DNA of 64,000 bases, from assembly GCF_000419605.1 (NCBI RefSeq), contig NZ_ATTI01000001.1, positions 2,638,501-2,702,500 on the forward strand, written 5' to 3'. A program made the translations under genes and the position numbers. The notes under the pieces are model-generated. The model was not told where the DNA came from, made no database searches, and saw only the letters and a program-made list of their open reading frames with translations. Shown piece by piece: positions 1 through 64,000 of the stretch (the first letter of the stretch is position 1; each line of letters opens with the position of its first letter). Origin of the DNA: Sphingomonas phyllosphaerae 5.2. GTDB taxonomy: Bacteria; Pseudomonadota; Alphaproteobacteria; Sphingomonadales; Sphingomonadaceae.

Positions 1-425
1 CCGACGATCGCCACCGTTTGCCCCGGCAGCACGTCGGCGCGGCGGAAGATGTTCATCGCACATGCCAGCGGCTCGCCTGGAAACGCCTGTCCGTCCAGCG
101 CGGCGGGCAAGCGCACCAGCTGGTCGACCGTCGCCACGTCATATGGCGCAAATCCGCGTTCCGACATCATCGTCACCCGTTCGCCGGCCGCGACGTCGCT
201 CACGCCCTCGCCCAGCGCGTCGACCACGCCCCAGCCCTCATGCCCCATCCCGCCGGGCGCGCCGGGATAGGTCGACCACGGCTGCCCCTCCCATGGCTCG
301 ATGTTCGACGCACATACGCCGCATCCCTCCAGCCGCACCCGCACCTCACCCGGTCCGGGTTGCGGCACGGGGGCATCCTGCATCTCGAAACGTCCCGGCC
401 CCACCAGCACCGCCGCGCGCATCAT
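1..425 (-). CDS. Zinc-dependent alcohol dehydrogenase-like oxidoreductase (3' part beyond window)
   Basis: The reading frame opens with two Met codons (425 or 422) and runs off the left edge, so only about 141 N-terminal residues are seen. They form the GroES-like half of a medium-chain dehydrogenase. A Cys in GCGVCASN near residue 37 and the GHEGWG motif near residue 63 match the catalytic zinc site, and the visible part ends at the start of the Rossmann domain (GQTVAIVG). The family oxidises alcohols or reduces aldehydes with NAD(P). The gene lies beside a carbohydrate cluster, so a polyol or sugar substrate is possible, but that is inference. It is divergent from the DUF1003 gene with only 35 nt between them. 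Confidence 0.8.
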   Translation of the reverse strand, partial: MMRAAVLVGPGRFEMQDAPVPQPGPGEVRVRLEGCGVCASNIEPWEGQPWSTYPGAPGGMGHEGWGVVDALGEGVSDVAAGERVTMMSERGFAPYDVATVDQLVRLPAALDGQAFPGEPLACAMNIFRRADVLPGQTVAIV

Positions 426-460
426 GCTTCCATTTTCCTGGTCCAAGCGTTTGACTTTCC

Positions 461-970
461 ATGAATGATTCTACCGACCTCAACGGCGCGCTGGCCGCCA
501 ACATCGATCGGCTGACCGATCGGCAACGCCGCGTGGAGGCCGAAGCGCCCTGGTCGGAACGGCTGGCCGGCCGCATCACCGCCTTCACCGGGTCGATGCT
601 GTTCGTCCTGCTGCATCTGTGCTTCTTCGGCGGCTGGATCGTCTGGAACCTGTGGCTCGCGCCGAAGTTCGATCCGACGTTCGTGGTGCTGGCGATGATC
701 GCGTCGGTGGAGGCGATCTTCCTCTCCACCTTCGTCCTCATCAGCCAGAATCGCATGGCGGCGCAGGCGCAGGCCCGTGCCGATCTCGACCTGCACATCA
801 ACCTGCTGGCCGAACACGAACTCTCCCGCCTGACCACCCTGGTCCGCCGTATCGCCGAGCGGCTCGACGTCGAGCCGCCCGCCGACCTGGCCGAAATCGA
901 GCAGGACGTCCGTGCCGAGGATGTGCTGGACACCCTCGATCAGGTCACGCCGCGACAATCTGCGGGGTGA
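461..970 (+). CDS. DUF1003 family membrane protein
   Basis: This 169-residue protein has a charged N-terminal region, two membrane segments (about residues 42-64 and 72-93) separated by a short loop containing APKFDP, and a soluble acidic helical tail. The FxLLHLxxFxxWIxWN pattern and the short two-helix layout are typical of DUF1003, an inner-membrane family of unknown function. The 3' end overlaps the convergent hydrolase gene by 26 nt. Nothing in the sequence shows a link to the glycan genes other than position. Confidence 0.8.
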   Translation: MNDSTDLNGALAANIDRLTDRQRRVEAEAPWSERLAGRITAFTGSMLFVLLHLCFFGGWIVWNLWLAPKFDPTFVVLAMIASVEAIFLSTFVLISQNRMAAQAQARADLDLHINLLAEHELSRLTTLVRRIAERLDVEPPADLAEIEQDVRAEDVLDTLDQVTPRQSAG

Positions 971-1877
971 CCGCCTTCGGCGCGGCGGTGGCCGGCGCGT
1001 AACGGTCGATCATCCACGCACAGAAATCCGCGAACGCCTGCGGGTCGCGCGCCGCGCTGCTGTGATGCGGCTGGATGCCGAGATGCTCGGGCGTGAAGCA
1101 AAACGTCACCGTGGTGTCGAACTCGGCCAGCGCTTCCATCTGCCGGTCGAACCAGTCGATCGCGTCGGGACGGAAGCTGTCGGCCCAGCTCAGCCCGGTG
1201 CGCAACTTCTTCGTCCCCAGCCGGCGCATCCACTTGACCGCATCGTCCAGCCGCGGGTCCTGATAATGGAACCACTGCATCAGCCCCATCTCCGACGCGA
1301 CCTTGGCATAACTGTCGAGCGACGGCTTGGGCGTGCCGTCGGCGCGGATCAGCCCCATGTAGAAATGCCGGTAATAGCTCGATCCCTCCGCCTCGCGGTG
1401 GCGGGTGGTCGCGCCCCATTCCTGCGGCAGGTCGAACAGCGAATACCAGTAGATGCGCGGCACGCGACCGATCAGCAGCTCGGCGGTCTTCTCGACGCCG
1501 AACACCTGCACCTCCTCGGCCCCGAACGATCCGACGCCCACCTCGGTCACCCACACCGGCTTGTCCGTCACCGCCTCGATCTCGGCGATCTTGGCGGGCC
1601 AGTCGTGGATGCTCCACAGGTTCCAGTCCAGCGGGAAGCCGTGCACCGCGATCACGTCGACCGCGTCGAGGCAGCCGTGCCCCTCCAGCCTTTTCACCCA
1701 CAGCGGATCGATCGGCGACATGCCGCCCAGCACGCGCGTGACGTTCGGGTTGACCGCCGCGATCGACGCGCCAGCGCGCGACACCATGTCGGCGAACAGC
1801 GACCAGTCGGGGTCGACCTCCGGATCCCAATGCGACTTGTTGTTGGGCTCGTTCCAGATCATCGCCGCTTCGATCAC
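945..1877 (-). CDS. Circularly permuted beta-xylosidase-like glycosidase (clan A type barrel)
   Basis: The protein has 310 residues from a GTG start that overlaps the methyltransferase stop as GTGA; an in-frame ATG lies five codons further in. It begins directly with the acid/base motif WNEPNN (Glu10) and carries the nucleophile motif WVTEVG (Glu112) and a W-Y-S-L-F-D strand near residue 145. Segments in the middle (GLIRADGTPKPSL, about residues 175-187) look like the usual C-terminus of GH39/GH5-type barrels. The last 90 residues (KLRTGLSW, CFTPEHLG, FADFCAWMIDRY) look like the segment that normally comes before WNEPN. I therefore read it as a complete but circularly permuted barrel. No signal peptide is visible, so it should act in the cytoplasm. 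Its substrate is unknown. Confidence 0.75.
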   Translation of the reverse strand: MIEAAMIWNEPNNKSHWDPEVDPDWSLFADMVSRAGASIAAVNPNVTRVLGGMSPIDPLWVKRLEGHGCLDAVDVIAVHGFPLDWNLWSIHDWPAKIAEIEAVTDKPVWVTEVGVGSFGAEEVQVFGVEKTAELLIGRVPRIYWYSLFDLPQEWGATTRHREAEGSSYYRHFYMGLIRADGTPKPSLDSYAKVASEMGLMQWFHYQDPRLDDAVKWMRRLGTKKLRTGLSWADSFRPDAIDWFDRQMEALAEFDTTVTFCFTPEHLGIQPHHSSAARDPQAFADFCAWMIDRYAPATAAPKAVTPQIVAA

Positions 1878-2665
1878 GCGCGCATTCCCCCCGTGGATGG
1901 ATAGACCGCCGCTGGCCCGTGCTCTGCGAAGGGCACGTCGGCGATACGACAAAGATAGACGTCGTCCTGCGGATGCGCGGTCACCGTGAAGCCCGCGGCG
2001 CGCAGCATCGCCTCGGAACACGCGCGGTTCGGCGCCCACCAGTTGGTCCAGTCGCCCGAGAACTTCCGTTCGATGAAATGCATCTTGGGATATTCCGGCG
2101 CATTGAAATAGGCGGGCGGGGTCCACGTGCCGGGCACGTAGAACGGATGGTCCTCCGGCACCTCGGCATCTTCGGTCGATCCCTGCTGCATCGTCTGGAA
2201 CAGCATCATGTCGCCCGCGACATGCTCCCGGATCAGGTCCAGCGCCAGCAGCGGGTGTCGCAGATGGTAGAGCACCCCCATGAAGATCACGAGGTCGAAA
2301 CGCTCGCCAAGCTGCGCCACGTCGTAGACCGACAATTTGCGAAATTCGACGCTGTCTCCGAACCCGAGCGCCTCGCTCGCCAACCGCGCCTGCGCCAGAT
2401 ACCGTTCGTCCCAGTCGATCCCGACCACCCGCGCCGCGCCGCGCCGCTTCATCTCGACCGAGTAGAAGCCGGCGTTGCACCCGATGTCCAGGACCGTCTT
2501 GCCGGTCAGGTCGTCCGGCAGGCACCCGCCGAACTCGGCGAACTTGTTCGCGGGATAGTCGAGCAGGAAATGGTCTGGCGCCGTCTCGACCCCGCCCGGC
2601 AGGCGGATGTTATGAAACCACGGCGCGAGCCGTTCGACGCGCGCGCGCAACTCTTCCGCCATCAT
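1874..2665 (-). CDS. SAM-dependent methyltransferase, TIGR04290 (CmoB-like) family
   Basis: This 263-residue protein resembles the tRNA-uridine carboxymethyltransferase CmoB. It has an N-terminal segment with PWFHNI and an SAM-binding motif I, VLDIGCNAGFYS, near residue 56. An acidic motif II (VVGIDWDERYL) and a motif with MGVLYHLRHP near residue 129 follow, then a C-terminal region with WWAPN. As I recall, the TIGR04290 family sits next to glycosyltransferases in several bacteria, so the acceptor is more likely a glycan intermediate than tRNA; this is inference. It is the first gene of a two-gene minus-strand unit coupled to the permuted glycosidase. An EcfG-like promoter lies just upstream, predicting a leader of only about 17 nt. 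Confidence 0.8.
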   Translation of the reverse strand: MMAEELRARVERLAPWFHNIRLPGGVETAPDHFLLDYPANKFAEFGGCLPDDLTGKTVLDIGCNAGFYSVEMKRRGAARVVGIDWDERYLAQARLASEALGFGDSVEFRKLSVYDVAQLGERFDLVIFMGVLYHLRHPLLALDLIREHVAGDMMLFQTMQQGSTEDAEVPEDHPFYVPGTWTPPAYFNAPEYPKMHFIERKFSGDWTNWWAPNRACSEAMLRAAGFTVTAHPQDDVYLCRIADVPFAEHGPAAVYPSTGGMRA

Positions 2666-2688
2666 GCCCCCATGCTCATCGCAGCATC

Positions 2689-2713
2689 AACGATGCTTCG
2701 CCTGGCACGTTCC
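2689..2713 (-). promoter_or_regulatory. EcfG-type (general stress sigma) promoter of the methyltransferase
   Basis: Read on the minus strand, GGAAC (2713-2709) is followed after exactly 17 nt by GTT (2691-2689), with C before the GTT. This is the consensus GGAAC-N16/17-cGTT of EcfG sigma factors in alphaproteobacteria. The predicted start of transcription lies around 2682, directly ahead of the ATG at 2665. Confidence 0.6.
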
Positions 2714-2779
2714 ACGGCTATGATCTCGCTCAATATATTACCGGGAACCGCAGGCCGGGGGGCCGGCGTTTGCGCCGCG

Positions 2780-3691
2780 ATGAGCATTGCCGACTGGACA
2801 GACGCGATGCGCGCCGCGCGCTACGATACGGCGTGGTCGATCGAGCAGGAGACGCTGGCCGCGCGTGATCCTGCAACGCGCGACGATCCCGCCCGCCCCT
2901 ATCACGAACGCTGGGTGTGGGACGGCCGGACGTTCGACGACCGCGACGTACTCGTCCGCTGCTACCATGGCCTCGGCGACACGCTGCAATTCGCACGCTA
3001 CCTTCCTGCGCTCGCCGCCCGCGCGCGCTCGGTCGTGCTGGAGGCGCCCGCTCGCCTCCATGCCCTGCTTCACATCCCCGGCGTGGCGCTCGCCGCTTTC
3101 GATCCCGCGCATCCGCTGCCGCCGTCGCAGGTCGATATCGAGATCACCGAGCTCGCTTTCGCGCTGCGCATCGCGCCCGGTGATGTCGCCTCTTCCTATC
3201 TTTCCGTCGCGCCCGCTCCGCTCCGCGACGACACCATCGGCCTGTGCTGGCAGGCCGGTGACTGGGACACGAAGCGCTGGGTGCCGGAGGCGTTGCTGCT
3301 CCCGCTCGCTAGTGCCCACCACTGCCTCTCGCTGGTCAGCGCCCCCACCACGCTCCCGGTCCTCAACCCGGAGGGCTGCCCGTTCGACCTTCCCGCCACC
3401 GCCGCGCTGGTCGCCGGCTGCGCACTGGTCGTCACGGTCGACACGATGATCGCGCACCTTGCGGGCGCATTGGGCCGCCCGACGTGGCTGCTGCTCAAGA
3501 CCGAACCCGACTGGCGCTGGAATCCCGCACGGCGTGACAGCGACTGGTATCCCGACATCCGCCTTTATCCCCAGTCGACTCCCGGCGACTGGGCCGCCCC
3601 GCTCGCCGCCGTGGCGCGCGACCTTGCCACGTTCGAAGGAGACCTCAATGGCCAGCCTGCCCAGTCCCTCGGTGCCCGTCTCCTGGGGTGA
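2780..3691 (+). CDS. Glycosyltransferase family 9-like protein
   Basis: The chosen ATG gives 303 residues. The C-terminal half carries the sequence VVTVDTMIAHLAGALG followed by PTWLLL and PDWRWN near residues 220-250. This is the donor-binding signature of heptosyltransferase-like (GT9/GT41) enzymes, often found behind TPR repeats in larger proteins. Here no TPR region is present; the N-terminal half includes RCYHGLGDTLQFARYLP near residue 56, which matches the N-terminal Rossmann fold. The protein is probably a cytoplasmic sugar transferase. Its 3' end overlaps the DUF6165 gene by 44 nt, so the two are likely made together. Confidence 0.7.
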   Translation: MSIADWTDAMRAARYDTAWSIEQETLAARDPATRDDPARPYHERWVWDGRTFDDRDVLVRCYHGLGDTLQFARYLPALAARARSVVLEAPARLHALLHIPGVALAAFDPAHPLPPSQVDIEITELAFALRIAPGDVASSYLSVAPAPLRDDTIGLCWQAGDWDTKRWVPEALLLPLASAHHCLSLVSAPTTLPVLNPEGCPFDLPATAALVAGCALVVTVDTMIAHLAGALGRPTWLLLKTEPDWRWNPARRDSDWYPDIRLYPQSTPGDWAAPLAAVARDLATFEGDLNGQPAQSLGARLLG

Positions 3692-4046
3692 GTTGCTCGA
3701 CAAGATCACGATCCTGGAGATCAAGCAGCATCGCATCGCCCGCGCCGAGGCGCGCGCCAACGTCAGCCGCGAGCATTCGCTGCTGGCGCGCATCGGGGCG
3801 GGCGTGCTCGGCCGCGCGCCTGTCGCCGCGCTGTTCGGACGCCTGAAATCGGTCAACGAAGACCTGTGGGAGATCGAGGACGCGATCCGCCGGCAGGAAG
3901 CCGCGCGCACCTTCGGCGGCGAGTTCGTCCGTCTCGCCCGCGCGGTCTACGTCAAGAACGACGAACGCGCCGCGCTGAAGCGCGAGATCAACCTTGCGCT
4001 GGAATCCGACCTGATCGAGGAGAAGAGCTACGCCGACATCGCCTGA
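3648..4046 (+). CDS. DUF6165 family protein
   Basis: The ATG at 3648 is preceded by a good ribosome site (GAAGGAG) and gives 132 residues. The N-terminal motif VSWGELLDKITILEIK is diagnostic for DUF6165, a small mainly helical family of unknown function. No membrane segments or catalytic motifs are seen. The start lies inside the upstream GT9-like gene in another frame, indicating coupled translation. The family is usually found, in my recollection, beside glycosyltransferases, so a role as a partner or adaptor in glycan assembly is a reasonable guess only. Confidence 0.75.
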   Translation: MASLPSPSVPVSWGELLDKITILEIKQHRIARAEARANVSREHSLLARIGAGVLGRAPVAALFGRLKSVNEDLWEIEDAIRRQEAARTFGGEFVRLARAVYVKNDERAALKREINLALESDLIEEKSYADIA

Positions 4047-4078
4047 CGCATGAACCGTCACCGCCGACGGCAACTCGG

Positions 4079-4690
4079 TTATCCCCGTCGGAGGCCGTCA
4101 CCCCGGTCCAGCAGAGGCCGCTCGTTCAGCGACACCAACACCGCCCCCTTCCCTTCGAGCCGCAACGTCGTCACGGAGCCCGGATCGCACCCCAGCGAGA
4201 AGATGCGCGCCAGCGGTAGTCCAAGATAATGCGCCACCACCCCGCGGATCACGTCGCAATGCGACACGCACACCGTTACCCCGTCCCCCGCAGCGCTCAC
4301 GAACCCCACCGCACGCGCCACCGCCTCGGCCATCGTCTCGCCGCCGGGGCAACGCGCCTCGCCGCGCGCCTCGTTCCACCGCCGCCAATCGGGATCGTCC
4401 GCCAGCGCCTCGAACGACACGCCGGTGAAGCGCCCAAAGTCCACCTCGTCCAGCGCCGCGATCGTCTCCACGGCGATGCGGTGCGTCGCCGCCACCGCGG
4501 CTGCCGTCTGCTGCGTCCGGGTTCGGGGGCTCGCACACAGGCGCGTCACGGCCTGTCCCGCAAGATGCCGCGCCAGCGCCGCCGCTTCCGCATGACCCTG
4601 CGCATCGAGCGCGATCGCCGATCGCCCACTCAGTACGTGGCCGACTTCGCCATGGTGCCCGTGCCGGGCAAGCAGGACATAGCGACTCAT
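4079..4690 (-). CDS. Histidine phosphatase family protein
   Basis: The 203-residue protein has the phosphoglycerate mutase-like layout: catalytic LLARHGHH at residues 6-13, the second arginine in CASPRTRTQQTA near residue 54, a Glu in the middle region (ALDEVDFGRF) and the second catalytic His in VSHCDV near residue 143. Family members dephosphorylate sugars, alpha-ribazole phosphate or other small phosphates. No signal peptide is present. It converges on DUF6165 and is divergent from the epimerase operon across a 164-nt control region. A sugar phosphate of the glycan pathway is one possible substrate. Confidence 0.85.
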   Translation of the reverse strand: MSRYVLLARHGHHGEVGHVLSGRSAIALDAQGHAEAAALARHLAGQAVTRLCASPRTRTQQTAAAVAATHRIAVETIAALDEVDFGRFTGVSFEALADDPDWRRWNEARGEARCPGGETMAEAVARAVGFVSAAGDGVTVCVSHCDVIRGVVAHYLGLPLARIFSLGCDPGSVTTLRLEGKGAVLVSLNERPLLDRGDGLRRG

Positions 4691-4754
4691 CGCGACTGAC
4701 CTAGATCAATTGCTCGGAACATGTCGACAATATTACGTTCGGACAACAATTTAG

Positions 4755-4779
4755 GGAACAAGGGTAAGTAGAAGATGTT
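4755..4779 (+). promoter_or_regulatory. EcfG-type promoter of the epimerase-glycosyltransferase operon
   Basis: GGAAC at 4755-4759 is separated by 17 nt from GTT at 4777-4779, matching the EcfG consensus. The region is clearly AT-richer than the flanking genes. The same stretch forms an inverted repeat (GGAACAA 4755-4761 and TTGTTCC 4778-4784), which could also be a protein-binding site. Predicted transcription starts near 4786, leaving a leader of about 70 nt. Confidence 0.6.
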
Positions 4780-4818
4780 GTTCCTCCCGTAATCAACCAG
4801 CAATGCACGCGCGTGTCA

Positions 4819-4832
4819 TTGATCGAAATCAA
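4819..4832. promoter_or_regulatory. FNR/FixK-type box (TTGAT-N4-ATCAA)
   Basis: TTGATCGAAATCAA is a perfect match to the FNR/FixK palindrome. It lies downstream of the predicted EcfG start and just before the ribosome site of the epimerase gene. A regulator bound there would be expected to block rather than activate that transcript. It could be chance. Confidence 0.4.
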
Positions 4833-4841
4833 TCACGCTGC

Positions 4842-4848
4842 GGGAGGG
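4842..4848 (+). promoter_or_regulatory. Strong ribosome binding site selecting a TTG start
   Basis: GGGAGGG lies six nucleotides before TTG at 4855. An in-frame GTG at 4813 has no comparable site and would place 14 atypical residues before the GGAGFIG nucleotide motif. The TTG at 4855 is therefore the preferred start of the epimerase. Confidence 0.6.
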
Positions 4849-4854
4849 ACCAGC

Positions 4855-5967
4855 TTGGAAACCATTCTCATCACCGGCGGGGCCGGATTCATCGGCCGGT
4901 TCGTCGCCGATGAACTGCTGTCGCGTGGCAACAAGGTCCGCGTTCTCGACAGCCTGATCGAGCAGGTGCACGGCGATTGCGAGCGCCCGCCGCTCCTCAA
5001 CGACGAAGTCGAGCTGATCCGTGGCGACGTGCGCAACGGCGACGTCGTCTCCAAGGCGCTCGACGGCGTCGACAGCGTGATCCACCTCGCGGCAGAGGTT
5101 GGCGTCGGCCAGTCGATGTACGAGGTCGAGCGCTATACCTCCACCAACGACGTCGGCACCGCCGTCCTCTTCGAGAAGCTGATCGACAAGCCGGTGCGCC
5201 GCGTCGTCACCGCGTCGTCGATGTCGATCTACGGCGAGGGGCTGTACCGCGACGCCGACGGGAACATGGTGCAGGATGCCGAGCGCAAGGGCCTGCGCGA
5301 CGGCCTGAGCAACTGGGAGCCGGTCGACGCGCAGGGCCGCCCGCTCACCCCGGTCGCCACCCCGGAGTGGAAGCAGCCGAACCTCGCCTCGATCTACGCG
5401 CTCAACAAATATGTGCAGGAGCGCACCACCCACATCATGGCCGCCCCATACGGGATCGAGGGGGTCTGCCTGCGGCTGTTCAACGTCTATGGCCCCGGTC
5501 AGGCGCTTTCCAACCCCTACACCGGCGTGCTCGCGATCTTCGCGTCGCGGCTGCTCAACGGGCAGCAGCCGATGATCTTCGAGGATGGCGAGCAGCGCCG
5601 CGACTTCGTCCACGTCACCGACGTCGCGCGCGCCTTCGCCGATGCGCTGGTCCTGCCGCAGGCCGTCGGCGGCACCTTCAACATCGGTTCGGGGCATGAC
5701 CGCTCGGTGCGCGAGATCGCGACCGAACTGGCCGTCGCGATGGGCAAGAACGATCTCCAGCCGGAGATCGTCGGCAAGGCGCGGATCGGCGACATCCGCC
5801 ACTGCTTCTGCGACACCACGCTCGCGCAGGACCGGCTCGATTTCCGCGCCACGCAGGATTTCACCGCGGGGCTTGCCGAACTCGCCGAATGGGTCGCGCA
5901 GCAGACCGCCGAGGACAAGGTGGCCACGATGCGCGCCGAGCTCGAGCGGCGCGGACTGGTCGCATGA
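4855..5967 (+). CDS. NAD-dependent epimerase/dehydratase (extended SDR)
   Basis: From the TTG start the protein has 370 residues. It opens with the NAD-binding motif ITGGAGFIG, has SSMSIYGEG with the catalytic Ser/Thr region near residue 122, and the Tyr-x-x-x-Lys pair in YALNKYVQ near residue 182. LRLFNVYGPGQ and a YTGVLAIFASRLLNGQ segment follow, as in GalE/RfbB-type nucleotide-sugar enzymes. An insertion around residues 135-170 with many charged residues is longer than in GalE. It probably makes a modified nucleotide sugar in the cytoplasm. It heads a six-gene operon whose members overlap by 1-4 nt and is preceded by EcfG- and FNR-like sites. Confidence 0.85.
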   Translation: METILITGGAGFIGRFVADELLSRGNKVRVLDSLIEQVHGDCERPPLLNDEVELIRGDVRNGDVVSKALDGVDSVIHLAAEVGVGQSMYEVERYTSTNDVGTAVLFEKLIDKPVRRVVTASSMSIYGEGLYRDADGNMVQDAERKGLRDGLSNWEPVDAQGRPLTPVATPEWKQPNLASIYALNKYVQERTTHIMAAPYGIEGVCLRLFNVYGPGQALSNPYTGVLAIFASRLLNGQQPMIFEDGEQRRDFVHVTDVARAFADALVLPQAVGGTFNIGSGHDRSVREIATELAVAMGKNDLQPEIVGKARIGDIRHCFCDTTLAQDRLDFRATQDFTAGLAELAEWVAQQTAEDKVATMRAELERRGLVA

Positions 5968-7010
5968 CGGGAGCGGTGCTGGTCACCGGCGGCGCCGGCT
6001 TCATCGGGTCCAACCTGGCCGATCGGCTGGCGGGCGAAGGGCATGATGTCGTGGTCTACGACGCGCTCGCCCGCGCCGGCGTGGAGCGGAACCTCGAATG
6101 GCTCCGCCGCCGGCACGGCGCCCGGATCCGCTTCGTCCACGCCGACATCCGCGATGCCGCACGGCTCGCCGACGAAGTCGCGCAGGCCAGGGCAGTGTTC
6201 CACTTCGCGGCACAGGTCGCGGTGACGACCAGCCTCGATGATCCCGCCGACGATTTCACCACCAACATCACCGCCACGTTCCAGCTGCTGGAGGCGCTGC
6301 GCACGCGCGCACCGCAGGTGCCGCTGATCTTCGCCTCCACCAACAAGGTGTATGGCGATCTCGGCGACCTGGACTTCGCGCTGGAGGATGAAGCCTATCG
6401 CCCTGTCGACGCGCACGTCCGCGCGCATGGCATCGGCGAGGCGCGCCCGCTCGACTTCCACACGCCGTACGGCGTGTCGAAGGGCGCCGCCGACCAATAT
6501 GTCCTCGATTACGCGCGCAGCTTCGGGCTCAAGACCTGCGTCTTCCGCATGAGCTGCATCTATGGCCAGCGGCAGATGGGCACCGAGGATCAGGGCTGGG
6601 TCGCGCATTTCCTGATCCGCGCGCTGAACGGTGAGCCGATCACGCTCTACGGCGACGGCCATCAGGTTCGCGACGTGCTCGACGTCAAGGACGCGGTGAA
6701 CGCCTATGTCGCCGCGTGGCAGCGCATCGACGACGTCGCCGGCCGCGCCTTCAACCTTGGCGGCGGCCCGGCCAATGCCGTCAGCCTGCGGCAATTACTC
6801 GCGCATATTGCGACGCTCACCGGCCGCGTGGTCGATGTCCGCTATTCCGGCTGGCGCGCCGGCGATCAGCGCTATTTCGTCGCCGACGCGCGGGCTGCGC
6901 AGTCCGCACTGGCGCTCCCCGAGCGCCGTGACTGGCGTGAGGGCGTGGGAGCGCTCGCCGACTGGCTGGAACGCGAGCGCGCCGCACCGGCGATCGAGGC
7001 GGCTGCGTGA
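5964..7010 (+). CDS. SDR nucleotide-sugar epimerase, CDP-paratose 2-epimerase-like
   Basis: The ATG overlaps the previous stop as ATGA and gives 348 residues starting VLVTGGAGFIGSNL. The catalytic pair is in TPYGVSKGAADQY near residue 170. The following run RMSCIYGQRQMG with EDQGWVAHF near residues 195-216 is characteristic of the CDP-paratose/tyvelose 2-epimerase branch. The protein therefore probably epimerises C2 of a nucleotide-linked hexose. Together with the preceding SDR it would supply one or two unusual sugar donors to the downstream transferases. The exact sugar cannot be told from sequence. Confidence 0.8.
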   Translation: MTGAVLVTGGAGFIGSNLADRLAGEGHDVVVYDALARAGVERNLEWLRRRHGARIRFVHADIRDAARLADEVAQARAVFHFAAQVAVTTSLDDPADDFTTNITATFQLLEALRTRAPQVPLIFASTNKVYGDLGDLDFALEDEAYRPVDAHVRAHGIGEARPLDFHTPYGVSKGAADQYVLDYARSFGLKTCVFRMSCIYGQRQMGTEDQGWVAHFLIRALNGEPITLYGDGHQVRDVLDVKDAVNAYVAAWQRIDDVAGRAFNLGGGPANAVSLRQLLAHIATLTGRVVDVRYSGWRAGDQRYFVADARAAQSALALPERRDWREGVGALADWLERERAAPAIEAAA

Positions 7011-8092
7011 CACGACGGCTGGTGATGACCGCCGACGCGATCGGCGGCGTCTGGCAATATGCCATCGGCCTTGCCTCCGATCTCGTCCGCGCCGGCTGGT
7101 CGGTCGATCTCGCCACGCTCGGCCCGCCTCCGTCCGCGGCGCATCATGCGCAGGCCGAGGCGGCCGGCGTCACGTTGATCGACACCGCACTCCCGCTCGA
7201 CTGGCTTGCGACCGATGCCGCCGCAGTGGTCGCGGCTGCCGACGCGGTCGCCCGGATCGCACGCGCCCGCCGCGCCGATCTCGTCCAGCTCAACCAGCCC
7301 GCGCTCGCCATCGCGGAGTTCGCGATGCCTGTCGTCGCGGTTGTCCACAGCTGCGTCGCCAGCTGGTGGGATGCGGTCGAGACCGGCCCGTTGCCCCCCG
7401 GCCTCGCCTGGCAGCGTGACCTCACCGCGCGCGGCCTCGCCCGCGCCGACGCGATCGTCTGCCCGTCCCGCGCCTTCGCTGCCACCGTCCAGCGCCTTTA
7501 CGCATTGCCGGCCGCGCCGCACGCGATCCACAACGGCCGCGCGTTACCCGCGGCGATCGGCCCGCTCGGCGACCGCGCCTTTACCGCCGGCCGCTTGTGG
7601 GATCGCGCGAAGAACGTCGCCACGCTCGACCGCGCCGCCGCGCTGATGACGCTCCCGTTCGATGCCGCCGGTGCCGCGCACGGCCCGCATCACGAACGTG
7701 TCGAGCTCGCGCACCTCAACCTGCTCGGCCATCTGAACGACGATGCCGTCGCCGAACGTCTCGCCACGCGCCCGATCTTCGCGTCGGCGGCGCGCTACGA
7801 ACCGTTCGGTCTCGCCGTGCTCGAAGCCGCGCTGACCGGCTGCGCTTTGGTGCTCGCCGACATTCCCACTTTCCGCGAGTTATGGGACGGTGCCGCCACG
7901 TTCGTCGCCCCGGACGATGCCGCCGCTTTCGCTCATGCGATAACCGACCTCGCCGCCGATCCAGATCGCCGCATGGCCAGCGGGGCGCGCGCCCGCACCC
8001 GCGCACTCGACTATGCGCCAGCGCACGTCACGCGCGCCATGCTCGCCGTCTTCGAAAGCGCGCTCGGCAGTGGCGCACGGGTCGCCGCATGA
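7007..8092 (+). CDS. Glycosyltransferase family 4
   Basis: The GTG start overlaps the upstream stop (GTGA) and gives 361 residues. The N-terminal part starts with an acceptor-side GGVWQYAIGLASDLVRAG loop typical of GT-B enzymes. The C-terminal half has YEPFGLAVLEAALTGCALVLAD near residue 265, the E-x7-E donor-phosphate signature of GT4. No membrane segment is seen, so it is a soluble or peripheral cytoplasmic enzyme. It is the first of four consecutive transferases in the operon. Confidence 0.85.
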   Translation: MTRRLVMTADAIGGVWQYAIGLASDLVRAGWSVDLATLGPPPSAAHHAQAEAAGVTLIDTALPLDWLATDAAAVVAAADAVARIARARRADLVQLNQPALAIAEFAMPVVAVVHSCVASWWDAVETGPLPPGLAWQRDLTARGLARADAIVCPSRAFAATVQRLYALPAAPHAIHNGRALPAAIGPLGDRAFTAGRLWDRAKNVATLDRAAALMTLPFDAAGAAHGPHHERVELAHLNLLGHLNDDAVAERLATRPIFASAARYEPFGLAVLEAALTGCALVLADIPTFRELWDGAATFVAPDDAAAFAHAITDLAADPDRRMASGARARTRALDYAPAHVTRAMLAVFESALGSGARVAA

Positions 8093-9198
8093 GGTTCGTG
8101 TATTTCACCCACAGCCTCGCCTCGTGCTGGAACCACGGCAACGCGCACTTCCTGCGCGGCGTGCTGTCCGAACTGATCGGGCGCGGCCACGACGTGCGGG
8201 TCTACGAGCCCGCGAACGCGTGGAGCCTGCAGAACCTCCTGTCCGACAATGGCGAGGCAGGATTGGACGCCTACAGGACGGCCTACCCCGAGCTGTCCTC
8301 GCGAACATTTGGCCCCGGTGCCGACCTGACCGAACTGGTCGACGGCGCCGACGTCGTGATCGTCCACGAATGGAACGCGCACGATCTGGTCGCCGACCTT
8401 GGCAAGCTCCGCCGGCAAGGCGCGCCCTACACGTTGTTTTTCCACGATACCCACCATCGCGCCGTCAGCGCGCCCGAAGAGATGCGCGCCTACGACCTTG
8501 ACGGCTATGACGGCGTGCTCGCGTTCGGCGAGACGCTTTCGCGCGTCTACCGCGACTGGGGCTGGGGCGATCGCGTGTGGACCTGGCACGAAGCCGCCGA
8601 CACCCGCCGCTTTTTCCCGGTGGAGGGCGACCGCGAAGGGCTGGTCTGGATCGGCAACTGGGGCGACGGCGAACGCACCGCCGAAATCGAGGATTATCTC
8701 CTCGCCCCTGCCCGCGACGCCAGCCTGTCACTCGATATCTATGGCGTCCGTTATCCCGATGAAGCCAAAGCGATGCTCGCCGGTTACGGCGCACGCTATC
8801 ACGGCTGGGCACCCAACGCGGCGGCGCCGGCGATCTTTGCGAACGCACTCGCCACCGTCCACGTCCCGCGCCGATATTACACGACGATCCTGCCCGGCAT
8901 TCCCACGATCCGCGTGTTCGAGGCGCTTGCCTGCGGGCTCCCCCTCGCTTCCGCGCCATGGGACGATGCCGAGCATCTCTTCCGTCCCGGCACAGACTTC
9001 CTCTTCGCACGGTCGCCTACGGAAATGACCAGCGTCCTCAACGACCTGCGCCACGACCCGTCCTTGCGGGCCTCGCTCGCCGCTGCCGGCCTGGAAACCA
9101 TTCGCGCGCGCCACACCTGTGCGCACCGCGTCGACGAGCTGCTGGCGATCCTCGCCACGCTCGACACCCACTCGCATCCACGGAGCATGCCAGCGTGA
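8089..9198 (+). CDS. Glycosyltransferase, CgeB-like (first of three)
   Basis: This 369-residue protein begins at an ATG overlapping the GT4 stop by four nucleotides. The N-terminal region (FTHSLASCWNHGNAHFLRGVLSEL) and the C-terminal IRVFEALACGLPLASAPW motif near residue 275 match GT-B glycosyltransferases of the CgeB/Glyco_trans_1_2 type. It shares a common opening pattern (a loop with S/W-x-H/N-G-x-A) with the next two genes, so the three look like an in-place gene expansion. It should add one sugar in the cytoplasm; donor and acceptor are unknown. Confidence 0.8.
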   Translation: MRFVYFTHSLASCWNHGNAHFLRGVLSELIGRGHDVRVYEPANAWSLQNLLSDNGEAGLDAYRTAYPELSSRTFGPGADLTELVDGADVVIVHEWNAHDLVADLGKLRRQGAPYTLFFHDTHHRAVSAPEEMRAYDLDGYDGVLAFGETLSRVYRDWGWGDRVWTWHEAADTRRFFPVEGDREGLVWIGNWGDGERTAEIEDYLLAPARDASLSLDIYGVRYPDEAKAMLAGYGARYHGWAPNAAAPAIFANALATVHVPRRYYTTILPGIPTIRVFEALACGLPLASAPWDDAEHLFRPGTDFLFARSPTEMTSVLNDLRHDPSLRASLAAAGLETIRARHTCAHRVDELLAILATLDTHSHPRSMPA

Positions 9199-10283
9199 AG
9201 ATCGCCTTCTACGGATCCAGCCTGCTGTCATCGTACTGGAATGGTGCTGCGACCTATTACCGCGGTATCCTGCGCGCGCTCGGCGAGCGCGGCTATGACA
9301 TCACCTTCTACGAACCCGACGCCTTCGAACGGCAGCAGCATCGCGACATCGATCCGCCCGCTTATGCCAAGGTCGTCGTCTATCCCGCGACGCACGACGC
9401 CTTGAACGATGTGCTGGCGGAGGCGGCGAAGGCCGATATCGTCGTAAAGGCGAACGGCGTCGGTGTCTTCGATCGCGAGTTGCTCGATGGCATCATCGCG
9501 CATGCGCGCCCTGACGCGCTGAAGATCTTCTGGGATGTCGACGCCGCCGCCACGCTCGACGAAATGCGCGCCGATCCCGATCATCCCGTGCGCGCCGCAC
9601 TCCCGCATCTCGACATGGTGCTCACCTATGGCGGCGGCGATCCCGTCGTCGATGCGTATCGCGCGTTCGGCGCCGCGGAATGCGTGCCGGTCTACAATGC
9701 CCTGGACCCGCAGACCCACCACCCCGTGCCGGCCGACGATCGCTTCGCCTGCGACCTTGCCTTCCTCGGCAATCGCCTTCCCGACCGCGAGGCGCGCGTC
9801 GAGGAGTTCTTCCTCCGCCCGGCCGCGCTGCTACCCGGACAACGCTTTTTGATCGGGGGCAACGGCTGGGACTCCAAGGCGATGCCGGAGAATGTGCGCC
9901 ACCGTGGCCATGTCTTCACTGCCGAGCACAACGCCTTCAACTGCACGCCCCGCGCCGTCCTCAACGTCGCGCGCGATTCGATGGCGCACATCGGCTTCTC
10001 CCCCGCCACCCGCGTGTTCGAGGCGGCCGGCGCCGCCGCCTGCCTCATCACCGACGCATGGGAAGGGATCGAGCTGTTCCTCACCCCCGACCATGAAGTG
10101 TTGGTCGCGCGCGATGGGCAGGATGTCGCCGACCATCTCGCCGCCCTCACCAGCGACCGTGCGCAGGCGATCGGCAAGGCCGCGCTGAAGCGCGTGCTCG
10201 CCGAGCACACCTACGATCTGCGCGGCGCGCAGGTCGACACGCTCTTCAAGGCGCACGCCGCCCGTCAGCGCGAGGCGGCGTGA
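9195..10283 (+). CDS. Glycosyltransferase, CgeB-like (second of three)
   Basis: A GTG start overlapping the previous stop gives 362 residues. The opening GSSLLSSYWNGAATYYRGILRAL parallels the neighbouring genes. The donor-site region FSPATRVFEAAGAAACLITDAW lies near residues 270-291, followed by a variable C-terminal helix. The family is GT-B, CgeB-like. The alanine-rich AAGAAACLI segment replaces the more usual ACG. No signal peptide or membrane segment is visible. Confidence 0.8.
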   Translation: MKIAFYGSSLLSSYWNGAATYYRGILRALGERGYDITFYEPDAFERQQHRDIDPPAYAKVVVYPATHDALNDVLAEAAKADIVVKANGVGVFDRELLDGIIAHARPDALKIFWDVDAAATLDEMRADPDHPVRAALPHLDMVLTYGGGDPVVDAYRAFGAAECVPVYNALDPQTHHPVPADDRFACDLAFLGNRLPDREARVEEFFLRPAALLPGQRFLIGGNGWDSKAMPENVRHRGHVFTAEHNAFNCTPRAVLNVARDSMAHIGFSPATRVFEAAGAAACLITDAWEGIELFLTPDHEVLVARDGQDVADHLAALTSDRAQAIGKAALKRVLAEHTYDLRGAQVDTLFKAHAARQREAA

Positions 10284-11377
10284 TGAAGCTCGTCGTCCTC
10301 GGTCTCTCGCTCAGCTCCAGCTGGGGCAATGGCCACGCCACCACGTTCCGTGCGCTGCTTCGCGCCTTTGCCGCACGCGGCCACGACGTGCTGTTCCTCG
10401 AACGTGACATGCCCTGGTACGCCGCACACCGCGACGAGCCGGATCCCGATTATTGCCGTCTCGCGCTCTACGACAGCCTCGCCGCACTCGCGGAGTGGCG
10501 GACCGAGATCGAGCAGGCCGATGCGGTGATGGTCGGCTCCTACGTCCCGGACGGCGTCGATGTCGCGCGGACCGTGCAGGCGTGGGCGCGCGGCACCACC
10601 GCCTTCTACGACATCGACACCCCCGTCACGCTCGCGAAGCTGGCGCGCGGCGCGTGCGACTATGTCTCGCCCGAGGTGATCCCCGGCTATGACGTCTATT
10701 GCTCGTTCACCGGCGGGCCGACGTTGCGGTTGATCGAGGAGCGGTATGCCGCCCCCGCCGCGCGTGCACTCTATTGCTCGGTCGATGCTGATCGCTACCG
10801 CCCGACCGGCGCGGCGAAGCGCTGGGACCTCTCGTATCTCGGCACCTACAGCGACGATCGCCAGCCGACCCTCGAACGCCTGTTGATCGAGCCGGCACGT
10901 CGCCGTCCCGACAAGCGCTTCGTCGTCGCCGGCCCGCAATACCCCGCCACGATCGACTGGCCTGCCAATGTCGAGCGGATCGAGCACCTCGGCCCGGCCG
11001 ACCACGCCGACTTCTACTCGGCTAGCCGCGCCACGCTCAACGTCACCCGCGCCGACATGATCGCGGCAGGCTGGTCGCCCTCGGTGCGCCTTTTCGAGGC
11101 GACGGCGTGCGGTACGCCGATCGTGTCGGATCGCTGGCCCGGCATCGACGAACTGCTCGTGCCCGACCGCGAAATCCTGCTTGCCGACACCGCCGACGAT
11201 GTCGCGGCGGCGCTCGCCCGCCCCGATCTCGATGCGATCGGGGCTGCCGGACGCGTGCGCGTGCTCGCCGAGCACACGTCGCACCATCGCGCCGCCGAAC
11301 TCGAAGCTCACCTCAACGAAGCCGCATCCGCGCGGAGCGTCGACGCCAGAACGCCTCTCGCAACGTCACCAGTGTGA
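10283..11377 (+). CDS. Glycosyltransferase, CgeB-like (third of three)
   Basis: The ATG shares one base with the upstream stop (TGATG); a GTG three bases earlier is an alternative. The 364-residue protein opens with LGLSLSSSWGNGHATTFRAL, like its two neighbours. It has a DIDTPVTL segment near residue 113 and the donor-binding motif SVRLFEATACGTPIVSDRW near residues 269-287. It closes the operon. No terminator-like hairpin is obvious before csbD, which has its own promoter. Confidence 0.8.
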   Translation: MKLVVLGLSLSSSWGNGHATTFRALLRAFAARGHDVLFLERDMPWYAAHRDEPDPDYCRLALYDSLAALAEWRTEIEQADAVMVGSYVPDGVDVARTVQAWARGTTAFYDIDTPVTLAKLARGACDYVSPEVIPGYDVYCSFTGGPTLRLIEERYAAPAARALYCSVDADRYRPTGAAKRWDLSYLGTYSDDRQPTLERLLIEPARRRPDKRFVVAGPQYPATIDWPANVERIEHLGPADHADFYSASRATLNVTRADMIAAGWSPSVRLFEATACGTPIVSDRWPGIDELLVPDREILLADTADDVAAALARPDLDAIGAAGRVRVLAEHTSHHRAAELEAHLNEAASARSVDARTPLATSPV

Positions 11378-11520
11378 CGCGAAAGGGCGCGTTACCGGTC
11401 CAGAGCGCGCCCGATCACGCCCCGTATCGCCACGCCGGCGTGAGCCGAGGCCGCGCTTCTCCTGATCCATACGCCAAGCCACGACGCCAAGCCCGCAAAG
11501 CCGAACCGGCCACCCGCCGG

Positions 11521-11545
11521 GGAACGAAGCGCCACGCGCCCGGTT
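11521..11545 (+). promoter_or_regulatory. EcfG-type promoter of csbD
   Basis: GGAAC at 11521-11525 and GTT at 11543-11545 are separated by 17 nt. Transcription would start near 11552 and give a leader of roughly 58 nt. CsbD-like proteins are classical general-stress products, which supports the assignment. Confidence 0.7.
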
Positions 11546-11609
11546 GTGCACCGCGAACGCGCGTCGGGGCTGGCCTGCCGCGCAGCCTGACCCGCAAAGG
11601 AGACTTGCG

Positions 11610-11894
11610 ATGAACACCGACACGCTGACGGGCTCGACCACCGATCTGGGCGGGAAGCTGAAGGACGGCCTGGGCAAGGCGCTCAGCGACGATTCGCTGC
11701 GTGCAGAGGGCAAGGCCGACCAGGCGCAAGGGACCGCGCAGAAGACCTATGGCGAGGCGAAGGATGCCGTCGAGAGCAGCATCCGTCCGGTCATCGATTA
11801 TGCGCGCCAGTTCATGCGCGAGCGTCCGTTCGCCGCGGCCGCGGTCGGCGGCGTGCTCGGCATCGCGATCCTGAACACCCTGCGCGGCAAGTAA
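11610..11894 (+). CDS. CsbD family stress protein with C-terminal membrane segment
   Basis: The ATG follows a strong AAAGGAGA site and gives 94 residues. The N-terminal half (DLGGKLKDGLGKALSDDSLRAEGKADQAQG) is the CsbD repeat-like helix rich in Gly, Lys and Gln. The C-terminal part (FAAAAVGGVLGIAIL, residues about 72-87) is a glycine-rich membrane helix like that of ElaB/YqjD proteins, so the protein is probably anchored in the inner membrane. Family members rise in general stress and stationary phase. An EcfG-like promoter lies upstream and a strong hairpin follows. Confidence 0.85.
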   Translation: MNTDTLTGSTTDLGGKLKDGLGKALSDDSLRAEGKADQAQGTAQKTYGEAKDAVESSIRPVIDYARQFMRERPFAAAAVGGVLGIAILNTLRGK

Positions 11895-11907
11895 GCCTGA
11901 CGCATAC

Positions 11908-11940
11908 GGGCGGGCGTACCATCCGGTACGCCCGCCTTAT
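11908..11940. terminator. Bidirectional hairpin terminator between csbD and the response regulator
   Basis: The arms GGCGGGCGTACC (11909-11920) and GGTACGCCCGCC (11925-11936) form a perfect 12-bp stem with loop ATCC, followed on the plus strand by TTATT. The two flanking genes converge, so it can serve both. Confidence 0.7.
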
Positions 11941-11953
11941 TCATGTCAGCGGA

Positions 11954-12337
11954 TCAGGCCGCGTCCCGCCGCTCCGCACAACGCTTCAGCGCGCTGGCCA
12001 GCGTATCGGGTGCGCTCGGTTTCGGACAGACCGTCGCGCTGGGATAGCGCTGTCGCAATGCCGCATCGTCGGCATGGCCCGAGTGGAACAGCAACGGCAC
12101 GCCCGCCGCCTGCAACCGGTCCGCCGCCGCGAACACCGTGCCGTCGGCGAGGCGAACGTCCAGCACGGCCACCGCGAACCGCCCGTTGCACCGGTCTATC
12201 TCCGCCTGCGCCTCGACGATCGTCGCGCATGGCCCCACGACATGGAAGCCCGCCTCCTCGATCGTCTCCTGCAGATCGAGCGCGATGAACAGCTCGTCCT
12301 CCACCAGCAGCACGTCGTCGGTCGGGAGGTCAGTCAC
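11954..12337 (-). CDS. Single-domain response regulator
   Basis: The 127-residue protein is only a receiver domain. It has the acidic pair in LLVEDEL (residues 10-16), the phospho-acceptor Asp in VAVLDVRLADG near residue 58, a conserved Thr/Ser position (LLFHSGHAD) and the Lys in VCPKPSAP near residue 104. The chosen GTG start overlaps the kinase stop by eight nucleotides (GTGACTGA); another GTG lies four codons upstream. No output domain is present, so it probably passes phosphate on or regulates by protein contact. It is the last gene of a LOV-kinase-regulator operon. Confidence 0.85.
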   Translation of the reverse strand: MTDLPTDDVLLVEDELFIALDLQETIEEAGFHVVGPCATIVEAQAEIDRCNGRFAVAVLDVRLADGTVFAAADRLQAAGVPLLFHSGHADDAALRQRYPSATVCPKPSAPDTLASALKRCAERRDAA

Positions 12338-15300
12338 GGGCAAGCACACTCGCAGGCAGTTTCATACGCAGGCGGAACGATCGTCCCGCCGCCTCGCTCC
12401 GTACCTCGCCACGCAATTGTCGCACGCTCGTCTCCACCAATAGCGAACCGAAGCCGCGCGGCGTGTCCGCCGCGTCATGCTCGCCGTTCCCGCACTCGTC
12501 CCATATCAATTCCAGCCCGTCGCCTTCGTACGTCCAGCTGACCGACAGCCCGACGTCGGCGTGCGCCCCCGCATCGCCGTCCAGCGCGCCGTATTTCACC
12601 GAATTGGTCGCCCATTCGTGCAGCACCAGCGCCAGCGACGACAGGCAGTTGCGATCCAGCGCCACCATCGGCCCCTCGACGGCGATCCGCGAATGGTCGC
12701 GGTACGGCGCCAGCGTCATCTCGACGAGTTCGGCCAGGCCGATCGCTTGCGGCTGCCCGGCCGGCGCGGCCAGCGAGTGCGCAGAACCGAGCGCCGCGAT
12801 ACGATGCCGCAGGTCGTTGGCGAAGGCCCGCACGTCGCTCTGGCTGCGCGCCGCGACCGTGATCATCCCGGCGATCACCGCGAACAGGTTCTTCACGCGG
12901 TGGTTCATTTCGCGCAGCATCAGGTCGCGCGTCTCGGCCAGCGCATATTCGGCGGTCACGTCGATCGACACGCCCACCAGTCGCGGCGGGTTACTACCCG
13001 CCACGACACGGCCAAAGCCCTTGACCCAGCGCAGATCGCCGTGCGTGGTGCGCACCCGGAACGTCGCCTCGTAATCGCCGTTTCGCTCCACGGCGCGGCG
13101 CAGCGCAGCTTCGACCGCCGCGCGGTCCTCCGGCTCGATCCGCTCCAGCAACGCGTCGATCCGCGTCGTGTCGGCATCCGGAACGTCGAACAATTGCTGC
13201 TCGACCGCGTCGATCACCGTCTCACCGGTTTCCGGGCAATATTCCCACACCCCGATCCCGGCCGCCTTGATCGCAAGGTCCAGCCGCTCGCGCTCCGACG
13301 CCAGCTGGCGCTCCAGCGCCAACGCCTCGGTGATATCGGTCAGCACCAGCGACGCGCCGTCGATCGCGCCGCTCTGCGTCCGGTACGGCAGCACGCGCAG
13401 CGACAGCACGCGCGTGCCGTCGGCGGTGTTCACGCGGCGCTGCGTCACGGGCGCGCCACCGGCGACCGCGCGCGCGTCGTCGAGATACTCGGTTCCACGC
13501 AGCCGGCTCGCGACGTCGCTCAGCAGCCGCCCGCGGTCGCCGGGTTGCAGCGGGAAGATCGAGGTGGCGGCGGCGGTGTAGCTGCGCACGCGCAGCGCCC
13601 CGTCCAGCACCACCACGGCCAGTTCGGTCGATTGATAGAAGTTGCGAAGGTCCGAGTTGGCGACGGTCAGTTGCTCGACCTTGCCCTTCAACTCGTCGTT
13701 GACGGTCGACAGCTCCTCGTTGGTCGACTGCAACTCCTCGTTCATCGACATCATCTCTTCGTTGGAGCTCTTCAGCTCCTCGTTCGCGGTCTCCAGTTCC
13801 TCGATCGCCGAGCGGAGGCGATGGCGGGTCTGGCGCAGCTCGTCCTCGATCGCCTCCAGATGGTCGTCATGGGCGGTCAGGTCCTGCAGCTCGCCCTGCT
13901 CGGCGGGGCGGAACGGTCCAGAGTCGCGGAACACGAACAGCAGGCTGCGATCGCCCAGCGGGTCGCAGATCACCTCGACCGGCTGGATGCCGAAGTCGGT
14001 CTCCACCGCCACGTCGCGCGCCACCACGCGCCGTCGCTCGTCGCGCGCCTGCCGCAGCAGCGGGCCGATGACCGCGCGCAATCCGGGCCGCGCCAGGTTC
14101 ACCGCGCTGCTGCCGCCCGTGCGCGTCACCGGAAACTCGAAATAGCGGCTCAGCTTGCCATAGGCCGACACGATTCCGCCATCCTGGTCGACGATCAGGC
14201 TGGCCGGCGCATAACGCTCGACGATCCGTCGGATTGCGACATTCTCGCGCGATACGGCCGGCATTTCGGCACGGCCGTCGCGCTCGCGCCGCGAGACGAC
14301 GGGCACGCCGTTGCCCGGCAGGTCGATCGGATAGGTCGTCGGCCCTGGCGCCCGTTCGAACAGCCGTGCATGCTGGTCGACCGGCGGAAACAATTGTTCG
14401 AACCGCCCGACGCTCTCCGATGGTCCCAGGAACAGGTAACCGCCCGGCTTCAGCGCATAATGGAACAGCGGCAGCACCGCTTGCTGCAAGCGGTCGTCGA
14501 AATAGATCAACAGGTTGCGGCAAGACACCAGATCGATCCGGGAAAAAGGCGGATCCTTCACCAGGCTGTGGCTGGAAAAGCGGATCATGTCGCGGATCGC
14601 GGCCGCGATCGTGAAGCGATCGGCATGCGGCACCGCGTAACGCTCGCGCAGCGCCGGCGGCAGGTCGGCGAGCGCCGCGGCCGGATAGCTGCCCTCGCGC
14701 GCGATCGCCAGCATCTGCTCGTCGATGTCGGTCGCGAAGATCTGTACCGCCAGCGGTTCGCCGGACTCGCGCGCCGCCTCCGCGAACAGCATAGCGATCG
14801 TATAGGCTTCCTCGCCGCTCGAGCAGCCCGGCACCCAGATGCGCAGGTCCTCGTCCGCCGTGCGATCACGCAGCAACGGCGCGACCACGCGCGTGCGCAA
14901 CACCTCGAACGCCTCGGCATCACGGAAGAATCGGGTGACGTTGATGAGCAGGTCGCGGAACAGTGCCTCGCACTCGTCGGCGTCGTTGCGGATCCGCGTC
15001 AGATACGCGCGCCCGGTCTCGATCCCGAGCACGTGCATCCGTCGCTCGACGCGGCGCACCAGCGTCGAACGCTTGTAGCCCGAGAAGTCGTGGCCGATCG
15101 CATTGCGCAGCACGCGGCACAGCTCGTCGACATGTTCGACGACGACACCGGCCTCCGCGGCTCCCGAACCTTGCGCACGGTCGCGGTCGCGACGGCGGAA
15201 AAAGCCTTGCAGGCAGGCCAGGATCTCGCCCGCCGGCTTCACGAAGTCGATCAGCCCGGTCCCCACCGCCGACAGCGGCATCCCGTCGTAGCGCGCGCTT

Positions 15301-15806
15301 TCCGGCTGCTGGACGATGCCGACGCCGCCATGCTCCTTGATGGCGCGCAGCCCGGTCGTCCCGTCGGCGCCGGTGCCCGACAGGATCACGCACGCCGCAT
15401 TCGCCTGCTGGTCGCCGGCCAGCGACAGGAAGAAGTCGTCGATCGGGCGACGCAGCCCGCGCGGCTGCTGGAAATCGGTCAGCTCCAGCACGCCGCCATT
15501 GATCGCCAGCCCGCGCCCCGGGGGAATGATATAGACGGTGTCCGCCGCGATCCTTTCGCCGCCGGCGCATTGCAGCACGTCCAGCGTTGTGTGGCGATCG
15601 AGCAGTTCCGCCAGCATGCTTTCGTGGTGCGGGTCCAGGTGCTGGACGACGACGAATGCCAGCCCGGTCGGCATCTGCGCCGGCCCGAGCATCTCGCGCA
15701 ATGCCTCCAGCCCACCCGCCGATGCGCCGATCCCGACCACCGGCACGACCGGCGCGGTGGCGTCCGCGAAGGCCGCCGCGATATCCGGCGTGACGCCGCT
15801 ATGCAT
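12330..15806 (-). CDS. CheB/CheR-PAS-HWE hybrid sensor histidine kinase
   Basis: At 1158 residues this is a multi-domain signalling protein. A CheB methylesterase domain comes first (Ser in GIGASAGG near 28, His in VVVQHLDPHH near 55, Asp in SGTGADG near 145). A CheR methyltransferase domain follows (PGCSSGEEAYTIAM near 325 and NLLIYFD near 430). Next come a PAS-like region, a long coiled coil of repeated NEEL units (about 665-720) and two PAS/PAS_3 domains. The kinase is HisKA_2/HWE type: phospho-acceptor His in LREMNHRVKNLFA near 965, EWATNSVKYGAL near 1064 and WDE near 1104. No membrane segment is seen. All esterase and methyltransferase catalytic residues appear intact. It overlaps both neighbours by 8 nt. 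Confidence 0.9.
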   Translation of the reverse strand: MHSGVTPDIAAAFADATAPVVPVVGIGASAGGLEALREMLGPAQMPTGLAFVVVQHLDPHHESMLAELLDRHTTLDVLQCAGGERIAADTVYIIPPGRGLAINGGVLELTDFQQPRGLRRPIDDFFLSLAGDQQANAACVILSGTGADGTTGLRAIKEHGGVGIVQQPESARYDGMPLSAVGTGLIDFVKPAGEILACLQGFFRRRDRDRAQGSGAAEAGVVVEHVDELCRVLRNAIGHDFSGYKRSTLVRRVERRMHVLGIETGRAYLTRIRNDADECEALFRDLLINVTRFFRDAEAFEVLRTRVVAPLLRDRTADEDLRIWVPGCSSGEEAYTIAMLFAEAARESGEPLAVQIFATDIDEQMLAIAREGSYPAAALADLPPALRERYAVPHADRFTIAAAIRDMIRFSSHSLVKDPPFSRIDLVSCRNLLIYFDDRLQQAVLPLFHYALKPGGYLFLGPSESVGRFEQLFPPVDQHARLFERAPGPTTYPIDLPGNGVPVVSRRERDGRAEMPAVSRENVAIRRIVERYAPASLIVDQDGGIVSAYGKLSRYFEFPVTRTGGSSAVNLARPGLRAVIGPLLRQARDERRRVVARDVAVETDFGIQPVEVICDPLGDRSLLFVFRDSGPFRPAEQGELQDLTAHDDHLEAIEDELRQTRHRLRSAIEELETANEELKSSNEEMMSMNEELQSTNEELSTVNDELKGKVEQLTVANSDLRNFYQSTELAVVVLDGALRVRSYTAAATSIFPLQPGDRGRLLSDVASRLRGTEYLDDARAVAGGAPVTQRRVNTADGTRVLSLRVLPYRTQSGAIDGASLVLTDITEALALERQLASERERLDLAIKAAGIGVWEYCPETGETVIDAVEQQLFDVPDADTTRIDALLERIEPEDRAAVEAALRRAVERNGDYEATFRVRTTHGDLRWVKGFGRVVAGSNPPRLVGVSIDVTAEYALAETRDLMLREMNHRVKNLFAVIAGMITVAARSQSDVRAFANDLRHRIAALGSAHSLAAPAGQPQAIGLAELVEMTLAPYRDHSRIAVEGPMVALDRNCLSSLALVLHEWATNSVKYGALDGDAGAHADVGLSVSWTYEGDGLELIWDECGNGEHDAADTPRGFGSLLVETSVRQLRGEVRSEAAGRSFRLRMKLPASVLARD

Positions 15807-16383
15807 CGCCGCCCGCCTCCAGGTTGGCGAGCATCATCTTGGCCTGCGCGATCGTCGCCGCGCTGGTCGCGATCGTCAGCAACGTGCCCTCGACCACCAC
15901 GCCCGCATCGCTCGCCAGCGGCGCCAGCCGCGCCAGCGTGCTTCCCAGCTGCGCCTCGTATTCCGACAGCATGTCGGGCTGCGACCGGCTGACATCGAAC
16001 TGCGACGCGAAGAAATAGCGCGTCGCCCCGTCGATCGCGCGCAACCGCGACATGTAGAGCAGGTTTACGAACGGCGTGCCGTCCTTGCGGAAATTGATGA
16101 TCGCGGTGCGGACGCTCGCCTGGCGCGGCTCCGCCAGGAACTCACGCAGCCGCGCGCGCGGCTCATCGTTGGCGGCATCGCGCTGCAACATGCGGCAATT
16201 GCGCCCGACGACGTCGTCCGGCGAATAACCCGTCAGCGCGCAGAAGGAGTCGTTGACCATCAACAGGTGATGATCGTCGGTGGCGGTCGCCACCGCCAGC
16301 GCGACGCGCGATTTGCTCAGATAGTCCACCAGCGTTCGCGGCAGTTCCGGAGTCACCCACATTCCGATCTCGACCAAGTCCAC
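15799..16383 (-). CDS. Stand-alone LOV-domain photosensor protein
   Basis: The protein (194 residues from GTG at 16383; an ATG at 16362 gives 187) carries one PAS domain with the flavin-binding LOV signature GRNCRMLQR, where the Cys forms the light-driven FMN adduct. NFRKDGTPFVNLLYMS and the Gln in YFFASQFDVS also fit the LOV core. The last 60 residues are helical and have no recognisable output domain. It therefore probably senses blue light and signals through contact with the CheB/CheR-HWE kinase encoded directly downstream with an 8-nt overlap. The Phe of the usual NCRFLQ is Met here. The start is uncertain. Confidence 0.8.
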   Translation of the reverse strand: MDLVEIGMWVTPELPRTLVDYLSKSRVALAVATATDDHHLLMVNDSFCALTGYSPDDVVGRNCRMLQRDAANDEPRARLREFLAEPRQASVRTAIINFRKDGTPFVNLLYMSRLRAIDGATRYFFASQFDVSRSQPDMLSEYEAQLGSTLARLAPLASDAGVVVEGTLLTIATSAATIAQAKMMLANLEAGGDA

Positions 16384-17374
16384 GCGATTACGCACGATGC
16401 TCAGACAATAACAACCCGCTTCGGCGCTCGGGTCCGTCCCGCCTGTCCCGTCCGCCGCATCGGCGAACCGAGATGACCTGCGAAGGCCGCGGAGCAAGCG
16501 CCTGTCGAACCGGTGTCACCGAGGCCACCGATCGTGTCCGCAAGCGATCGACCCGACGGTCGCGCGATCGCGTGAACCCGGTGACGGAGGGGGCGCGCTC
16601 CGCCATCACGCAAGCATGATCGTCCAGGCGCCGCCGCCGGTCAGCACCGCGAGCGCCAGGCGGGATCGACATCCCGCGCGTCGCGGGTGCCGGACTGCTC
16701 ACCGATGAAGATGATCGATCTCTTCGGGCGAACCGCGCTGCCACGATTGGACAGACTTGCTCCCTCCATCCGCCATTGCGAGCGTAGCGAAGCAATCCGG
16801 CGTGCGGCACGACGCTCTGGCTTGCTTCGCTGCGCTCGCAATGGCGGCGCTTGCAGGCCGGCGGAATGTCGATCGCTCTTGGCGCCGGCACGCCTTCGTC
16901 GGACGATCCCCCGCCTGTGCGGAGGACGTCAGCCTGCTGAAAAAAGTCCGCTGGCGCCACCACGAACGTGTGCGCGCAGGTGCGCCCGGCCGACCGACGG
17001 CTGCTCTCGGGGAACGCCGACAACCTGTGCCCGCGGTCGCTGACCGGCGACGCCGAGGATCACAGCCCCGCCAGCGGAACGCCTGCTTGCCGACCCGCGG
17101 CCTTCACGGCGCTGCGCCGCTACCTCCGGGAGCCTCGCCGCTGGTGCCCCGGACCATGTCCGGGATGACCGCCCACCGAAGCCGATCGACGTTTTGGATC
17201 GAGGCACGTTTGAGGATCCCGTTAGTGCGCTGGCCGTCACGCCGGTTTGCGCCGGGCCACCTCTACCAGCGTCAGTAAGGAGCCGAACCGCGGATCGACT
17301 TCGCGAAGCCGATCGCAGCCCACTCTGCCGGGCGACAGGGCGTGCGTCGCACACGCGTCCTGCCGCTGCAGTGC
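16384..17374. other. Gene-free stretch of about 1 kb
   Basis: No credible gene is seen. Open frames here are arginine/serine-rich, lack recognisable motifs and have no ribosome sites. The stretch holds the REP palindrome at 16770-16848, the upstream region of the LOV operon at its left end and the downstream region of the serine dehydratase at its right end. Otherwise I see nothing that I can name. Confidence 0.5.
16770..16848. repeat. REP-type long palindrome
   Basis: The left arm CCGCCATTGCGAGCGTAGCG (continuing AAGCAA) and the right arm TTGCTTCGCTGCGCTCGCAA (continuing TGGCGG) are nearly perfect inverted copies about 26 nt long with a 25-nt loop. One base differs between the arms. Elements with the core ATTGCGAGCG..GCGAAGC are, as I recall, dispersed in many sphingomonad genomes. 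Confidence 0.7.
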
Positions 17375-18790
17375 TCAGCATTCCACGACGTTCACCGCCA
17401 GCCCGCCCAGGCTCGTTTCCTTATATTGGGTGCGCATGTCCTCGCCGGTCTGGCGCATCGTCTCGATCACCGCGTCCAGGCTGACGACATGGCTGCCGTC
17501 GCCGCGCAGGGCGAGGTAGGCGGCGTTGATCGCCTTGACCGCACCCATCGTGTTGCGCTCGATGCACGGGATCTGCACCAGCCCGCCGATCGGATCGCAG
17601 GTGAGCCCCAGATTGTGCTCCATCCCGATCTCCGCGGCATTCTCGATCTGCCGGTTGCTGCCGCCCAGCACCGCCGCCAGCGCGCCTGCCGCCATCGAGC
17701 AGGCGACCCCGACCTCGCCCTGGCACCCCATCTCCGCCGCCGAGATCGACGCGCGCTTCTTGTAGAGCATTCCGATCGCAGCGGCGGTGTAGAGGAAGCG
17801 CCGTGCGCCGTCCTGCCGCACCGCCGCTGGTGCGTCCTGCGCCACCAGCGTCTCATAGAAACGCAGCACTGCCGGCAGCACGCCGGCCGCGCCGTTGGTC
17901 GGCGCGGTCACCACGCGTCCGCCGGCGGCATTCTCCTCGTTCACCGCCAGCGCCCACAGGCTCACCCATTCGAACACCTCCGCCGGGTTGCGTCCCGGTG
18001 TGTCGCCGGTCAGCGCCTGCTCCAGGGCGCGGGCGCGCCGCCGTACCTTCAGCCCGCCGGGCAACACCCCGTCCTGCGCGATCCCGCGGTCGATGCACGC
18101 GCTCATCGCATCGCGGACCGCGTCGAGGAACGCGTCCGCCTCCGCCGGCTCGCGCCACGCCTCCTCGTTGGCGCGCACGATCGCGGCGATCGACAAGCCG
18201 GTCAGGTCGCCCGCGGTCAGCAGCTCGGCGCTCGACGAGAACGGGTGCCGCACCGCCACGTTCTGCGCGGCGGCCGGGGCGCCCTTGCGCAGGATCGCGC
18301 CGCCGCCGATCGAAAAGTAGGTCTCGGCATAGCCCGTCCCGTCGCCGAGCCGCGCGGTGAAGGTCACGCCGTTGGGGTGTTCGGGCAGGAAGTCGCGCGG
18401 GTGAAAGACGATATCGGCCGCTTCCGCAAACGGAATTGCTCGCTCTCCCGCCAGCAGCAGTTTCGATCGTTCGCGGATCGCCGCCAGCAACGCCGGGGCC
18501 GCGTCGGGATCGAGCCGCTCCGGCTCCCATCCCGCCAGCCCGAGGATCGCCGCCGTGTCGGTGGCGTGCCCGCGCCCGGTCAGCGCCAGCGATCCGTACA
18601 GGTCGCAGCGCACCGCCACCACGCCCGCCGCCTGCGCCACCGCGCGCTGCGCGAAGTCGAACGCCGCGCGCATCGGGCCGACGGTGTGCGAGCTCGACGG
18701 GCCGACGCCGATCGTGAACAATTCGGTGATGCTGATCGGGCGCGATGCGCAGCGGTCGAGCGCAGATGTCGTCGGTGTATCGGCGCGCAT
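17375..18790 (-). CDS. sdaA: L-serine dehydratase (iron-sulfur L-serine ammonia-lyase)
   Basis: The 471-residue protein is the single-chain form of the [4Fe-4S] enzyme that turns L-serine into pyruvate and ammonia. The beta-type domain opens with SITELFTIGVGPSSSHTVGP. The alpha-type domain carries APTNGAAGVLPAVL near residue 310 and the cluster cysteines in MGCQGEVGVACS (about 364-375), in LTCDPIGGLVQIPC (about 408-421) and near the end. The ATG is preceded by GAGGTGAGGA. Upstream lies a tandem glycine riboswitch, so expression should respond to glycine, which is interconverted with serine. Confidence 0.92.
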   Translation of the reverse strand: MRADTPTTSALDRCASRPISITELFTIGVGPSSSHTVGPMRAAFDFAQRAVAQAAGVVAVRCDLYGSLALTGRGHATDTAAILGLAGWEPERLDPDAAPALLAAIRERSKLLLAGERAIPFAEAADIVFHPRDFLPEHPNGVTFTARLGDGTGYAETYFSIGGGAILRKGAPAAAQNVAVRHPFSSSAELLTAGDLTGLSIAAIVRANEEAWREPAEADAFLDAVRDAMSACIDRGIAQDGVLPGGLKVRRRARALEQALTGDTPGRNPAEVFEWVSLWALAVNEENAAGGRVVTAPTNGAAGVLPAVLRFYETLVAQDAPAAVRQDGARRFLYTAAAIGMLYKKRASISAAEMGCQGEVGVACSMAAGALAAVLGGSNRQIENAAEIGMEHNLGLTCDPIGGLVQIPCIERNTMGAVKAINAAYLALRGDGSHVVSLDAVIETMRQTGEDMRTQYKETSLGGLAVNVVEC

Positions 18791-18817
18791 GGGTATCCTC
18801 ACCTCGTCGGGTCCATG

Positions 18818-18985
18818 CCCCATCTGTCCCTTGCGCCTGAGATCGCTATCCCGTCGGCGGGCGTGCGGGGGAATGCTCCCTCTACGCCTCTCTCCAGATG
18901 TCCGTCGCCGATCTGGTCCTTCTGCCTGAGAGTTTCCGGGGCGGTTGCTCCTTCGGCGCCGGGGCTGGCCCGGTCTCTCCCATAT
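18818..18985 (-). promoter_or_regulatory. Tandem glycine riboswitch
   Basis: Read on the minus strand, the first aptamer starts near 18985 with GGGAGAGACCGGG, then CGCCGAAGGAGCAA, then AACTCTCAGGCAGAAGGACC. The second starts near 18898 with CTGGAGAGAGGCG, continues through GGGAGCATTCCCC and ends with ATCTCAGGCGCAAGGGACAG and ATGGGG near 18822. These are the conserved cores of paired glycine aptamers. The ribosome site of sdaA follows within about 25 nt and no clear terminator stem lies between, which suggests control of translation. Confidence 0.9.
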
Positions 18986-18999
18986 CGACGTTGCCGCTT

Positions 19000-19028
19000 G
19001 GTATCGGGGAGCCACTGCGGCGGGTCAA
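19000..19028 (-). promoter_or_regulatory. Sigma-70-type promoter of the riboswitch-sdaA transcript
   Basis: On the minus strand TTGACC (19028-19023) is followed after 17 nt by GATACC (19005-19000). The predicted start near 18993 lies just before the first aptamer helix, which fits the riboswitch boundary well. Confidence 0.45.
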
Positions 19029-19061
19029 GCACCGCCCCTCGACGCAGGCCACCGACCACAT

Positions 19062-19077
19062 TATATACCGTCCGTTA
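19062..19077 (+). promoter_or_regulatory. tetR -10 region with overlapping operator-like site
   Basis: TATATA (19062-19067) lies 17 nt after TCGACG, and TACCGTCCGTTA (19066-19077) overlaps it and the start codon. This imperfect palindrome resembles the TACC-N4-GGTA sites downstream of the regulator gene. The message would be nearly leaderless, and self-repression is likely. Confidence 0.4.
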
Positions 19078-19700
19078 TGGAATCGATCACCACCGCCGAT
19101 GCTCCCGTTGCCACGCGTGGGCGGCCGCGCGAATTCTGCATCGACGCGGCGCTCACCGCGGCGCTCGGCGTGTTCTGGGCAAAGGGCTATGACGGCGCGT
19201 CCATGGCTGATCTTACCGCGGCAATGGGCATCACGAAGCCCAGTCTCTACGCGGCGTTCGGCAACAAGGAGCAATTGTTCCACAAGGCGCTCGACCGCTA
19301 CGAGGCGGAGAAGCTCGCTTACACGCGCGAGGCGCTGAAACAGCCTACCGCCCGCGGGGTCGCCGAACATTTCATGCGCGGCGCTGTAGCGGCGCAGACC
19401 AGCACCCGCGACCCGAAGGGTTGCATGGGCGTCATCAGCGCGACGGTGTGCGGGGCGGAAGCCGATTCGATCAAGGCGCACATCACGCAGCGCCGCGCCT
19501 CCTCCAACGCCGCGCTCGTCGGACGCTTCCAGCAGGCGCAGCGCGACGGAGACTTGCCGGCACAGCTCGATCCGCAAGGGCTCGCATTCTACCTGTACGC
19601 ATTGCTGCAAGGGATGGCCGTCCTCGCTGCCTCGGGCGCGACGCGTGCCGATCTCGACCAGATCGTCGACACCACCCTGGCGATGTGGCCCGCGGGCTGA
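19077..19700 (+). CDS. TetR/AcrR family transcriptional regulator
   Basis: The 207-residue protein begins with a short tail and RGRPREF, then the helix-turn-helix (GASMADLTAAMGITKPSLYAAFGNKEQLFHKAL, about residues 41-73). The C-terminal ligand-binding domain has GCMGVISA and a helical end with LYALLQGMAVLAASGA. This pattern is common in regulators of reductase or efflux genes (AcrR/NemR-like). TACC-N4-GGTA palindromes occur on both sides of the gene, one on its own start and two around the promoter ahead of the next gene. Those are the probable operators. Confidence 0.88.
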   Translation: MESITTADAPVATRGRPREFCIDAALTAALGVFWAKGYDGASMADLTAAMGITKPSLYAAFGNKEQLFHKALDRYEAEKLAYTREALKQPTARGVAEHFMRGAVAAQTSTRDPKGCMGVISATVCGAEADSIKAHITQRRASSNAALVGRFQQAQRDGDLPAQLDPQGLAFYLYALLQGMAVLAASGATRADLDQIVDTTLAMWPAG

Positions 19701-19712
19701 CCTAGATAAAAT

Positions 19713-19771
19713 TACCGATCGGTACAGAAAGCCGTTGACGACCCCGAATCGGCTTTATATACCAGGTGGTA
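19713..19771 (+). promoter_or_regulatory. Promoter flanked by two TetR-type operator sites
   Basis: TACCGATCGGTA (19713-19724) is a perfect 12-bp palindrome, and TACCAGGTGGTA (19760-19771) shares its TACC/GGTA ends. Between them are TTGACG (19735-19740) and TATATA (19756-19761), a slightly short-spaced promoter. The layout fits repression of the downstream gene by the TetR protein. Confidence 0.5.
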
Positions 19772-19817
19772 CGGAATGAGACGCCGCGGCGGCGCCTCAG
19801 CATCGCAGGAGCCGCCC

Positions 19818-19856
19818 ATGGATCCTCGTCTGTTCGTCTGCCCCGGCGCGACCTGA
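19818..19856 (+). CDS. Possible 12-residue leader peptide
   Basis: An ATG with a good upstream AGGAG site (19807-19811) opens a frame reading MDPRLFVCPGAT and stops at 19854-19856. It lies in the leader of the next gene, downstream of the TetR-controlled promoter. It may be a regulatory upstream frame, a remnant of a longer gene, or chance. No family is recognised. Confidence 0.25.
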   Translation: MDPRLFVCPGAT

Positions 19857-19963
19857 AGGTCGCTTCCACCGCTCTTTCCTCTCCTGCCGGCCATCCCGGG
19901 CGTCCGCGCCCGTCGGCGGCCTGTGCCCGCCCGTATTCGCCCGCCCCTCAAGGGAGTCCGCCC

Positions 19964-20419
19964 ATGGCCTATCTGATGCTCGACGACGATCGCGCTGTCG
20001 TCACCACCGCCCCCCAGTCCGCCAGCGCCCAGCCGGCCAACGCCCAGTCCGCCATGGCCGAGCCTGCCGCTGCCGTCTTCCCGTGCGCCGATCCGGTGCC
20101 GACCGACGCGCCCGCGCGGCTCAGCGCGCTTGAATGGTCCGTGGTGGCACTCGCCCGTCAGGACCGGCTAGCGTCGCTGGACCGCCCGGGGCGCATCGCC
20201 GTCGCACTGGCGGTGTTGTTCAAGCCGCCGCACAACCGCATGCTCGCCGACGAACGGCTCGAGGCGCTGCGCCGCATCGCGGTGCTCGGCTGGCACTATG
20301 GCTATACCGTCCCGACCGACGAGCTGAAGCGCTTCCTCCACGCCGGCTTCTCGCCCGCGCAGTACGAACTGATGATGGACAGCATCGGCGTCGCCCGGCT
20401 GCGCAGCGCGCACCGCTGA
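19964..20419 (+). CDS. Conserved hypothetical protein, possible TetR target
   Basis: The ATG follows an AAGGGAG site and gives 151 residues. I do not recognise a named family. The first 50 residues are a low-complexity Ala/Pro/Gln stretch. The rest is helical and includes LSALEWSVVALARQDRLASL, AVLFKPPHNRMLADERLEALRRIAVLGWHYGY and a closing FSPAQYELMMDSIGVARL. No signal peptide or membrane segment is visible. It lies downstream of a promoter flanked by TetR-type sites and is divergent in context from the transporters, so the TetR protein probably controls it. Confidence 0.65.
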   Translation: MAYLMLDDDRAVVTTAPQSASAQPANAQSAMAEPAAAVFPCADPVPTDAPARLSALEWSVVALARQDRLASLDRPGRIAVALAVLFKPPHNRMLADERLEALRRIAVLGWHYGYTVPTDELKRFLHAGFSPAQYELMMDSIGVARLRSAHR

Positions 20420-20439
20420 CGCGCGGGGGCGCGCGCCGC

Positions 20440-21690
20440 TCACCCGATCAGCAGGCGCGCCCCCAGCGCCGCCGCCAGCGCCGGGATCATCGTCGCCGCC
20501 CCCACCTTCAGAAACCGCCAGAACCCCACGTCCTCGCCCTCGCGCCGGATCGCCTGCAACCACAGGATCGTGGCCAGGCTGCCGGTGATCGAGAGGTTCG
20601 GCCCCAGGTCGACTCCGATCAGCAGCGCGTCGACGATCAGCCGCGGCGGATGCGCCTGCGCCACCGCAGTGCTCGCCACCAGCCCCGCGGGCAGGTTGTT
20701 CATCAGGTTCGACGCGAACGCCAGCACGGTGCCGCTCCACGCCGCGCCCGCCACCGGGTCGCTCGCCGCCGCACGTAGCGCCGCCGCCACCCGCGCGATC
20801 ACGCCGGTGCGGTCCAGCGCCTCGACCAGCACGAACAACCCCGCGACCAGCGGCAACACGCTCCACGATACCGCGCGCATCGTCTCGGTCGGCGCGCGCC
20901 GCACCAGCGCCGCCACGCCCAGCATCGTCGCCATCCCCGCCACGCAGGTCGGCAATCCCAGCGGCCGATCGAGCGCCGACACCACCAGCAACAGCAGCGC
21001 CGTCGCCGCGATTCCCGCCAGCGCCGCCTTGCCCGCATTCGTCAGCGGTACGCGCGCGACATCCCGCTCGCACGTGCCCGTCAGCCGCGCGCGTTCCACG
21101 ATCCGCAACGCCGCGAACGTCACGACGATCGCCGCCACCGACGGCAGCGCGAACGACGCGAACCACTGCTCGAGCGGCGGCATCCTGCCGCCATACAGCA
21201 CGAGGTTCGCCGGATTGGAGATCGGCAACACGAAGCTCGCCGCATTCGCGATCAGCGCGCACGCGAACAGCAATGGCAACGGCTCGGCCTTCGCCTTGCG
21301 CGCCGCGGCATAGACGGCCGGTGTCAGCACCACCGCCGTCGCGTCGTTCGACAGGAAGGTCGTCGTGACCACGCCGGTCGCATAGACCAGCAGGAACAGC
21401 CGCCCCGGCGATCCCCGCGCATGGCCGACCGCGGTCGCGGCGACCCAGTCGAACAATCCCTGCTCGCGCGCAGTCTCGCTCAGCAGCATCATGCCGATCA
21501 GGAACAGGTAGACGTCGCTACCCTTGCCGATCGCGCCCAGCGCCTCGGACGGCGCGAGCAACCCGAACACCAGCAGCAGCACCGCACCGGTCACCGCCCA
21601 GATCGCCTCCGGCCAGCGGAACGGCCGCGCGATCACCCCCGCGGTGGCGGCAGCGCAGATGGCCCAGGTCGCGGCGGTCGCCAGCATCAT
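20440..21690 (-). CDS. ArsB/NhaD-family anion permease
   Basis: The 416-residue integral membrane protein has about ten to twelve hydrophobic helices. FLSNDATAVVLTPAVYAAARKAK near residue 122 and SNPANLVLYGG near residue 160 match the half-sites of ArsB and related ion-transporter-superfamily proteins. NNLPAGL in the second half fits the mirrored site. ArsB proteins export arsenite or antimonite; other members carry dicarboxylates or exchange Na+/H+. No ars regulator or arsenate reductase lies beside it (an ArsC-like gene is 25 kb away), so the substrate is open. It starts inside the stop of the MFS gene (ATGA). Confidence 0.75.
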   Translation of the reverse strand: MMLATAATWAICAAATAGVIARPFRWPEAIWAVTGAVLLLVFGLLAPSEALGAIGKGSDVYLFLIGMMLLSETAREQGLFDWVAATAVGHARGSPGRLFLLVYATGVVTTTFLSNDATAVVLTPAVYAAARKAKAEPLPLLFACALIANAASFVLPISNPANLVLYGGRMPPLEQWFASFALPSVAAIVVTFAALRIVERARLTGTCERDVARVPLTNAGKAALAGIAATALLLLVVSALDRPLGLPTCVAGMATMLGVAALVRRAPTETMRAVSWSVLPLVAGLFVLVEALDRTGVIARVAAALRAAASDPVAGAAWSGTVLAFASNLMNNLPAGLVASTAVAQAHPPRLIVDALLIGVDLGPNLSITGSLATILWLQAIRREGEDVGFWRFLKVGAATMIPALAAALGARLLIG

Positions 21691-22988
21691 CGCGCGGCGC
21701 CACCGCGCGCGTCGTCGCCGGCCTGCGCGCACGCCTGCCGCACCACGCCCGCGAACACGATCCACAACGTCACGCTCACCACCGCGAAGCTCCCCAGCAC
21801 GTAGAAGGCGGTCCGATATCCAAGCTCCTGCGCCAGCCACCCGCCGATCGCGGGGCTCAGCGACGCGCCGACCCCCTGGATCGTCATGACGGCGCCCTGC
21901 CCGACGTTGACGCGCCCGGTGCCGTTCAACAGGCATGCGACCAGCCCGGGCACCGCGACGCTCTGCAGCCCCGCGCCGATTCCGTCCAGCGCCTGCACGG
22001 GCCACACGCCCCAATGCTCGATGAACGTCCCGGCAAGGAAGCCGCGCAGTGGCAGCGCCGCGAACGAGATCAGCAGCACCAGCCAGTATCCGCGCCCCGC
22101 CGACATCCGCATCGCGACCAGCGACGCGACGATCATCACCGCCTGCGCGACGACGACGGTCGTGGCGGTGAAGATCGCCGCATCACCCTTGCCGGCACCG
22201 ACGACGGCAAGGCCGTACAGCGGCAGCATCGCACCGTTGCCCAGATGGAAACACGCCAGCGCCGCCGCGAGGATCAGCATCGGCTTGTTGCGCAGCAGCG
22301 TCCTGAACCCCTCGGCGTGCCCACCCGCGGCGTCCGCGTCGCCCTTCTCCAGGCCGCGTGCTGCGCGGTGATCGATCGCCCTTTCCGGGATCATCAGCAC
22401 GCTGCCGATCGCCAGCACGCCGAAGACCGCCGCCAGATAGAAGATCGCCGGCATCCCGAACTTCCAGCCGAGATACCCCGACAGCCCCGCGCCGACCATG
22501 TTGCCGGCGTGGTTCCACGCCTGGTTACGCCCGTTCTGCGCGTTGAAGCCTTTTTGTCGGACGATACCGAGCGTCATGCCGGTCACCGCCGGACCGATCG
22601 CCGCTCCCGCGATCGCGGTCGCCACCTGGCTGACCGTCACGATCCAGCCGGATTGCGAGAGCAGGATCAGGAACGACGCCATCACCGTGCAGATGCCGGT
22701 GACGATCACCAGCAACCGCTTCTTCTCGGTATGGTCGATGAACGCGCCGGCCGGCACGGTCATCAGCATCCCCGCCACGCCGCCGGCGGTCATCACCGAG
22801 CCGATCGGCCCGGCTGTCCAGCCGCGCTGTTGCAGGAACACGCCCAGGAACGGGCCGATGCCGGCCTGCATGTCCGCCATGAAGAAGTTGAGCGCTTCAA
22901 GCGGCCGGGTCGCGCGCCGCCGCTCTTCGGCAGCCCGCTCCGCTCCTCCGCCACCCGTTCCCGCCGGAGTCCCTGCCACGGTCGCCAT
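21687..22988 (-). CDS. MFS transporter
   Basis: The protein has 433 residues from the preferred ATG and about twelve membrane helices. It opens with a soluble Gly/Ala/Arg-rich tail of about 35 residues, then LEALNFFMADMQAGIGPFLGVFL as helix 1. The typical loop 2-3 motif is degenerate (GAFIDHTEKKRLL). QGVGASLSPAIGGWLAQELGYRTAFYVLG near the end is standard MFS helix 11-12. The substrate is unknown. It is translationally coupled to the ArsB-like permease, and an FNR/FixK-like box lies 64 nt upstream of the start, suggesting oxygen- or redox-linked expression. Confidence 0.85.
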   Translation of the reverse strand: MATVAGTPAGTGGGGAERAAEERRRATRPLEALNFFMADMQAGIGPFLGVFLQQRGWTAGPIGSVMTAGGVAGMLMTVPAGAFIDHTEKKRLLVIVTGICTVMASFLILLSQSGWIVTVSQVATAIAGAAIGPAVTGMTLGIVRQKGFNAQNGRNQAWNHAGNMVGAGLSGYLGWKFGMPAIFYLAAVFGVLAIGSVLMIPERAIDHRAARGLEKGDADAAGGHAEGFRTLLRNKPMLILAAALACFHLGNGAMLPLYGLAVVGAGKGDAAIFTATTVVVAQAVMIVASLVAMRMSAGRGYWLVLLISFAALPLRGFLAGTFIEHWGVWPVQALDGIGAGLQSVAVPGLVACLLNGTGRVNVGQGAVMTIQGVGASLSPAIGGWLAQELGYRTAFYVLGSFAVVSVTLWIVFAGVVRQACAQAGDDARGGAAR

Positions 22989-23051
22989 GCTGCGCGCTCC
23001 TCGCTGTTCGCGCGCCCAACCCGGCAACAGTTCGAAATATCCCGCCTACAC

Positions 23052-23065
23052 TTGATTTATATCAT
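23052..23065. promoter_or_regulatory. FNR/FixK-like box upstream of the MFS gene
   Basis: TTGATTTATATCAT matches TTGAT-N4-ATCAA at nine of ten fixed bases. It sits 64 nt before the MFS start codon, a distance consistent with activation at a promoter with a short leader. Confidence 0.4.
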
Positions 23066-23074
23066 TGTTCCGGA

Positions 23075-23566
23075 TCACAGATTGGCCTGTTCGTCGCGCG
23101 GCAATTCGGCGTCGGGCGGATAGTAAAGCGCGGCGCATTCCTCGCGAAGGCACCCGCCCTCGATGACGATGTCATCGCGGTAGGCGTCGGCAATGAAGTC
23201 CAGCGTGTTCACGTGACGTGCCTCGAAATACATCTCGTGCACGTCGCCGCGTCCTGCGCCGTAGACGACGCGCCCGACCTTCGACCAGACCGACGCCATC
23301 GTGCACATCCCGCATGGTTGCAGCGTCGAATAGAGCGTCGCATCGCGCAGCTCCAGCTCGCCTTCCGCCTCGCACCCGCGGCGAATGGCCATCATTTCCG
23401 CATGCGCGGTCGCATCGGGCAATTCCTTGGTCTGGTTGCGCTCGGCGGCGATCACGCGGTCACCGCGCACGATTACGGCACCGAGCGGGGAGGTGGAAGG
23501 ATCGCTCCCCTTAGAGCGCGCGATCTCGATCGCCATCCGCATCCATCGTTCGTCATCTTGGGTCAT
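23075..23566 (-). CDS. Nucleoside/nucleobase deaminase (CMP/dCMP deaminase fold)
   Basis: The protein has 163 residues. It carries the zinc site of cytidine deaminase-like enzymes, with His and the proton-shuttling Glu in TAHAEMMAIR near residue 55 and the PCGMC cysteine pair near residue 84. The spacing fits the guanine deaminase/TadA-like branch rather than Cdd. EMYFEARHVNTLDFIADAYRDDI follows. It deaminates a purine or pyrimidine base in the cytoplasm; the substrate is not certain. The gene is divergent from the 5-oxoprolinase across 78 nt and lies upstream of the MFS gene in the same direction. Confidence 0.85.
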   Translation of the reverse strand: MTQDDERWMRMAIEIARSKGSDPSTSPLGAVIVRGDRVIAAERNQTKELPDATAHAEMMAIRRGCEAEGELELRDATLYSTLQPCGMCTMASVWSKVGRVVYGAGRGDVHEMYFEARHVNTLDFIADAYRDDIVIEGGCLREECAALYYPPDAELPRDEQANL

Positions 23567-23644
23567 CGAGGTCCAACGCCGCTGGCGTCGCCATGGTGCC
23601 GTCGTACTGGCGGGCGCGCACAATCGGTGGCAGTCAGTCGCACT

Positions 23645-27208
<3,564 letters not shown>

Positions 27209-27270
27209 CCCGCCCGACATGCGACGTGCTTGTCTCGCCTCATGGCTCCCACCCGCAGAACCGCCGCTAG

Positions 27271-27936
27271 ATGCTCGTCCTCGCCGGTATCGTCGTCATC
27301 GCCGCGGGCTTCCTGCTCCGCTTCAACCCACTGCTCGTCATCGCCGCGTCCGCGCTCGTCACGGGCCTCGCCGCCGGGCTGGACCCGCTGAAGATCCTCG
27401 CCACGTTCGGCCACGCCTTCAACGACACGCGCTACGTCACCGCGATCTACATGGTGCTCCCCGTCATCGGCTTGCTGGAGCGCCGCGGGCTGCAGGCGCG
27501 CGCCCGCGCACTGGTCGCCACCTTGCGCGGCGCGACCGCAGGGCGGCTGCTCACCGGCTATCTCCTGTTCCGGCAGCTCACCGCCGCGCTCGGCCTCACC
27601 TCGGTCGCCGGCCCGGCGCAGACCGTCCGCCCGCTCGTCGCGCCGATGGCGGAGGCCGCCGCCGACCGGCAGGGCGCCTCCCCCGACGATGCCGAGCACG
27701 TGAAGGCGATGGCCGCCGCCACCGACAATATCGGGCTGTTCTTCGGCGAGGACATCTTCATCGCGATCGGCTCGATCCTGCTCATGAAGGGCGTGCTGGA
27801 GGGCTATGGCATCGTCCTCGAACCCTTCCAGCTGTCGGTGTGGGCGATCCCCACCGCGATCGCCGCGTTCGTGATCCACGCCACGCGCCTGCTGCTGCTC
27901 GACCGGCGGCTGACGCAGCGCGGGGCCGGGCGATGA
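27271..27936 (+). CDS. DUF969 family membrane protein (probable 5-oxoproline permease subunit)
   Basis: This 221-residue protein has about five membrane helices, starting at residue 3. Between them is a conserved loop with FGHAFNDTRYVTAIYMVLPVIGLLERRGLQ and a later AATDNIGLFFGEDIFIAIGSILLMKG. The pattern is DUF969. In many Gram-positive genomes DUF969 and DUF979 sit next to pyroglutamyl peptidase, and elsewhere next to 5-oxoprolinase, so the pair is likely the uptake system for 5-oxoproline. This is inference from gene context. It overlaps DUF979 by four nucleotides. No good ribosome site precedes the ATG. Confidence 0.8.
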   Translation: MLVLAGIVVIAAGFLLRFNPLLVIAASALVTGLAAGLDPLKILATFGHAFNDTRYVTAIYMVLPVIGLLERRGLQARARALVATLRGATAGRLLTGYLLFRQLTAALGLTSVAGPAQTVRPLVAPMAEAAADRQGASPDDAEHVKAMAAATDNIGLFFGEDIFIAIGSILLMKGVLEGYGIVLEPFQLSVWAIPTAIAAFVIHATRLLLLDRRLTQRGAGR

Positions 27937-28838
27937 TCGGGCTCAACATCGTCTACGGTGCCGCCGGGATCGTCTTCGCGATCTTCGCGCTGCTCTCCGC
28001 GCGCGACCGGCGCCTCGCCAATGCCGCCTTCTTCGCGCTGATCGCCTTGTCGTTCCTCGCCGGCGACCGGCTCGGCGACGTCGCCAACGGCGTGCTCGTG
28101 CTCACGCTCGTCGCGATCGCCGCTTCGGGCCGGATGAAGCGCGCCGCCCCCGCCGCGCCGGCCGAGGATCGCCACGGCGCGCGTGTCTTCGTACCCGCGC
28201 TCGTCATCCCCGCCACCGCGCTGCTCGGCACGCTCGCGTTCAAGCAACTCCCCGGCCTGATCGATCCGAAGCAGGCGACGCTGGTCGCGCTGACGATCGG
28301 CACGATCGCCGCGCTGGCGCTCTGTCACGCCATGCTGCGCGCCCGCGCCCTCGAGCCGTTCGTTGCCGGTCGCGGGTTGATCGACGACATCGGCTGGGTC
28401 GCGATCATGCCGCAGATGCTCGCCAGCCTCGGCGCGGTCTTCGCGCTGGCGGGGGTGGGCGAGGTCGTCGGCGCGCTGATCGGCACGGTGATCCCGGCCG
28501 GCAGCGTCATCGGCGCGGTGCTCGCCTATGCGCTCGGCATGGCGCTGTTCACGATCGTTATGGGCAACGCCTTCGCCGCCTTTCCGGTGATGGCGGCGGC
28601 GGTCGGCGTGCCGCTGCTGATCCGGCAGGCCGGCGGCGACCCGGCGATCGTCGCCGCGATCGGGATGCTTGCCGGCTTCTGCGGCACGCTGATGACCCCG
28701 ATGGCCGCCAACTTCAACCTGCTCCCTGCCGCCTTGCTCGACCTGAAGGACCGTTACGGCGTGATCCGCGCGCAGGTGCCGACCGCGGTGCCGCTGCTCG
28801 CCTTCAACATCCTGCTGCTCTACGCGATGATCGCATGA
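27933..28838 (+). CDS. DUF979 family membrane protein (probable 5-oxoproline permease subunit)
   Basis: The ATG overlaps the DUF969 stop (ATGA) and gives 301 residues with about nine hydrophobic helices. FKQLPGLIDPKQATLVALTIG near residue 98 and MGNAFAAFPVMAAAVGVPLL near residue 210 are DUF979-typical, as is GFCGTLMTPMAANFN near residue 247. It is expected to form the transport complex with DUF969 in the inner membrane. It is followed by DUF2891 with another four-nucleotide overlap. Confidence 0.8.
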   Translation: MIGLNIVYGAAGIVFAIFALLSARDRRLANAAFFALIALSFLAGDRLGDVANGVLVLTLVAIAASGRMKRAAPAAPAEDRHGARVFVPALVIPATALLGTLAFKQLPGLIDPKQATLVALTIGTIAALALCHAMLRARALEPFVAGRGLIDDIGWVAIMPQMLASLGAVFALAGVGEVVGALIGTVIPAGSVIGAVLAYALGMALFTIVMGNAFAAFPVMAAAVGVPLLIRQAGGDPAIVAAIGMLAGFCGTLMTPMAANFNLLPAALLDLKDRYGVIRAQVPTAVPLLAFNILLLYAMIA

Positions 28839-29860
28839 CCGAAATGCCCCCGCTCGCTCTCGACCACGCCACGGCCCAGCGCTTCGCCACGATGACGCTG
28901 GGGCATGTCGGCCGTGAATATCCCGGCGTGCTGCAGCACGTGCTCAACGGCCCGGACGACGCGCGGACACCGTCGCAGCTCCACCCGATCTTCCACGGCA
29001 GCTTCGACTGGCACAGCTGCGTCCACGGGTGGTGGCAGCTGCTGCGCCTGATCCGCCGCTATCCCGACCTTGCCGTCGCCCCGGCGATCCGCGCGCGCGC
29101 CGCCATGATGCTCGTCCCCGACAAGGTCGCGGGCGAGATCGCCTATCTCGACCGCCCCGGCACCGCGACGTTCGAGCGCCCTTATGGCTGGGCATGGGCG
29201 CTCGCCCTGCACGACGAAGCCGCGCGCCACGATGCACCATGGGCCACCGCGCTCGAACCTCTCGCGTTGCTGTTCGCAGCGCGGTTCCGCGCGATCCTGC
29301 CGCGCATGACCTATCCGTTGCGCGTCGGCACGCACTTCAACACCGGGTTCGCGCTGACGCTCGCCTGGGATTGGGCGGCGACCCGCGATCCGGAACTGCG
29401 CGCGCAGATCGCCGCCGCCGTCCCGCGCTGGTTCGCCGACAACCGCGACTGTCAGGCGTGGGAACCGGGCGGCGACGAATTCCTCTCACCCGCGCTCAGC
29501 GAGGCGCTGGTCATGAGCCGCGTTCTCGACGCCCCCACCTTTCGCCTGTGGTTCGACGCCTTTCTGCCGCGCGTCGCCGATGGCCAGCCCGCCACGTTGT
29601 TCGTCCCCGCCACCGTCTCCGACCGCTCCGATGGGAAGATCGCGCATCTCGACGGGCTGAACCTCAGCCGCGCATGGTGCTGGCGCGCGATCGCCGCCGC
29701 ACTCGGCCCTGCGCACCCGGTCGCGGCGCGCGCCAAACGCGCCGCGACCGATCACCTCGCCGCCAGCCTGCCGCACCTCGGCAGCGACTATATGGGCGAG
29801 CATTGGCTGGCCACCTTCGCGCTGCTCGCGCTGGAGGTGCCCCTGCCGGAAGCGCGATAA
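28835..29860 (+). CDS. DUF2891 family protein
   Basis: The 341-residue soluble protein matches DUF2891, a family whose biochemical role I do not know. Helical repeats with many Trp and His are seen: HPIFHGSFDWHSCVHGWW near residue 49, FERPYGWAWALALHDE near residue 110, GTHFNTGFALTLAWDWA near residue 166 and LNLSRAWCWRAIAAAL near residue 275. The fold looks like an alpha/alpha toroid, as in glycan- or peptide-processing enzymes. It overlaps DUF979 by four nucleotides, so it belongs to the 5-oxoproline unit. Confidence 0.8.
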   Translation: MTEMPPLALDHATAQRFATMTLGHVGREYPGVLQHVLNGPDDARTPSQLHPIFHGSFDWHSCVHGWWQLLRLIRRYPDLAVAPAIRARAAMMLVPDKVAGEIAYLDRPGTATFERPYGWAWALALHDEAARHDAPWATALEPLALLFAARFRAILPRMTYPLRVGTHFNTGFALTLAWDWAATRDPELRAQIAAAVPRWFADNRDCQAWEPGGDEFLSPALSEALVMSRVLDAPTFRLWFDAFLPRVADGQPATLFVPATVSDRSDGKIAHLDGLNLSRAWCWRAIAAALGPAHPVAARAKRAATDHLAASLPHLGSDYMGEHWLATFALLALEVPLPEAR

Positions 29861-29863
29861 CCC

Positions 29864-29916
29864 GCGCTTCTCCGGGACAGGATGATGCCATCCCGCTTCG
29901 GCGACGCGAGAAGCGC
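29864..29916. terminator. Inverted repeat between convergent genes
   Basis: GCGCTTCTC (29864-29872) and GAGAAGCGC (29908-29916) are perfect inverted copies in the short space between DUF2891 and the oxidoreductase gene. There is no T-run, so a terminator function is uncertain. Confidence 0.25.
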
Positions 29917-29933
29917 TGCCTGACGCATCCACG

Positions 29934-32276
29934 CTACAGCAACTTGTCGAGCGTGATCGGCAGGTCGCGCACCCGCTTGCCGGTCGCGTGCCACACCGCG
30001 TTCGCCACCGCGGCCGCCACCCCGGTGATCCCGATCTCGCCGATGCCATGCGCGCCCATCGGCGTGTGCGGGTCCGGAATGTCGGTCCAGATCACGTCGA
30101 TCTCCGGCACGTCGAGGTGCACCGGCACATGATATTCGGCGAGGCTCGGGTTCATGATCCGCCCGTTGCGCTCGTCGAACTGCGTCTCCTCCATCAACGC
30201 CATGCCCAGGCCCATGATGATCCCGCCGCGGAACTGGCTGGCGGCGGTGCGCGGGTTCAGGATGCGCCCGCAATCGAACGATCCCAGGAAGCGGCTGACG
30301 CGCAGCTCGCCGGTGACGGCGTTCACCCGAACCTCGCAGAACAAGGCGCTGTGCGAGTGCATCGACCAGTGCATCAACTCCAGCGGCGGCGACCCCGCCT
30401 TCGTCACCGACACGCTGTCGCGCTGCGCGCGTGCCAGGATCGAGGCATAGCTTTCGCGCCGCGCCGGATCGTCGCGCTTCGCCAGCCCGCCGCCCTCGCT
30501 GCCGACCTCGTCGGGCGACAGCCCGGCCAGCGGCGAGTCGTTGCCCGCCAGCGTCAGCAGCTCGGCGACCAACGCATTGTGCGCTGCGATCACCGCCGCG
30601 CCGATCGCCGCGGTCTGCTGCGATCCGCCCGCCATGATCGCGCCGGGGATCGCACTGTCGCCATAGCCGACGTCGATCTGCGCCATCGGCAGCCCAAGCC
30701 GCTCGGCCGCGACGATCGCGGTGGTGGTGGACGTGCCCATCCCCATCTCAGCCGCCGCTACCTCCACCGACGCGCGCACCGTATCGCCGTCGCGCGTCAG
30801 CGTGATCCGCGCCTCGGCGCCCGGCATCCGATAATAGGGATAGGTGCCGGTCGCGCATCCGGTGCCGATCAACCACTCGCCCTCGCGCCGCACGCCCGGC
30901 GTCGCGTCGCGTCCCGACCAGCCGAACCGCTCCGCGCCCTGCCGCCACGCCGTGACGATGTTGCGGGACGAGAACGGCAGCCCGTTGACCGGGTCCTTCT
31001 CCGGCTCGTTGTGTATCCGCAGCTCGACCGGATCGATGCCCAGCTTGGTCGCCAGTTCGTCGATCGCCGCTTCCAGCGCGAACGTGCCCACCGCCTCGCC
31101 CGGCGCGCGCATGAAGGTGTTGGCCAGCATGTTCATCTTCGCTACCTCCACCTTCAACGCGATGTGCGGCGCGGCATAGGTGCAGCGCGTGCCCAGGATG
31201 AACGGCTCGGGCATGTTGTTATGCGCGGTCATCACCGACAGGCCGGTATGGATGATCGCGTCGAAGGTCCCGTCGGCCTGTGCGCCGATCGCGACACGCT
31301 GCTCGGTCAACGTGCGTCCGCCGACCGTGCGATAGACGCCCTCGCGCGACAGCGTGACGCGCACCGGCCGGCCGGCCAGCTTCGCCGCCGCCGCGCCGAT
31401 CACCTGATGGTCCCACAATCCCTTGCTGCCGAATCCGCCGCCGACATAGGGCGAGGTCAGCCGCACCTTGCCCTCCTCGACGCCGAACACTTCGCCGATC
31501 GTCCCGGCCTGCTGCGTCACCATCTGGCTGGCGTCGTGGATCACCAGTTCGTCGCCCACCCACGCGATCGTCGCGGCGTGCGGCTCGATCGGATTGTGGT
31601 TGTGCCGCGGCGTGCGATATTGGTGATCGACCTTCACCGTCGCCGCCGCCAGCGCCGCCTCGGCATCGCCGATGTCGTTGCGCAGCGGCTGGCCGAAGAA
31701 CATCCCCTGCTCGATCCCGTTCGCCTTCGCGCCTGCCAGCGTCGTCGTCGACGGTTCCTCGGCATAGGTGAAGCGCAGCAGCGCGGCGGCGTGATCGGCC
31801 TGCTCCTGTGTCTCCGCCAGCACGCACGCGACCGGTTGCCCGTTCCAGTGCACGCGGTCGTCCTGGAAGATCGGGAGGTCGGCCGGGCCGACCGCGTTCG
31901 GTGCCGAACCGAACACCGGCGGCGTCTTCATCCGCGGCGCATTGCGATGCGTCATCACCAGCACCACGCCCGGCGCCGCCTCCGCCGCCGCGCTGTCGAT
32001 CGCCGCGATCCGCCCGCGCGGGATCGTCGCAAAGGCGAGCGCGGCATAGACCATGTCGTCGAAGCGGAATTCGGCGGCGAACTTCGCCGTGCCCTTCACC
32101 TTCAACGCGCCGTCCAGCCGCGACACCGGCGTCCCGATCAGCCCGTGCTTGCGCGCGATCAGCGGGTCGGGCACGCCGCCCGGTATCCAGCTGTCGGGGG
32201 CCAGCGGCACCAGTTTCTCCATGGCGCTCTGCACCAGTCCCTGCGCCGCCTGCTTGGCGGTATCGACGATGCTCAT
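29934..32276 (-). CDS. Aldehyde oxidoreductase, molybdenum-binding subunit (PaoC-like)
   Basis: The 780-residue protein is the large subunit of a xanthine oxidase-family enzyme. SPYVGGGFGSKG (about residue 262), the MRAPGEAVGTFALE run (about 355) and the catalytic Glu in GAHGIGEIGITG near the C-terminus (about residue 745) define the molybdopterin-cytosine-dinucleotide site. The chosen ATG overlaps the FAD-subunit stop by four nucleotides. With the two preceding genes it would form an alpha-beta-gamma enzyme that oxidises aromatic or other aldehydes to acids. The family's XdhC-type maturation chaperone is not in this window. Confidence 0.88.
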   Translation of the reverse strand: MSIVDTAKQAAQGLVQSAMEKLVPLAPDSWIPGGVPDPLIARKHGLIGTPVSRLDGALKVKGTAKFAAEFRFDDMVYAALAFATIPRGRIAAIDSAAAEAAPGVVLVMTHRNAPRMKTPPVFGSAPNAVGPADLPIFQDDRVHWNGQPVACVLAETQEQADHAAALLRFTYAEEPSTTTLAGAKANGIEQGMFFGQPLRNDIGDAEAALAAATVKVDHQYRTPRHNHNPIEPHAATIAWVGDELVIHDASQMVTQQAGTIGEVFGVEEGKVRLTSPYVGGGFGSKGLWDHQVIGAAAAKLAGRPVRVTLSREGVYRTVGGRTLTEQRVAIGAQADGTFDAIIHTGLSVMTAHNNMPEPFILGTRCTYAAPHIALKVEVAKMNMLANTFMRAPGEAVGTFALEAAIDELATKLGIDPVELRIHNEPEKDPVNGLPFSSRNIVTAWRQGAERFGWSGRDATPGVRREGEWLIGTGCATGTYPYYRMPGAEARITLTRDGDTVRASVEVAAAEMGMGTSTTTAIVAAERLGLPMAQIDVGYGDSAIPGAIMAGGSQQTAAIGAAVIAAHNALVAELLTLAGNDSPLAGLSPDEVGSEGGGLAKRDDPARRESYASILARAQRDSVSVTKAGSPPLELMHWSMHSHSALFCEVRVNAVTGELRVSRFLGSFDCGRILNPRTAASQFRGGIIMGLGMALMEETQFDERNGRIMNPSLAEYHVPVHLDVPEIDVIWTDIPDPHTPMGAHGIGEIGITGVAAAVANAVWHATGKRVRDLPITLDKLL

Positions 32277-33262
32277 GCCATCTCTCCCTGCGCCAGCTGG
32301 CTCAGCACCGCCACCAGCGTGCGGGTGGCAAGCGCCGGCTTGAACGCATTGTCGCGCAGCACCTGCGCGTCGGCGAACTCGCGTGTCGCGGCCGCGCGGA
32401 ACGCCGCCTCCGTCGCGGCGCCACCGCGTAACGCGTCCTCGGCCCTGGTCGCGCGCCACGGCTTGTGCGCCACGCCGCCGAACGCGATCCGCACGTCGGC
32501 GATGTGGTCGCCGTCCAGCTCCAGCGCCGCCGCGACCGAGATCAGCGCGAACGCATAGCTCGCCCGGTCGCGCACCTTCCGATAGGTCGAATGTGCCGCG
32601 ATCGGCAGTGCCGGCAGCTCGACCGCGGTGATCAGCTCGCCCGGTGCCAGCACGGTGTCGCGTTCCGGCCGGTCGCCCGGCAAGCGGTGCAGCTCTCCGA
32701 ACGGCAGCTTTCGCGCGCCACCCGCACCCTCGACATGCACCACCGCGTCGAGCGCGGCGAGCGCCACGCACATGTCGGACGGATGAGTCGCGACGCATGC
32801 CTCGGATGCGCCCAGTACCGCGTGGATGCGCGTGAACCCGTCGCGCGCGTCGCACCCCGTACCCGGCGCGCGCTTGTTACAGCGCGATCCGGCGGTGTCG
32901 TAGAAATAGGTGCAGCGCGTCCGCTGTAGCAGGTTGCCACCCACCGTCGCCATGTTGCGGATCTGCGCCGATGCGCCCGCCAGGATCGCGCGCGACAGCA
33001 TCGGATAGCGGGTGCGGACCGCGCGATGCTCGGCCAGCGCGGTGTTGCGCACTCCGGCGCCGATCAACAGCCCGCCGCCATCCGTTTCGGTGATCGCGTC
33101 CGACAATGCGGTGACGTCGACCAGCCGTTCCGAATGCGCCACCGTCTCGCGCAGCAGGTCGACCAGGTTGGTGCCTCCGCCCAGATAGGCGGCGTTCGGC
33201 TCCGCGCCCATCCGCAGCGCCTCGGCGGTATCGGTGGCGCGTGCGTAGCTGAACGGCGTCAT
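32273..33262 (-). CDS. Aldehyde oxidoreductase, FAD-binding subunit (PaoB-like)
   Basis: The 329-residue protein has the CO-dehydrogenase-type FAD fold, with YLGGGTNLVDLLRE near residue 26 and IRNMATVGGNLLQRTRC near residue 101. The next segment has the cysteines RC, RCNK and GCDA (about 116-137). These mark the extra [4Fe-4S] cluster that distinguishes PaoB-type subunits from ordinary FAD subunits. Start and stop overlap both neighbours by four nucleotides, as expected for equal subunit amounts. Confidence 0.88.
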   Translation of the reverse strand: MTPFSYARATDTAEALRMGAEPNAAYLGGGTNLVDLLRETVAHSERLVDVTALSDAITETDGGGLLIGAGVRNTALAEHRAVRTRYPMLSRAILAGASAQIRNMATVGGNLLQRTRCTYFYDTAGSRCNKRAPGTGCDARDGFTRIHAVLGASEACVATHPSDMCVALAALDAVVHVEGAGGARKLPFGELHRLPGDRPERDTVLAPGELITAVELPALPIAAHSTYRKVRDRASYAFALISVAAALELDGDHIADVRIAFGGVAHKPWRATRAEDALRGGAATEAAFRAAATREFADAQVLRDNAFKPALATRTLVAVLSQLAQGEMA

Positions 33263-33765
33263 GCGTCGATGTCCGCCGATAACGTGCCCCGGATGGCATC
33301 GATGATCCCATTATGTGCACCGCACCGGCATAAATTGCCGCTCATGCGCTCCTGGACCTCCTCGCGGGTCATCGAAAACGCGCCCGACAGGTCACCGGTC
33401 ACGTGGCTGGGCACTCCACGCTTCGCCTCCGCCGCCATGCCGATCGCGGAGCAGATCTGCCCCGGCGTGCAATAACCGCACTGGAATCCGTCATGCTTGA
33501 TGAACGCCGCCTGCAACGGATGCAGCGCGTCGCCTTCCGCAAGCCCTTCGATCGTCGTGATTTCGCGGCCTTCATACTGCACCGCCAGCGCGAGGCACGA
33601 CAGGATGCGCTCGCCGTCGGCCAGCACCGTGCACGCGCCGCACGCACCCTGGTTGCACCCCTTTTTGGTGCCGGTCAGGTGCAACGTCTCGCGCAGGTGA
33701 TCCAACAGCGACACGCGCGGATCGGTCGGGGGTGCCACCGGCATCCCATTGATGATGATCGACAT
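33259..33765 (-). CDS. Aldehyde oxidoreductase, [2Fe-2S] subunit (PaoA-like)
   Basis: The start after GGAGAAGAGG gives 168 residues. The plant-ferredoxin domain has cysteines in GCNQGACGACTV (about residues 37-48), with another near 60. The second cluster domain has FQCGYCTPGQI (about 100-110) and SGNLCRCGAHNG (about 143-154). Unlike the E. coli PaoA protein it has no twin-arginine leader at this start, and a longer frame upstream does not supply one. The enzyme is therefore probably cytoplasmic. It is the first gene of the PaoABC-like operon. Confidence 0.87.
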   Translation of the reverse strand: MSIIINGMPVAPPTDPRVSLLDHLRETLHLTGTKKGCNQGACGACTVLADGERILSCLALAVQYEGREITTIEGLAEGDALHPLQAAFIKHDGFQCGYCTPGQICSAIGMAAEAKRGVPSHVTGDLSGAFSMTREEVQERMSGNLCRCGAHNGIIDAIRGTLSADIDA

Positions 33766-33964
33766 CCTCTTCTCCGCTCCGCTCGGGCACGACGTGGCCG
33801 GAAACAAAGGATAACAATCATTTCGCCGCCGGGAAGCCCGCGCGGGGGCCGCGCACGATTAAAATGCGTCAATCTGGCCGCGGCCTGCACCACGGCGCAT
33901 CGACACATGCCCGCTTGCCATGCCGCCCCGCTTCGGCAAGCATATGCCAAAAGGGGAAAAGTTC

Positions 33965-35275
33965 ATGATGAAGGCGTTCCTGCTCGGCGCGGCGGCCATC
34001 GCCGCACCCACGGTCGCGGCGCAGACCTTGCCGGCCGCGGTCACCTATATCCAGGCGGGCACCCTGCTCGACCGTCCCGGCAGCGCGCCACGCGGCGCCA
34101 CCACGATCATCGTACGCGACGGGAAAGTGGCCGAACTTCGCGACGGCTTCGTCGCACCCGAACCGGGCGCGCGCGTCGTGGACCTGCGCAACGCCTTCGT
34201 CATGCCGGGCATGGTCGACATGCACGTTCACTTGTGGGGGATCGGAGGCGATCCGATGAAGGCGCGGCTCGGCGCACTCACCCGCGACCGCTTCGATGAC
34301 GAGATGACCGCCGTCGCGAACGCCCGCACCACGCTTGAAGCGGGCTTCACCTCGGTACGCGATCTCGGCGGCGATCCGCGCGGTATCCGTGCGTTACGCG
34401 ACGCGATCGACGCCGGCACCGTCGAAGGCCCGTCGATCACGAACGCCGGCGAGATGATCTCGGTCACCGGCGGGCATGGCGACGGCGGCAACGGCCTCGC
34501 CGAAGAATTCGCCGACGTCGTCCACTCGCATGAGGTAAACCTGTGCGACGGCCCCGACGATTGCCGACGGGCGGTCCGCGCGCAAGTTTCGCTGGGTGCG
34601 CGCGTCATCAAGTTCGCCGCGACCGGCGGCGTGCTATCGAACGTCAGCGGTGGGCTCGGCCGCGCAATGACGCCAGAGGAAATGCGCGCCATCATCGACA
34701 CCGCGCACGCACTCGGCCGCAAGGTGGCCGCGCACAGCCACGCCGCCGAGGGAACGAAGGCGGCGCTGGAGGCTGGCGTGGACTCGATCGAGCACGGGAC
34801 CTTCCTCGACGACGACACGATCCGGCTCTTCAAGGCGAAGGGCGCGTATCTGGTCCCGACCGAAATCGCCCCGGTCGCGGCACTGGCGCAGGCGCGTGGC
34901 GGCGCGCTGCCGCCCGCCACGATCGTCAAGGCCGAGGAAGCCGCCGCCGCCATGGCCGTCAATCATCGCCGCGCGTATGCCGCGGGCGTCAAGGTCGCGT
35001 TCGGAACCGATACCGGCGTATCGAAGCATGGCGACAACGCCACCGAGTTCGCGCTGCTGGTACAGAACGGCCTTACTCCGACACAGGCGATCGTCGCCGC
35101 GACCGTGTCCGCGGCCGACCTGCTCGGCCGCAACGACATCGGTACGTTGGCGCCCGGCAAGACCGCCGACATCATCGCCGTCGCCGGCTCGCCGTTGCAG
35201 GACGTCACGCGGCTGCAGCACGTAGATTTCGTCATGCACCGCGGCGTCGTCGCCAAGGCGGCCGGCGGGCGTTGA
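33965..35275 (+). CDS. Exported amidohydrolase (imidazolonepropionase/Xaa-dipeptidase-like)
   Basis: The protein has 436 residues from the ATG after AGGGGAAAA. It opens with a signal peptide (MMKAFLLGAAAIAAPTVAAQ). The metal-dependent hydrolase domain has the HxH pair in DMHVHLWG near residue 86 and a candidate carboxylated Lys in VIKFAATGG near residue 217. Further ligands are the His in AAHSHAAEG near residue 257, IEHGTF near residue 276 and the Asp in FGTDTG near residue 345. This set is typical of secreted dipeptidases of the Xaa-Arg/Lys type and imidazolonepropionase-like enzymes. It is followed in 41 nt by an exported S9 peptidase, so a joint role in peptide breakdown is likely. Confidence 0.85.
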   Translation: MMKAFLLGAAAIAAPTVAAQTLPAAVTYIQAGTLLDRPGSAPRGATTIIVRDGKVAELRDGFVAPEPGARVVDLRNAFVMPGMVDMHVHLWGIGGDPMKARLGALTRDRFDDEMTAVANARTTLEAGFTSVRDLGGDPRGIRALRDAIDAGTVEGPSITNAGEMISVTGGHGDGGNGLAEEFADVVHSHEVNLCDGPDDCRRAVRAQVSLGARVIKFAATGGVLSNVSGGLGRAMTPEEMRAIIDTAHALGRKVAAHSHAAEGTKAALEAGVDSIEHGTFLDDDTIRLFKAKGAYLVPTEIAPVAALAQARGGALPPATIVKAEEAAAAMAVNHRRAYAAGVKVAFGTDTGVSKHGDNATEFALLVQNGLTPTQAIVAATVSAADLLGRNDIGTLAPGKTADIIAVAGSPLQDVTRLQHVDFVMHRGVVAKAAGGR

Positions 35276-35316
35276 TCCGCTCGTCCCGCTCCCGATCTCT
35301 CCCCAAGGAACCCAGC

Positions 35317-37362
35317 GTGCGCCTATCCCTCGCCATCGCCCTGCTCGCCGCCACGTCCGCCAGCGCGCAGCAGCAGCCGAATGCCGTCCCCGCCACCGCG
35401 CCCGATCGCGCCTTCACCGGCGCCGACCTGTTCGGCCTGTCGATTGCCGCCGATCCGCAGATCAGCCCGGACGGCAGGACGATCGTCTACGTCCGCCGCA
35501 CCGCCGACGTCATGACCGATCGCATGGCCTCGTCGCTGTGGCTGATCGACGTCGCTTCGGGCCGCCAGTCACCGTTCGCCACGCAGGGGTCCAGCCCGCG
35601 CTGGTCACCCGACGGCACGCGCGTGGCCTATGTCGCGGGCGATGGCGACGGCTCGCAGTTGTTCGTCCGCTGGCTGGCAACCGGCGCCAGCGCACGCGTA
35701 ACGGCGTTTCCTGGCGATCCGCAGGCACTCGCCTGGTCACCGAACGGTACGCGCCTCGCCTATGTCGCGACCGTCGCGGGAGATCCGACCACGCTCGGCA
35801 AGGCCCCACCGAAGCCCGAGGGCGCGAAATGGGCCGAGCCGCTGACGGTCATCGACCGCATCAACTATCGCAACGACGGCCCCGGCTATGTGAAGCCCGG
35901 CCGCGACCATCTGTTCGTCGTCGCTGCGGAAGGCGGCGCCGCGCGGCAGCTCACGTTCGGCCCCTATGATGACGGCGGACCGCTGTCCTGGACCCCGGAC
36001 TCGCGCGAGATCGTGTTCGCCGCGATCCGTGGTCCCGATGCCGAGCGACAGGTAATGAACTCGGACGTGATCGCGGTCGATGTCGCCAGCGGGGCGCTGC
36101 GCACGCTCACCACCCGCGACGGTCCGGACGGGCAGCCGCGGGTCTCGCCGGACGGCACGCGGATCGCGTGGCTCGGCTTCGACGACAAACGCCGCAGCTA
36201 TGAGAATACGCAATTATACGTGGGGCAGCGCGACGCCGCCGATCCGCGCTCGCTCACGGCTGCGCTCGACCGCGCGATCGAGGAAGCGATCTGGGCAGCG
36301 GACGGTCGCAGCCTCTACGCCAGCTATGACGATCGCGGGCAGCGCCGCATCGCACGGATCGCGCTCGACGGCCGCACCACGCCGTTGGTCGACAATGTCG
36401 CAGGCGGTGGCCTCGATCGCCCCTATACCGGGGGCGACTTCTCGGTCGCGAAGAACGGAACGGTCGCCTACACCGGCGGTGATGCCAGTACGCCTGCGGA
36501 CGTCTGGATCTGGTCGGGCGGCAAGGCGCGCCGGCTGACACAACTCAACGCGGTGATGACCTCGGCCAAGGCGCTCGCGCCGGTCCGCAAGATCGCGGTC
36601 ACCGCGCCCGACGGCCGCGCCATCGACGCCTGGCTCGCCACCCCGCCCGGTCGCGCGCCTGGCACGCGCGTGCCGCTGATCCTCGAGATCCACGGTGGTC
36701 CCAACAGCGCCTACGGCCCCGGCTTCGCTACCGACGTGCAGCTCTACGCCGCCGCCGGTTACGCCGTGCTGTGGACCAACCCGCGCGGCTCGACCTCCTA
36801 CGGAGCCGAGTTCGCGAACCTGATCGACAAGAAATATCCTGCCGACGATTACGGCGACCTGATCGCCGCGGTCGATGCTGCGATCGGCGACGGGACTGCG
36901 GACGCCGACAACCTCTTCGTCACCGGGGGCTCGGGGGGCGGCGTGCTGACCGCGTGGATCGTCGGCAAGACCGATCGCTTCAAGGCCGCCGCCACGCAGA
37001 AGCCGGTCATCAACTGGACCAGCGAGGCGCTGACGATGGACAACACGCTGTTCACTTCGCGCTACTGGTTCACCAAGCTGCCTTGGGAAGATCCCATGGG
37101 TTACTGGAACCGCTCGCCGCTCAGCCTGGTCGGGAACGTCAAGACCCCGACGCTGGTGGTGGTCGGCAGCGACGATTATCGCACGCCGGTTTCGGAATCC
37201 GAGCAATATTACGCCGCGCTCCAGATCCGCGGCGTGCCAACGGCGCTGGTAAAGGTGCCGGGCGCCAGCCACGGCGGCTTCACCGCCCGCCCGTCGCAAT
37301 CAGCGGCCAAGGCGTCAGCGATCCTCGCCTGGTTCGATCGGTACCGAACTCCCGCAAAATAA
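35317..37362 (+). CDS. Exported S9 family peptidase (acylaminoacyl-peptidase/DPP-like)
   Basis: A GTG start after CAAGGAA gives 681 residues opening with a signal peptide (RLSLAIALLAATSASAQ). The N-terminal 400 residues form a TolB-like beta propeller (repeated SPDG, WSPDGTRVAYV and WSPNGTRLAYV units). The C-terminal prolyl-oligopeptidase domain has Ser in TGGSGGGVL (about residue 535), Asp in VGSDDYRTPVSESEQYY (about 615) and His in GASHGGF (about 650). It should cleave peptides in the periplasm or outside. The gene follows the exported amidohydrolase and ends in a strong hairpin. Confidence 0.9.
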   Translation: MRLSLAIALLAATSASAQQQPNAVPATAPDRAFTGADLFGLSIAADPQISPDGRTIVYVRRTADVMTDRMASSLWLIDVASGRQSPFATQGSSPRWSPDGTRVAYVAGDGDGSQLFVRWLATGASARVTAFPGDPQALAWSPNGTRLAYVATVAGDPTTLGKAPPKPEGAKWAEPLTVIDRINYRNDGPGYVKPGRDHLFVVAAEGGAARQLTFGPYDDGGPLSWTPDSREIVFAAIRGPDAERQVMNSDVIAVDVASGALRTLTTRDGPDGQPRVSPDGTRIAWLGFDDKRRSYENTQLYVGQRDAADPRSLTAALDRAIEEAIWAADGRSLYASYDDRGQRRIARIALDGRTTPLVDNVAGGGLDRPYTGGDFSVAKNGTVAYTGGDASTPADVWIWSGGKARRLTQLNAVMTSAKALAPVRKIAVTAPDGRAIDAWLATPPGRAPGTRVPLILEIHGGPNSAYGPGFATDVQLYAAAGYAVLWTNPRGSTSYGAEFANLIDKKYPADDYGDLIAAVDAAIGDGTADADNLFVTGGSGGGVLTAWIVGKTDRFKAAATQKPVINWTSEALTMDNTLFTSRYWFTKLPWEDPMGYWNRSPLSLVGNVKTPTLVVVGSDDYRTPVSESEQYYAALQIRGVPTALVKVPGASHGGFTARPSQSAAKASAILAWFDRYRTPAK

Positions 37363-37374
37363 AGCCTCGAACGT

Positions 37375-37414
37375 GGCCAAGCGTCACCCGGGCTCACCGG
37401 GGTGACGCTTGGCC
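37375..37414. terminator. Hairpin terminator between peptidase and acetate symporter
   Basis: GGCCAAGCGTCACCC (37375-37389) and GGGTGACGCTTGGCC (37400-37414) are a perfect 15-bp stem. The flanking genes converge here. T-runs are weak (TTTATTTT on the minus strand side), so it may work in both directions or only stabilise mRNA ends. Confidence 0.5.
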
Positions 37415-37426
37415 TAGCGGACCGCT

Positions 37427-39133
37427 CTAATGCGCTGAGGCCCCCGCAGCGCCGATGCCCGTCTCGGCGCGGACGCGCTGCGCGAGATAGCCGCCGCGGT
37501 CCACCGCCGCGCGCGCGGAGCGGTCGAGCAAGGATACCAGCCAGATTGTCAGGAACGCTGCCGGCATCGAGAAGATCGCCGGCGACGAATAAGGAAAGAT
37601 CGCCGCCGGATGGCCGAGGATCTTCTCCCACACCGCCGGCGACAGCACCGTCAACACCACCGCCAGCACCAGCCCCAGCGTACCGCCCGCGACGACGCCG
37701 CGCGTCGTGCATCCCTTCCAGAACAGCGACAGCAACAGCACCGGGAAATTCCCCGAGGCGGCCACCGCGAAGGCAAGGCTGACCATGAACGCGACGTTCT
37801 GCTTTTCGAAGACGATCCCCAGCAGGATCGCCGCCACCGCCAGCACCAGCACCGTACGTCGCGACACGCGCAATTCCGCGGCGGGATCGGCGTCCCCCTT
37901 GCGGAACACCGTCGCATACAGATCGTGGCTCACCGCCGAGGCACCCGACAGCGTCAGCCCGGCGACGACCGCCAGGATCGTCGCGAACGCCACCGCGCTA
38001 ATGAAGCCGAGAAACAGATTGCCGCCCACCGCATGCGCGAGGTGGATCGCCGCCATGTTGCCGCCACCTGCCAGCCCGCCTGCGGGATCGAGATAACGCG
38101 GCTCGGTGGCGACCAGCACGATCGCACCGAACCCGATGATGAAGGTCAGGAGGTAGAAGTAACCGATCCACCCCGTCGCCCACAGCACCGATCGCCGCGC
38201 CGCCTTCGCATCGGGCACCGTGAAGAAGCGCATCAGGATGTGCGGCAGTCCGGCGGTGCCAAACATCAGCGCCAGCCCGAACGAAACCGCCGATATCGGG
38301 TCCTTGATGAAATTGCCCGGCCCCATGATCGACCGGCCCTTCGCCGCCGCCGCCGCCGGATCGACGCCGGCCGCGCTCGCCAGCCCGGTCTTGATCGCCA
38401 CTGCACGCGCGAACAGCGCCTCGAACGAAAAGCCGAACTGCGACAGCACCGCCAGCGCCATGAACGTCGCGCTGCCCAGCAGCAGCACCGCCTTGACGAT
38501 CTGCACCCACGTCGTCGCGGTCATCCCGCCGAACAGCACGTACAGCGTCATCAGCACGCCGACGATGACGACCGCATATTCATAGCGCAGGCCGAACAGC
38601 AGTTTGATCAGCTGCCCCGCTCCCACCATTTGCGCGATCAGGTAGAACAATACGACGGTCAGCGTGCTGATGGCGGCGAATGTTCGCACCGGCGGCTGCG
38701 CGAAGCGAAAGCTGGCGACATCGGCGAAGGTGTAGCGCCCCAGGTTGCGGAGCCGCTCCGCCATCAGGAACAGGATGATCGGCCATCCGACGAGGAACCC
38801 GATCGAATAGATCAGACCGTCATAGCCGTCCGCGAAGATCTGCGCCGAGATGCCGAGGAAGGACGCCGCCGACATGAAGTCGCCGGCGATCGCAAGGCCG
38901 TTCTGGAAGCCGGTGATCCCGCCGCCCGCGGTGTAGAAATCCTGCACCGTTCGCGTCCGCCGCGACGCCCAGCGCGTGATCGCCAGCGTCAGCAGCGCGA
39001 ACGCCGCGAACATCGCGATCGCCGTCCAGTTCGTCGCCTGCTGCACCGTCTGTCCGGCCACCCCATCCGCCAGCGCGGGCGCAGGCAACAGCGCGATCGT
39101 CGTGGCGACCGCGCCCGCTCGCAGGCGCCTCAC
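37427..39133 (-). CDS. actP: Cation/acetate symporter ActP
   Basis: The 568-residue protein is a sodium:solute symporter family member. It starts with a signal-like segment, and helix 1 follows near residue 36. Characteristic segments are [29 protein letters not shown] near residue 65 and [25 protein letters not shown] near residue 284. [15 protein letters not shown] lies near residue 394. It takes up acetate with Na+ across the inner membrane. It is the second gene of a pair with the DUF485 protein, with a four-nucleotide overlap, as in E. coli yjcH-actP. Confidence 0.9.
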
Positions 39134-39441
39134 GCGTGCGGCTCGCCGCGCAGTGCTGCGGTCAGCGGGTCGAAGGTCCGCGCCGCACGCCGCACGTAAA
39201 CGCCGGTCAGCACGATTGCGAGCACGATCACCCCGAAGCCGACGACGATCCCGATCGAGGTCACGCCAGCCCCGATCGGTCGCGCCAACAATGCCTTGTC
39301 GAACGCGATCAGCAGGATGAAGGCGAGGTACGCGACCAGCATCACGCCCGTCAGCGCCCAGGTGAACCGCCCCCGCTCACGCACCAGCGCGATATAGCGC
39401 GGGTCCGCCGCGATCCGTGCGGCCTCGGCTTCGTCCATCAT
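39130..39441 (-). CDS. DUF485 family inner-membrane protein (YjcH-like)
   Basis: The start after GGGAGA gives 103 residues. It has a short soluble N-terminus ([20 protein letters not shown]) and two membrane helices (about residues 28-48 and 60-82). The conserved RER..F.W pattern and its placement directly ahead of actP are typical of DUF485. It probably assists or regulates the symporter. The gene is divergent from the GH43 gene, with about 200 nt of control region between them. Confidence 0.85.
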
Positions 39442-39558
39442 CGCTCTCCCTTTCCCGGACATGATGCAGAGAAGCGACGGCCGCGCAAGCCCAGGGCGAT
39501 ACTGGAAGTCCCTGTCGCCGTCTTCGGCGCGACCCACGGTTGCTGACCGGATTGCAGC

Positions 39559-39586
39559 TTGCGGCAGACCAAATGTCCGACATAAT
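39559..39586 (+). promoter_or_regulatory. Sigma-70-type promoter of the GH43 gene
   Basis: TTGCGG (39559-39564) and CATAAT (39581-39586) are separated by 16 nt. Transcription would start near 39593, about 53 nt before the start codon, which has a GGGAGA site. Confidence 0.45.
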
Positions 39587-39645
39587 GCCGCCACATAGAC
39601 GGTCGGGCGCGCAAGTCGACGCCGGGCGGAATTGGGAGAGCCCGG

Positions 39646-42600
39646 ATGAACGATACCTTGCGCACCCCGCGAGTGGTGCTCCTCGCGATGGCAGCCGCCG
39701 TTCTGACCGGCGCCAGCCATCCAGCCGATCCGCTCGCCGCGGCCGTGGCCGAGGCGCTTCGCACCGACCCTGCCTTTACCGCCCCGCTACGCGGCAACGT
39801 CACCCTTCCCGACAGCGCCGTGGCGCTTTCTTCGCTGGCCGACCGACCGGATGTGGCAGGCGCGCACATCGCGTGGAAATCGTCGCACCCGGCGACGATC
39901 TCGGACGCGGACCGCGGCAGCGGGGCGGACACGGTGCGTAAGGGCGTCGTCACGCGTGGCGCGACCGACCGACGCGTCCGCCTGACCGCTACCGTTACCT
40001 TGCCGGGTCGGCGCCCGCTGCCGGTCCCGCTCGATGTCACGGTGTCGGCTGCGTCTGCCGCACCGCCCCCGCCATCCGCCTATGTCTTCGTCTATTTTAC
40101 CGGAAATACGATCGACGGCGAAAAGCTGCGCCTTGCCATTTCCGACGGCAATAACGCCTTGAAATGGAAGACGTTGAACGACGCACAACCGATCCTCTCA
40201 TCGGGTGAAGGCACGCGCGGCTTGCGCGATCCGTTCATCATGCGCTCGGCGGAGGGCGACCGATTCTTCCTGCTCGCCACCGATCTCTCCACCGGCCGCA
40301 CCGGATGGGATACCGCCACCAGCCAGGGGAGCCGTTACCTTGAGATCTGGGAGTCGACCGACCTGATCCATTGGGGCAAGCAACGTCATATCCGCGTCAA
40401 CCTGCCCGGTGCCGGCATGACCTGGGCACCCGAGGGCAGCTACGACCCGACGATCGGCGCTTACGTCATCTACTGGACCTCGACGCTCTACAAGGACGCC
40501 GCGCACAAGGTAGAGGACGGAGACGGCCCACAGATCCTGACCGCCACCACCCGCGATTTCCGGAGCTTCACCGCGCCCGAGCCGTGGTTCAAGGCCGCCG
40601 ACGTGCCGGGTGCCGTCAAGTCCAAGGGCATGATCGACGCGACCGTCATGAAGAACGGCGACCGTTATTACCGCTTTACCAAGATCAGCGACGCGCACGG
40701 CTGCCCATCCGGCGATATTCTCGCGCAGGTCTCGCCCAGGCTGCGCGCCGGTGGTGCATCGGGCGGGTGGAAGATCATCGACCGCTGCATCGGCCGCCGT
40801 AGCGGCACGCCGGAGGTGGAAGGGCCGAGCGCCTTCGTCGCCAATCCCGGGGATCTCGGCGGCTTCAAATACTTCCTGTGGGTCGATGACTACGGCGGTG
40901 TCGGCTACATTCCACTCGCGACCAATTCGCTCGCCGGCAAAATCTCCTGGACCTATCCGCGCGACTTCGACCTGCCCGCCTCACCGCGCCACGGCGCGGT
41001 CATGGCGATCACGGCACGCGAACGCGATGCGCTCGTCGCGCACTGGAGCCGCCCCGCCCTTGTTGCGTCAGATGTCCGCGATAGCTGGATCGTCCCGCCG
41101 GTGCTCGCGTCGGGCACGCGCCTGCCCGTTCCGGCAGGCCATACCGCCACATGGCACGCCGATGATCGCGCGCTGTCCGGCGGCGTGCTCACCAATCCTG
41201 CCGCGGCCGAGCGCCTCGTGCGCCTTACCGGCACGCTGACGCGCCCCGACGGTACGACCTTCGCCAAGCACTTCACCGTACGCCTGCTCGGCAGCACCGC
41301 GCGCCGCCTCGAAGCTTATTCGCGCACGCCCACCACCGCGCATGACGCCAACCAGCCGACCGTGGCACGCAGCGTCCATCTCGCGCTCGCCGGTGCCGAC
41401 GGTCGCCCGGTGCCGCTGAACGACGACTATGGCGTGCTGTTCGCGCGCGGCGATTATGTCGGTGTCGACCGCGTCGCGCTACGCGGGATCGCTGACCCCT
41501 CGCTCTTCTACTTCGCCGACGGAGCACTCGGCATCATCGCGTCGCGCGTCGACATGTCCGGCACTCCCGATGCTGCCGCCACCGCGACGCTCGTCTTCCG
41601 CAGCGATCCGCAGCACCCCGCCGATTTCGTCGAGCTCGGCACGCTGGACCTTCGCGCCACCGGCACCGTTGCAAAGCCGCGGGCGACCTACGACAGCGCC
41701 ACCCGCCGCTACGTCGTGTCGTGGAGCGACGACACCGGCCGACCGCACTGGACGACCGTCGCCGATCTCGCGCGCACCGAATGGCGCGACATGCCTCTTC
41801 AACCGACAGACGGTGGCCGGCGCCGCCGGATCGTCGCGGCCGGCAACGTCGGCGATCCTCGCACAGGCGCTGTCGCCACCATCGAGCTCGACACGCTGCC
41901 GGTCGACGCCGACGTGGCGACCGCGCTTACCCGCCGGTTCGATCGCGTCGTCAACATCACCGCCGAGGTCACGCCGCAGACGATTGCGCCACGACAGGCC
42001 ACCGTGCTGCGCAACTCGCGCGCGACGTTGCGCTATTCCGACGGTTCCACCGCCACCCGCGCGGTCGACTGGGATGTCGCCGACGTAGCGCGCCTCGATC
42101 GCCCCGGCCGGTATCTGGTCCACGGCACCGTCCGGCAGCGCGCCTACCCACAGATCTTCGCCTACAACCGTGCCGATCCCGACATCTTTCGCTGGAAACG
42201 CGACGGGCGGGTCCGCTACCTCTTGGTCGCCACCGACGACACGAACAACGGCAACGTCGCCTCGCCGCATCTACCGCTCCGCATCGCCGACACGATCGCC
42301 GACCTCGCCGACGATCATGGTGGCCGCGCCCGCGAGATCGACTTGCTCAACCGCCGCACCCGCCGCGACCGCACCGTCGAGGGCCGCGTCATCGCCGGCT
42401 GCTATTGGGCCCCCGAACTGCATGAGATCGGCGGCAAACTCTCGATCCTGTTCGCCCCGTGCTTCAACCCTGAGGATGATCAGTCGAACGAAGGCGGTGC
42501 CTGGCTGCGCGTCGAGTCGCATATCATCCAGTTGCGCGACGGCGGTGATCCCGCGAACCCCGCCGACTGGTCGCAACCGGCGGCAATCCGCAAGGCCGAC

Positions 42601-43254
42601 GGCACTCCGCTCGGCCGTGCGGAGATGCCCGCCAACATCAGCCTCGACATGTCCTTCTTCACGGTCGGCGGTCAGAGCTATTACACTTGGTCGCAGCGCT
42701 ATCTGGCGGGTCCAAGCCCACTCGGTGACCCGCTGACATGGATCGCGAAGGTTGACCCCACCCGCCCGACCCGCCTGGCAGGAGCGCCGGCCCCGATCAT
42801 CGCGCCCGACACGTCGGTCGAGGAGAACCTGGCCGAGGGCGCCTTCGCGCTCCGACAGAACGGGCGACTCACGCTCGTGTACTCCAGCTCCGGTGTTAGC
42901 CCGACCTATGTCGTCAACGGCATCTCCGCACCCGTCGACGCCGATCTCACGCGGATCGATTCATGGCGAAAATGGCAGGCCCCCCTCCAGAAAAGCATGT
43001 CGATGCCCGAAGGCGTTACCGACTATCGCCGCTACGAACAGGGACCGGGCCATGGCGCCTTCACCACCGATGAGGACGGTAACGAACTCTACGTCTATCA
43101 TACGTGGGGCAACGGCGTCGGCGGCGACGGCCGCGACGCGCGCGTCCGTCGCCTGCACTGGGCCGCCGACGGTCGCCCGCTGCTCGACATGACGGCCGAC
43201 GAGGAAGTCGCCCCCGCCAATCGCCGGGTCGCTATGACGGTGACCGTCCGCTAG
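39646..43254 (+). CDS. Large exported multi-domain GH43-type glycosidase
   Basis: The 1202-residue protein begins with a signal peptide (residues about 1-23). An atrophied Ig-like domain follows (about 27-135), then a GH43 propeller (about 140-470; base Asp in GLRDPFIM, acid Glu in PEVEGPSAF). Next are a second Ig-like segment (about 480-570), a shortened propeller-like region (about 575-765) and a bacterial Ig domain (RYSDGSTATRAVDW near 805). The last propeller (about 845-1195) has the base Asp in NRADPDIF, WAPELHEI and the acid Glu in LAEGAF. GH43 enzymes remove arabinose or xylose from plant glycans. Two catalytic propellers in one chain are unusual. No transporter or TonB receptor gene is beside it. 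Confidence 0.85.
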   Translation: MNDTLRTPRVVLLAMAAAVLTGASHPADPLAAAVAEALRTDPAFTAPLRGNVTLPDSAVALSSLADRPDVAGAHIAWKSSHPATISDADRGSGADTVRKGVVTRGATDRRVRLTATVTLPGRRPLPVPLDVTVSAASAAPPPPSAYVFVYFTGNTIDGEKLRLAISDGNNALKWKTLNDAQPILSSGEGTRGLRDPFIMRSAEGDRFFLLATDLSTGRTGWDTATSQGSRYLEIWESTDLIHWGKQRHIRVNLPGAGMTWAPEGSYDPTIGAYVIYWTSTLYKDAAHKVEDGDGPQILTATTRDFRSFTAPEPWFKAADVPGAVKSKGMIDATVMKNGDRYYRFTKISDAHGCPSGDILAQVSPRLRAGGASGGWKIIDRCIGRRSGTPEVEGPSAFVANPGDLGGFKYFLWVDDYGGVGYIPLATNSLAGKISWTYPRDFDLPASPRHGAVMAITARERDALVAHWSRPALVASDVRDSWIVPPVLASGTRLPVPAGHTATWHADDRALSGGVLTNPAAAERLVRLTGTLTRPDGTTFAKHFTVRLLGSTARRLEAYSRTPTTAHDANQPTVARSVHLALAGADGRPVPLNDDYGVLFARGDYVGVDRVALRGIADPSLFYFADGALGIIASRVDMSGTPDAAATATLVFRSDPQHPADFVELGTLDLRATGTVAKPRATYDSATRRYVVSWSDDTGRPHWTTVADLARTEWRDMPLQPTDGGRRRRIVAAGNVGDPRTGAVATIELDTLPVDADVATALTRRFDRVVNITAEVTPQTIAPRQATVLRNSRATLRYSDGSTATRAVDWDVADVARLDRPGRYLVHGTVRQRAYPQIFAYNRADPDIFRWKRDGRVRYLLVATDDTNNGNVASPHLPLRIADTIADLADDHGGRAREIDLLNRRTRRDRTVEGRVIAGCYWAPELHEIGGKLSILFAPCFNPEDDQSNEGGAWLRVESHIIQLRDGGDPANPADWSQPAAIRKADGTPLGRAEMPANISLDMSFFTVGGQSYYTWSQRYLAGPSPLGDPLTWIAKVDPTRPTRLAGAPAPIIAPDTSVEENLAEGAFALRQNGRLTLVYSSSGVSPTYVVNGISAPVDADLTRIDSWRKWQAPLQKSMSMPEGVTDYRRYEQGPGHGAFTTDEDGNELYVYHTWGNGVGGDGRDARVRRLHWAADGRPLLDMTADEEVAPANRRVAMTVTVR

Positions 43255-43321
43255 CGACCCCGGTAGCCGGAGCCTCGACGCCATATCGAACAGCCCCGAC
43301 GGACAACGAACCGAGCGCGGG

Positions 43322-44626
43322 TCAGACGGCCACCGGCACCGCTTGTCGCTCGGCATCGCCGAACACGCGGAGGTAGCGAGCGATCTCCTCCGGCGCTCCC
43401 GTCGCCTTCTCGGGATTGTCCGACAGCTTCACTGCCGGCCGGTCATTCGCGCTCACCACCTTGCAGACCAGCGAGATCGGCTCCAGCCCCGCAGCGCCTT
43501 CCGGATCGCAGCCCCTGAAGTCGTTGGTCAGGTTCGTACCCCAGCCGAAGCTGGTCCGCACGCGCCCATTGAAATGGCGATACGTCGCTGCGATCGAATC
43601 CACGTCCATGCCATCGGAGAAGATCAACAATTTCTCGCGCGGATCGCGGCCATGCGCGCGCCACCATGCAATGATCCGCTCACCCGCCTCGACCGACGGC
43701 GCGCTGTCCGGACGAAAGCCGGTCCAGTCCGCAACCCAATCCGGCGCATCGCGCAGGAACGCCGCACTACCGAACGCATCCGGAAGCGCGATCAGCAGGT
43801 TGCCGCCATAGGCCTGCCGCCATTCGTCGAGCACGCGGTACGGCGCGCTCGCCAACGTGGCGTCATCGGGTGCGAGCGCGGCAGCGACCATCGGCAATTC
43901 GTGCGCGTTGGTTCCGATCGCCTCCAGGTCATGGTCCATCGCCAGCAGTACGTTCGACGTGCCGATGAATCGCGGACCCAGCCCCTCCTTCAGCGCCTCG
44001 ACACACCAACGCTGCCACAGAAAGCCGTGCCGCCGCCGCGTCCCGAAATCGGACAAGGCAAGTTCGGGCAGTTCGCGCAGCCGCTCGACCTTGTCCCACA
44101 GTTTCGCCTTCGCGCGCGCATACAGCACGTCGAGCGTGAACCGCCCCTTCCCACGCAGCGCCGCCCGCGCGCGCAGCTCGTTGACGATCGCCAGCGCCGG
44201 GATTTCCCACATCGTGGTGTCGGTCCATGGCCCCTCGAACCGCAGCTCGAATTGCCCGTCGACCTGCCGCAGGTCGTACTCGGGGAGTTGGAAAGCGGCG
44301 AGCCACGCTAGGAAGTCGGGCGCGAACATCCGCGCCTCGCCGTAAAAGCTGTTACCCGCCAGCCAGATCAGCTCCTTCTTCGTGAACCTCAGCCCGCGTG
44401 CATGATCGAGCTGCGCGCGCAGCTCACCCTGGTCGATCACCTCGGCCAGCCGCACCGTTCGCGTGCGGTTGATCAGCGCGAAGGTCGCGGTCGTGTCGCG
44501 ATGCCGGCGCCAGATCAGCTGAAGCATGAGCAATTTGTAGAAATCGGTATCGAGCAGGCTGCGCACGATCGGATCGAGCCGCCAGCCATGATCCCAGGTG
44601 CGCGTCGCAATGTCGGTATAGACCAT
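43322..44626 (-). CDS. pncB: Nicotinate phosphoribosyltransferase
   Basis: The 434-residue protein opens with [26 protein letters not shown], the typical start of bacterial NAPRTase. Further landmarks are [19 protein letters not shown] near residue 195, [11 protein letters not shown] near residue 220 and [11 protein letters not shown] near residue 365. The enzyme converts nicotinate and PRPP (with ATP) to nicotinate mononucleotide in the NAD salvage pathway. It lies three nucleotides downstream of the Hsp70-like gene in the same direction, so the two are likely co-transcribed. Confidence 0.93.
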
Positions 44627-44629
44627 CGC

Positions 44630-45931
44630 TCAGGCCGCCCACGGCGTTATGTCGGGCTCCGCACCGATCAGCGCGAGACCATGTGCGATCGAGGTCAGCT
44701 CGCCGCCGGTGGCGATCCGCTCCGCGCCAAACCGCCGATCGAACAGCGCGCGGATCGCGGGGATCAGGGACGAGCCGCCGGTCAGGAACACGCGATCGAC
44801 CGCGCCCGCCTCCACCCCGCCGCGGACCAGTGCTGCATCCAGGGCGGCCTCGATCCGGACGAGATCATCGGCGATCCAGCGCTCGAAATCGGCGCGCGCA
44901 ACGTCCGCCGCGATCCGCACTCCGCCCCCCTCGAACGCGAATTCGGCATGTTCAGCGCCCGACAGCGCACGCTTCAGCCGCCCGACCGCATCGTAGAGCG
45001 GAAAGCCCTGCTCTTCCTCGACCAGCGCGATCATTCGCCCGATCGCATCGGGATCGAGCGCATCGCGTTGCAGGCGCCGCAATTCCTCGAGCGTCTTGCG
45101 GTTACGCATCATCGCGAGTCGCGACCAGTCCGCAACGTCGTTGAAATAGCCGCCGGGTATTTCGAGCACCTTGCCGAATGAGCGATATTCGCCGCCTTTG
45201 CCAAGCAGCGGCAGCACCAGTTGCGACACGATCCGTTGATCGAACCGGTCGCCTGCGATGCCGACGCCGGTCGAGGCGAGTGGAACGCAGCGGCGCACCG
45301 CGCCGGGTGCGGCGACTCGCACCAGCGAGAAGTCGGTCGTACCGCCGCCGAAATCGGCAACTAGGATCGTCGCCGGTTCGCTCAGCCGTGCGGCAAAGCT
45401 GTGCGCGGCGCCCAGCGGTTCGTAGACGTAGTGCACCTCCGTCCCGAACTCGCGCAGCATCGCATCATAGCGTCGCCGCGCCAGTGCGGCATCGGGACGC
45501 GCGCCGGCATATTCGACTGGGCGTCCTACGACGACGCGGTGCGGACGGTCGTCGAGCTGCCCGCCGGCATGGCGCACCAGCTTCTGGAGCAGCAACCGCC
45601 CAAGGTCCTCGAACCGCATCGGGCGGTTGAAGATCGTCGCGCGTTCGAACAGCGGACTGGCGGCGACGGTCTTGAATGACTGGACGAAGCGGCTGTCGAG
45701 CGGCGACTGGAGATATTCGGCGATGGCCCATGGCCCCGCCTCGTGCGCGATGCCGTTCCAGCCCTGCTCGTCTTCCCAGAAGCATAGCGCCGAGCGGAAC
45801 ACCGCCCCGGTCGCCTCCGCTCCCGTAAACTCGATCAGCCGCGCATCGCCGGCGCCGTCGGCTTGCGCGACGACGGTGTTGGTGGTGCCGAAATCCAGCC
45901 CGAGCGCCGGTATCGCCGGTTCGCGTGACAC
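44630..45931 (-). CDS. Hsp70-family protein (YegD-like)
   Basis: The GTG at 45931 is preceded by GGAG six nucleotides upstream and is preferred over an in-frame TTG at 45949 that almost touches the tRNA. It gives 433 residues. ALGLDFGTTNTVVA (about 8-21), the phosphate-2 motif VADFGGGTTDFSLV (about 189-202) and FLTGGSSLIPAI (about 387-398) show a complete Hsp70-type ATPase. The substrate-binding domain of DnaK is absent, as in YegD. No co-chaperone is nearby. It follows tRNA-Arg with only 19 nt between. Confidence 0.85.
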   Translation of the reverse strand: MSREPAIPALGLDFGTTNTVVAQADGAGDARLIEFTGAEATGAVFRSALCFWEDEQGWNGIAHEAGPWAIAEYLQSPLDSRFVQSFKTVAASPLFERATIFNRPMRFEDLGRLLLQKLVRHAGGQLDDRPHRVVVGRPVEYAGARPDAALARRRYDAMLREFGTEVHYVYEPLGAAHSFAARLSEPATILVADFGGGTTDFSLVRVAAPGAVRRCVPLASTGVGIAGDRFDQRIVSQLVLPLLGKGGEYRSFGKVLEIPGGYFNDVADWSRLAMMRNRKTLEELRRLQRDALDPDAIGRMIALVEEEQGFPLYDAVGRLKRALSGAEHAEFAFEGGGVRIAADVARADFERWIADDLVRIEAALDAALVRGGVEAGAVDRVFLTGGSSLIPAIRALFDRRFGAERIATGGELTSIAHGLALIGAEPDITPWAA

Positions 45932-45950
45932 GCCATGCTCCGTCGCCAAT

Positions 45951-46027
45951 TGGTGCCCCCGGCGAGATTCGAACTCACGGCCTGCGGTTTAGGAAACCGT
46001 CGCTCTATCCTGCTGAGCTACGGGGGC
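45951..46027 (-). tRNA. tRNA-Arg (anticodon CCU)
   Basis: The minus strand starts with acceptor GCCCCCG, followed by TA and the D-arm GCTCAGCAGGATAGAGC. The anticodon loop is TTCCTAA with anticodon CCT at positions 34-36, and the T-arm is GTGAG-TTCGAAT-CTCGC. Acceptor CGGGGGC, discriminator A and an encoded CCA follow. The outermost anticodon-stem pair is A-C. The 77-nt gene is complete. It reads AGG codons. Confidence 0.95.
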
Positions 46028-46062
46028 ACGGGCGATTTCTCTAGATTTCGGCGTCCGCCCGG

Positions 46063-46410
46063 TCAACCGAACAGCGCGGCATACCGTTCGGGCTTGAACC
46101 CGACCTCGATGCGGCCGCCGTCGACCAGCACCGGGCGCTTGATCGTGGAAGGATTTGCGATCATCAGCGCTCGTGCCTTAGCGCGATCCAGATCGGCCTT
46201 GTCGGCGTCGGGCAGCTTGCGGAACGTCGTGCCGGTGCGATTGAGCAGCGGCTCCCATCCGACCGCGTCGATCCAGCGATCGAGCGCGGCAGCATCGACG
46301 CCCGCTTTCTTGTAGTCGTGAAGGACGAACGGGACGTCCTGCGTAGCTAGCCACGTGCGCGCCTTCTTGATGGTGTCGCAATTGGGGATGCCGTACATGG
46401 TCGTCGTCAT
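46063..46410 (-). CDS. ArsC/Spx-family reductase-like protein (YffB type)
   Basis: The ATG after GAGGAACG gives 115 residues. It has TMYGIPNCDTIKKARTWL (about 4-21) with a single active-site Cys, HDYKKAGV near residue 31, LLNRTGTTFRKL near residue 55 and IKRPVLVDGG near residue 90. This matches the YffB/Spx-type thioredoxin-fold family rather than proven arsenate reductases. The function may be a glutathione-dependent thiol reductase. It is followed after 35 nt by the tRNA gene in the same direction. Confidence 0.85.
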   Translation of the reverse strand: MTTTMYGIPNCDTIKKARTWLATQDVPFVLHDYKKAGVDAAALDRWIDAVGWEPLLNRTGTTFRKLPDADKADLDRAKARALMIANPSTIKRPVLVDGGRIEVGFKPERYAALFG

Positions 46411-46549
46411 CGTTCCTCTTTCTCGCTCGCAGGTAATCCGCCGCGTGCCACACCGCAAAATCCATAGGTCAGAGTCGCGCCGGCGTTAGCGCTCCCGGTA
46501 TCGGCAACGTGGGGTGAGAGCAGCCCGACGATGTTCACCAACGGCAACA

Positions 46550-47122
46550 CTATTGCCGCTGCGGGGCAATCACCTGTCGCACCATGCGGATCTCGGTCGC
46601 ATAGCCCGGCTTCTTCGGCGTGCTGCGGATCAGGTAGATCGCGTCGGCCGCGCCGTCCGCCCCCTGCTTCTGCACGCCGCTCGCTTGTGAGCGGACGTCG
46701 CCTACGTCGAAGGTTTGTGGCGGCATCGTGACGAACCCGCCGCCGCTGCGCGCCTGCGCCGCGGCGAGCAGTTGCTGCCACTTGCCTTCATCGATCACGC
46801 CGTCGGTGTTGGTGATACGTACCGCACAGGCGTGGATCGGCGGCGCCTCGATCGTCACGACGATCCGGCTGGCGCCCGCGGGCATGCTCCAGCCGCGACC
46901 AGGATCGTCCTTGAGGTAGACGCGTAGTTCCTCGGGCGTCAGCGGACGCGCGCCGGGGATTTTGGCCATGCCCGCGGCCACGCGGGCTTCGTCCGGGAAG
47001 ACGCGATTGCAGATCATGTCGAACATCCGCATCTGCCCCTCGCCACGGAACCGCGGTCGATCGGCGGATTGCGGCTGCGGCGCCGCGGCTTGCAGCGCGA
47101 GGACCAGCAGGACGGCGCTCAT
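46550..47122 (-). CDS. Conserved hypothetical secreted protein
   Basis: The 190-residue protein begins with a short signal-like stretch (MSAVLLVLALQAAA). It then has FDMICNRVFPDEARVAAGMAKIPG near residue 34, a segment with WSMPAGASRIVVTIEAPPIHACAVRITNTDG near residue 77 and a C-terminal basic part. Two cysteines (ICN and HACAVR) are conserved-looking. I recall similar sphingomonad proteins annotated as NMCC_0638-like, but I cannot confirm it. No enzyme motif is visible. Confidence 0.65.
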   Translation of the reverse strand: MSAVLLVLALQAAAPQPQSADRPRFRGEGQMRMFDMICNRVFPDEARVAAGMAKIPGARPLTPEELRVYLKDDPGRGWSMPAGASRIVVTIEAPPIHACAVRITNTDGVIDEGKWQQLLAAAQARSGGGFVTMPPQTFDVGDVRSQASGVQKQGADGAADAIYLIRSTPKKPGYATEIRMVRQVIAPQRQ

Positions 47123-47234
47123 CGATTATCCCCTATCGGTCGCGATCGTTGTGGCACGCTTCCTCGATAGCCGCCACTACCTGCCGCAGCTTGCCTATGC
47201 CCGCGCCCTTACCCCGCACGGTCGCTCGTCCGCA

Positions 47235-48788
47235 TCATTCCCACTCGATGGTGCCGGGCGGCTTGGAGGTGTAATCGTAAGTGACGCGATTGACGCCACG
47301 CACCTCGTTGATGATCCGGGTCGCCACCCGTGGCAGGAAGTCGCCGGGGAACTGGAAGGCCTGTGCCGTCATGCCGTCCACCGACGTCACCGCGCGCAGC
47401 GCCAGCACGTTGTCATAGGTTCGCCCGTCGCCCATCACGCCCACCGAGCGCACCGGGAGCAACACCGCAAACGCCTGCCAGATCGTGTCGTACAACCCGG
47501 CGTTGCGAATCTCCTCCAGATAGATCGCATCGGCCTTGCGCAGGATGTCGCACCGCTCCTTGGTGACCTCGCCGGGGATGCGGATCGCCAGACCCGGTCC
47601 GGGGAACGGGTGGCGGCCGACGAACACGTCGGGCAGGCCCAGTTCGCGACCCAGCACGCGCACCTCGTCCTTGAACAATTCGCGCAGCGGCTCCACCAGC
47701 TTCATGTTCATTCGTTCGGGCAGGCCACCGACATTGTGATGGCTCTTGATCGTCACCGACGGGCCGCCGGTGAAGCTGACGCTCTCGATCACGTCGGGAT
47801 ACAGCGTACCCTGCGCCAGGAAATCCGCGCCACCGATCTTCTTGGCCTCCGCCTCGAACACGTCGATGAAGGTCTTGCCGATGAACTTGCGCTTGGCCTC
47901 CGGATCGGTGACCCCGGCCAGCCCCTCCATGAACAGCGCCTGCGCCTCCACATGGACCAGCGGGATGTTGTACGCGCCGCGGAACAGGCCGACGACCTGT
48001 TCGGCCTCTCCCTCCCGCAGGATGCCGCCGTCGACGAACACGCAGGTCAGCTGCTCGCCGATCGCCTCATGGATCAGCACCGCGGCCACCGCCGAATCGA
48101 CCCCGCCCGACAGGCCGCAGATCACGCGGCTGCCGCCGACCTGCTCGCGGATCTCCGCGATCTTGACGCTGCGGAACTCGGCCATCGTCCAGTCGCCGGT
48201 CAGCCCGCAGACATGGCGGGCGAAATTGGCGATCAGCTTCGCACCGTCCGGCGTATGGACCACCTCCGGATGGAATTGCATCCCGTAGAAGCGCCGCTCC
48301 TCGTCGGCGGTGATCGCGAACGGCGCGCCGGGTGACGACGCGACCGGCACGAAACCGGGGGCGAGCGCCGCGACATGATCGCCATGGCTCATCCACACCT
48401 GGTGGCGATCGCCCGACTGCCACAGGCCGTCGAACAACGCGCAGGTCTGGTCGACCTGGACGAACGCCGAGCCGAACTCGCCCGACATGCCCTTTTCGAC
48501 GCGCCCGCCAAGCTGCGCATTCATCACCTGCTGCCCGTAACAGATGCCGAGCACCGGCACGCCGGCGTCGAAGATCGCCTGTGGCGCGCGCGGGCTGCCC
48601 TCGTCGACCACCGAGGCCGGACCGCCCGACAGGATCACGCCCTTCGGCTTGAGCCGGGCGAACGCCTCGGCGGCGGACTGGAAGGGCGCGACCTCGCTAT
48701 AGACCCCCGCCTCGCGCACGCGACGCGCGATCAGCTGGGTCACCTGGCTGCCGAAATCGACGATGAGGATGTTGTCGGGATGCTCCAT
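47235..48788 (-). CDS. guaA: GMP synthase (glutamine-hydrolysing)
   Basis: The 517-residue protein has a class-I glutamine amidotransferase domain (Cys in [11 protein letters not shown] near residue 82; His and Glu in [10 protein letters not shown] near residue 170). The ATP-pyrophosphatase domain follows (P-loop [11 protein letters not shown] near residue 223), and a dimerisation domain ends in KPPGTIEWE. The enzyme makes GMP from XMP, ATP and glutamine. The ATG is the most upstream one giving the standard N-terminus ([10 protein letters not shown]). The usual partner guaB is not in this window. Confidence 0.97.
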
Positions 48789-48852
48789 GACGGGCCTGTA
48801 GCGGGAGTGCGCGCGCCGGGAAAGAGGGCGGAGAAGAGCGTGGACGCCGGGT

Positions 48853-49638
48853 TCAGCGGCGTACGCCTCTCGGCACCACCTCGTTCGCACGCAGCGTCAG
48901 TATCTCCACTCCGGTCGCGGTGACCGCCACGGTATGCTCGAACTGCGCGGAGAGCTTGCCGTCGCCCGTTTCCACCCGCCACCCGTCGTCGATTGTGACG
49001 ACCTTGCGCGTGCCCTGGTTGACCATCGGCTCGACCGTGAAGGTCATGCCCTCTTGCAGCACGGCGCCACTGCCCGGGCGGCCATAGTTCAGCACCTCCG
49101 GCGCCTCGTGCATTTCGCGCCCGATGCCGTGCCCGCAGAAATCGCGCACCACCGCATAGCCGTGCTGCTTGGCGTGCCGGTCGATCGCCGCGCCGACATC
49201 GCCAAGCCGCGCGCCGGCGCGGACTTGCGCGATGCCCTTCCACATCGCTTCCTCCGCCACGCGCACCAGCCGCCGCGCCGCAGGCGCGACCGCACCGACC
49301 AGGTACGTCTTGCTCGAATCAGCGATGAACCCGTTCTTTTCCAGCGTGATGTCGAGGTTCACGATATCGCCGTTGCGGATGATCTCGGCGGCATCAGGCA
49401 CGCCGTGGCAGACCACCTGATTGATCGAGCTGTTGAGCACATACGCGAAATCATACTGGCCCTTGCTGGCGGGACGGGCCTTCAGTTCATCGACGATATA
49501 ATGCTCGACGAGATCGTTGATCGCCAGCGTCGACATGCCCGCGAGCGATCGCGCATCGAGCATCCCGAACACTTGCGCCAGCAGCCGACCGGATTCACGC
49601 ATCAGCGCAAGTTCGGGGGGTGTCTTGATCGTCGTCAT
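48853..49638 (-). CDS. map: Methionine aminopeptidase, type I
   Basis: The 261-residue protein carries all metal ligands of the pita-bread fold. They are VCHGVPD near residue 76, the two Asp in [22 protein letters not shown] near residue 94, [13 protein letters not shown] near residue 168, and the Glu residues in FTVEPMV near residue 203 and QFEHTVAV near residue 234. It removes the initiator methionine. The start codon overlaps the stop of the ParD-like gene (ATGA), so the two are translationally coupled. Confidence 0.95.
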
Positions 49639-49829
49639 GCCGCGCGTGCGGGCGACGCGACCGCTCGTTCGCGCGCAACGATCTCATTGAATGACAGCGC
49701 CGGGTTTGCCTCCGCAAGCATCCCGATCTTCATCCAGAACTCAGCCTGCGCGTTGATCGACCGACACATGACGTTGCTCGCGCGCCGGGCTTCCTCATGG
49801 AGAAGGTCATCAATCTTCACAATCCCCAC
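49635..49829 (-). CDS. ParD-like small protein
   Basis: A GTG start with GGAG seven nucleotides upstream gives 64 residues. VKIDDLLHEEARRASNVMCRSINAQAEFWMKIGMLAEANP matches the ParD-like family, short ribbon-helix-helix proteins related to toxin-antitoxin antitoxins. No toxin gene is adjacent; the coupled downstream gene is map. An upstream frame (to 49856) could add nine residues but has poor support. A palindrome overlaps the predicted promoter, consistent with self-repression. DNA binding is inferred from the family. Confidence 0.75.
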   Translation of the reverse strand: MGIVKIDDLLHEEARRASNVMCRSINAQAEFWMKIGMLAEANPALSFNEIVARERAVASPARAA

Positions 49830-49854
49830 ACACGTTCTCCACACCGTTATCAAC

Positions 49855-49892
49855 ATACGGACCGTATATGGTCAGGATAGCCCCCCTGTCAT
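49855..49892 (-). promoter_or_regulatory. Promoter with operator palindrome for the parD-like/map operon
   Basis: On the minus strand ATGACA (49892-49887) is followed after 17 nt by ATATAC (49869-49864). ATACGG-A-CCGTAT (49855-49867) is a perfect inverted repeat with a one-base centre, covering the -10 box and the predicted start. This is the expected place for an autoregulatory ribbon-helix-helix site. Confidence 0.5.
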
Positions 49893-50052
49893 GTGATGGT
49901 TGCTGAAAGCGGGCGCGGATCACCGTTCGATATCGCGAGAACCGCACACGGTACACGCAGGTATCCCGCCCTATTGCAGCGGATCGCTTCCGGGCTCCGA
50001 CTTTGACGGAGATCACGCCGGGCGCACCGGCGCCGCCTGCAACGCGGAAACG

Positions 50053-50085
50053 AAAAAGGCCGCCCCGTTGCCGGAGCGGCCCTTT
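50053..50085 (-). terminator. Intrinsic terminator after rplQ
   Basis: GGCCGCCCCG (50058-50067) pairs with CGGAGCGGCC (50072-50081) with one mismatch. On the minus strand the stem is followed directly by TTTTT. It closes the ribosomal protein superoperon. Confidence 0.75.
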
Positions 50086-50106
50086 CCTCGACATTTCGTC
50101 GCCCGA

Positions 50107-50532
50107 TCAGGCGGCGGTGTCGTAATCCTCGTCGTCGTTCATCACCGGGCCCGAATCCTGGCCCTTCGCCGAGACGTCGCGATCGACGAACTCGATGATC
50201 GCCATCGGCGAGGCGTCCGACGCGCGGATACCTGCTTTGATGACGCGGGTGTAGCCGCCGTTCCGATCGGCATAGCGCGTGGCCAGCACGTCGAACAACT
50301 TCACCAGCTGCGCATCGTCAAGCAACCGCGCATGCGCGAGACGGCGGTTCGAAAGGCCGCCCTTCTTGCCCAGCGTGATCAGCTTTTCGATGTAAGGACG
50401 CAATTCCTTCGCCTTGGCGACGGTGGTGGTGATCTGCTCATGCTTGATGAGTGCCGCAGACATGTTGCGGAACAACGCGATGCGATGTGCCGAAGTACGC
50501 TGCAGCTTACGACCGCCTACACGATGGCGCAT
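50107..50532 (-). CDS. rplQ: 50S ribosomal protein L17
   Basis: The 141-residue protein begins [16 protein letters not shown] and includes [31 protein letters not shown], the conserved L17 core. An acidic tail (VMNDDEDYD) follows. L17 lies near the exit tunnel of the large subunit. It is the last gene of the alpha operon, separated from rpoA by 225 nt containing two hairpins. Confidence 0.97.
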
Positions 50533-50692
50533 GATCTTCTTCCTTCTCGTTCGTCAGGGGGCCGGTTCAGGGAACCCCGGGACAGGTCGGGACGGTGGCC
50601 GACCGGAAAACCGTCACCCCTGCGAAGGCGGGGGTCCATGTCTGGTTCGGCGTACGAGACGCCGGTCTAGGCAGGAGGATGGCAGGTGACGA

Positions 50693-50750
50693 CGCAGCGA
50701 AGCTGCGCCGTCCACCGAAAGCCGCTCCGCGAATAGCTCGCGCTATTCGC
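50693..50750. repeat. Two hairpins between rpoA and rplQ
   Basis: CGACGCAGC-GAA-GCTGCGCCG (near 50693-50713) and GCGAATAGC-TCGC-GCTATTCGC (50729-50750) are adjacent stems of about nine base pairs; the second is perfect. No T-run follows, so these are more likely processing or mRNA-stability elements than terminators. Confidence 0.5.
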
Positions 50751-50757
50751 GTGTGGC

Positions 50758-51822
50758 TCAGCCCATGATTTCCTGCTCGAGCTTCTTGGCGACTTCCTCG
50801 ATGTTCTCGGGCGGCCAGCCAGGGATTTCCATCCCGAGCCGCAGCCCCATCGAGGACAGTACTTCCTTGATCTCGTTGAGCGACTTGCGGCCGAAGTTCG
50901 GGGTCCGCAACATTTCCGCTTCGGTCTTGCCGACCAGATCGCCGATGTAGATGATGTTGTCGTTCTTGAGGCAGTTCGCCGAACGGACCGACAGTTCCAA
51001 CTCGTCGACCTTCTTGAGCAGGTAGCGGTTGATCTGCGCGGTATCGCTGGGCGCCTCGCCACCGGTCGCCGCCGGAGCGGCTACGCCGATCGGTGCCGAA
51101 CGCGTCACCGACGAATCATCGAAGTGCACGAACAGCGCCAGCTGGTCCTGAAGGATGCGGCCGGCATAGCCCACCGCGTCTTCCGGGGTGACCGTTCCGT
51201 CGGTCTCGATCGTCAGCGTCAGCTTGTCGTAGTCCAGGTCCTGCCCGACACGGGTCGGATCGACCTTGTACGACACCTGGCGCACCGGCGAGTACAGCGC
51301 GTCGACCGGGATCAGCCCGATCGGCGCATCCGCCGGACGGTTGTTGACCGCCGCGACATAGCCCTTACCGACGTCGGCGGTCAGTTCCATGTTGAACGTC
51401 GCGCCCTCGTCGAGGTGGCAGATGACCAGCTCGGGGTTCATCACTTCGATGTCGCCCGACACTGCGATGTCGCCTGCCTTGACCTCGGCCGGCCCGGTCG
51501 CGGACAGCTGGAGCCGCTTCGGGCCTTCGCCCTGCATGCGGATCGCAATCTGCTTCACGTTCAGGACGATGTCGGTCACGTCCTCGCGAACGCCAGCCAG
51601 CGAGCTGAACTCGTGGAGCACGTTCTCGATCTTGATCGACGTCACCGCCGCGCCTTGCAGCGAGGACAGCAACACACGACGCAGCGCATTGCCGAGCGTC
51701 AGGCCGAAGCCGCGCTCCAGCGGTTCGGCGATGAACGTCGCCTTGCGCTTGCCGTCACCGCTCTTCTTTTCGAGCTGGTTGGGCTTCTTCAGTTCTTGCC
51801 AGTTCTTTGCGTTGACAGACAA
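50758..51822 (-). CDS. rpoA: RNA polymerase alpha subunit
   Basis: The 354-residue protein has the dimerisation domain ([28 protein letters not shown] near residue 38) and the C-terminal DNA- and activator-contacting domain ([24 protein letters not shown] near residue 270, then [21 protein letters not shown]). A linker of about 20 residues separates them. Its place between rpsK and rplQ is the standard alpha operon order. Confidence 0.97.
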
Positions 51823-51917
51823 GCTCTCGTCCCCTGGGGTTGGGCCGGACGCGGGGGACGCGACCGACCGGGTAATGAACGCAGCCGCTCGTCAGCGACT
51901 GCGCGAAGCGCACGTCG

Positions 51918-52307
51918 TTAGACGCGACGGCGCTTGGACGGGCGGACGCCGTTGTGCGGGATCGAGGTCACGTCGCGGATCGACGTGATCTGGAAACCGA
52001 CCGCCTGCAGCGCGCGCAGCGCCGACTCACGACCCGAACCCGGGCCCTTGACCTCGACCTCGATCGTGCGAACGCCGTGCTCGGCGGCCTTCTTGCCAGC
52101 GTCTTCGGCCGCGACCTGTGCGGCGTAAGGCGTCGACTTCCGGCTGCCCTTGAACCCCATCATCCCGGCCGAGGACCAGCTGATCGCATTGCCCTGCGCG
52201 TCGGTGATGGTGATCATGGTGTTGTTGAAGCTGGCGTTCACGTGAGCGACGCCTGCGGTGATGTTCTTGCGCTCGCGCCGACGAACGCGCTGCGGTGCCT
52301 GTGCCAT
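51918..52307 (-). CDS. rpsK: 30S ribosomal protein S11
   Basis: The 129-residue protein has [29 protein letters not shown] near residue 16, [12 protein letters not shown] near residue 50 and the C-terminal [14 protein letters not shown]11 lines the platform near the mRNA exit. The gene lies between rpsM and rpoA with short spacers. Confidence 0.97.
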
Positions 52308-52412
52308 ATGGTGTTCCTGACCTTTATTTCCAAGACGAGGGCCGGGAGGCTGTACACCTCTGACCTGCCCCCGACGGAGAAGAAGACGAAATCAGTCGAA
52401 GAGACTGGCTTC

Positions 52413-52781
52413 TTACTTCTTCTTGCCCGCGATCGGCTTTGCCTTGCCCTTGCGGGTGCGCGCGTTGGTGTGCGTCCGCTGACCGCGGACCGGCAGGCCC
52501 TTGCGGTGACGCAGGCCACGGTAGCAGGCAAGGTCCATCAGGCGCTTGATGTTCATCGCAGTCTCGCGACGAAGATCACCCTCGACGGTGTGGTCGGCGT
52601 CGATCGCCTCGCGGATCTGCAGCACTTCCTGATCGCTCAGGTCCTGCACGCGACGATCGGCAGCGATGTTCAGCTTCGTGGTGATTTCCAGCGCCTTGGC
52701 CGGACCGATGCCGTGGATGTAGGTCAGCGCGATCAGAACGCGCTTGTTGGTCGGGATGTTGACACCCGCGATACGTGCCAT
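52413..52781 (-). CDS. rpsM: 30S ribosomal protein S13
   Basis: The ATG opens [29 protein letters not shown] and gives 122 residues ending in the basic tail [19 protein letters not shown]13 sits in the head of the small subunit near the P site. It is the first gene of the alpha part. A promoter-like TTGACA lies upstream, overlapping the end of the small membrane-protein gene. Confidence 0.97.
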
Positions 52782-52943
52782 GGATTTGTTCTCCTGTGCT
52801 CCACAGGGTGCGGCATGGCTGCCACGCACCCCATCTCGTCGCATTGCGCTTCCCATCCCCAGGTTTCCGGCGCCTCACCCGCGAACGCGTGAGAGGGGCA
52901 CGCACGAACGTGCCGCCGGGACTCGGTGGATTGGAAGGAAGAG

Positions 52944-52972
52944 CCGTTAGGGCGGCGGTAACGTCGTGTCAA
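52944..52972 (-). promoter_or_regulatory. Promoter ahead of rpsM
   Basis: On the minus strand a perfect TTGACA (52972-52967) is followed after 17 nt by TAACGG (52949-52944), a weak -10. The -10 includes the stop codon of the upstream membrane-protein gene. With the terminator after adk, this would make the alpha part a separate transcript. Confidence 0.35.
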
Positions 52973-53204
52973 GCAACGGGTTCCGGACACCACGCCGCAA
53001 TTGCCCCCAACGCCGCAGTGCGACCACGAACCACGCCAGTTCGACGAGCCCGAACGGCCAGGCTCCCTGCAGAAATCCATATATCGAACCCAACAGACAT
53101 CCGATCGCGAACAACAATGTCCAGAACGGCGCGCGCGCCTCCAACGCGTAGCAGACGAGGGTGAAGCTGACCGCGAAAAGGCCGAAGGCGGTAAGGGCGT
53201 CCAT
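52947..53204 (-). CDS. Small membrane protein of unknown function
   Basis: The chosen ATG gives 85 residues. There are two to three hydrophobic segments: LTAFGLFAVSFTLVCYALE at the N-terminus, FWTLLFAIGCLLGSIYGFLQGAWPFGLVELAWFVVALRRW in the centre, and a basic tail. The GFLQGAWPFGLVE run looks conserved in sphingomonads as I recall. It lies between the adk terminator and rpsM, inside an otherwise purely translational gene block. I do not recognise a family or function. Confidence 0.65.
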   Translation of the reverse strand: MDALTAFGLFAVSFTLVCYALEARAPFWTLLFAIGCLLGSIYGFLQGAWPFGLVELAWFVVALRRWGQLRRGVRNPLLDTTLPPP

Positions 53205-53259
53205 CCGCCGCGTCATGCCGGATGCGGCACGCCACGGCCAGTCCCATCGACCGGACACG

Positions 53260-53295
53260 AAAAGGCCGACGGAGGACAGGGAACCTCCGCCGGCC
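53260..53295 (-). terminator. Intrinsic terminator after adk
   Basis: On the minus strand GGCCGGCGGAGG (53295-53284) pairs with CCTCCGTCGGCC (53275-53264) with one mismatch, and is followed by TTTT (53263-53260). It would end the spc-secY-adk transcript. Confidence 0.65.
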
Positions 53296-53443
53296 ATCGG
53301 CGCCCTACGGGAGTTCGGGCGACGATCGTTACCGTCGCCTCGTGGGGAGGGACGACGGGGCAGCGTCTGTTTCGCTGCCTCGACGAACTCTCTACACCCG
53401 TCTATCCGGCCGCCACCTTACGCGACCATGAACTTTCCGTCAC

Positions 53444-54100
53444 CTACGCGACGGGCACTGCTGCGAGGATCGACTCGATCTGCGCGGTCACCGAGTCGAT
53501 CTGCCCCATACCATCGACACGCGACACCAGCCCGCGCGCCTCGTAGATAGGAATGATCGGCGCGGTCTTGGCGCGATATTCGGCCATCCGCGTACGCACC
53601 GTCTGTTCATTGTCGTCGGGACGACGCTTGAACTCGTGCGCACCGCACACATCGCAGGCGCCCTCGACCTTGGGCTGCTTGAAGGTGTCGTGATAACCGG
53701 CCCCGCAATTCGCGCAGGTAAAGCGCCCGACGATCCGCTCGACCAACGCGTCCTCATTGACCTCGAGCTCGATCACCGCATCCAGCCGCTGCCCGCGCTC
53801 GTCGAGCAACAGGTCAAGTGCGTCGGCTTGCGCAGCAGTGCGCGGATAGCCGTCGAAGATCGCGCCGCTCGCCGTGCCGGCGTCGAGCCGCTCTCCGATC
53901 AACGCCGAGACGATCGCATCGCTGACCAATTCGCCCGCTTCCATCACCGCCTTGGCCTGCAACCCCACCGGGGTGCCCGCCTTCACCGCCGCGCGCAGCA
54001 TGTCGCCGGTCGACAATTGCACCAGCCCGTGGGCCTCGACCAATCGCTGCGCCTGGGTTCCCTTGCCCGCCCCCGGCGGCCCCAGCAGAATGATGTTCAC
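53444..54100 (-). CDS. adk: Adenylate kinase
   Basis: The 218-residue protein starts with the P-loop MNIILLGPPGAGKGTQAQRL. It has FDGYPRTAAQADAL near residue 84 and a long LID domain. The LID carries four cysteines (CANCGAGY and CDVCG, about residues 130-153), which form a structural zinc site as in Gram-positive-type kinases. It catalyses ATP + AMP = 2 ADP. Its position after secY is typical of alphaproteobacteria. Confidence 0.97.
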   Translation of the reverse strand: MNIILLGPPGAGKGTQAQRLVEAHGLVQLSTGDMLRAAVKAGTPVGLQAKAVMEAGELVSDAIVSALIGERLDAGTASGAIFDGYPRTAAQADALDLLLDERGQRLDAVIELEVNEDALVERIVGRFTCANCGAGYHDTFKQPKVEGACDVCGAHEFKRRPDDNEQTVRTRMAEYRAKTAPIIPIYEARGLVSRVDGMGQIDSVTAQIESILAAVPVA

Positions 54101-54159
54101 CGAACTCGTCCCCTTTGTCCGTCCCTGTCAGCGCCCCGTCCCTGTCGGAGCGCCATCCC

Positions 54160-55506
54160 TCAGCGGCGGCGAGCGCCCTTGAGCTTCGCCTTCTTGATCA
54201 GGTCGCCATACTGGTGCGCCAGCAGGTGCGACTGGATCTGCGTCACCGTGTCCATCGTCACGTTGACGACGATCAGCAAGCTGGTGCCACCCAGATAGAA
54301 CGGGATCGACAGCGCCGACACGAGATATTCCGGAACCACGCAGATGAACGTCAGATACGCCGCGCCAATCACGGTGATGCGCGTCAGCACATAATCGAAA
54401 TAGCTCTCGGTGTTCTTGCCCGGGCGAATGCCCGGGATGAACCCACCGTACCGCTTCAGGTTCTCGGCGGTTTCTTCCGGGTTGAACACCACCGCCGTGT
54501 AGAAGAACGAGAAGAAGATAATGCCGCCCGCATAGAGCGCCATGTAGACCGGCGAACCGTGCTGGAGATACTGGTTGAGGCTGATCAGCACGTCGCCCCA
54601 CCAGCTCTCGCCCGATACGCGGTTGCCCGCGAACTGGGTGATGGTCAGCGGCAGCAGCAGCAGCGACGAGGCGAAGATCGGGGGGATCACGCCCGCGGTG
54701 TTGATCTTGAGCGGAAGATGACTGCGGTCCGCCTGCATCCCACGCTGCGTCTGCCGCTTGGGATATTGGATCAGGATACGGCGCTGGGCGCGCTCCATGA
54801 AGCAGATCAGCAGGATCAGCCCGACGACCACCACTACGATCGCGATGATCGACACCGGACTGGTCGAGCCAGAGCGCCCGCCCTCAAGCAGGTTGAGCAG
54901 CGTCGTCGGCAGGTGCGCGACAATGCCGGCCATGATGATCAGCGATACGCCGTTGCCGATTCCGCGACTGGTGATCTGCTCGCCCAACCACATCAGGAAC
55001 ATCGTGCCGCCGATCAGCGAGATGACCGCACCGACGCGGAACAGCATGCCCGGCTCGATCACCGCGCCGCCGGCCTCCAGCCCACGGGCGATGAAATACC
55101 CCTGCACCGCCGTCAGCGCGACCGTGCCGTAGCGCGTGTACTGATTGAGCTTCTTGCGCCCCGACTCGCCTTCCTTCTTGATCGCGGCGAGCTGCGGACT
55201 GAGCGAGGTCGCCAGCTGCACGACGATCGATGCCGTGATGTACGGCATTACGCCCAACGCGATCAGCGACGCGCGCGACAGCGAGCCACCCGAGAAGGTG
55301 TTGAAGAAGTCGAGCACACCGCCCTTCATTCGCTCGGCCAGCACGCCAAGCTGCGTCGGGTCGATCCCCGGCAGCGGCACGTAGCTGAGCAGGCGGAAGA
55401 CGATCAGCGCTCCGATCGTGAACCACAGTCGCTTCTTGAGGTCGGTAGCCTGCGAAAACTTCGCGAGGCTGATGCTCTGCGCCATCTGGTCGGCTGCGGA
55501 TGCCAT
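54160..55506 (-). CDS. secY: Preprotein translocase subunit SecY
   Basis: The 448-residue protein has ten membrane helices. Landmarks include YVPLPGIDPTQL near residue 44, the plug-side GGSLSRASLIALGVMPYITASI, and the conserved cytoplasmic loop with RYGGFIPGIRPGKNTESYFDYVLTRIT near residue 350. It forms the protein-conducting channel with SecE and SecG. The gene is preceded by its own promoter-like sequence and a terminator after rplO, so it may be transcribed partly on its own. Confidence 0.97.
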   Translation of the reverse strand: MASAADQMAQSISLAKFSQATDLKKRLWFTIGALIVFRLLSYVPLPGIDPTQLGVLAERMKGGVLDFFNTFSGGSLSRASLIALGVMPYITASIVVQLATSLSPQLAAIKKEGESGRKKLNQYTRYGTVALTAVQGYFIARGLEAGGAVIEPGMLFRVGAVISLIGGTMFLMWLGEQITSRGIGNGVSLIIMAGIVAHLPTTLLNLLEGGRSGSTSPVSIIAIVVVVVGLILLICFMERAQRRILIQYPKRQTQRGMQADRSHLPLKINTAGVIPPIFASSLLLLPLTITQFAGNRVSGESWWGDVLISLNQYLQHGSPVYMALYAGGIIFFSFFYTAVVFNPEETAENLKRYGGFIPGIRPGKNTESYFDYVLTRITVIGAAYLTFICVVPEYLVSALSIPFYLGGTSLLIVVNVTMDTVTQIQSHLLAHQYGDLIKKAKLKGARRR

Positions 55507-55565
55507 CGTGTCGGTGTATCCTGGAAACGAAGAACGGCGGGATGCGTTTATACCGCCCCGCCGTT

Positions 55566-55593
55566 CATATAGGCACTTGGCGCGCCTTGTCTA
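55566..55593 (-). promoter_or_regulatory. Sigma-70-type promoter of secY
   Basis: On the minus strand TAGACA (55593-55588) is followed after 16 nt by TATATG (55571-55566). A 10-bp inverted repeat GAACGGCGGG (55532-55541) / CCCGCCGTTC (55557-55566) starts at the -10 box and spans the predicted transcription start, so it may be an operator. Confidence 0.5.
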
Positions 55594-55670
55594 ACCCGGC
55601 GAGGCGCAGCGATCACGAAACCCGGCGTCCACGAACGATGGCGGCATGTGCCAGACCGGATCGTCCGAGG

Positions 55671-55704
55671 AAAAAGGCCGTCCGGTGCCAGAGGCGGGGA
55701 CGGC
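55671..55704 (-). terminator. Intrinsic terminator between rplO and secY
   Basis: On the minus strand GCCGTCC (55704-55698) pairs perfectly with GGACGGC (55683-55677) across a 14-nt loop and is followed by CTTTTT. The stem is short, so read-through is likely. Confidence 0.5.
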
Positions 55705-55756
55705 GAGCGCCGAACGGGAGAGAACGACCATTGGCCGCCCTCCCCCACCCTGTCGC

Positions 55757-56278
55757 TTAAGCCTGCTTGCGTGCCGCCTGTGCGGTGCGGTGCTTGGCCT
55801 TGGCCTTGTCCGCAGCCGGTACCAGCTCCGGCACGTTCACCGACCCACCGGCATTCTCGATCGCGGTGCGCGCACCGGCCGAGACGCCCTGAACCGTGAA
55901 GTTCAGCTTGGCCGAGAACTCGCCCTTGGCGAGGACGCGGACGCCATCCTTGCCGCCGCGCGCCAGGCCAGCAGCCTTCAGCGTGGCATGATCGATGTCG
56001 GTCGCGGTCAGCTTGCCGGCGTCGATCGCCTTCTGGATCGCGCCCAGGTTCACCTCGGCATAATCCTTGGCGAAGATGTTGTTGAAGCCACGCTTCGGCA
56101 ACCGCATGTGGAGCGGCATCTGCCCGCCTTCGAAGCCGGCGATGGAAACGCCCTCGCGGCTCTTCTGGCCCTTCTGGCCACGACCACCGGTCTTGCCCTT
56201 GCCGGAACCGATGCCACGACCGACACGCATCCTGCGATGACGGGCGCCCTGGTTGTCGCTGAGTTCGTTAAGCTTCAT
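55757..56278 (-). CDS. rplO: 50S ribosomal protein L15
   Basis: The ATG at 56278 gives 173 residues starting [22 protein letters not shown], then the glycine-rich [43 protein letters not shown] follows. An upstream frame adds only three residues. The C-terminus ([14 protein letters not shown]) is a lysine-rich extension. L15 binds 23S rRNA in the large subunit. Confidence 0.96.
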
Positions 56279-56374
56279 GATATGCACTCGCTTTCGCTTT
56301 TGTCGCGCTGAAATAAGGAAGGGGGCCGGTTAGCCCCCTTCCAACGTCTTGTCACTAGTCGCGTGATGAAGGGC

Positions 56375-56554
56375 TCAGCCCTCCAGCACCTCGACCATGT
56401 GCTGCACCTTGCGGATCATGCCACGGACCGACTCGGTATCTTCGAGTTCGGACACCTTGTGCATCTTGTTGAGGCCCAGCCCGACGAGGGTCGCGCGCTG
56501 ATCCTTGGTGCGACGGATCGGCGATCCGGTCTGCTTCACCTTGATGGTCGCCAT
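56375..56554 (-). CDS. rpmD: 50S ribosomal protein L30
   Basis: A short frame of 59 residues starts [20 protein letters not shown] and continues with [23 protein letters not shown] before ending HMVEVLEG. This is the complete L30 protein at its normal bacterial length. It stands between rpsE (6 nt upstream on the minus strand) and rplO, the standard spc order. Confidence 0.95.
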
Positions 56555-56560
56555 ATCGAC

Positions 56561-57337
56561 TTACTCCACCACTGCCGCGGCATCCGCCTCGGCGGTCTGC
56601 GCATCGGCACCATGCGCGCGGCCCAGCAGATCGGCGATCTTCTTGCCGCGACGCTGCGCCACCGACTTCGGCGAGGTCTGGCTGCCCAGCGCCTCGAACG
56701 TCGCACGGATCATGTTGTAGGGGTTGGACGTACCGACCGACTTGGTCACCACGTCGTGAACGCCCAGGCTTTCGAACACGGCGCGCATCGGGCCGCCCGC
56801 AATGATCCCGGTGCCCTGCGGCGCCGAGCGAACGGTGACGCGGCCGGCACCGAAGTGGCCGTTGCCGTCATGGTGCAGCGTGCGACCTTCCTTCAGCGGC
56901 ACGCGCAGCATCTTCTTCTTCGCAGCGGCCGTCGCCTTGGAGATCGCCTCCGGCACTTCGCGCGCCTTGCCATGACCGAAGCCTACGCGGCCCTTGCCAT
57001 CACCTACGACGACCAGCGCCGCGAAGCCGAAACGCTTGCCGCCCTTCACCGTCTTCGAGACGCGGTTGATGTGCACCAGCTTCTCGATCAGCTCTTCGCC
57101 GCCGTCATCCTGGCCACCACGACGGTCGTCACGACGTCCGCCGCGCCCATCGCGGCCACCGCCACGATTGCCGCCCGGGCCACCACGACCGCCGCCGCCA
57201 CCCGGGCCGCCGCGGCCACGGCCGCCGCGCGCGCCGCGCTCACCGCCGCCCTGGTAGCCGCCGGCGTTGCCGTCCTGCGGCGCCGCTGCGGCCTCGTTCT
57301 CCACAGCCTGCGGCTGCTGGTTGTTCTCGTCAGCCAT
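56561..57337 (-). CDS. rpsE: 30S ribosomal protein S5 with Gly/Arg-rich N-terminal extension
   Basis: The protein has 258 residues, against about 167 in E. coli. The S5 core starts near residue 80 ([39 protein letters not shown]) and has the usual [12 protein letters not shown] and [14 protein letters not shown] motifs. In front lies about 80 residues dominated by Gly and Arg (repeats such as RGGPGG and GGRDGR), an RGG-box-like disordered tail. A C-terminal Ala/Asp-rich tail is also present. The extension may bind RNA; this is inference. Confidence 0.95.
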
Positions 57338-57340
57338 GTC

Positions 57341-57691
57341 TTAGAACTCCAGTCCGGCTTCGCGCGCCGCCTCGGCCAGCGCCTTGACGCGGCCGTGGAA
57401 AAGGAAGCCGCCACGATCGAAGACGACCTGGGTCACCCCGGCAGCCTTCGCGGCTTCCGCCACGCGCTTACCGACGGCAGCAGCCGCCTCGGTGTTGGCA
57501 GTCTTGCCCTCGTGCCCGGCCATCGTCGAGGCCGAAGCGACGGTACGGCCCTGCGCGTCGTCGATGACCTGCGCGTAGATGTGCTTGCCCGAACGATGCA
57601 CCGACAGGCGCGGACGGGTCCCGGCACGCGCGCGCAGCGCGGTCCGGTTGCGGCGACGCCGCTTCTCGAAAAGCGAAAGACCCTTGGTCAC
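57341..57691 (-). CDS. rplR: 50S ribosomal protein L18
   Basis: The 116-residue protein has a basic N-terminus ([38 protein letters not shown]), TVASAST near residue 51 and [27 protein letters not shown] at the end. L18 binds 5S rRNA. It overlaps the rplF stop by four nucleotides and lies three nucleotides before rpsE. Confidence 0.97.
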
Positions 57692-58221
57692 TTCTTCTTC
57701 CCTTCCTTACGGAAGATAAACTCGCCCGCGTACTTGATGCCCTTGCCCTTGTACGGCTCCGGCTTGCGCCAGCGGCGGATCTCGGCGGCCAGCTGGCCGA
57801 CCTTCTGCTTGTCTGCGCCGCTGATCTCGATCGTGGTCGCATCCGGGGTCTTCACCTCGATGCCTTCCGGCACGTCGATGTTGACGTCATGGCTGTAGCC
57901 GAGCTGCAGCTTCAGGTTGCGGCCCTGTGCGGCGGCACGATAACCGACACCGGTGATAAGCAGCTTCTTGTTGAAGCCCTCGGTCACGCCCGTGACGAGA
58001 TTCTGAACCAGCGTGCGGTGCATGCCCCAGAACGCGCGTGCGCGCTTGGTGTCGTTCGCCGGCGTCACGCCGATCGCGTCGGACTGCACGTCGTAGCTGA
58101 TGAACTCCGACATGGGCATCGTCAGGGTACCCTTGGGGCCCTTGACCGACAGCTCATTGCCAGAGCGGGTCGCGGTGACGCCCGAGGGGATCGACACCGC
58201 TTTTTTACCGATGCGGCTCAT
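57688..58221 (-). CDS. rplF: 50S ribosomal protein L6
   Basis: The 177-residue protein opens [15 protein letters not shown] and contains [14 protein letters not shown] near residue 70, [10 protein letters not shown] near residue 91 and [19 protein letters not shown] near the C-terminus. L6 lies at the base of the L7/L12 stalk. The start codon shares one base with the rpsH stop. Confidence 0.97.
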
Positions 58222-58616
58222 CAGAACACCTCCGCGAGCACTTCGCCGCCGACGTTCTGCTCACGCGCTTCCGCATCGGAAAGCACGCCGCGAGGCGTCG
58301 AGACGATGGTGATGCCAAGGCCGTTCATCACACGCGGCAGCTCGGTGGCGCCGGAATAGATGCGACGGCCGGGCTTGGAAACGCGCGCGACATGCTTGAT
58401 CGCAGGCTGGCCCTCGAAATACTTCAGCTCGATGCGCACGCCAGCGGCGGGGCCCATCTGCTCTTCGGAATAGCCACGGATGTAGCCTTCGCGCTGCAGA
58501 ACGTCGAGCACGCGGACGCGAAGCTTCGACGACGGCGAAAGGACACTGTCCTTCTTCGCGCGCTGGCCGTTGCGGATGCGGGTGAGCAGGTCACCCAGGG
58601 GATCGGTCACTGCCAT
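58221..58616 (-). CDS. rpsH: 30S ribosomal protein S8
   Basis: The 131-residue protein has [21 protein letters not shown] near the start, [10 protein letters not shown] near residue 44 and the RNA-binding C-terminus [36 protein letters not shown]8 binds 16S rRNA and, in E. coli, represses the spc operon by binding the rplE message. I cannot tell whether this happens here. Confidence 0.97.
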
Positions 58617-58625
58617 CTTACGTCC

Positions 58626-58931
58626 TTACCAGCTCGACTTGGTGAGACCCGGGATCAGGCCCTTGTTGGCCAGATCGCGCAGCATCACACGGGCAAGCCC
58701 GAACTTGCGGTAATAGGCGCGCGGACGACCGGTCAGCGCGCAGCGGTTGCGAACGCGCGTCGGATTCGAATTGCGCGGCAGCTCGGCCATCTTCAGGCGC
58801 GCGATGAGACGCTCGGTCTCGTCAAGCGACTGGTCGTTGGCCTGCGCCTTCAGCTTCGCCAGCTTGGGCGCATATTGCGCCACAAGCTTCTTGCGACGCT
58901 CGTTCTTGTTCACGGAACTCAGTTTCGCCAT
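58626..58931 (-). CDS. rpsN: 30S ribosomal protein S14 (zinc-free form)
   Basis: The 101-residue protein has [21 protein letters not shown] near the start, and the C-terminal [34 protein letters not shown]. The long length and absence of the CxxC pairs mark the zinc-independent form. It is located between rplE and rpsH as usual. Confidence 0.97.
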
Positions 58932-58966
58932 GGACTTAAGCTCTCTTTATCAGACCAGAAGGGCGG

Positions 58967-59551
58967 TCATGCCGCCTTCTTCTCAGTCGTTTCTTCCTCG
59001 ATCGGGAACGGGAACCCAAACAAACGGAGCAGCTCGCGCGCCTCGTCGTCGGTCTTCGCGCTCGTCGTCACGATCACGTCCATGCCGCGCACCTTGTCGA
59101 TGCGGTCATAGTTGATCTCCGGGAACACGATCTGCTCCTTGATGCCGCAGGCGTAATTGCCACGGCCATCGAAGCTTTTCGGGTTCAGCCCGCGGAAATC
59201 GCGGACGCGCGGCAGCGCGATGGTGATGAAGCGATCGAGGAACTCGTACATCCGCTCGCGGCGAAGCGTGACCTTCACGCCGATCGGCATGCCCTCACGC
59301 AGCTTGAACTGCGCGATCGACTTCTTCGCCTTTGTGATCACCGGCTTCTGGCCCGCGATCAGCTCCATCTCGGACGCAGCCTGGTCGACGCGCTTCTTGT
59401 CCTGCGTCGCCTCGCCAACGCCCATGTTGAGCACGATCTTCTCAATGCGCGGGATCTCCAGCGCATTCTTGTAACCGAACTTCTCGGTCATCGCCGCCAC
59501 GATGCGATCGTCGTAGATCGCCTTCATGCGGGGCTTGTAGGCGTCAGCCAC
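58967..59551 (-). CDS. rplE: 50S ribosomal protein L5
   Basis: The chosen GTG start ([14 protein letters not shown]) overlaps the rplX stop by eight nucleotides and gives 194 residues, the usual length. Longer upstream frames are arginine-rich read-through of rplX. The core has [43 protein letters not shown] and [20 protein letters not shown]5 binds 5S rRNA. Confidence 0.95.
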
Positions 59552-59861
59552 CGATCTTCTCCCCGGTCTTGACGGCCACGCGGACCTTCTTGCCGTCCTG
59601 CGTCTCGAAACGGACGCGGGTCGGCTTCCCATCGGCGGTGACGTGCGCCACCTTCGAGATGTGCAGCGGCGCCTCGATCTTCTCGAGACCACCCTGCGGG
59701 TTTGCCTGGCTCGGCTTGCGGTGACGGGTCGCGACGTTGACGCCGCCCACGATCACCTTGCCATCGCGCGGCATCGCCACGGTGACGGTACCGGTCTTGC
59801 CCTTGTCCTTGCCGGACAGGACGATGACCTGATCGCCCTTCTTGATCTTCGCGGCAGCCAT
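59544..59861 (-). CDS. rplX: 50S ribosomal protein L24
   Basis: The ATG gives 105 residues with a KOW motif ([22 protein letters not shown]), [20 protein letters not shown] near residue 40 and [22 protein letters not shown] at the end. L24 starts large-subunit assembly on 23S rRNA. The start shares one base with the rplN stop (TAATG). Confidence 0.96.
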
Positions 59862-60229
59862 TACAGCACCTCCGGAGCCAGCGAGATGATCTTCATGTGC
59901 TTCTTGCCACGAAGCTCGCGCACCACCGGGCCGAAGATACGGGTGCCGATCGGCTCCTCGTTCTTGTTGACCAGCACCGCGGCGTTGCCGTCGAAACGGA
60001 TCACCGAGCCGTCGGCGCGACGGATGTCCTTGGCGGTACGCACGATCACCGCGCGGTGAACGTCGCCCTTCTTGACGCGGCCACGCGGCTGCGCCTCCTT
60101 GACGCTGACGACGATGATGTCGCCGACGCCGGCCGTGCGGCGCTTGGACCCGCCAAGCACCTTGATGCACTGCACCCGCTTCGCGCCGCTGTTGTCAGCG
60201 ACGTCGAGATTGGATTGCATCTGGATCAT
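59861..60229 (-). CDS. rplN: 50S ribosomal protein L14
   Basis: The ATG at 60229 gives 122 residues, the universal L14 length, starting [45 protein letters not shown] follows near residue 65 and [13 protein letters not shown] near residue 97. It is the first gene of the spc part and is separated from rpsQ by 225 nt that contain a terminator-like hairpin. Confidence 0.97.
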
Positions 60230-60280
60230 CGATCCGCTTCCTTCTCGCTCATGGGGTGGATACCGACCCAACCCCGCCTA

Positions 60281-60324
60281 TAAAAAAACGACCCCCGGCG
60301 GCGGGCCTAACCCGCGCCAGGGGG
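60281..60324 (-). terminator. Terminator-like hairpin at the rpsQ/rplN junction
   Basis: On the minus strand CCCCCTGGCGCGGG (60324-60311), loop TTAG and GCCCGCCGCCGGGGG (60306-60292) form a strong stem with two single-base bulges, followed by TCG and seven T residues (60288-60282). It would separate the S10 and spc parts or act as a partial attenuator. Confidence 0.6.
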
Positions 60325-60454
60325 AGCAGCCCGGTAGCTGCTCCGTCGATGGAAGGCAAGCCCCCATCCCACGTCGCCCCCGCCCGCTCATGTGGTCTCC
60401 GACGTCTCCGCCGGACCCTGCACGAAACGGTGCGAGGCACTTCATCGACGACGC

Positions 60455-60727
60455 TTACGCGTCGACGTCGACCCGCTCCGGCGCCACGTGCGTGTTCACG
60501 CGGTCCAGCACCTTCCAAGTCTTCAGCTTCGACATCGGTGCGATCTCCTCGATGCGCACCGTCTCGCCTGCCTTATACTCATTCGCCTCGTCATGGGCGT
60601 GATACTTCTTCGAACGGCGGATGATCTTGCCGTAGAGCGGGTGCTTGACCTTACGCTCCACGTTCACGACCACCGTCTTCTCGCCCTTGTCGGAGACGAT
60701 CACTCCGGTCAGCACGCGCTTCGGCAT
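60455..60727 (-). CDS. rpsQ: 30S ribosomal protein S17
   Basis: The ATG at 60727 gives 90 residues with [21 protein letters not shown] at the start, [19 protein letters not shown] near residue 29 and [21 protein letters not shown] near residue 57. S17 binds 16S rRNA early in assembly. It is the last gene of the S10 part. Confidence 0.97.
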
Positions 60728-60740
60728 GTGCGTCGTCCTC

Positions 60741-60947
60741 TTACTTGGCCGCGGCGGCAGCGTTGCGCTGCGCCTGCAGGGTCTTGATACGGGCGATGTC
60801 CTTGCGGACCTCACGCACGCGGCTCGGCTTCTCGAGCTGGCTGGTCGCAGCCTGGAAGCGCAGGTTGAACTGCTCGCGCTTCAGGTTGCCCAGGTTCTCG
60901 GAGAGCTGGTCGTCGCTCTGGCCGTTGAAGTCGGTCTTGTTCGCCAT
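60741..60947 (-). CDS. rpmC: 50S ribosomal protein L29
   Basis: The 68-residue protein has two helices with [43 protein letters not shown], the L29 hallmark, and an Ala-rich end. L29 sits by the exit tunnel and helps dock trigger factor and SRP. One base separates it from the rplP stop. Confidence 0.96.
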
Positions 60948-60948
60948 C

Positions 60949-61383
60949 TTACTCGCCTCCCAGGTGCGAGGTGTCGCCGAGGCGCGCCACGACCTTGGTC
61001 TTGATCGGCAGCTTCATCGCGGCGCGCTCGAACGCTTCCGCGGCCAGCGGCCCTTCGACGCCGTCGAGTTCGAACAGGATCCGGCCCGGCTTGACGCGGG
61101 CGGCCCAGAACTCCGGCGAACCCTTGCCCGAGCCCATGCGGACTTCGGCGGGCTTGCTCGACACCGGCACGTCCGGGAACACGCGGATCCACAGACGCCC
61201 CTGGCGCTTGATATGGCGTGTGATCGCGCGGCGGGCCGCCTCGATCTGACGCGCGGTGATACGATCCGGCTCCATCGCCTTGAGGCCATAGGAGCCGAAG
61301 TTCAGCGACGTACCGCCCTTGGCGTCGCCGTGAATACGGCCCTTGAACGCCTTGCGGAACTTGGTGCGCTTCGGTTGCAGCAT
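60949..61383 (-). CDS. rplP: 50S ribosomal protein L16
   Basis: The 144-residue protein opens [19 protein letters not shown] and has [59 protein letters not shown] follows near residue 79. L16 organises the peptidyl-transferase region with the A-site tRNA. It lies between rpsC and rpmC. Confidence 0.97.
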
Positions 61384-61395
61384 GTCCGTTATTCC

Positions 61396-62103
61396 TTAGC
61401 GACGGTCGTCGCGCGCAGGGCGGACGCCGGAGGTCTGAGCCTCCATCATGAGGCGATCGGTCGCGAACGGATCGTGACCGAGGATCTCGCCCTTGAACAC
61501 CCACACCTTCACACCGCAGACGCCATACGCGGTGTGCGCTTCGGCATGTGCGTAGTCGATGTTGGCGCGCAGCGTGTGCAGCGGCACGCGGCCCTCACGA
61601 TAGCTCTCCGAACGCGCGATCTCCGCGCCGCCCAGACGGCCACCGCAATACACCTTGATGCCGTCAGCGCCGAGCCGCATCGCGGACTGCACCGCACGCT
61701 TCATGGCGCGGCGGAATGCGATACGACGCTCCAGCTGATCGGCGATGCCCTGTGCGATCAGCTTGGCATCGACCTCCGGCTTGCGGATCTCGACGATGTT
61801 CAGCGACACGTCCGAGCTGGTCATCGCGCCGAGGATCTTCCTCAGCTTCTCGATGTCCGAGCCCTTCTTGCCGATGATGACGCCCGGGCGGGCTGCGAAG
61901 ATCGAAATGCGGCACAGCTTGGCCGGACGATCGATCACCACCTTGGAGATCGCGGCCTGCGGCAGCGTCTTCATGATGTACTGGCGGATCTTCAGATCCT
62001 CCAGCAGCAGCTTCTTGTAGTCGGCGCCTTCGGCGTACCAACGGCTGTCCCAGGTGCGGTTGATCTGCAGGCGCAGACCGATCGGGTTGCTCTTATGACC
62101 CAT
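61396..62103 (-). CDS. rpsC: 30S ribosomal protein S3
   Basis: The 235-residue protein starts [25 protein letters not shown]. It has the KH domain motif [17 protein letters not shown] near residue 75 and the C-terminal [41 protein letters not shown]3 forms part of the mRNA entry channel. It overlaps the rplV stop by one base. Confidence 0.97.
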
Positions 62104-62480
62104 TAGGCTTCTTCCTGCTCGCGCACGACGATCCGCAGCCGTGAGAACGGCTTCAGGATCCGGGTGGACTTGCCGCGGCCGCGCGTTGCGAACCGCTTCA
62201 TGGTGATCGACTTGCCGACCGACGCCTCGGCGACGACCAGTGCATCGACGTCGAGGTTGTGGTTGTTCTCGGCGTTGGCGATGGCCGAAGCCAGAACCTT
62301 GCGCGCATCGATCGCCATCGACTTCTTCGAGAAGGCGAGGATGTTCAGCGCATCACCGACCTTGCGACCGCGGATCAACGCAGCGACCAGGCCCAGCTTC
62401 TGTGCCGAACCACGGATCTGCGTGCCGACCGACAACGCTTCCTTGTCGCCGACCTTGCGGGGGGACTGAGGCTTGCTCAT
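62103..62480 (-). CDS. rplV: 50S ribosomal protein L22
   Basis: The 125-residue protein has [33 protein letters not shown] near the start, [35 protein letters not shown] and [22 protein letters not shown], the loop that lines the exit tunnel. It carries a 12-residue N-terminal addition before the usual start. Confidence 0.96.
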
Positions 62481-62755
62481 CAGCGCTTGCCCTTCTTGTC
62501 AGCCGCGTGACCCGGGAAATAACGGGTCGGCGCGAATTCACCGAGCTTCATGCCGACCATGTCCTCGTTCACCGTCACCGGCACGAACTTGCGGCCGTTA
62601 TAGACGGTGAAGGTCAGGCCGATGAACTGCGGCAGGATGGTGGAGCGACGCGACCAGGTCTTGATCGGCGCACGGCCGCCAGCGTCCTGTGCGACTTCGG
62701 CCTTCTTGAGCAAGCTCAGCTCAACGAACGGGCCCTTCCATACGGAGCGCGCCAT
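62480..62755 (-). CDS. rpsS: 30S ribosomal protein S19
   Basis: The 91-residue protein starts [20 protein letters not shown] and has [51 protein letters not shown]19 sits on the head of the small subunit next to S13. Start and stop share single bases with rplB and rplV. Confidence 0.97.
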
Positions 62756-63588
62756 TACTTCTTCCTCGCGTGACGGCTACGGATGATCATCTTGTCCGTC
62801 GCCTTGTTGTGGCGCGTGCGCGCACCCTTGGTCGGCTTGCCCCACGGCGTCACCGGATGGCGACCGCCCGAGGTCCGGCCTTCGCCACCGCCGTGCGGGT
62901 GGTCGACCGGGTTCTTCGCCACACCGCGCGTCAGCGGACGCTTGCCCATCCAGCGCGAACGGCCGGCCTTGCCGAGGTTCTGGTTCTGGTTGTCCGGGTT
63001 GGAAACCGCACCGACCGTCGCCATGCAATCGCCGTGAATGTAGCGCTGCTCGCCCGAGTTCAGGCGCACGATCACCATGCCGCGGTCACGACCGACGACT
63101 TGGACGTACGTGCCCGCCGAACGTGCGATCTGGCCGCCCTTGCCGGGCTTCATCTCGACGTTGTGGACGATGGTGCCGACCGGCATCTGGCCGAGCTCCA
63201 TCGCATTGCCCGGCTTCACGTCGGTCTTGCGACCGGCGACGACCTTGTCGCCCACCGCGAGCCGCTGCGGCGCGATGATGTATGACTGCTCGCCGTCCGG
63301 ATACGAAACCAGCGCGATGAACGCGGTGCGGTTGGGATCATATTCCAGCCGCTCGACCGTGCCGTCCACGTCCCACTTGCGACGCTTGAAGTCGATGAAG
63401 CGATAACGCTGCTTGTGACCGCCGGCGATGCCGCGCGAGGTCACATGGCCCTTGTTGTTGCGGCCGCCGCTCTTGCGCTTGCCTTCGGTCAGCGCCTTGA
63501 CAGGCTTGCCCTTCCACAGCGACGACTTGTCGACGAGGATCAGGCCGCGCTGCGCCGGCGATGTCGGGTTATAATGCTTGAGTGCCAT
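62755..63588 (-). CDS. rplB: 50S ribosomal protein L2
   Basis: The ATG at 63588 gives 277 residues starting [52 protein letters not shown] follows near residue 55. The catalytic-centre segment [31 protein letters not shown] near residue 222 holds the key His. L2 is needed for subunit joining and peptidyl transfer. It is separated from rplW by one base. Confidence 0.97.
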
Positions 63589-63589
63589 C

Positions 63590-63904
63590 TTACTTGGCCC
63601 CCTCGGTGACGTCGATCGACTGCCCCTCGCGGAGCGTGACAATCGCCTTCTTCATGTCGGACCGCTGGTAGGGCGCACCCTTCCAACGCTTGGTCTTGCC
63701 CTTCTGGACGATCGTGTTGACGCTGACGACGCTGACGTCGAACAGCGCTTCCACAGCCGCCTTGATCTCGGGCTTGGTCGCCTTGTTCGCGACCTTGAAG
63801 ACTACCGCGTTCTGCTCGGACAGCAGCGTCGCCTTCTCGGTGATGTGCGGCGCGACAATCACGTCGTAATGACGGTTGTCGATCGCCTTTGCCGGCTTAG
63901 CCAT
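63590..63904 (-). CDS. rplW: 50S ribosomal protein L23
   Basis: The 104-residue protein has [55 protein letters not shown] and [22 protein letters not shown], the L23 fold. L23 docks trigger factor and SRP at the tunnel exit. Its start overlaps the rplD stop by eight nucleotides. Confidence 0.97.
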
Positions 63905-64000
63905 TGAAGCGCGCCTCCAGCTTCTCGACCGCCGCGCGCGTCAGCACCAGCGTGTCAGCCTTGATGATATCGTAGACGTTCGCGCCCACGGCCGGCAGCA
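63897..64000 (-). CDS. rplD: 50S ribosomal protein L4, C-terminal fragment (gene continues beyond window)
   Basis: Only the last 34 codons are present. They read [20 protein letters not shown], then a final helix [11 protein letters not shown] and stop TAA at 63897. This is the conserved L4 C-terminus, and the position directly ahead of rplW confirms it. The stop lies inside the rplW start region, so the two are translationally coupled. Confidence 0.93.

Follow-up and report, generated by a model that had tools for sequence, protein, structure and literature searches.

Evidence for a natural circular permutation of a clan GH-A-type glycosidase barrel in an alphaproteobacterial gene cluster

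In clan GH-A, the acid/base residue lies at the end of β4 and the nucleophile at the end of β7, and GH-A enzymes in general have the canonical strand order. To our knowledge no natural circular permutation is known in this clan, and none was found in the open-access literature among the matches listed. Outside it, the GH70 glucansucrases are described as circularly permuted GH13-type barrels whose non-permuted kin are extant (PMC11299179). The family described here resembles GH70 in both respects, but GH70 belongs to clan GH-H and consists of extracellular multidomain enzymes using sucrose or starch-like substrates, in which the permuted unit is the A/B/C/IV core. The deacetylase domain of PgaB (CE4), MalS of GH13_19 and a GH3 enzyme with permuted domain topology are also reported to have a rearranged order, but none is a member of clan GH-A. 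A second point of comparison is PslG of Pseudomonas aeruginosa (GH39-type; PDB 4zn2, 5bx9 and 9g17), the nearest solved glycosidase of both the permuted and the canonical forms considered below. PslG is encoded in a polysaccharide biosynthesis operon (PMC10485009) and is thus a precedent for a glycosidase within a biosynthetic locus, the setting proposed for the permuted gene. PslG differs from the permuted protein in being canonical in order, periplasmic and larger (416 residues in the chain), and its match to the profile of the permuted family is limited to residues 4-166.

The window analysed here is a stretch of 64,000 nucleotides of DNA from Sphingomonas phyllosphaerae 5.2. On its minus strand, at 945..1877, lies a gene encoding a protein of 310 aa, with a GTG start at 1877 and a stop at 945-947. 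The translation begins VIEAAMIWNEPNN and carries WNEPNN at residues 8-13, WVTEVG at 109-114 and GLIRADGTPKPSL at 175-187, while the segments LRTGLSW (225-231), CFTPEHLG (260-267) and FADFCAWMIDRY (282-293) close the chain. This order of motifs, with GLIRADGTPKPSL in mid-chain, had been pointed out in a preliminary description of the sequence, which named no strand, and is indeed present in the translation. We conclude, with little room for doubt, that 945..1877 encodes a natural circular permutant of a clan GH-A-type (β/α)8 glycosidase barrel.

Two protein searches, one with the window protein and one with a Mesorhizobium-type query, each yielded 8000 scored candidates, every one of which passed E 0.001. 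In both cases the best 120 of the 8000 aligned over 94-100% of the query in a single local alignment, and the permuted order is therefore shared by all 120 best homologues of each search. The hunt for homologues of the same order that the preliminary description had suggested thus gave, over the best 120 hits of each search, 240 out of 240 proteins with a coverage of 94% or more. In the rows of the permuted family profile, WNEPN precedes LRTxxSW in 56 of 56.

A class-wide profile search revealed the opposite arrangement in six genomes, where the matches ran 191-298 or less and then 3-186 or less within one open frame; both pieces were reported in five of these genomes, and for the remaining one (G284) the order can be read from the translation. 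In all six (L100-L105) this canonical-order domain stands N-terminally in a larger protein, the rest of which is an SDR epimerase, and the fused proteins are annotated ‘CDP-paratose 2-epimerase’ or ‘GDP-mannose 4,6-dehydratase’. A search with the canonical domain found 422 relatives, the best 120 of which were examined (P0243-P0362); in each of the 80 rows of these with both motifs located, an LRTxxSW-type motif comes before WNEPN at a distance of 78-80 residues. Some canonical relatives among the matches listed look stand-alone, for example P0266 (353 aa), and the organisms named for the matches listed are Proteobacteria, a cyanobacterium, Myxococcales and Bacteroidota. Pfam assigns the canonical glycosidase part to PF00232 in 11 of 54 cases, to PF11790 in two of 54 and to PF00150 in one of 54. 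The preliminary description had likened the permuted protein to GH39/GH5-type barrels. A clan GH-A-type barrel is borne out, but the closest canonical relative found is this unnamed epimerase-fused sister and not a classical GH39 or GH5 enzyme, with PslG as the closest solved structure.

For the comparison of the two forms, a profile of 56 permuted rows was aligned with a canonical profile of 80 rows (the 79 of the best 120 hits that passed a motif and length filter, plus L102). In native order the alignment fell into two swapped pieces, 3-192 with 114-301 (score 284) and 192-295 with 6-111 (score 184), whereas rotation of the permuted profile at residue 196 gave a single alignment of 281 columns with a score of 461 and E 1.6e-68. 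Among 31 rotations in steps of 10 the best rotation point was 190, and the optimum range noted for the junction is residues 190-196. With a second canonical master (P0266, 54 rows) the native order again produced two pieces, 3-191 with 116-299 (score 296) and 193-295 with 9-113 (score 185), and rotation at residue 196 produced one piece of 280 columns, score 472. Both parts of the protein are homologous to one contiguous domain, with their order swapped. A sequential fit without permutation, which the preliminary description had named as the outcome that would speak against it, did not emerge: the unrotated alignment splits in two and its pieces score below the rotated alignment. An unpermuted barrel was ruled out by this break of the native-order alignment.

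Taken together with the predicted structure, the profile comparison gives a strand order of β4-β8 followed by β1-β3. Residues 1-192 (1302..1877, minus strand; score 296) are the canonical β4-β8, from the acid/base through the end of the last helix, and now come first; residues 196-295 (993..1292, minus strand; score 185) are the canonical β1-β3 and now come last. Between them, residues 192-197 (1287..1304, minus strand) form the new junction from the old C-terminus in the last helix to the old N-terminus at the first strand, the model placing a helix at 185-191 and a strand at 198-200. It might be argued that the likeness of the C-terminal part to β1-β3 is fortuitous and that the protein is an unrelated barrel, since a fold search using the permuted model alone returns generic barrels, near-tied at Z 11.9-13.3 among the best 50 listed. 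That argument is refuted by the match of this part to the canonical β1-β3 segment at E 1.5e-26 over 103 columns, and we attach next to no weight to it. PslG was not among the best 50 entries listed from the fold search and may be present lower down.

In place of a superposition, we used the profile alignment to carry the secondary structure of two separately predicted models. AlphaFold places eight barrel strands in the permuted protein, so that a fold lacking a closed barrel, the other adverse outcome foreseen in the preliminary description, is not what is predicted. The fold appears to be kept, with the junction at residues 192-197 and the cut predicted between helix 3 and strand 4, and the two separate AlphaFold models agree that permuted strands 1-8 correspond to canonical strands 4, 5, 6, 7, 8, 1, 2 and 3. 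Model confidence falls to pLDDT <50 at residues 11-14 and 157-169, which follow strands bearing active-site residues. By profile and models, E10, E112 and four more active-site residues coincide with their canonical counterparts. The retained set comprises R226 (β2), N9-E10 (β4), H79 (β6), E112 (β7) and W144 (β8), each of the six residues being conserved in 56 of 56 permuted rows. E10, the predicted acid/base of WNEPN (codon 1848..1850, minus strand), corresponds in the canonical sister to E123 (54 of 54 conserved), and E112, the predicted nucleophile of WVTEVG (codon 1542..1544, minus strand), to E227 (52 of 54). Both catalytic glutamates are thus kept at canonical positions, as had been proposed from the motifs. 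After rotation E10 follows β4 and E112 lies on β7, the clan GH-A arrangement; in the permuted chain as it stands, these two strands come first and fourth.

The gene context bears on whether the order could be an artefact. A TIGR04290 family methyltransferase gene (1874..2665, minus strand; 358 bits against a cut-off of 300) overlaps the glycosidase gene by 4 nt. Among 80 related loci taken from genome contigs, 78 have a methyltransferase gene directly upstream of the permuted gene; the glycosidase start and the methyltransferase stop overlap by exactly 4 nt in 66 of the 78, which shows that the start close to WNEPN is real. The codon aligned to residue 1 is not a usual start codon in three of the 80 loci, so the start differs there. 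In the window the frame is open upstream into the methyltransferase gene, as would be expected if a frameshift, an assembly error or two overlapping genes had yielded the order through a truncated or fused gene. However, order, length and start are conserved in relatives of many genera, on chromosomes and on plasmids, and relatives such as L005 and L006 have no upstream open frame (314 codons in all). Truncation, frameshift and assembly error were ruled out on the conserved order and start, and such an origin has a negligible chance of being correct. A natural permutation rather than a truncation, as first put forward in the preliminary description, is supported by profile, predicted structure and gene context alike. 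The overlap does not hold everywhere: in Sinorhizobium meliloti some 14 kb separate the permuted gene from the TIGR04290 methyltransferase gene (L114:398-1192), which stands at the opposite end of the cluster. In the window, on the side of the permuted gene away from the methyltransferase gene, a DUF1003 gene (461-970, plus strand) stands between it and a zinc-binding dehydrogenase gene and overlaps its end; DUF1003 is present in 35 of the 80 related loci.

The zinc-binding dehydrogenase gene (1..446, minus strand) runs past the window edge and is followed there by a Gfo/Idh/MocA oxidoreductase gene (locus L115). Beyond the methyltransferase gene are a histidine phosphatase gene (4079..4690, minus strand; PF00300), found in 67 of 80 related loci, and then, on the plus strand, genes for SDR epimerase/dehydratase 1 (EPI1; 4813..5967; PF01370; in 66 of 80) and SDR epimerase/dehydratase 2 (EPI2; 5964..7010), whose counterpart in other Alphaproteobacteria bears the canonical-order glycosidase domain N-terminally. 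Four glycosyltransferase genes follow on the same strand: 1 (7007..8092; PF13439/PF13692), 2 (8089..9198, start approximate; PF13524), 3 (9195..10283, start approximate; PF13524) and 4 (10280..11377; PF13524), the last in 59 of 80 related loci. Genes were counted without overlapping assignments, and 62 of the 80 related loci extend for 9 kb or more on either side. Of these 62, 52 contain the two epimerases along with the full set of four glycosyltransferases, 60 the methyltransferase, 51 the histidine phosphatase, 39 a UDP-glucuronate decarboxylase-like gene and 30 an inositol-3-phosphate synthase gene; the window and its left flank yielded neither of the last two. The cluster core is the same in plasmid records from Sphingobium yanoikuyae, Azospirillum lipoferum and Sinorhizobium meliloti. 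In the Sinorhizobium meliloti plasmid copy the match to glycosyltransferase 1 is in two pieces with no annotated gene at that place (L114:5596-6673), so this gene may be broken. Our searches of the open-access literature yielded nothing on this gene cluster and no paper on TIGR04290; two papers on Sinorhizobium meliloti turned out to treat another polysaccharide cluster.

The canonical sister has a core cluster in common with the permuted family, as well as homology over 280 columns after rotation and the active-site set, and differs in its β1-β8 order and in its fusion in front of EPI2 in the six genomes read. All six canonical stretches hold EPI1, the canonical domain directly before EPI2, glycosyltransferases 1-4 and a decarboxylase-like gene; the methyltransferase and a TIGR04295 radical SAM gene are each present in five of six. 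The fused gene directly follows EPI1 in five of the six stretches, and three genes intervene in L167. In the permuted loci EPI1 and EPI2 are adjacent and co-oriented in 66 of 66, their matched ends being 0-158 nt apart, which shows that the canonical domain is absent from them. Given the matching clusters and this absence, the stand-alone permutant takes the place of the fused canonical domain. The histidine phosphatase and inositol-3-phosphate synthase genes were found in none of the six canonical stretches, the zinc-binding dehydrogenase and Gfo/Idh/MocA genes in one of six and the TIGR04295 gene in none of the 80 permuted loci, so the pathways of the two cluster versions need not be identical. 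The Azospirillum cluster includes a TIGR04295 B12-binding radical SAM protein (L113:8706-9998).

Judged by its active-site set and neighbouring genes, the permuted protein most likely works in the cytosol as a retaining glycosidase or transglycosidase in the biosynthesis of a glycoside. The residues kept are the set of the 4/7 barrel glycosidases, hence the expectation of a retaining mechanism. As the chain opens with a barrel strand, there is no space for a signal peptide, which makes a cytosolic location the most likely one. In the GH-A double displacement E112 would serve as nucleophile and E10 as acid/base, and the enzyme would hydrolyse or transfer a sugar on an intermediate made by the four glycosyltransferases, probably acting next to EPI2 and the methyltransferase. 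Alternatively, the permutation may be real but the activity lost, leaving a sugar-binding or scaffolding partner of EPI2 or the glycosyltransferases. The epimerase fusion of the canonical sister suggests just such a physical partnership, the stretch right after E10 is modelled at low confidence and no activity is known for either form. However, a scaffold would have no need of the full catalytic set, N9, E10, H79, E112, W144 and R226, that is invariant in the 56 rows, and we regard loss of activity as unlikely. A catalytic, biosynthetic role seems reasonably probable from the residues and the gene neighbourhood.

No NCBIfam family matched the window protein up to E 1, and neither did GH39 (PF01229) appear among its matches listed up to that value; one of 56 family members matches GH39, at E 0.0058. 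GH53 (PF07745) falls below its curated cut-off (13.4 bits against 24, E 0.04) and matches four of 56 members at E ≤0.01. Glyco_hydro_cc (PF11790) exceeds its cut-off (25 bits against 21) and matches 46 of 56 permuted family members at E ≤0.01, but aligns only residues 3-124 with positions 67-186 of the 237 in the profile, and the permutation would explain why a Pfam profile covers part of the protein alone. Several databases use names such as ‘beta-xylosidase’, and a UDP-glucuronate decarboxylase-like gene, likely a maker of UDP-xylose, lies near the permuted gene in 43 of 80 loci when genes already assigned to the epimerases are not counted again. A scavenging beta-xylosidase that degrades imported plant oligosaccharides could be envisaged on these grounds, but the Pfam match behind the glycosidase label is the partial one just described, and the conserved neighbours (glycosyltransferases, epimerases and a methyltransferase) point to building over breaking; scavenging is accordingly improbable, somewhat more so than a scaffold. 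The roles of the neighbouring genes are sugar-nucleotide making, sugar transfer and methylation, with no exporter, polymerase or importer among the named cluster genes. These biosynthetic neighbours favour trimming or transfer, near the EPI2 reaction, during the making of a soluble or lipid-linked glycoside.

A tree was built from 63 of 139 rows: 18 of the 54 permuted, 42 of the 82 canonical and three outgroup rows (P0152 and P0165, missed by the motif search, had been left out of the 56 permuted rows beforehand). It resolves the rotated permuted rows as one clade (99/98) and the canonical rows as a second (98/96). A single permuted clade means that one permutation event suffices, and we infer a single ancient one. 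The outgroup rows are long-branched and the root is unsure, so we make no claim that the permuted form is nested within the canonical family. Since PslG, like GH-A enzymes in general, has the canonical order, that order is the ancestral one. By profile and models, the canonical β1-β8 chain is opened between helix 3 and strand 4, its old C-terminus in the last helix is joined to the old N-terminus at strand 1 through a loop of about six residues, and the new chain begins seven residues ahead of WNEPN. The permutation probably proceeded through tandem duplication of the domain and subsequent loss of the outer halves; a second glycosidase match, which would be a relic of duplication, was seen in none of the 80 loci at E 1e-15.

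A broader reading is that this single ancient GH-A permutation released the glycosidase domain from its epimerase fusion to become a stand-alone cytosolic biosynthetic enzyme, and that the two forms are exchangeable within one conserved alphaproteobacterial glycoside cluster. On that exchangeability, the permutation would be an adaptive rewiring of chain ends and the first natural permutant of the 4/7 barrel glycosidases; we hold the chances of this whole reading to be about even. The matching clusters with permuted and canonical forms amount to a natural experiment on the movement of chain ends, in terms of folding order, release from fusion and partner contacts. A cluster with one or other form occurs in many Alphaproteobacteria, and the permutation drew our attention to a glycosidase-type domain, poorly annotated so far, at the N-terminal end of proteins named epimerases.

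The distribution of the permuted gene is patchy. Among 298 genomes of the family, 37 contain a near-full-length permuted match, and there is also one partial match at a contig end and one weak canonical match. The corresponding counts of near-full-length permuted matches are eight of 385 genomes for the class and 12 of 398 for the phylum, every one of the 12 belonging to the class; these groups overlap, and the genome of the window is counted in each. The organisms named among the matches listed (proteins, genome contigs and 40 plasmid rows) are Alphaproteobacteria, save unspecific labels such as ‘Pseudomonadota bacterium’, and the taxa with the permuted form include Sphingomonas, Sphingobium, Novosphingobium, Erythrobacter kin, Paracoccus, Mesorhizobium, Devosia, Labrys, Sinorhizobium, Azospirillum and Roseomonas. 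Of 147 plasmid records matched, 50 have less than 60% identity and may include canonical or other forms. The two forms were not seen together in one genome in the family, class and phylum searches, in which up to about seven candidates were scored per genome. Seven further weak matches (E 1e-10 to 4e-4) arose in the phylum search, in genomes without the permuted gene, and the three of these proteins that were read (L008, L009 and L010) are all of canonical order. The genome G458 has a permuted gene and also encodes a protein of canonical order that is more distantly related (L110; 801-codon frame, E 4e-10) and was not counted as a sister. In the class search, the match in G525 continues for one codon beyond a TGA which, according to the open frame, is the stop of the gene.
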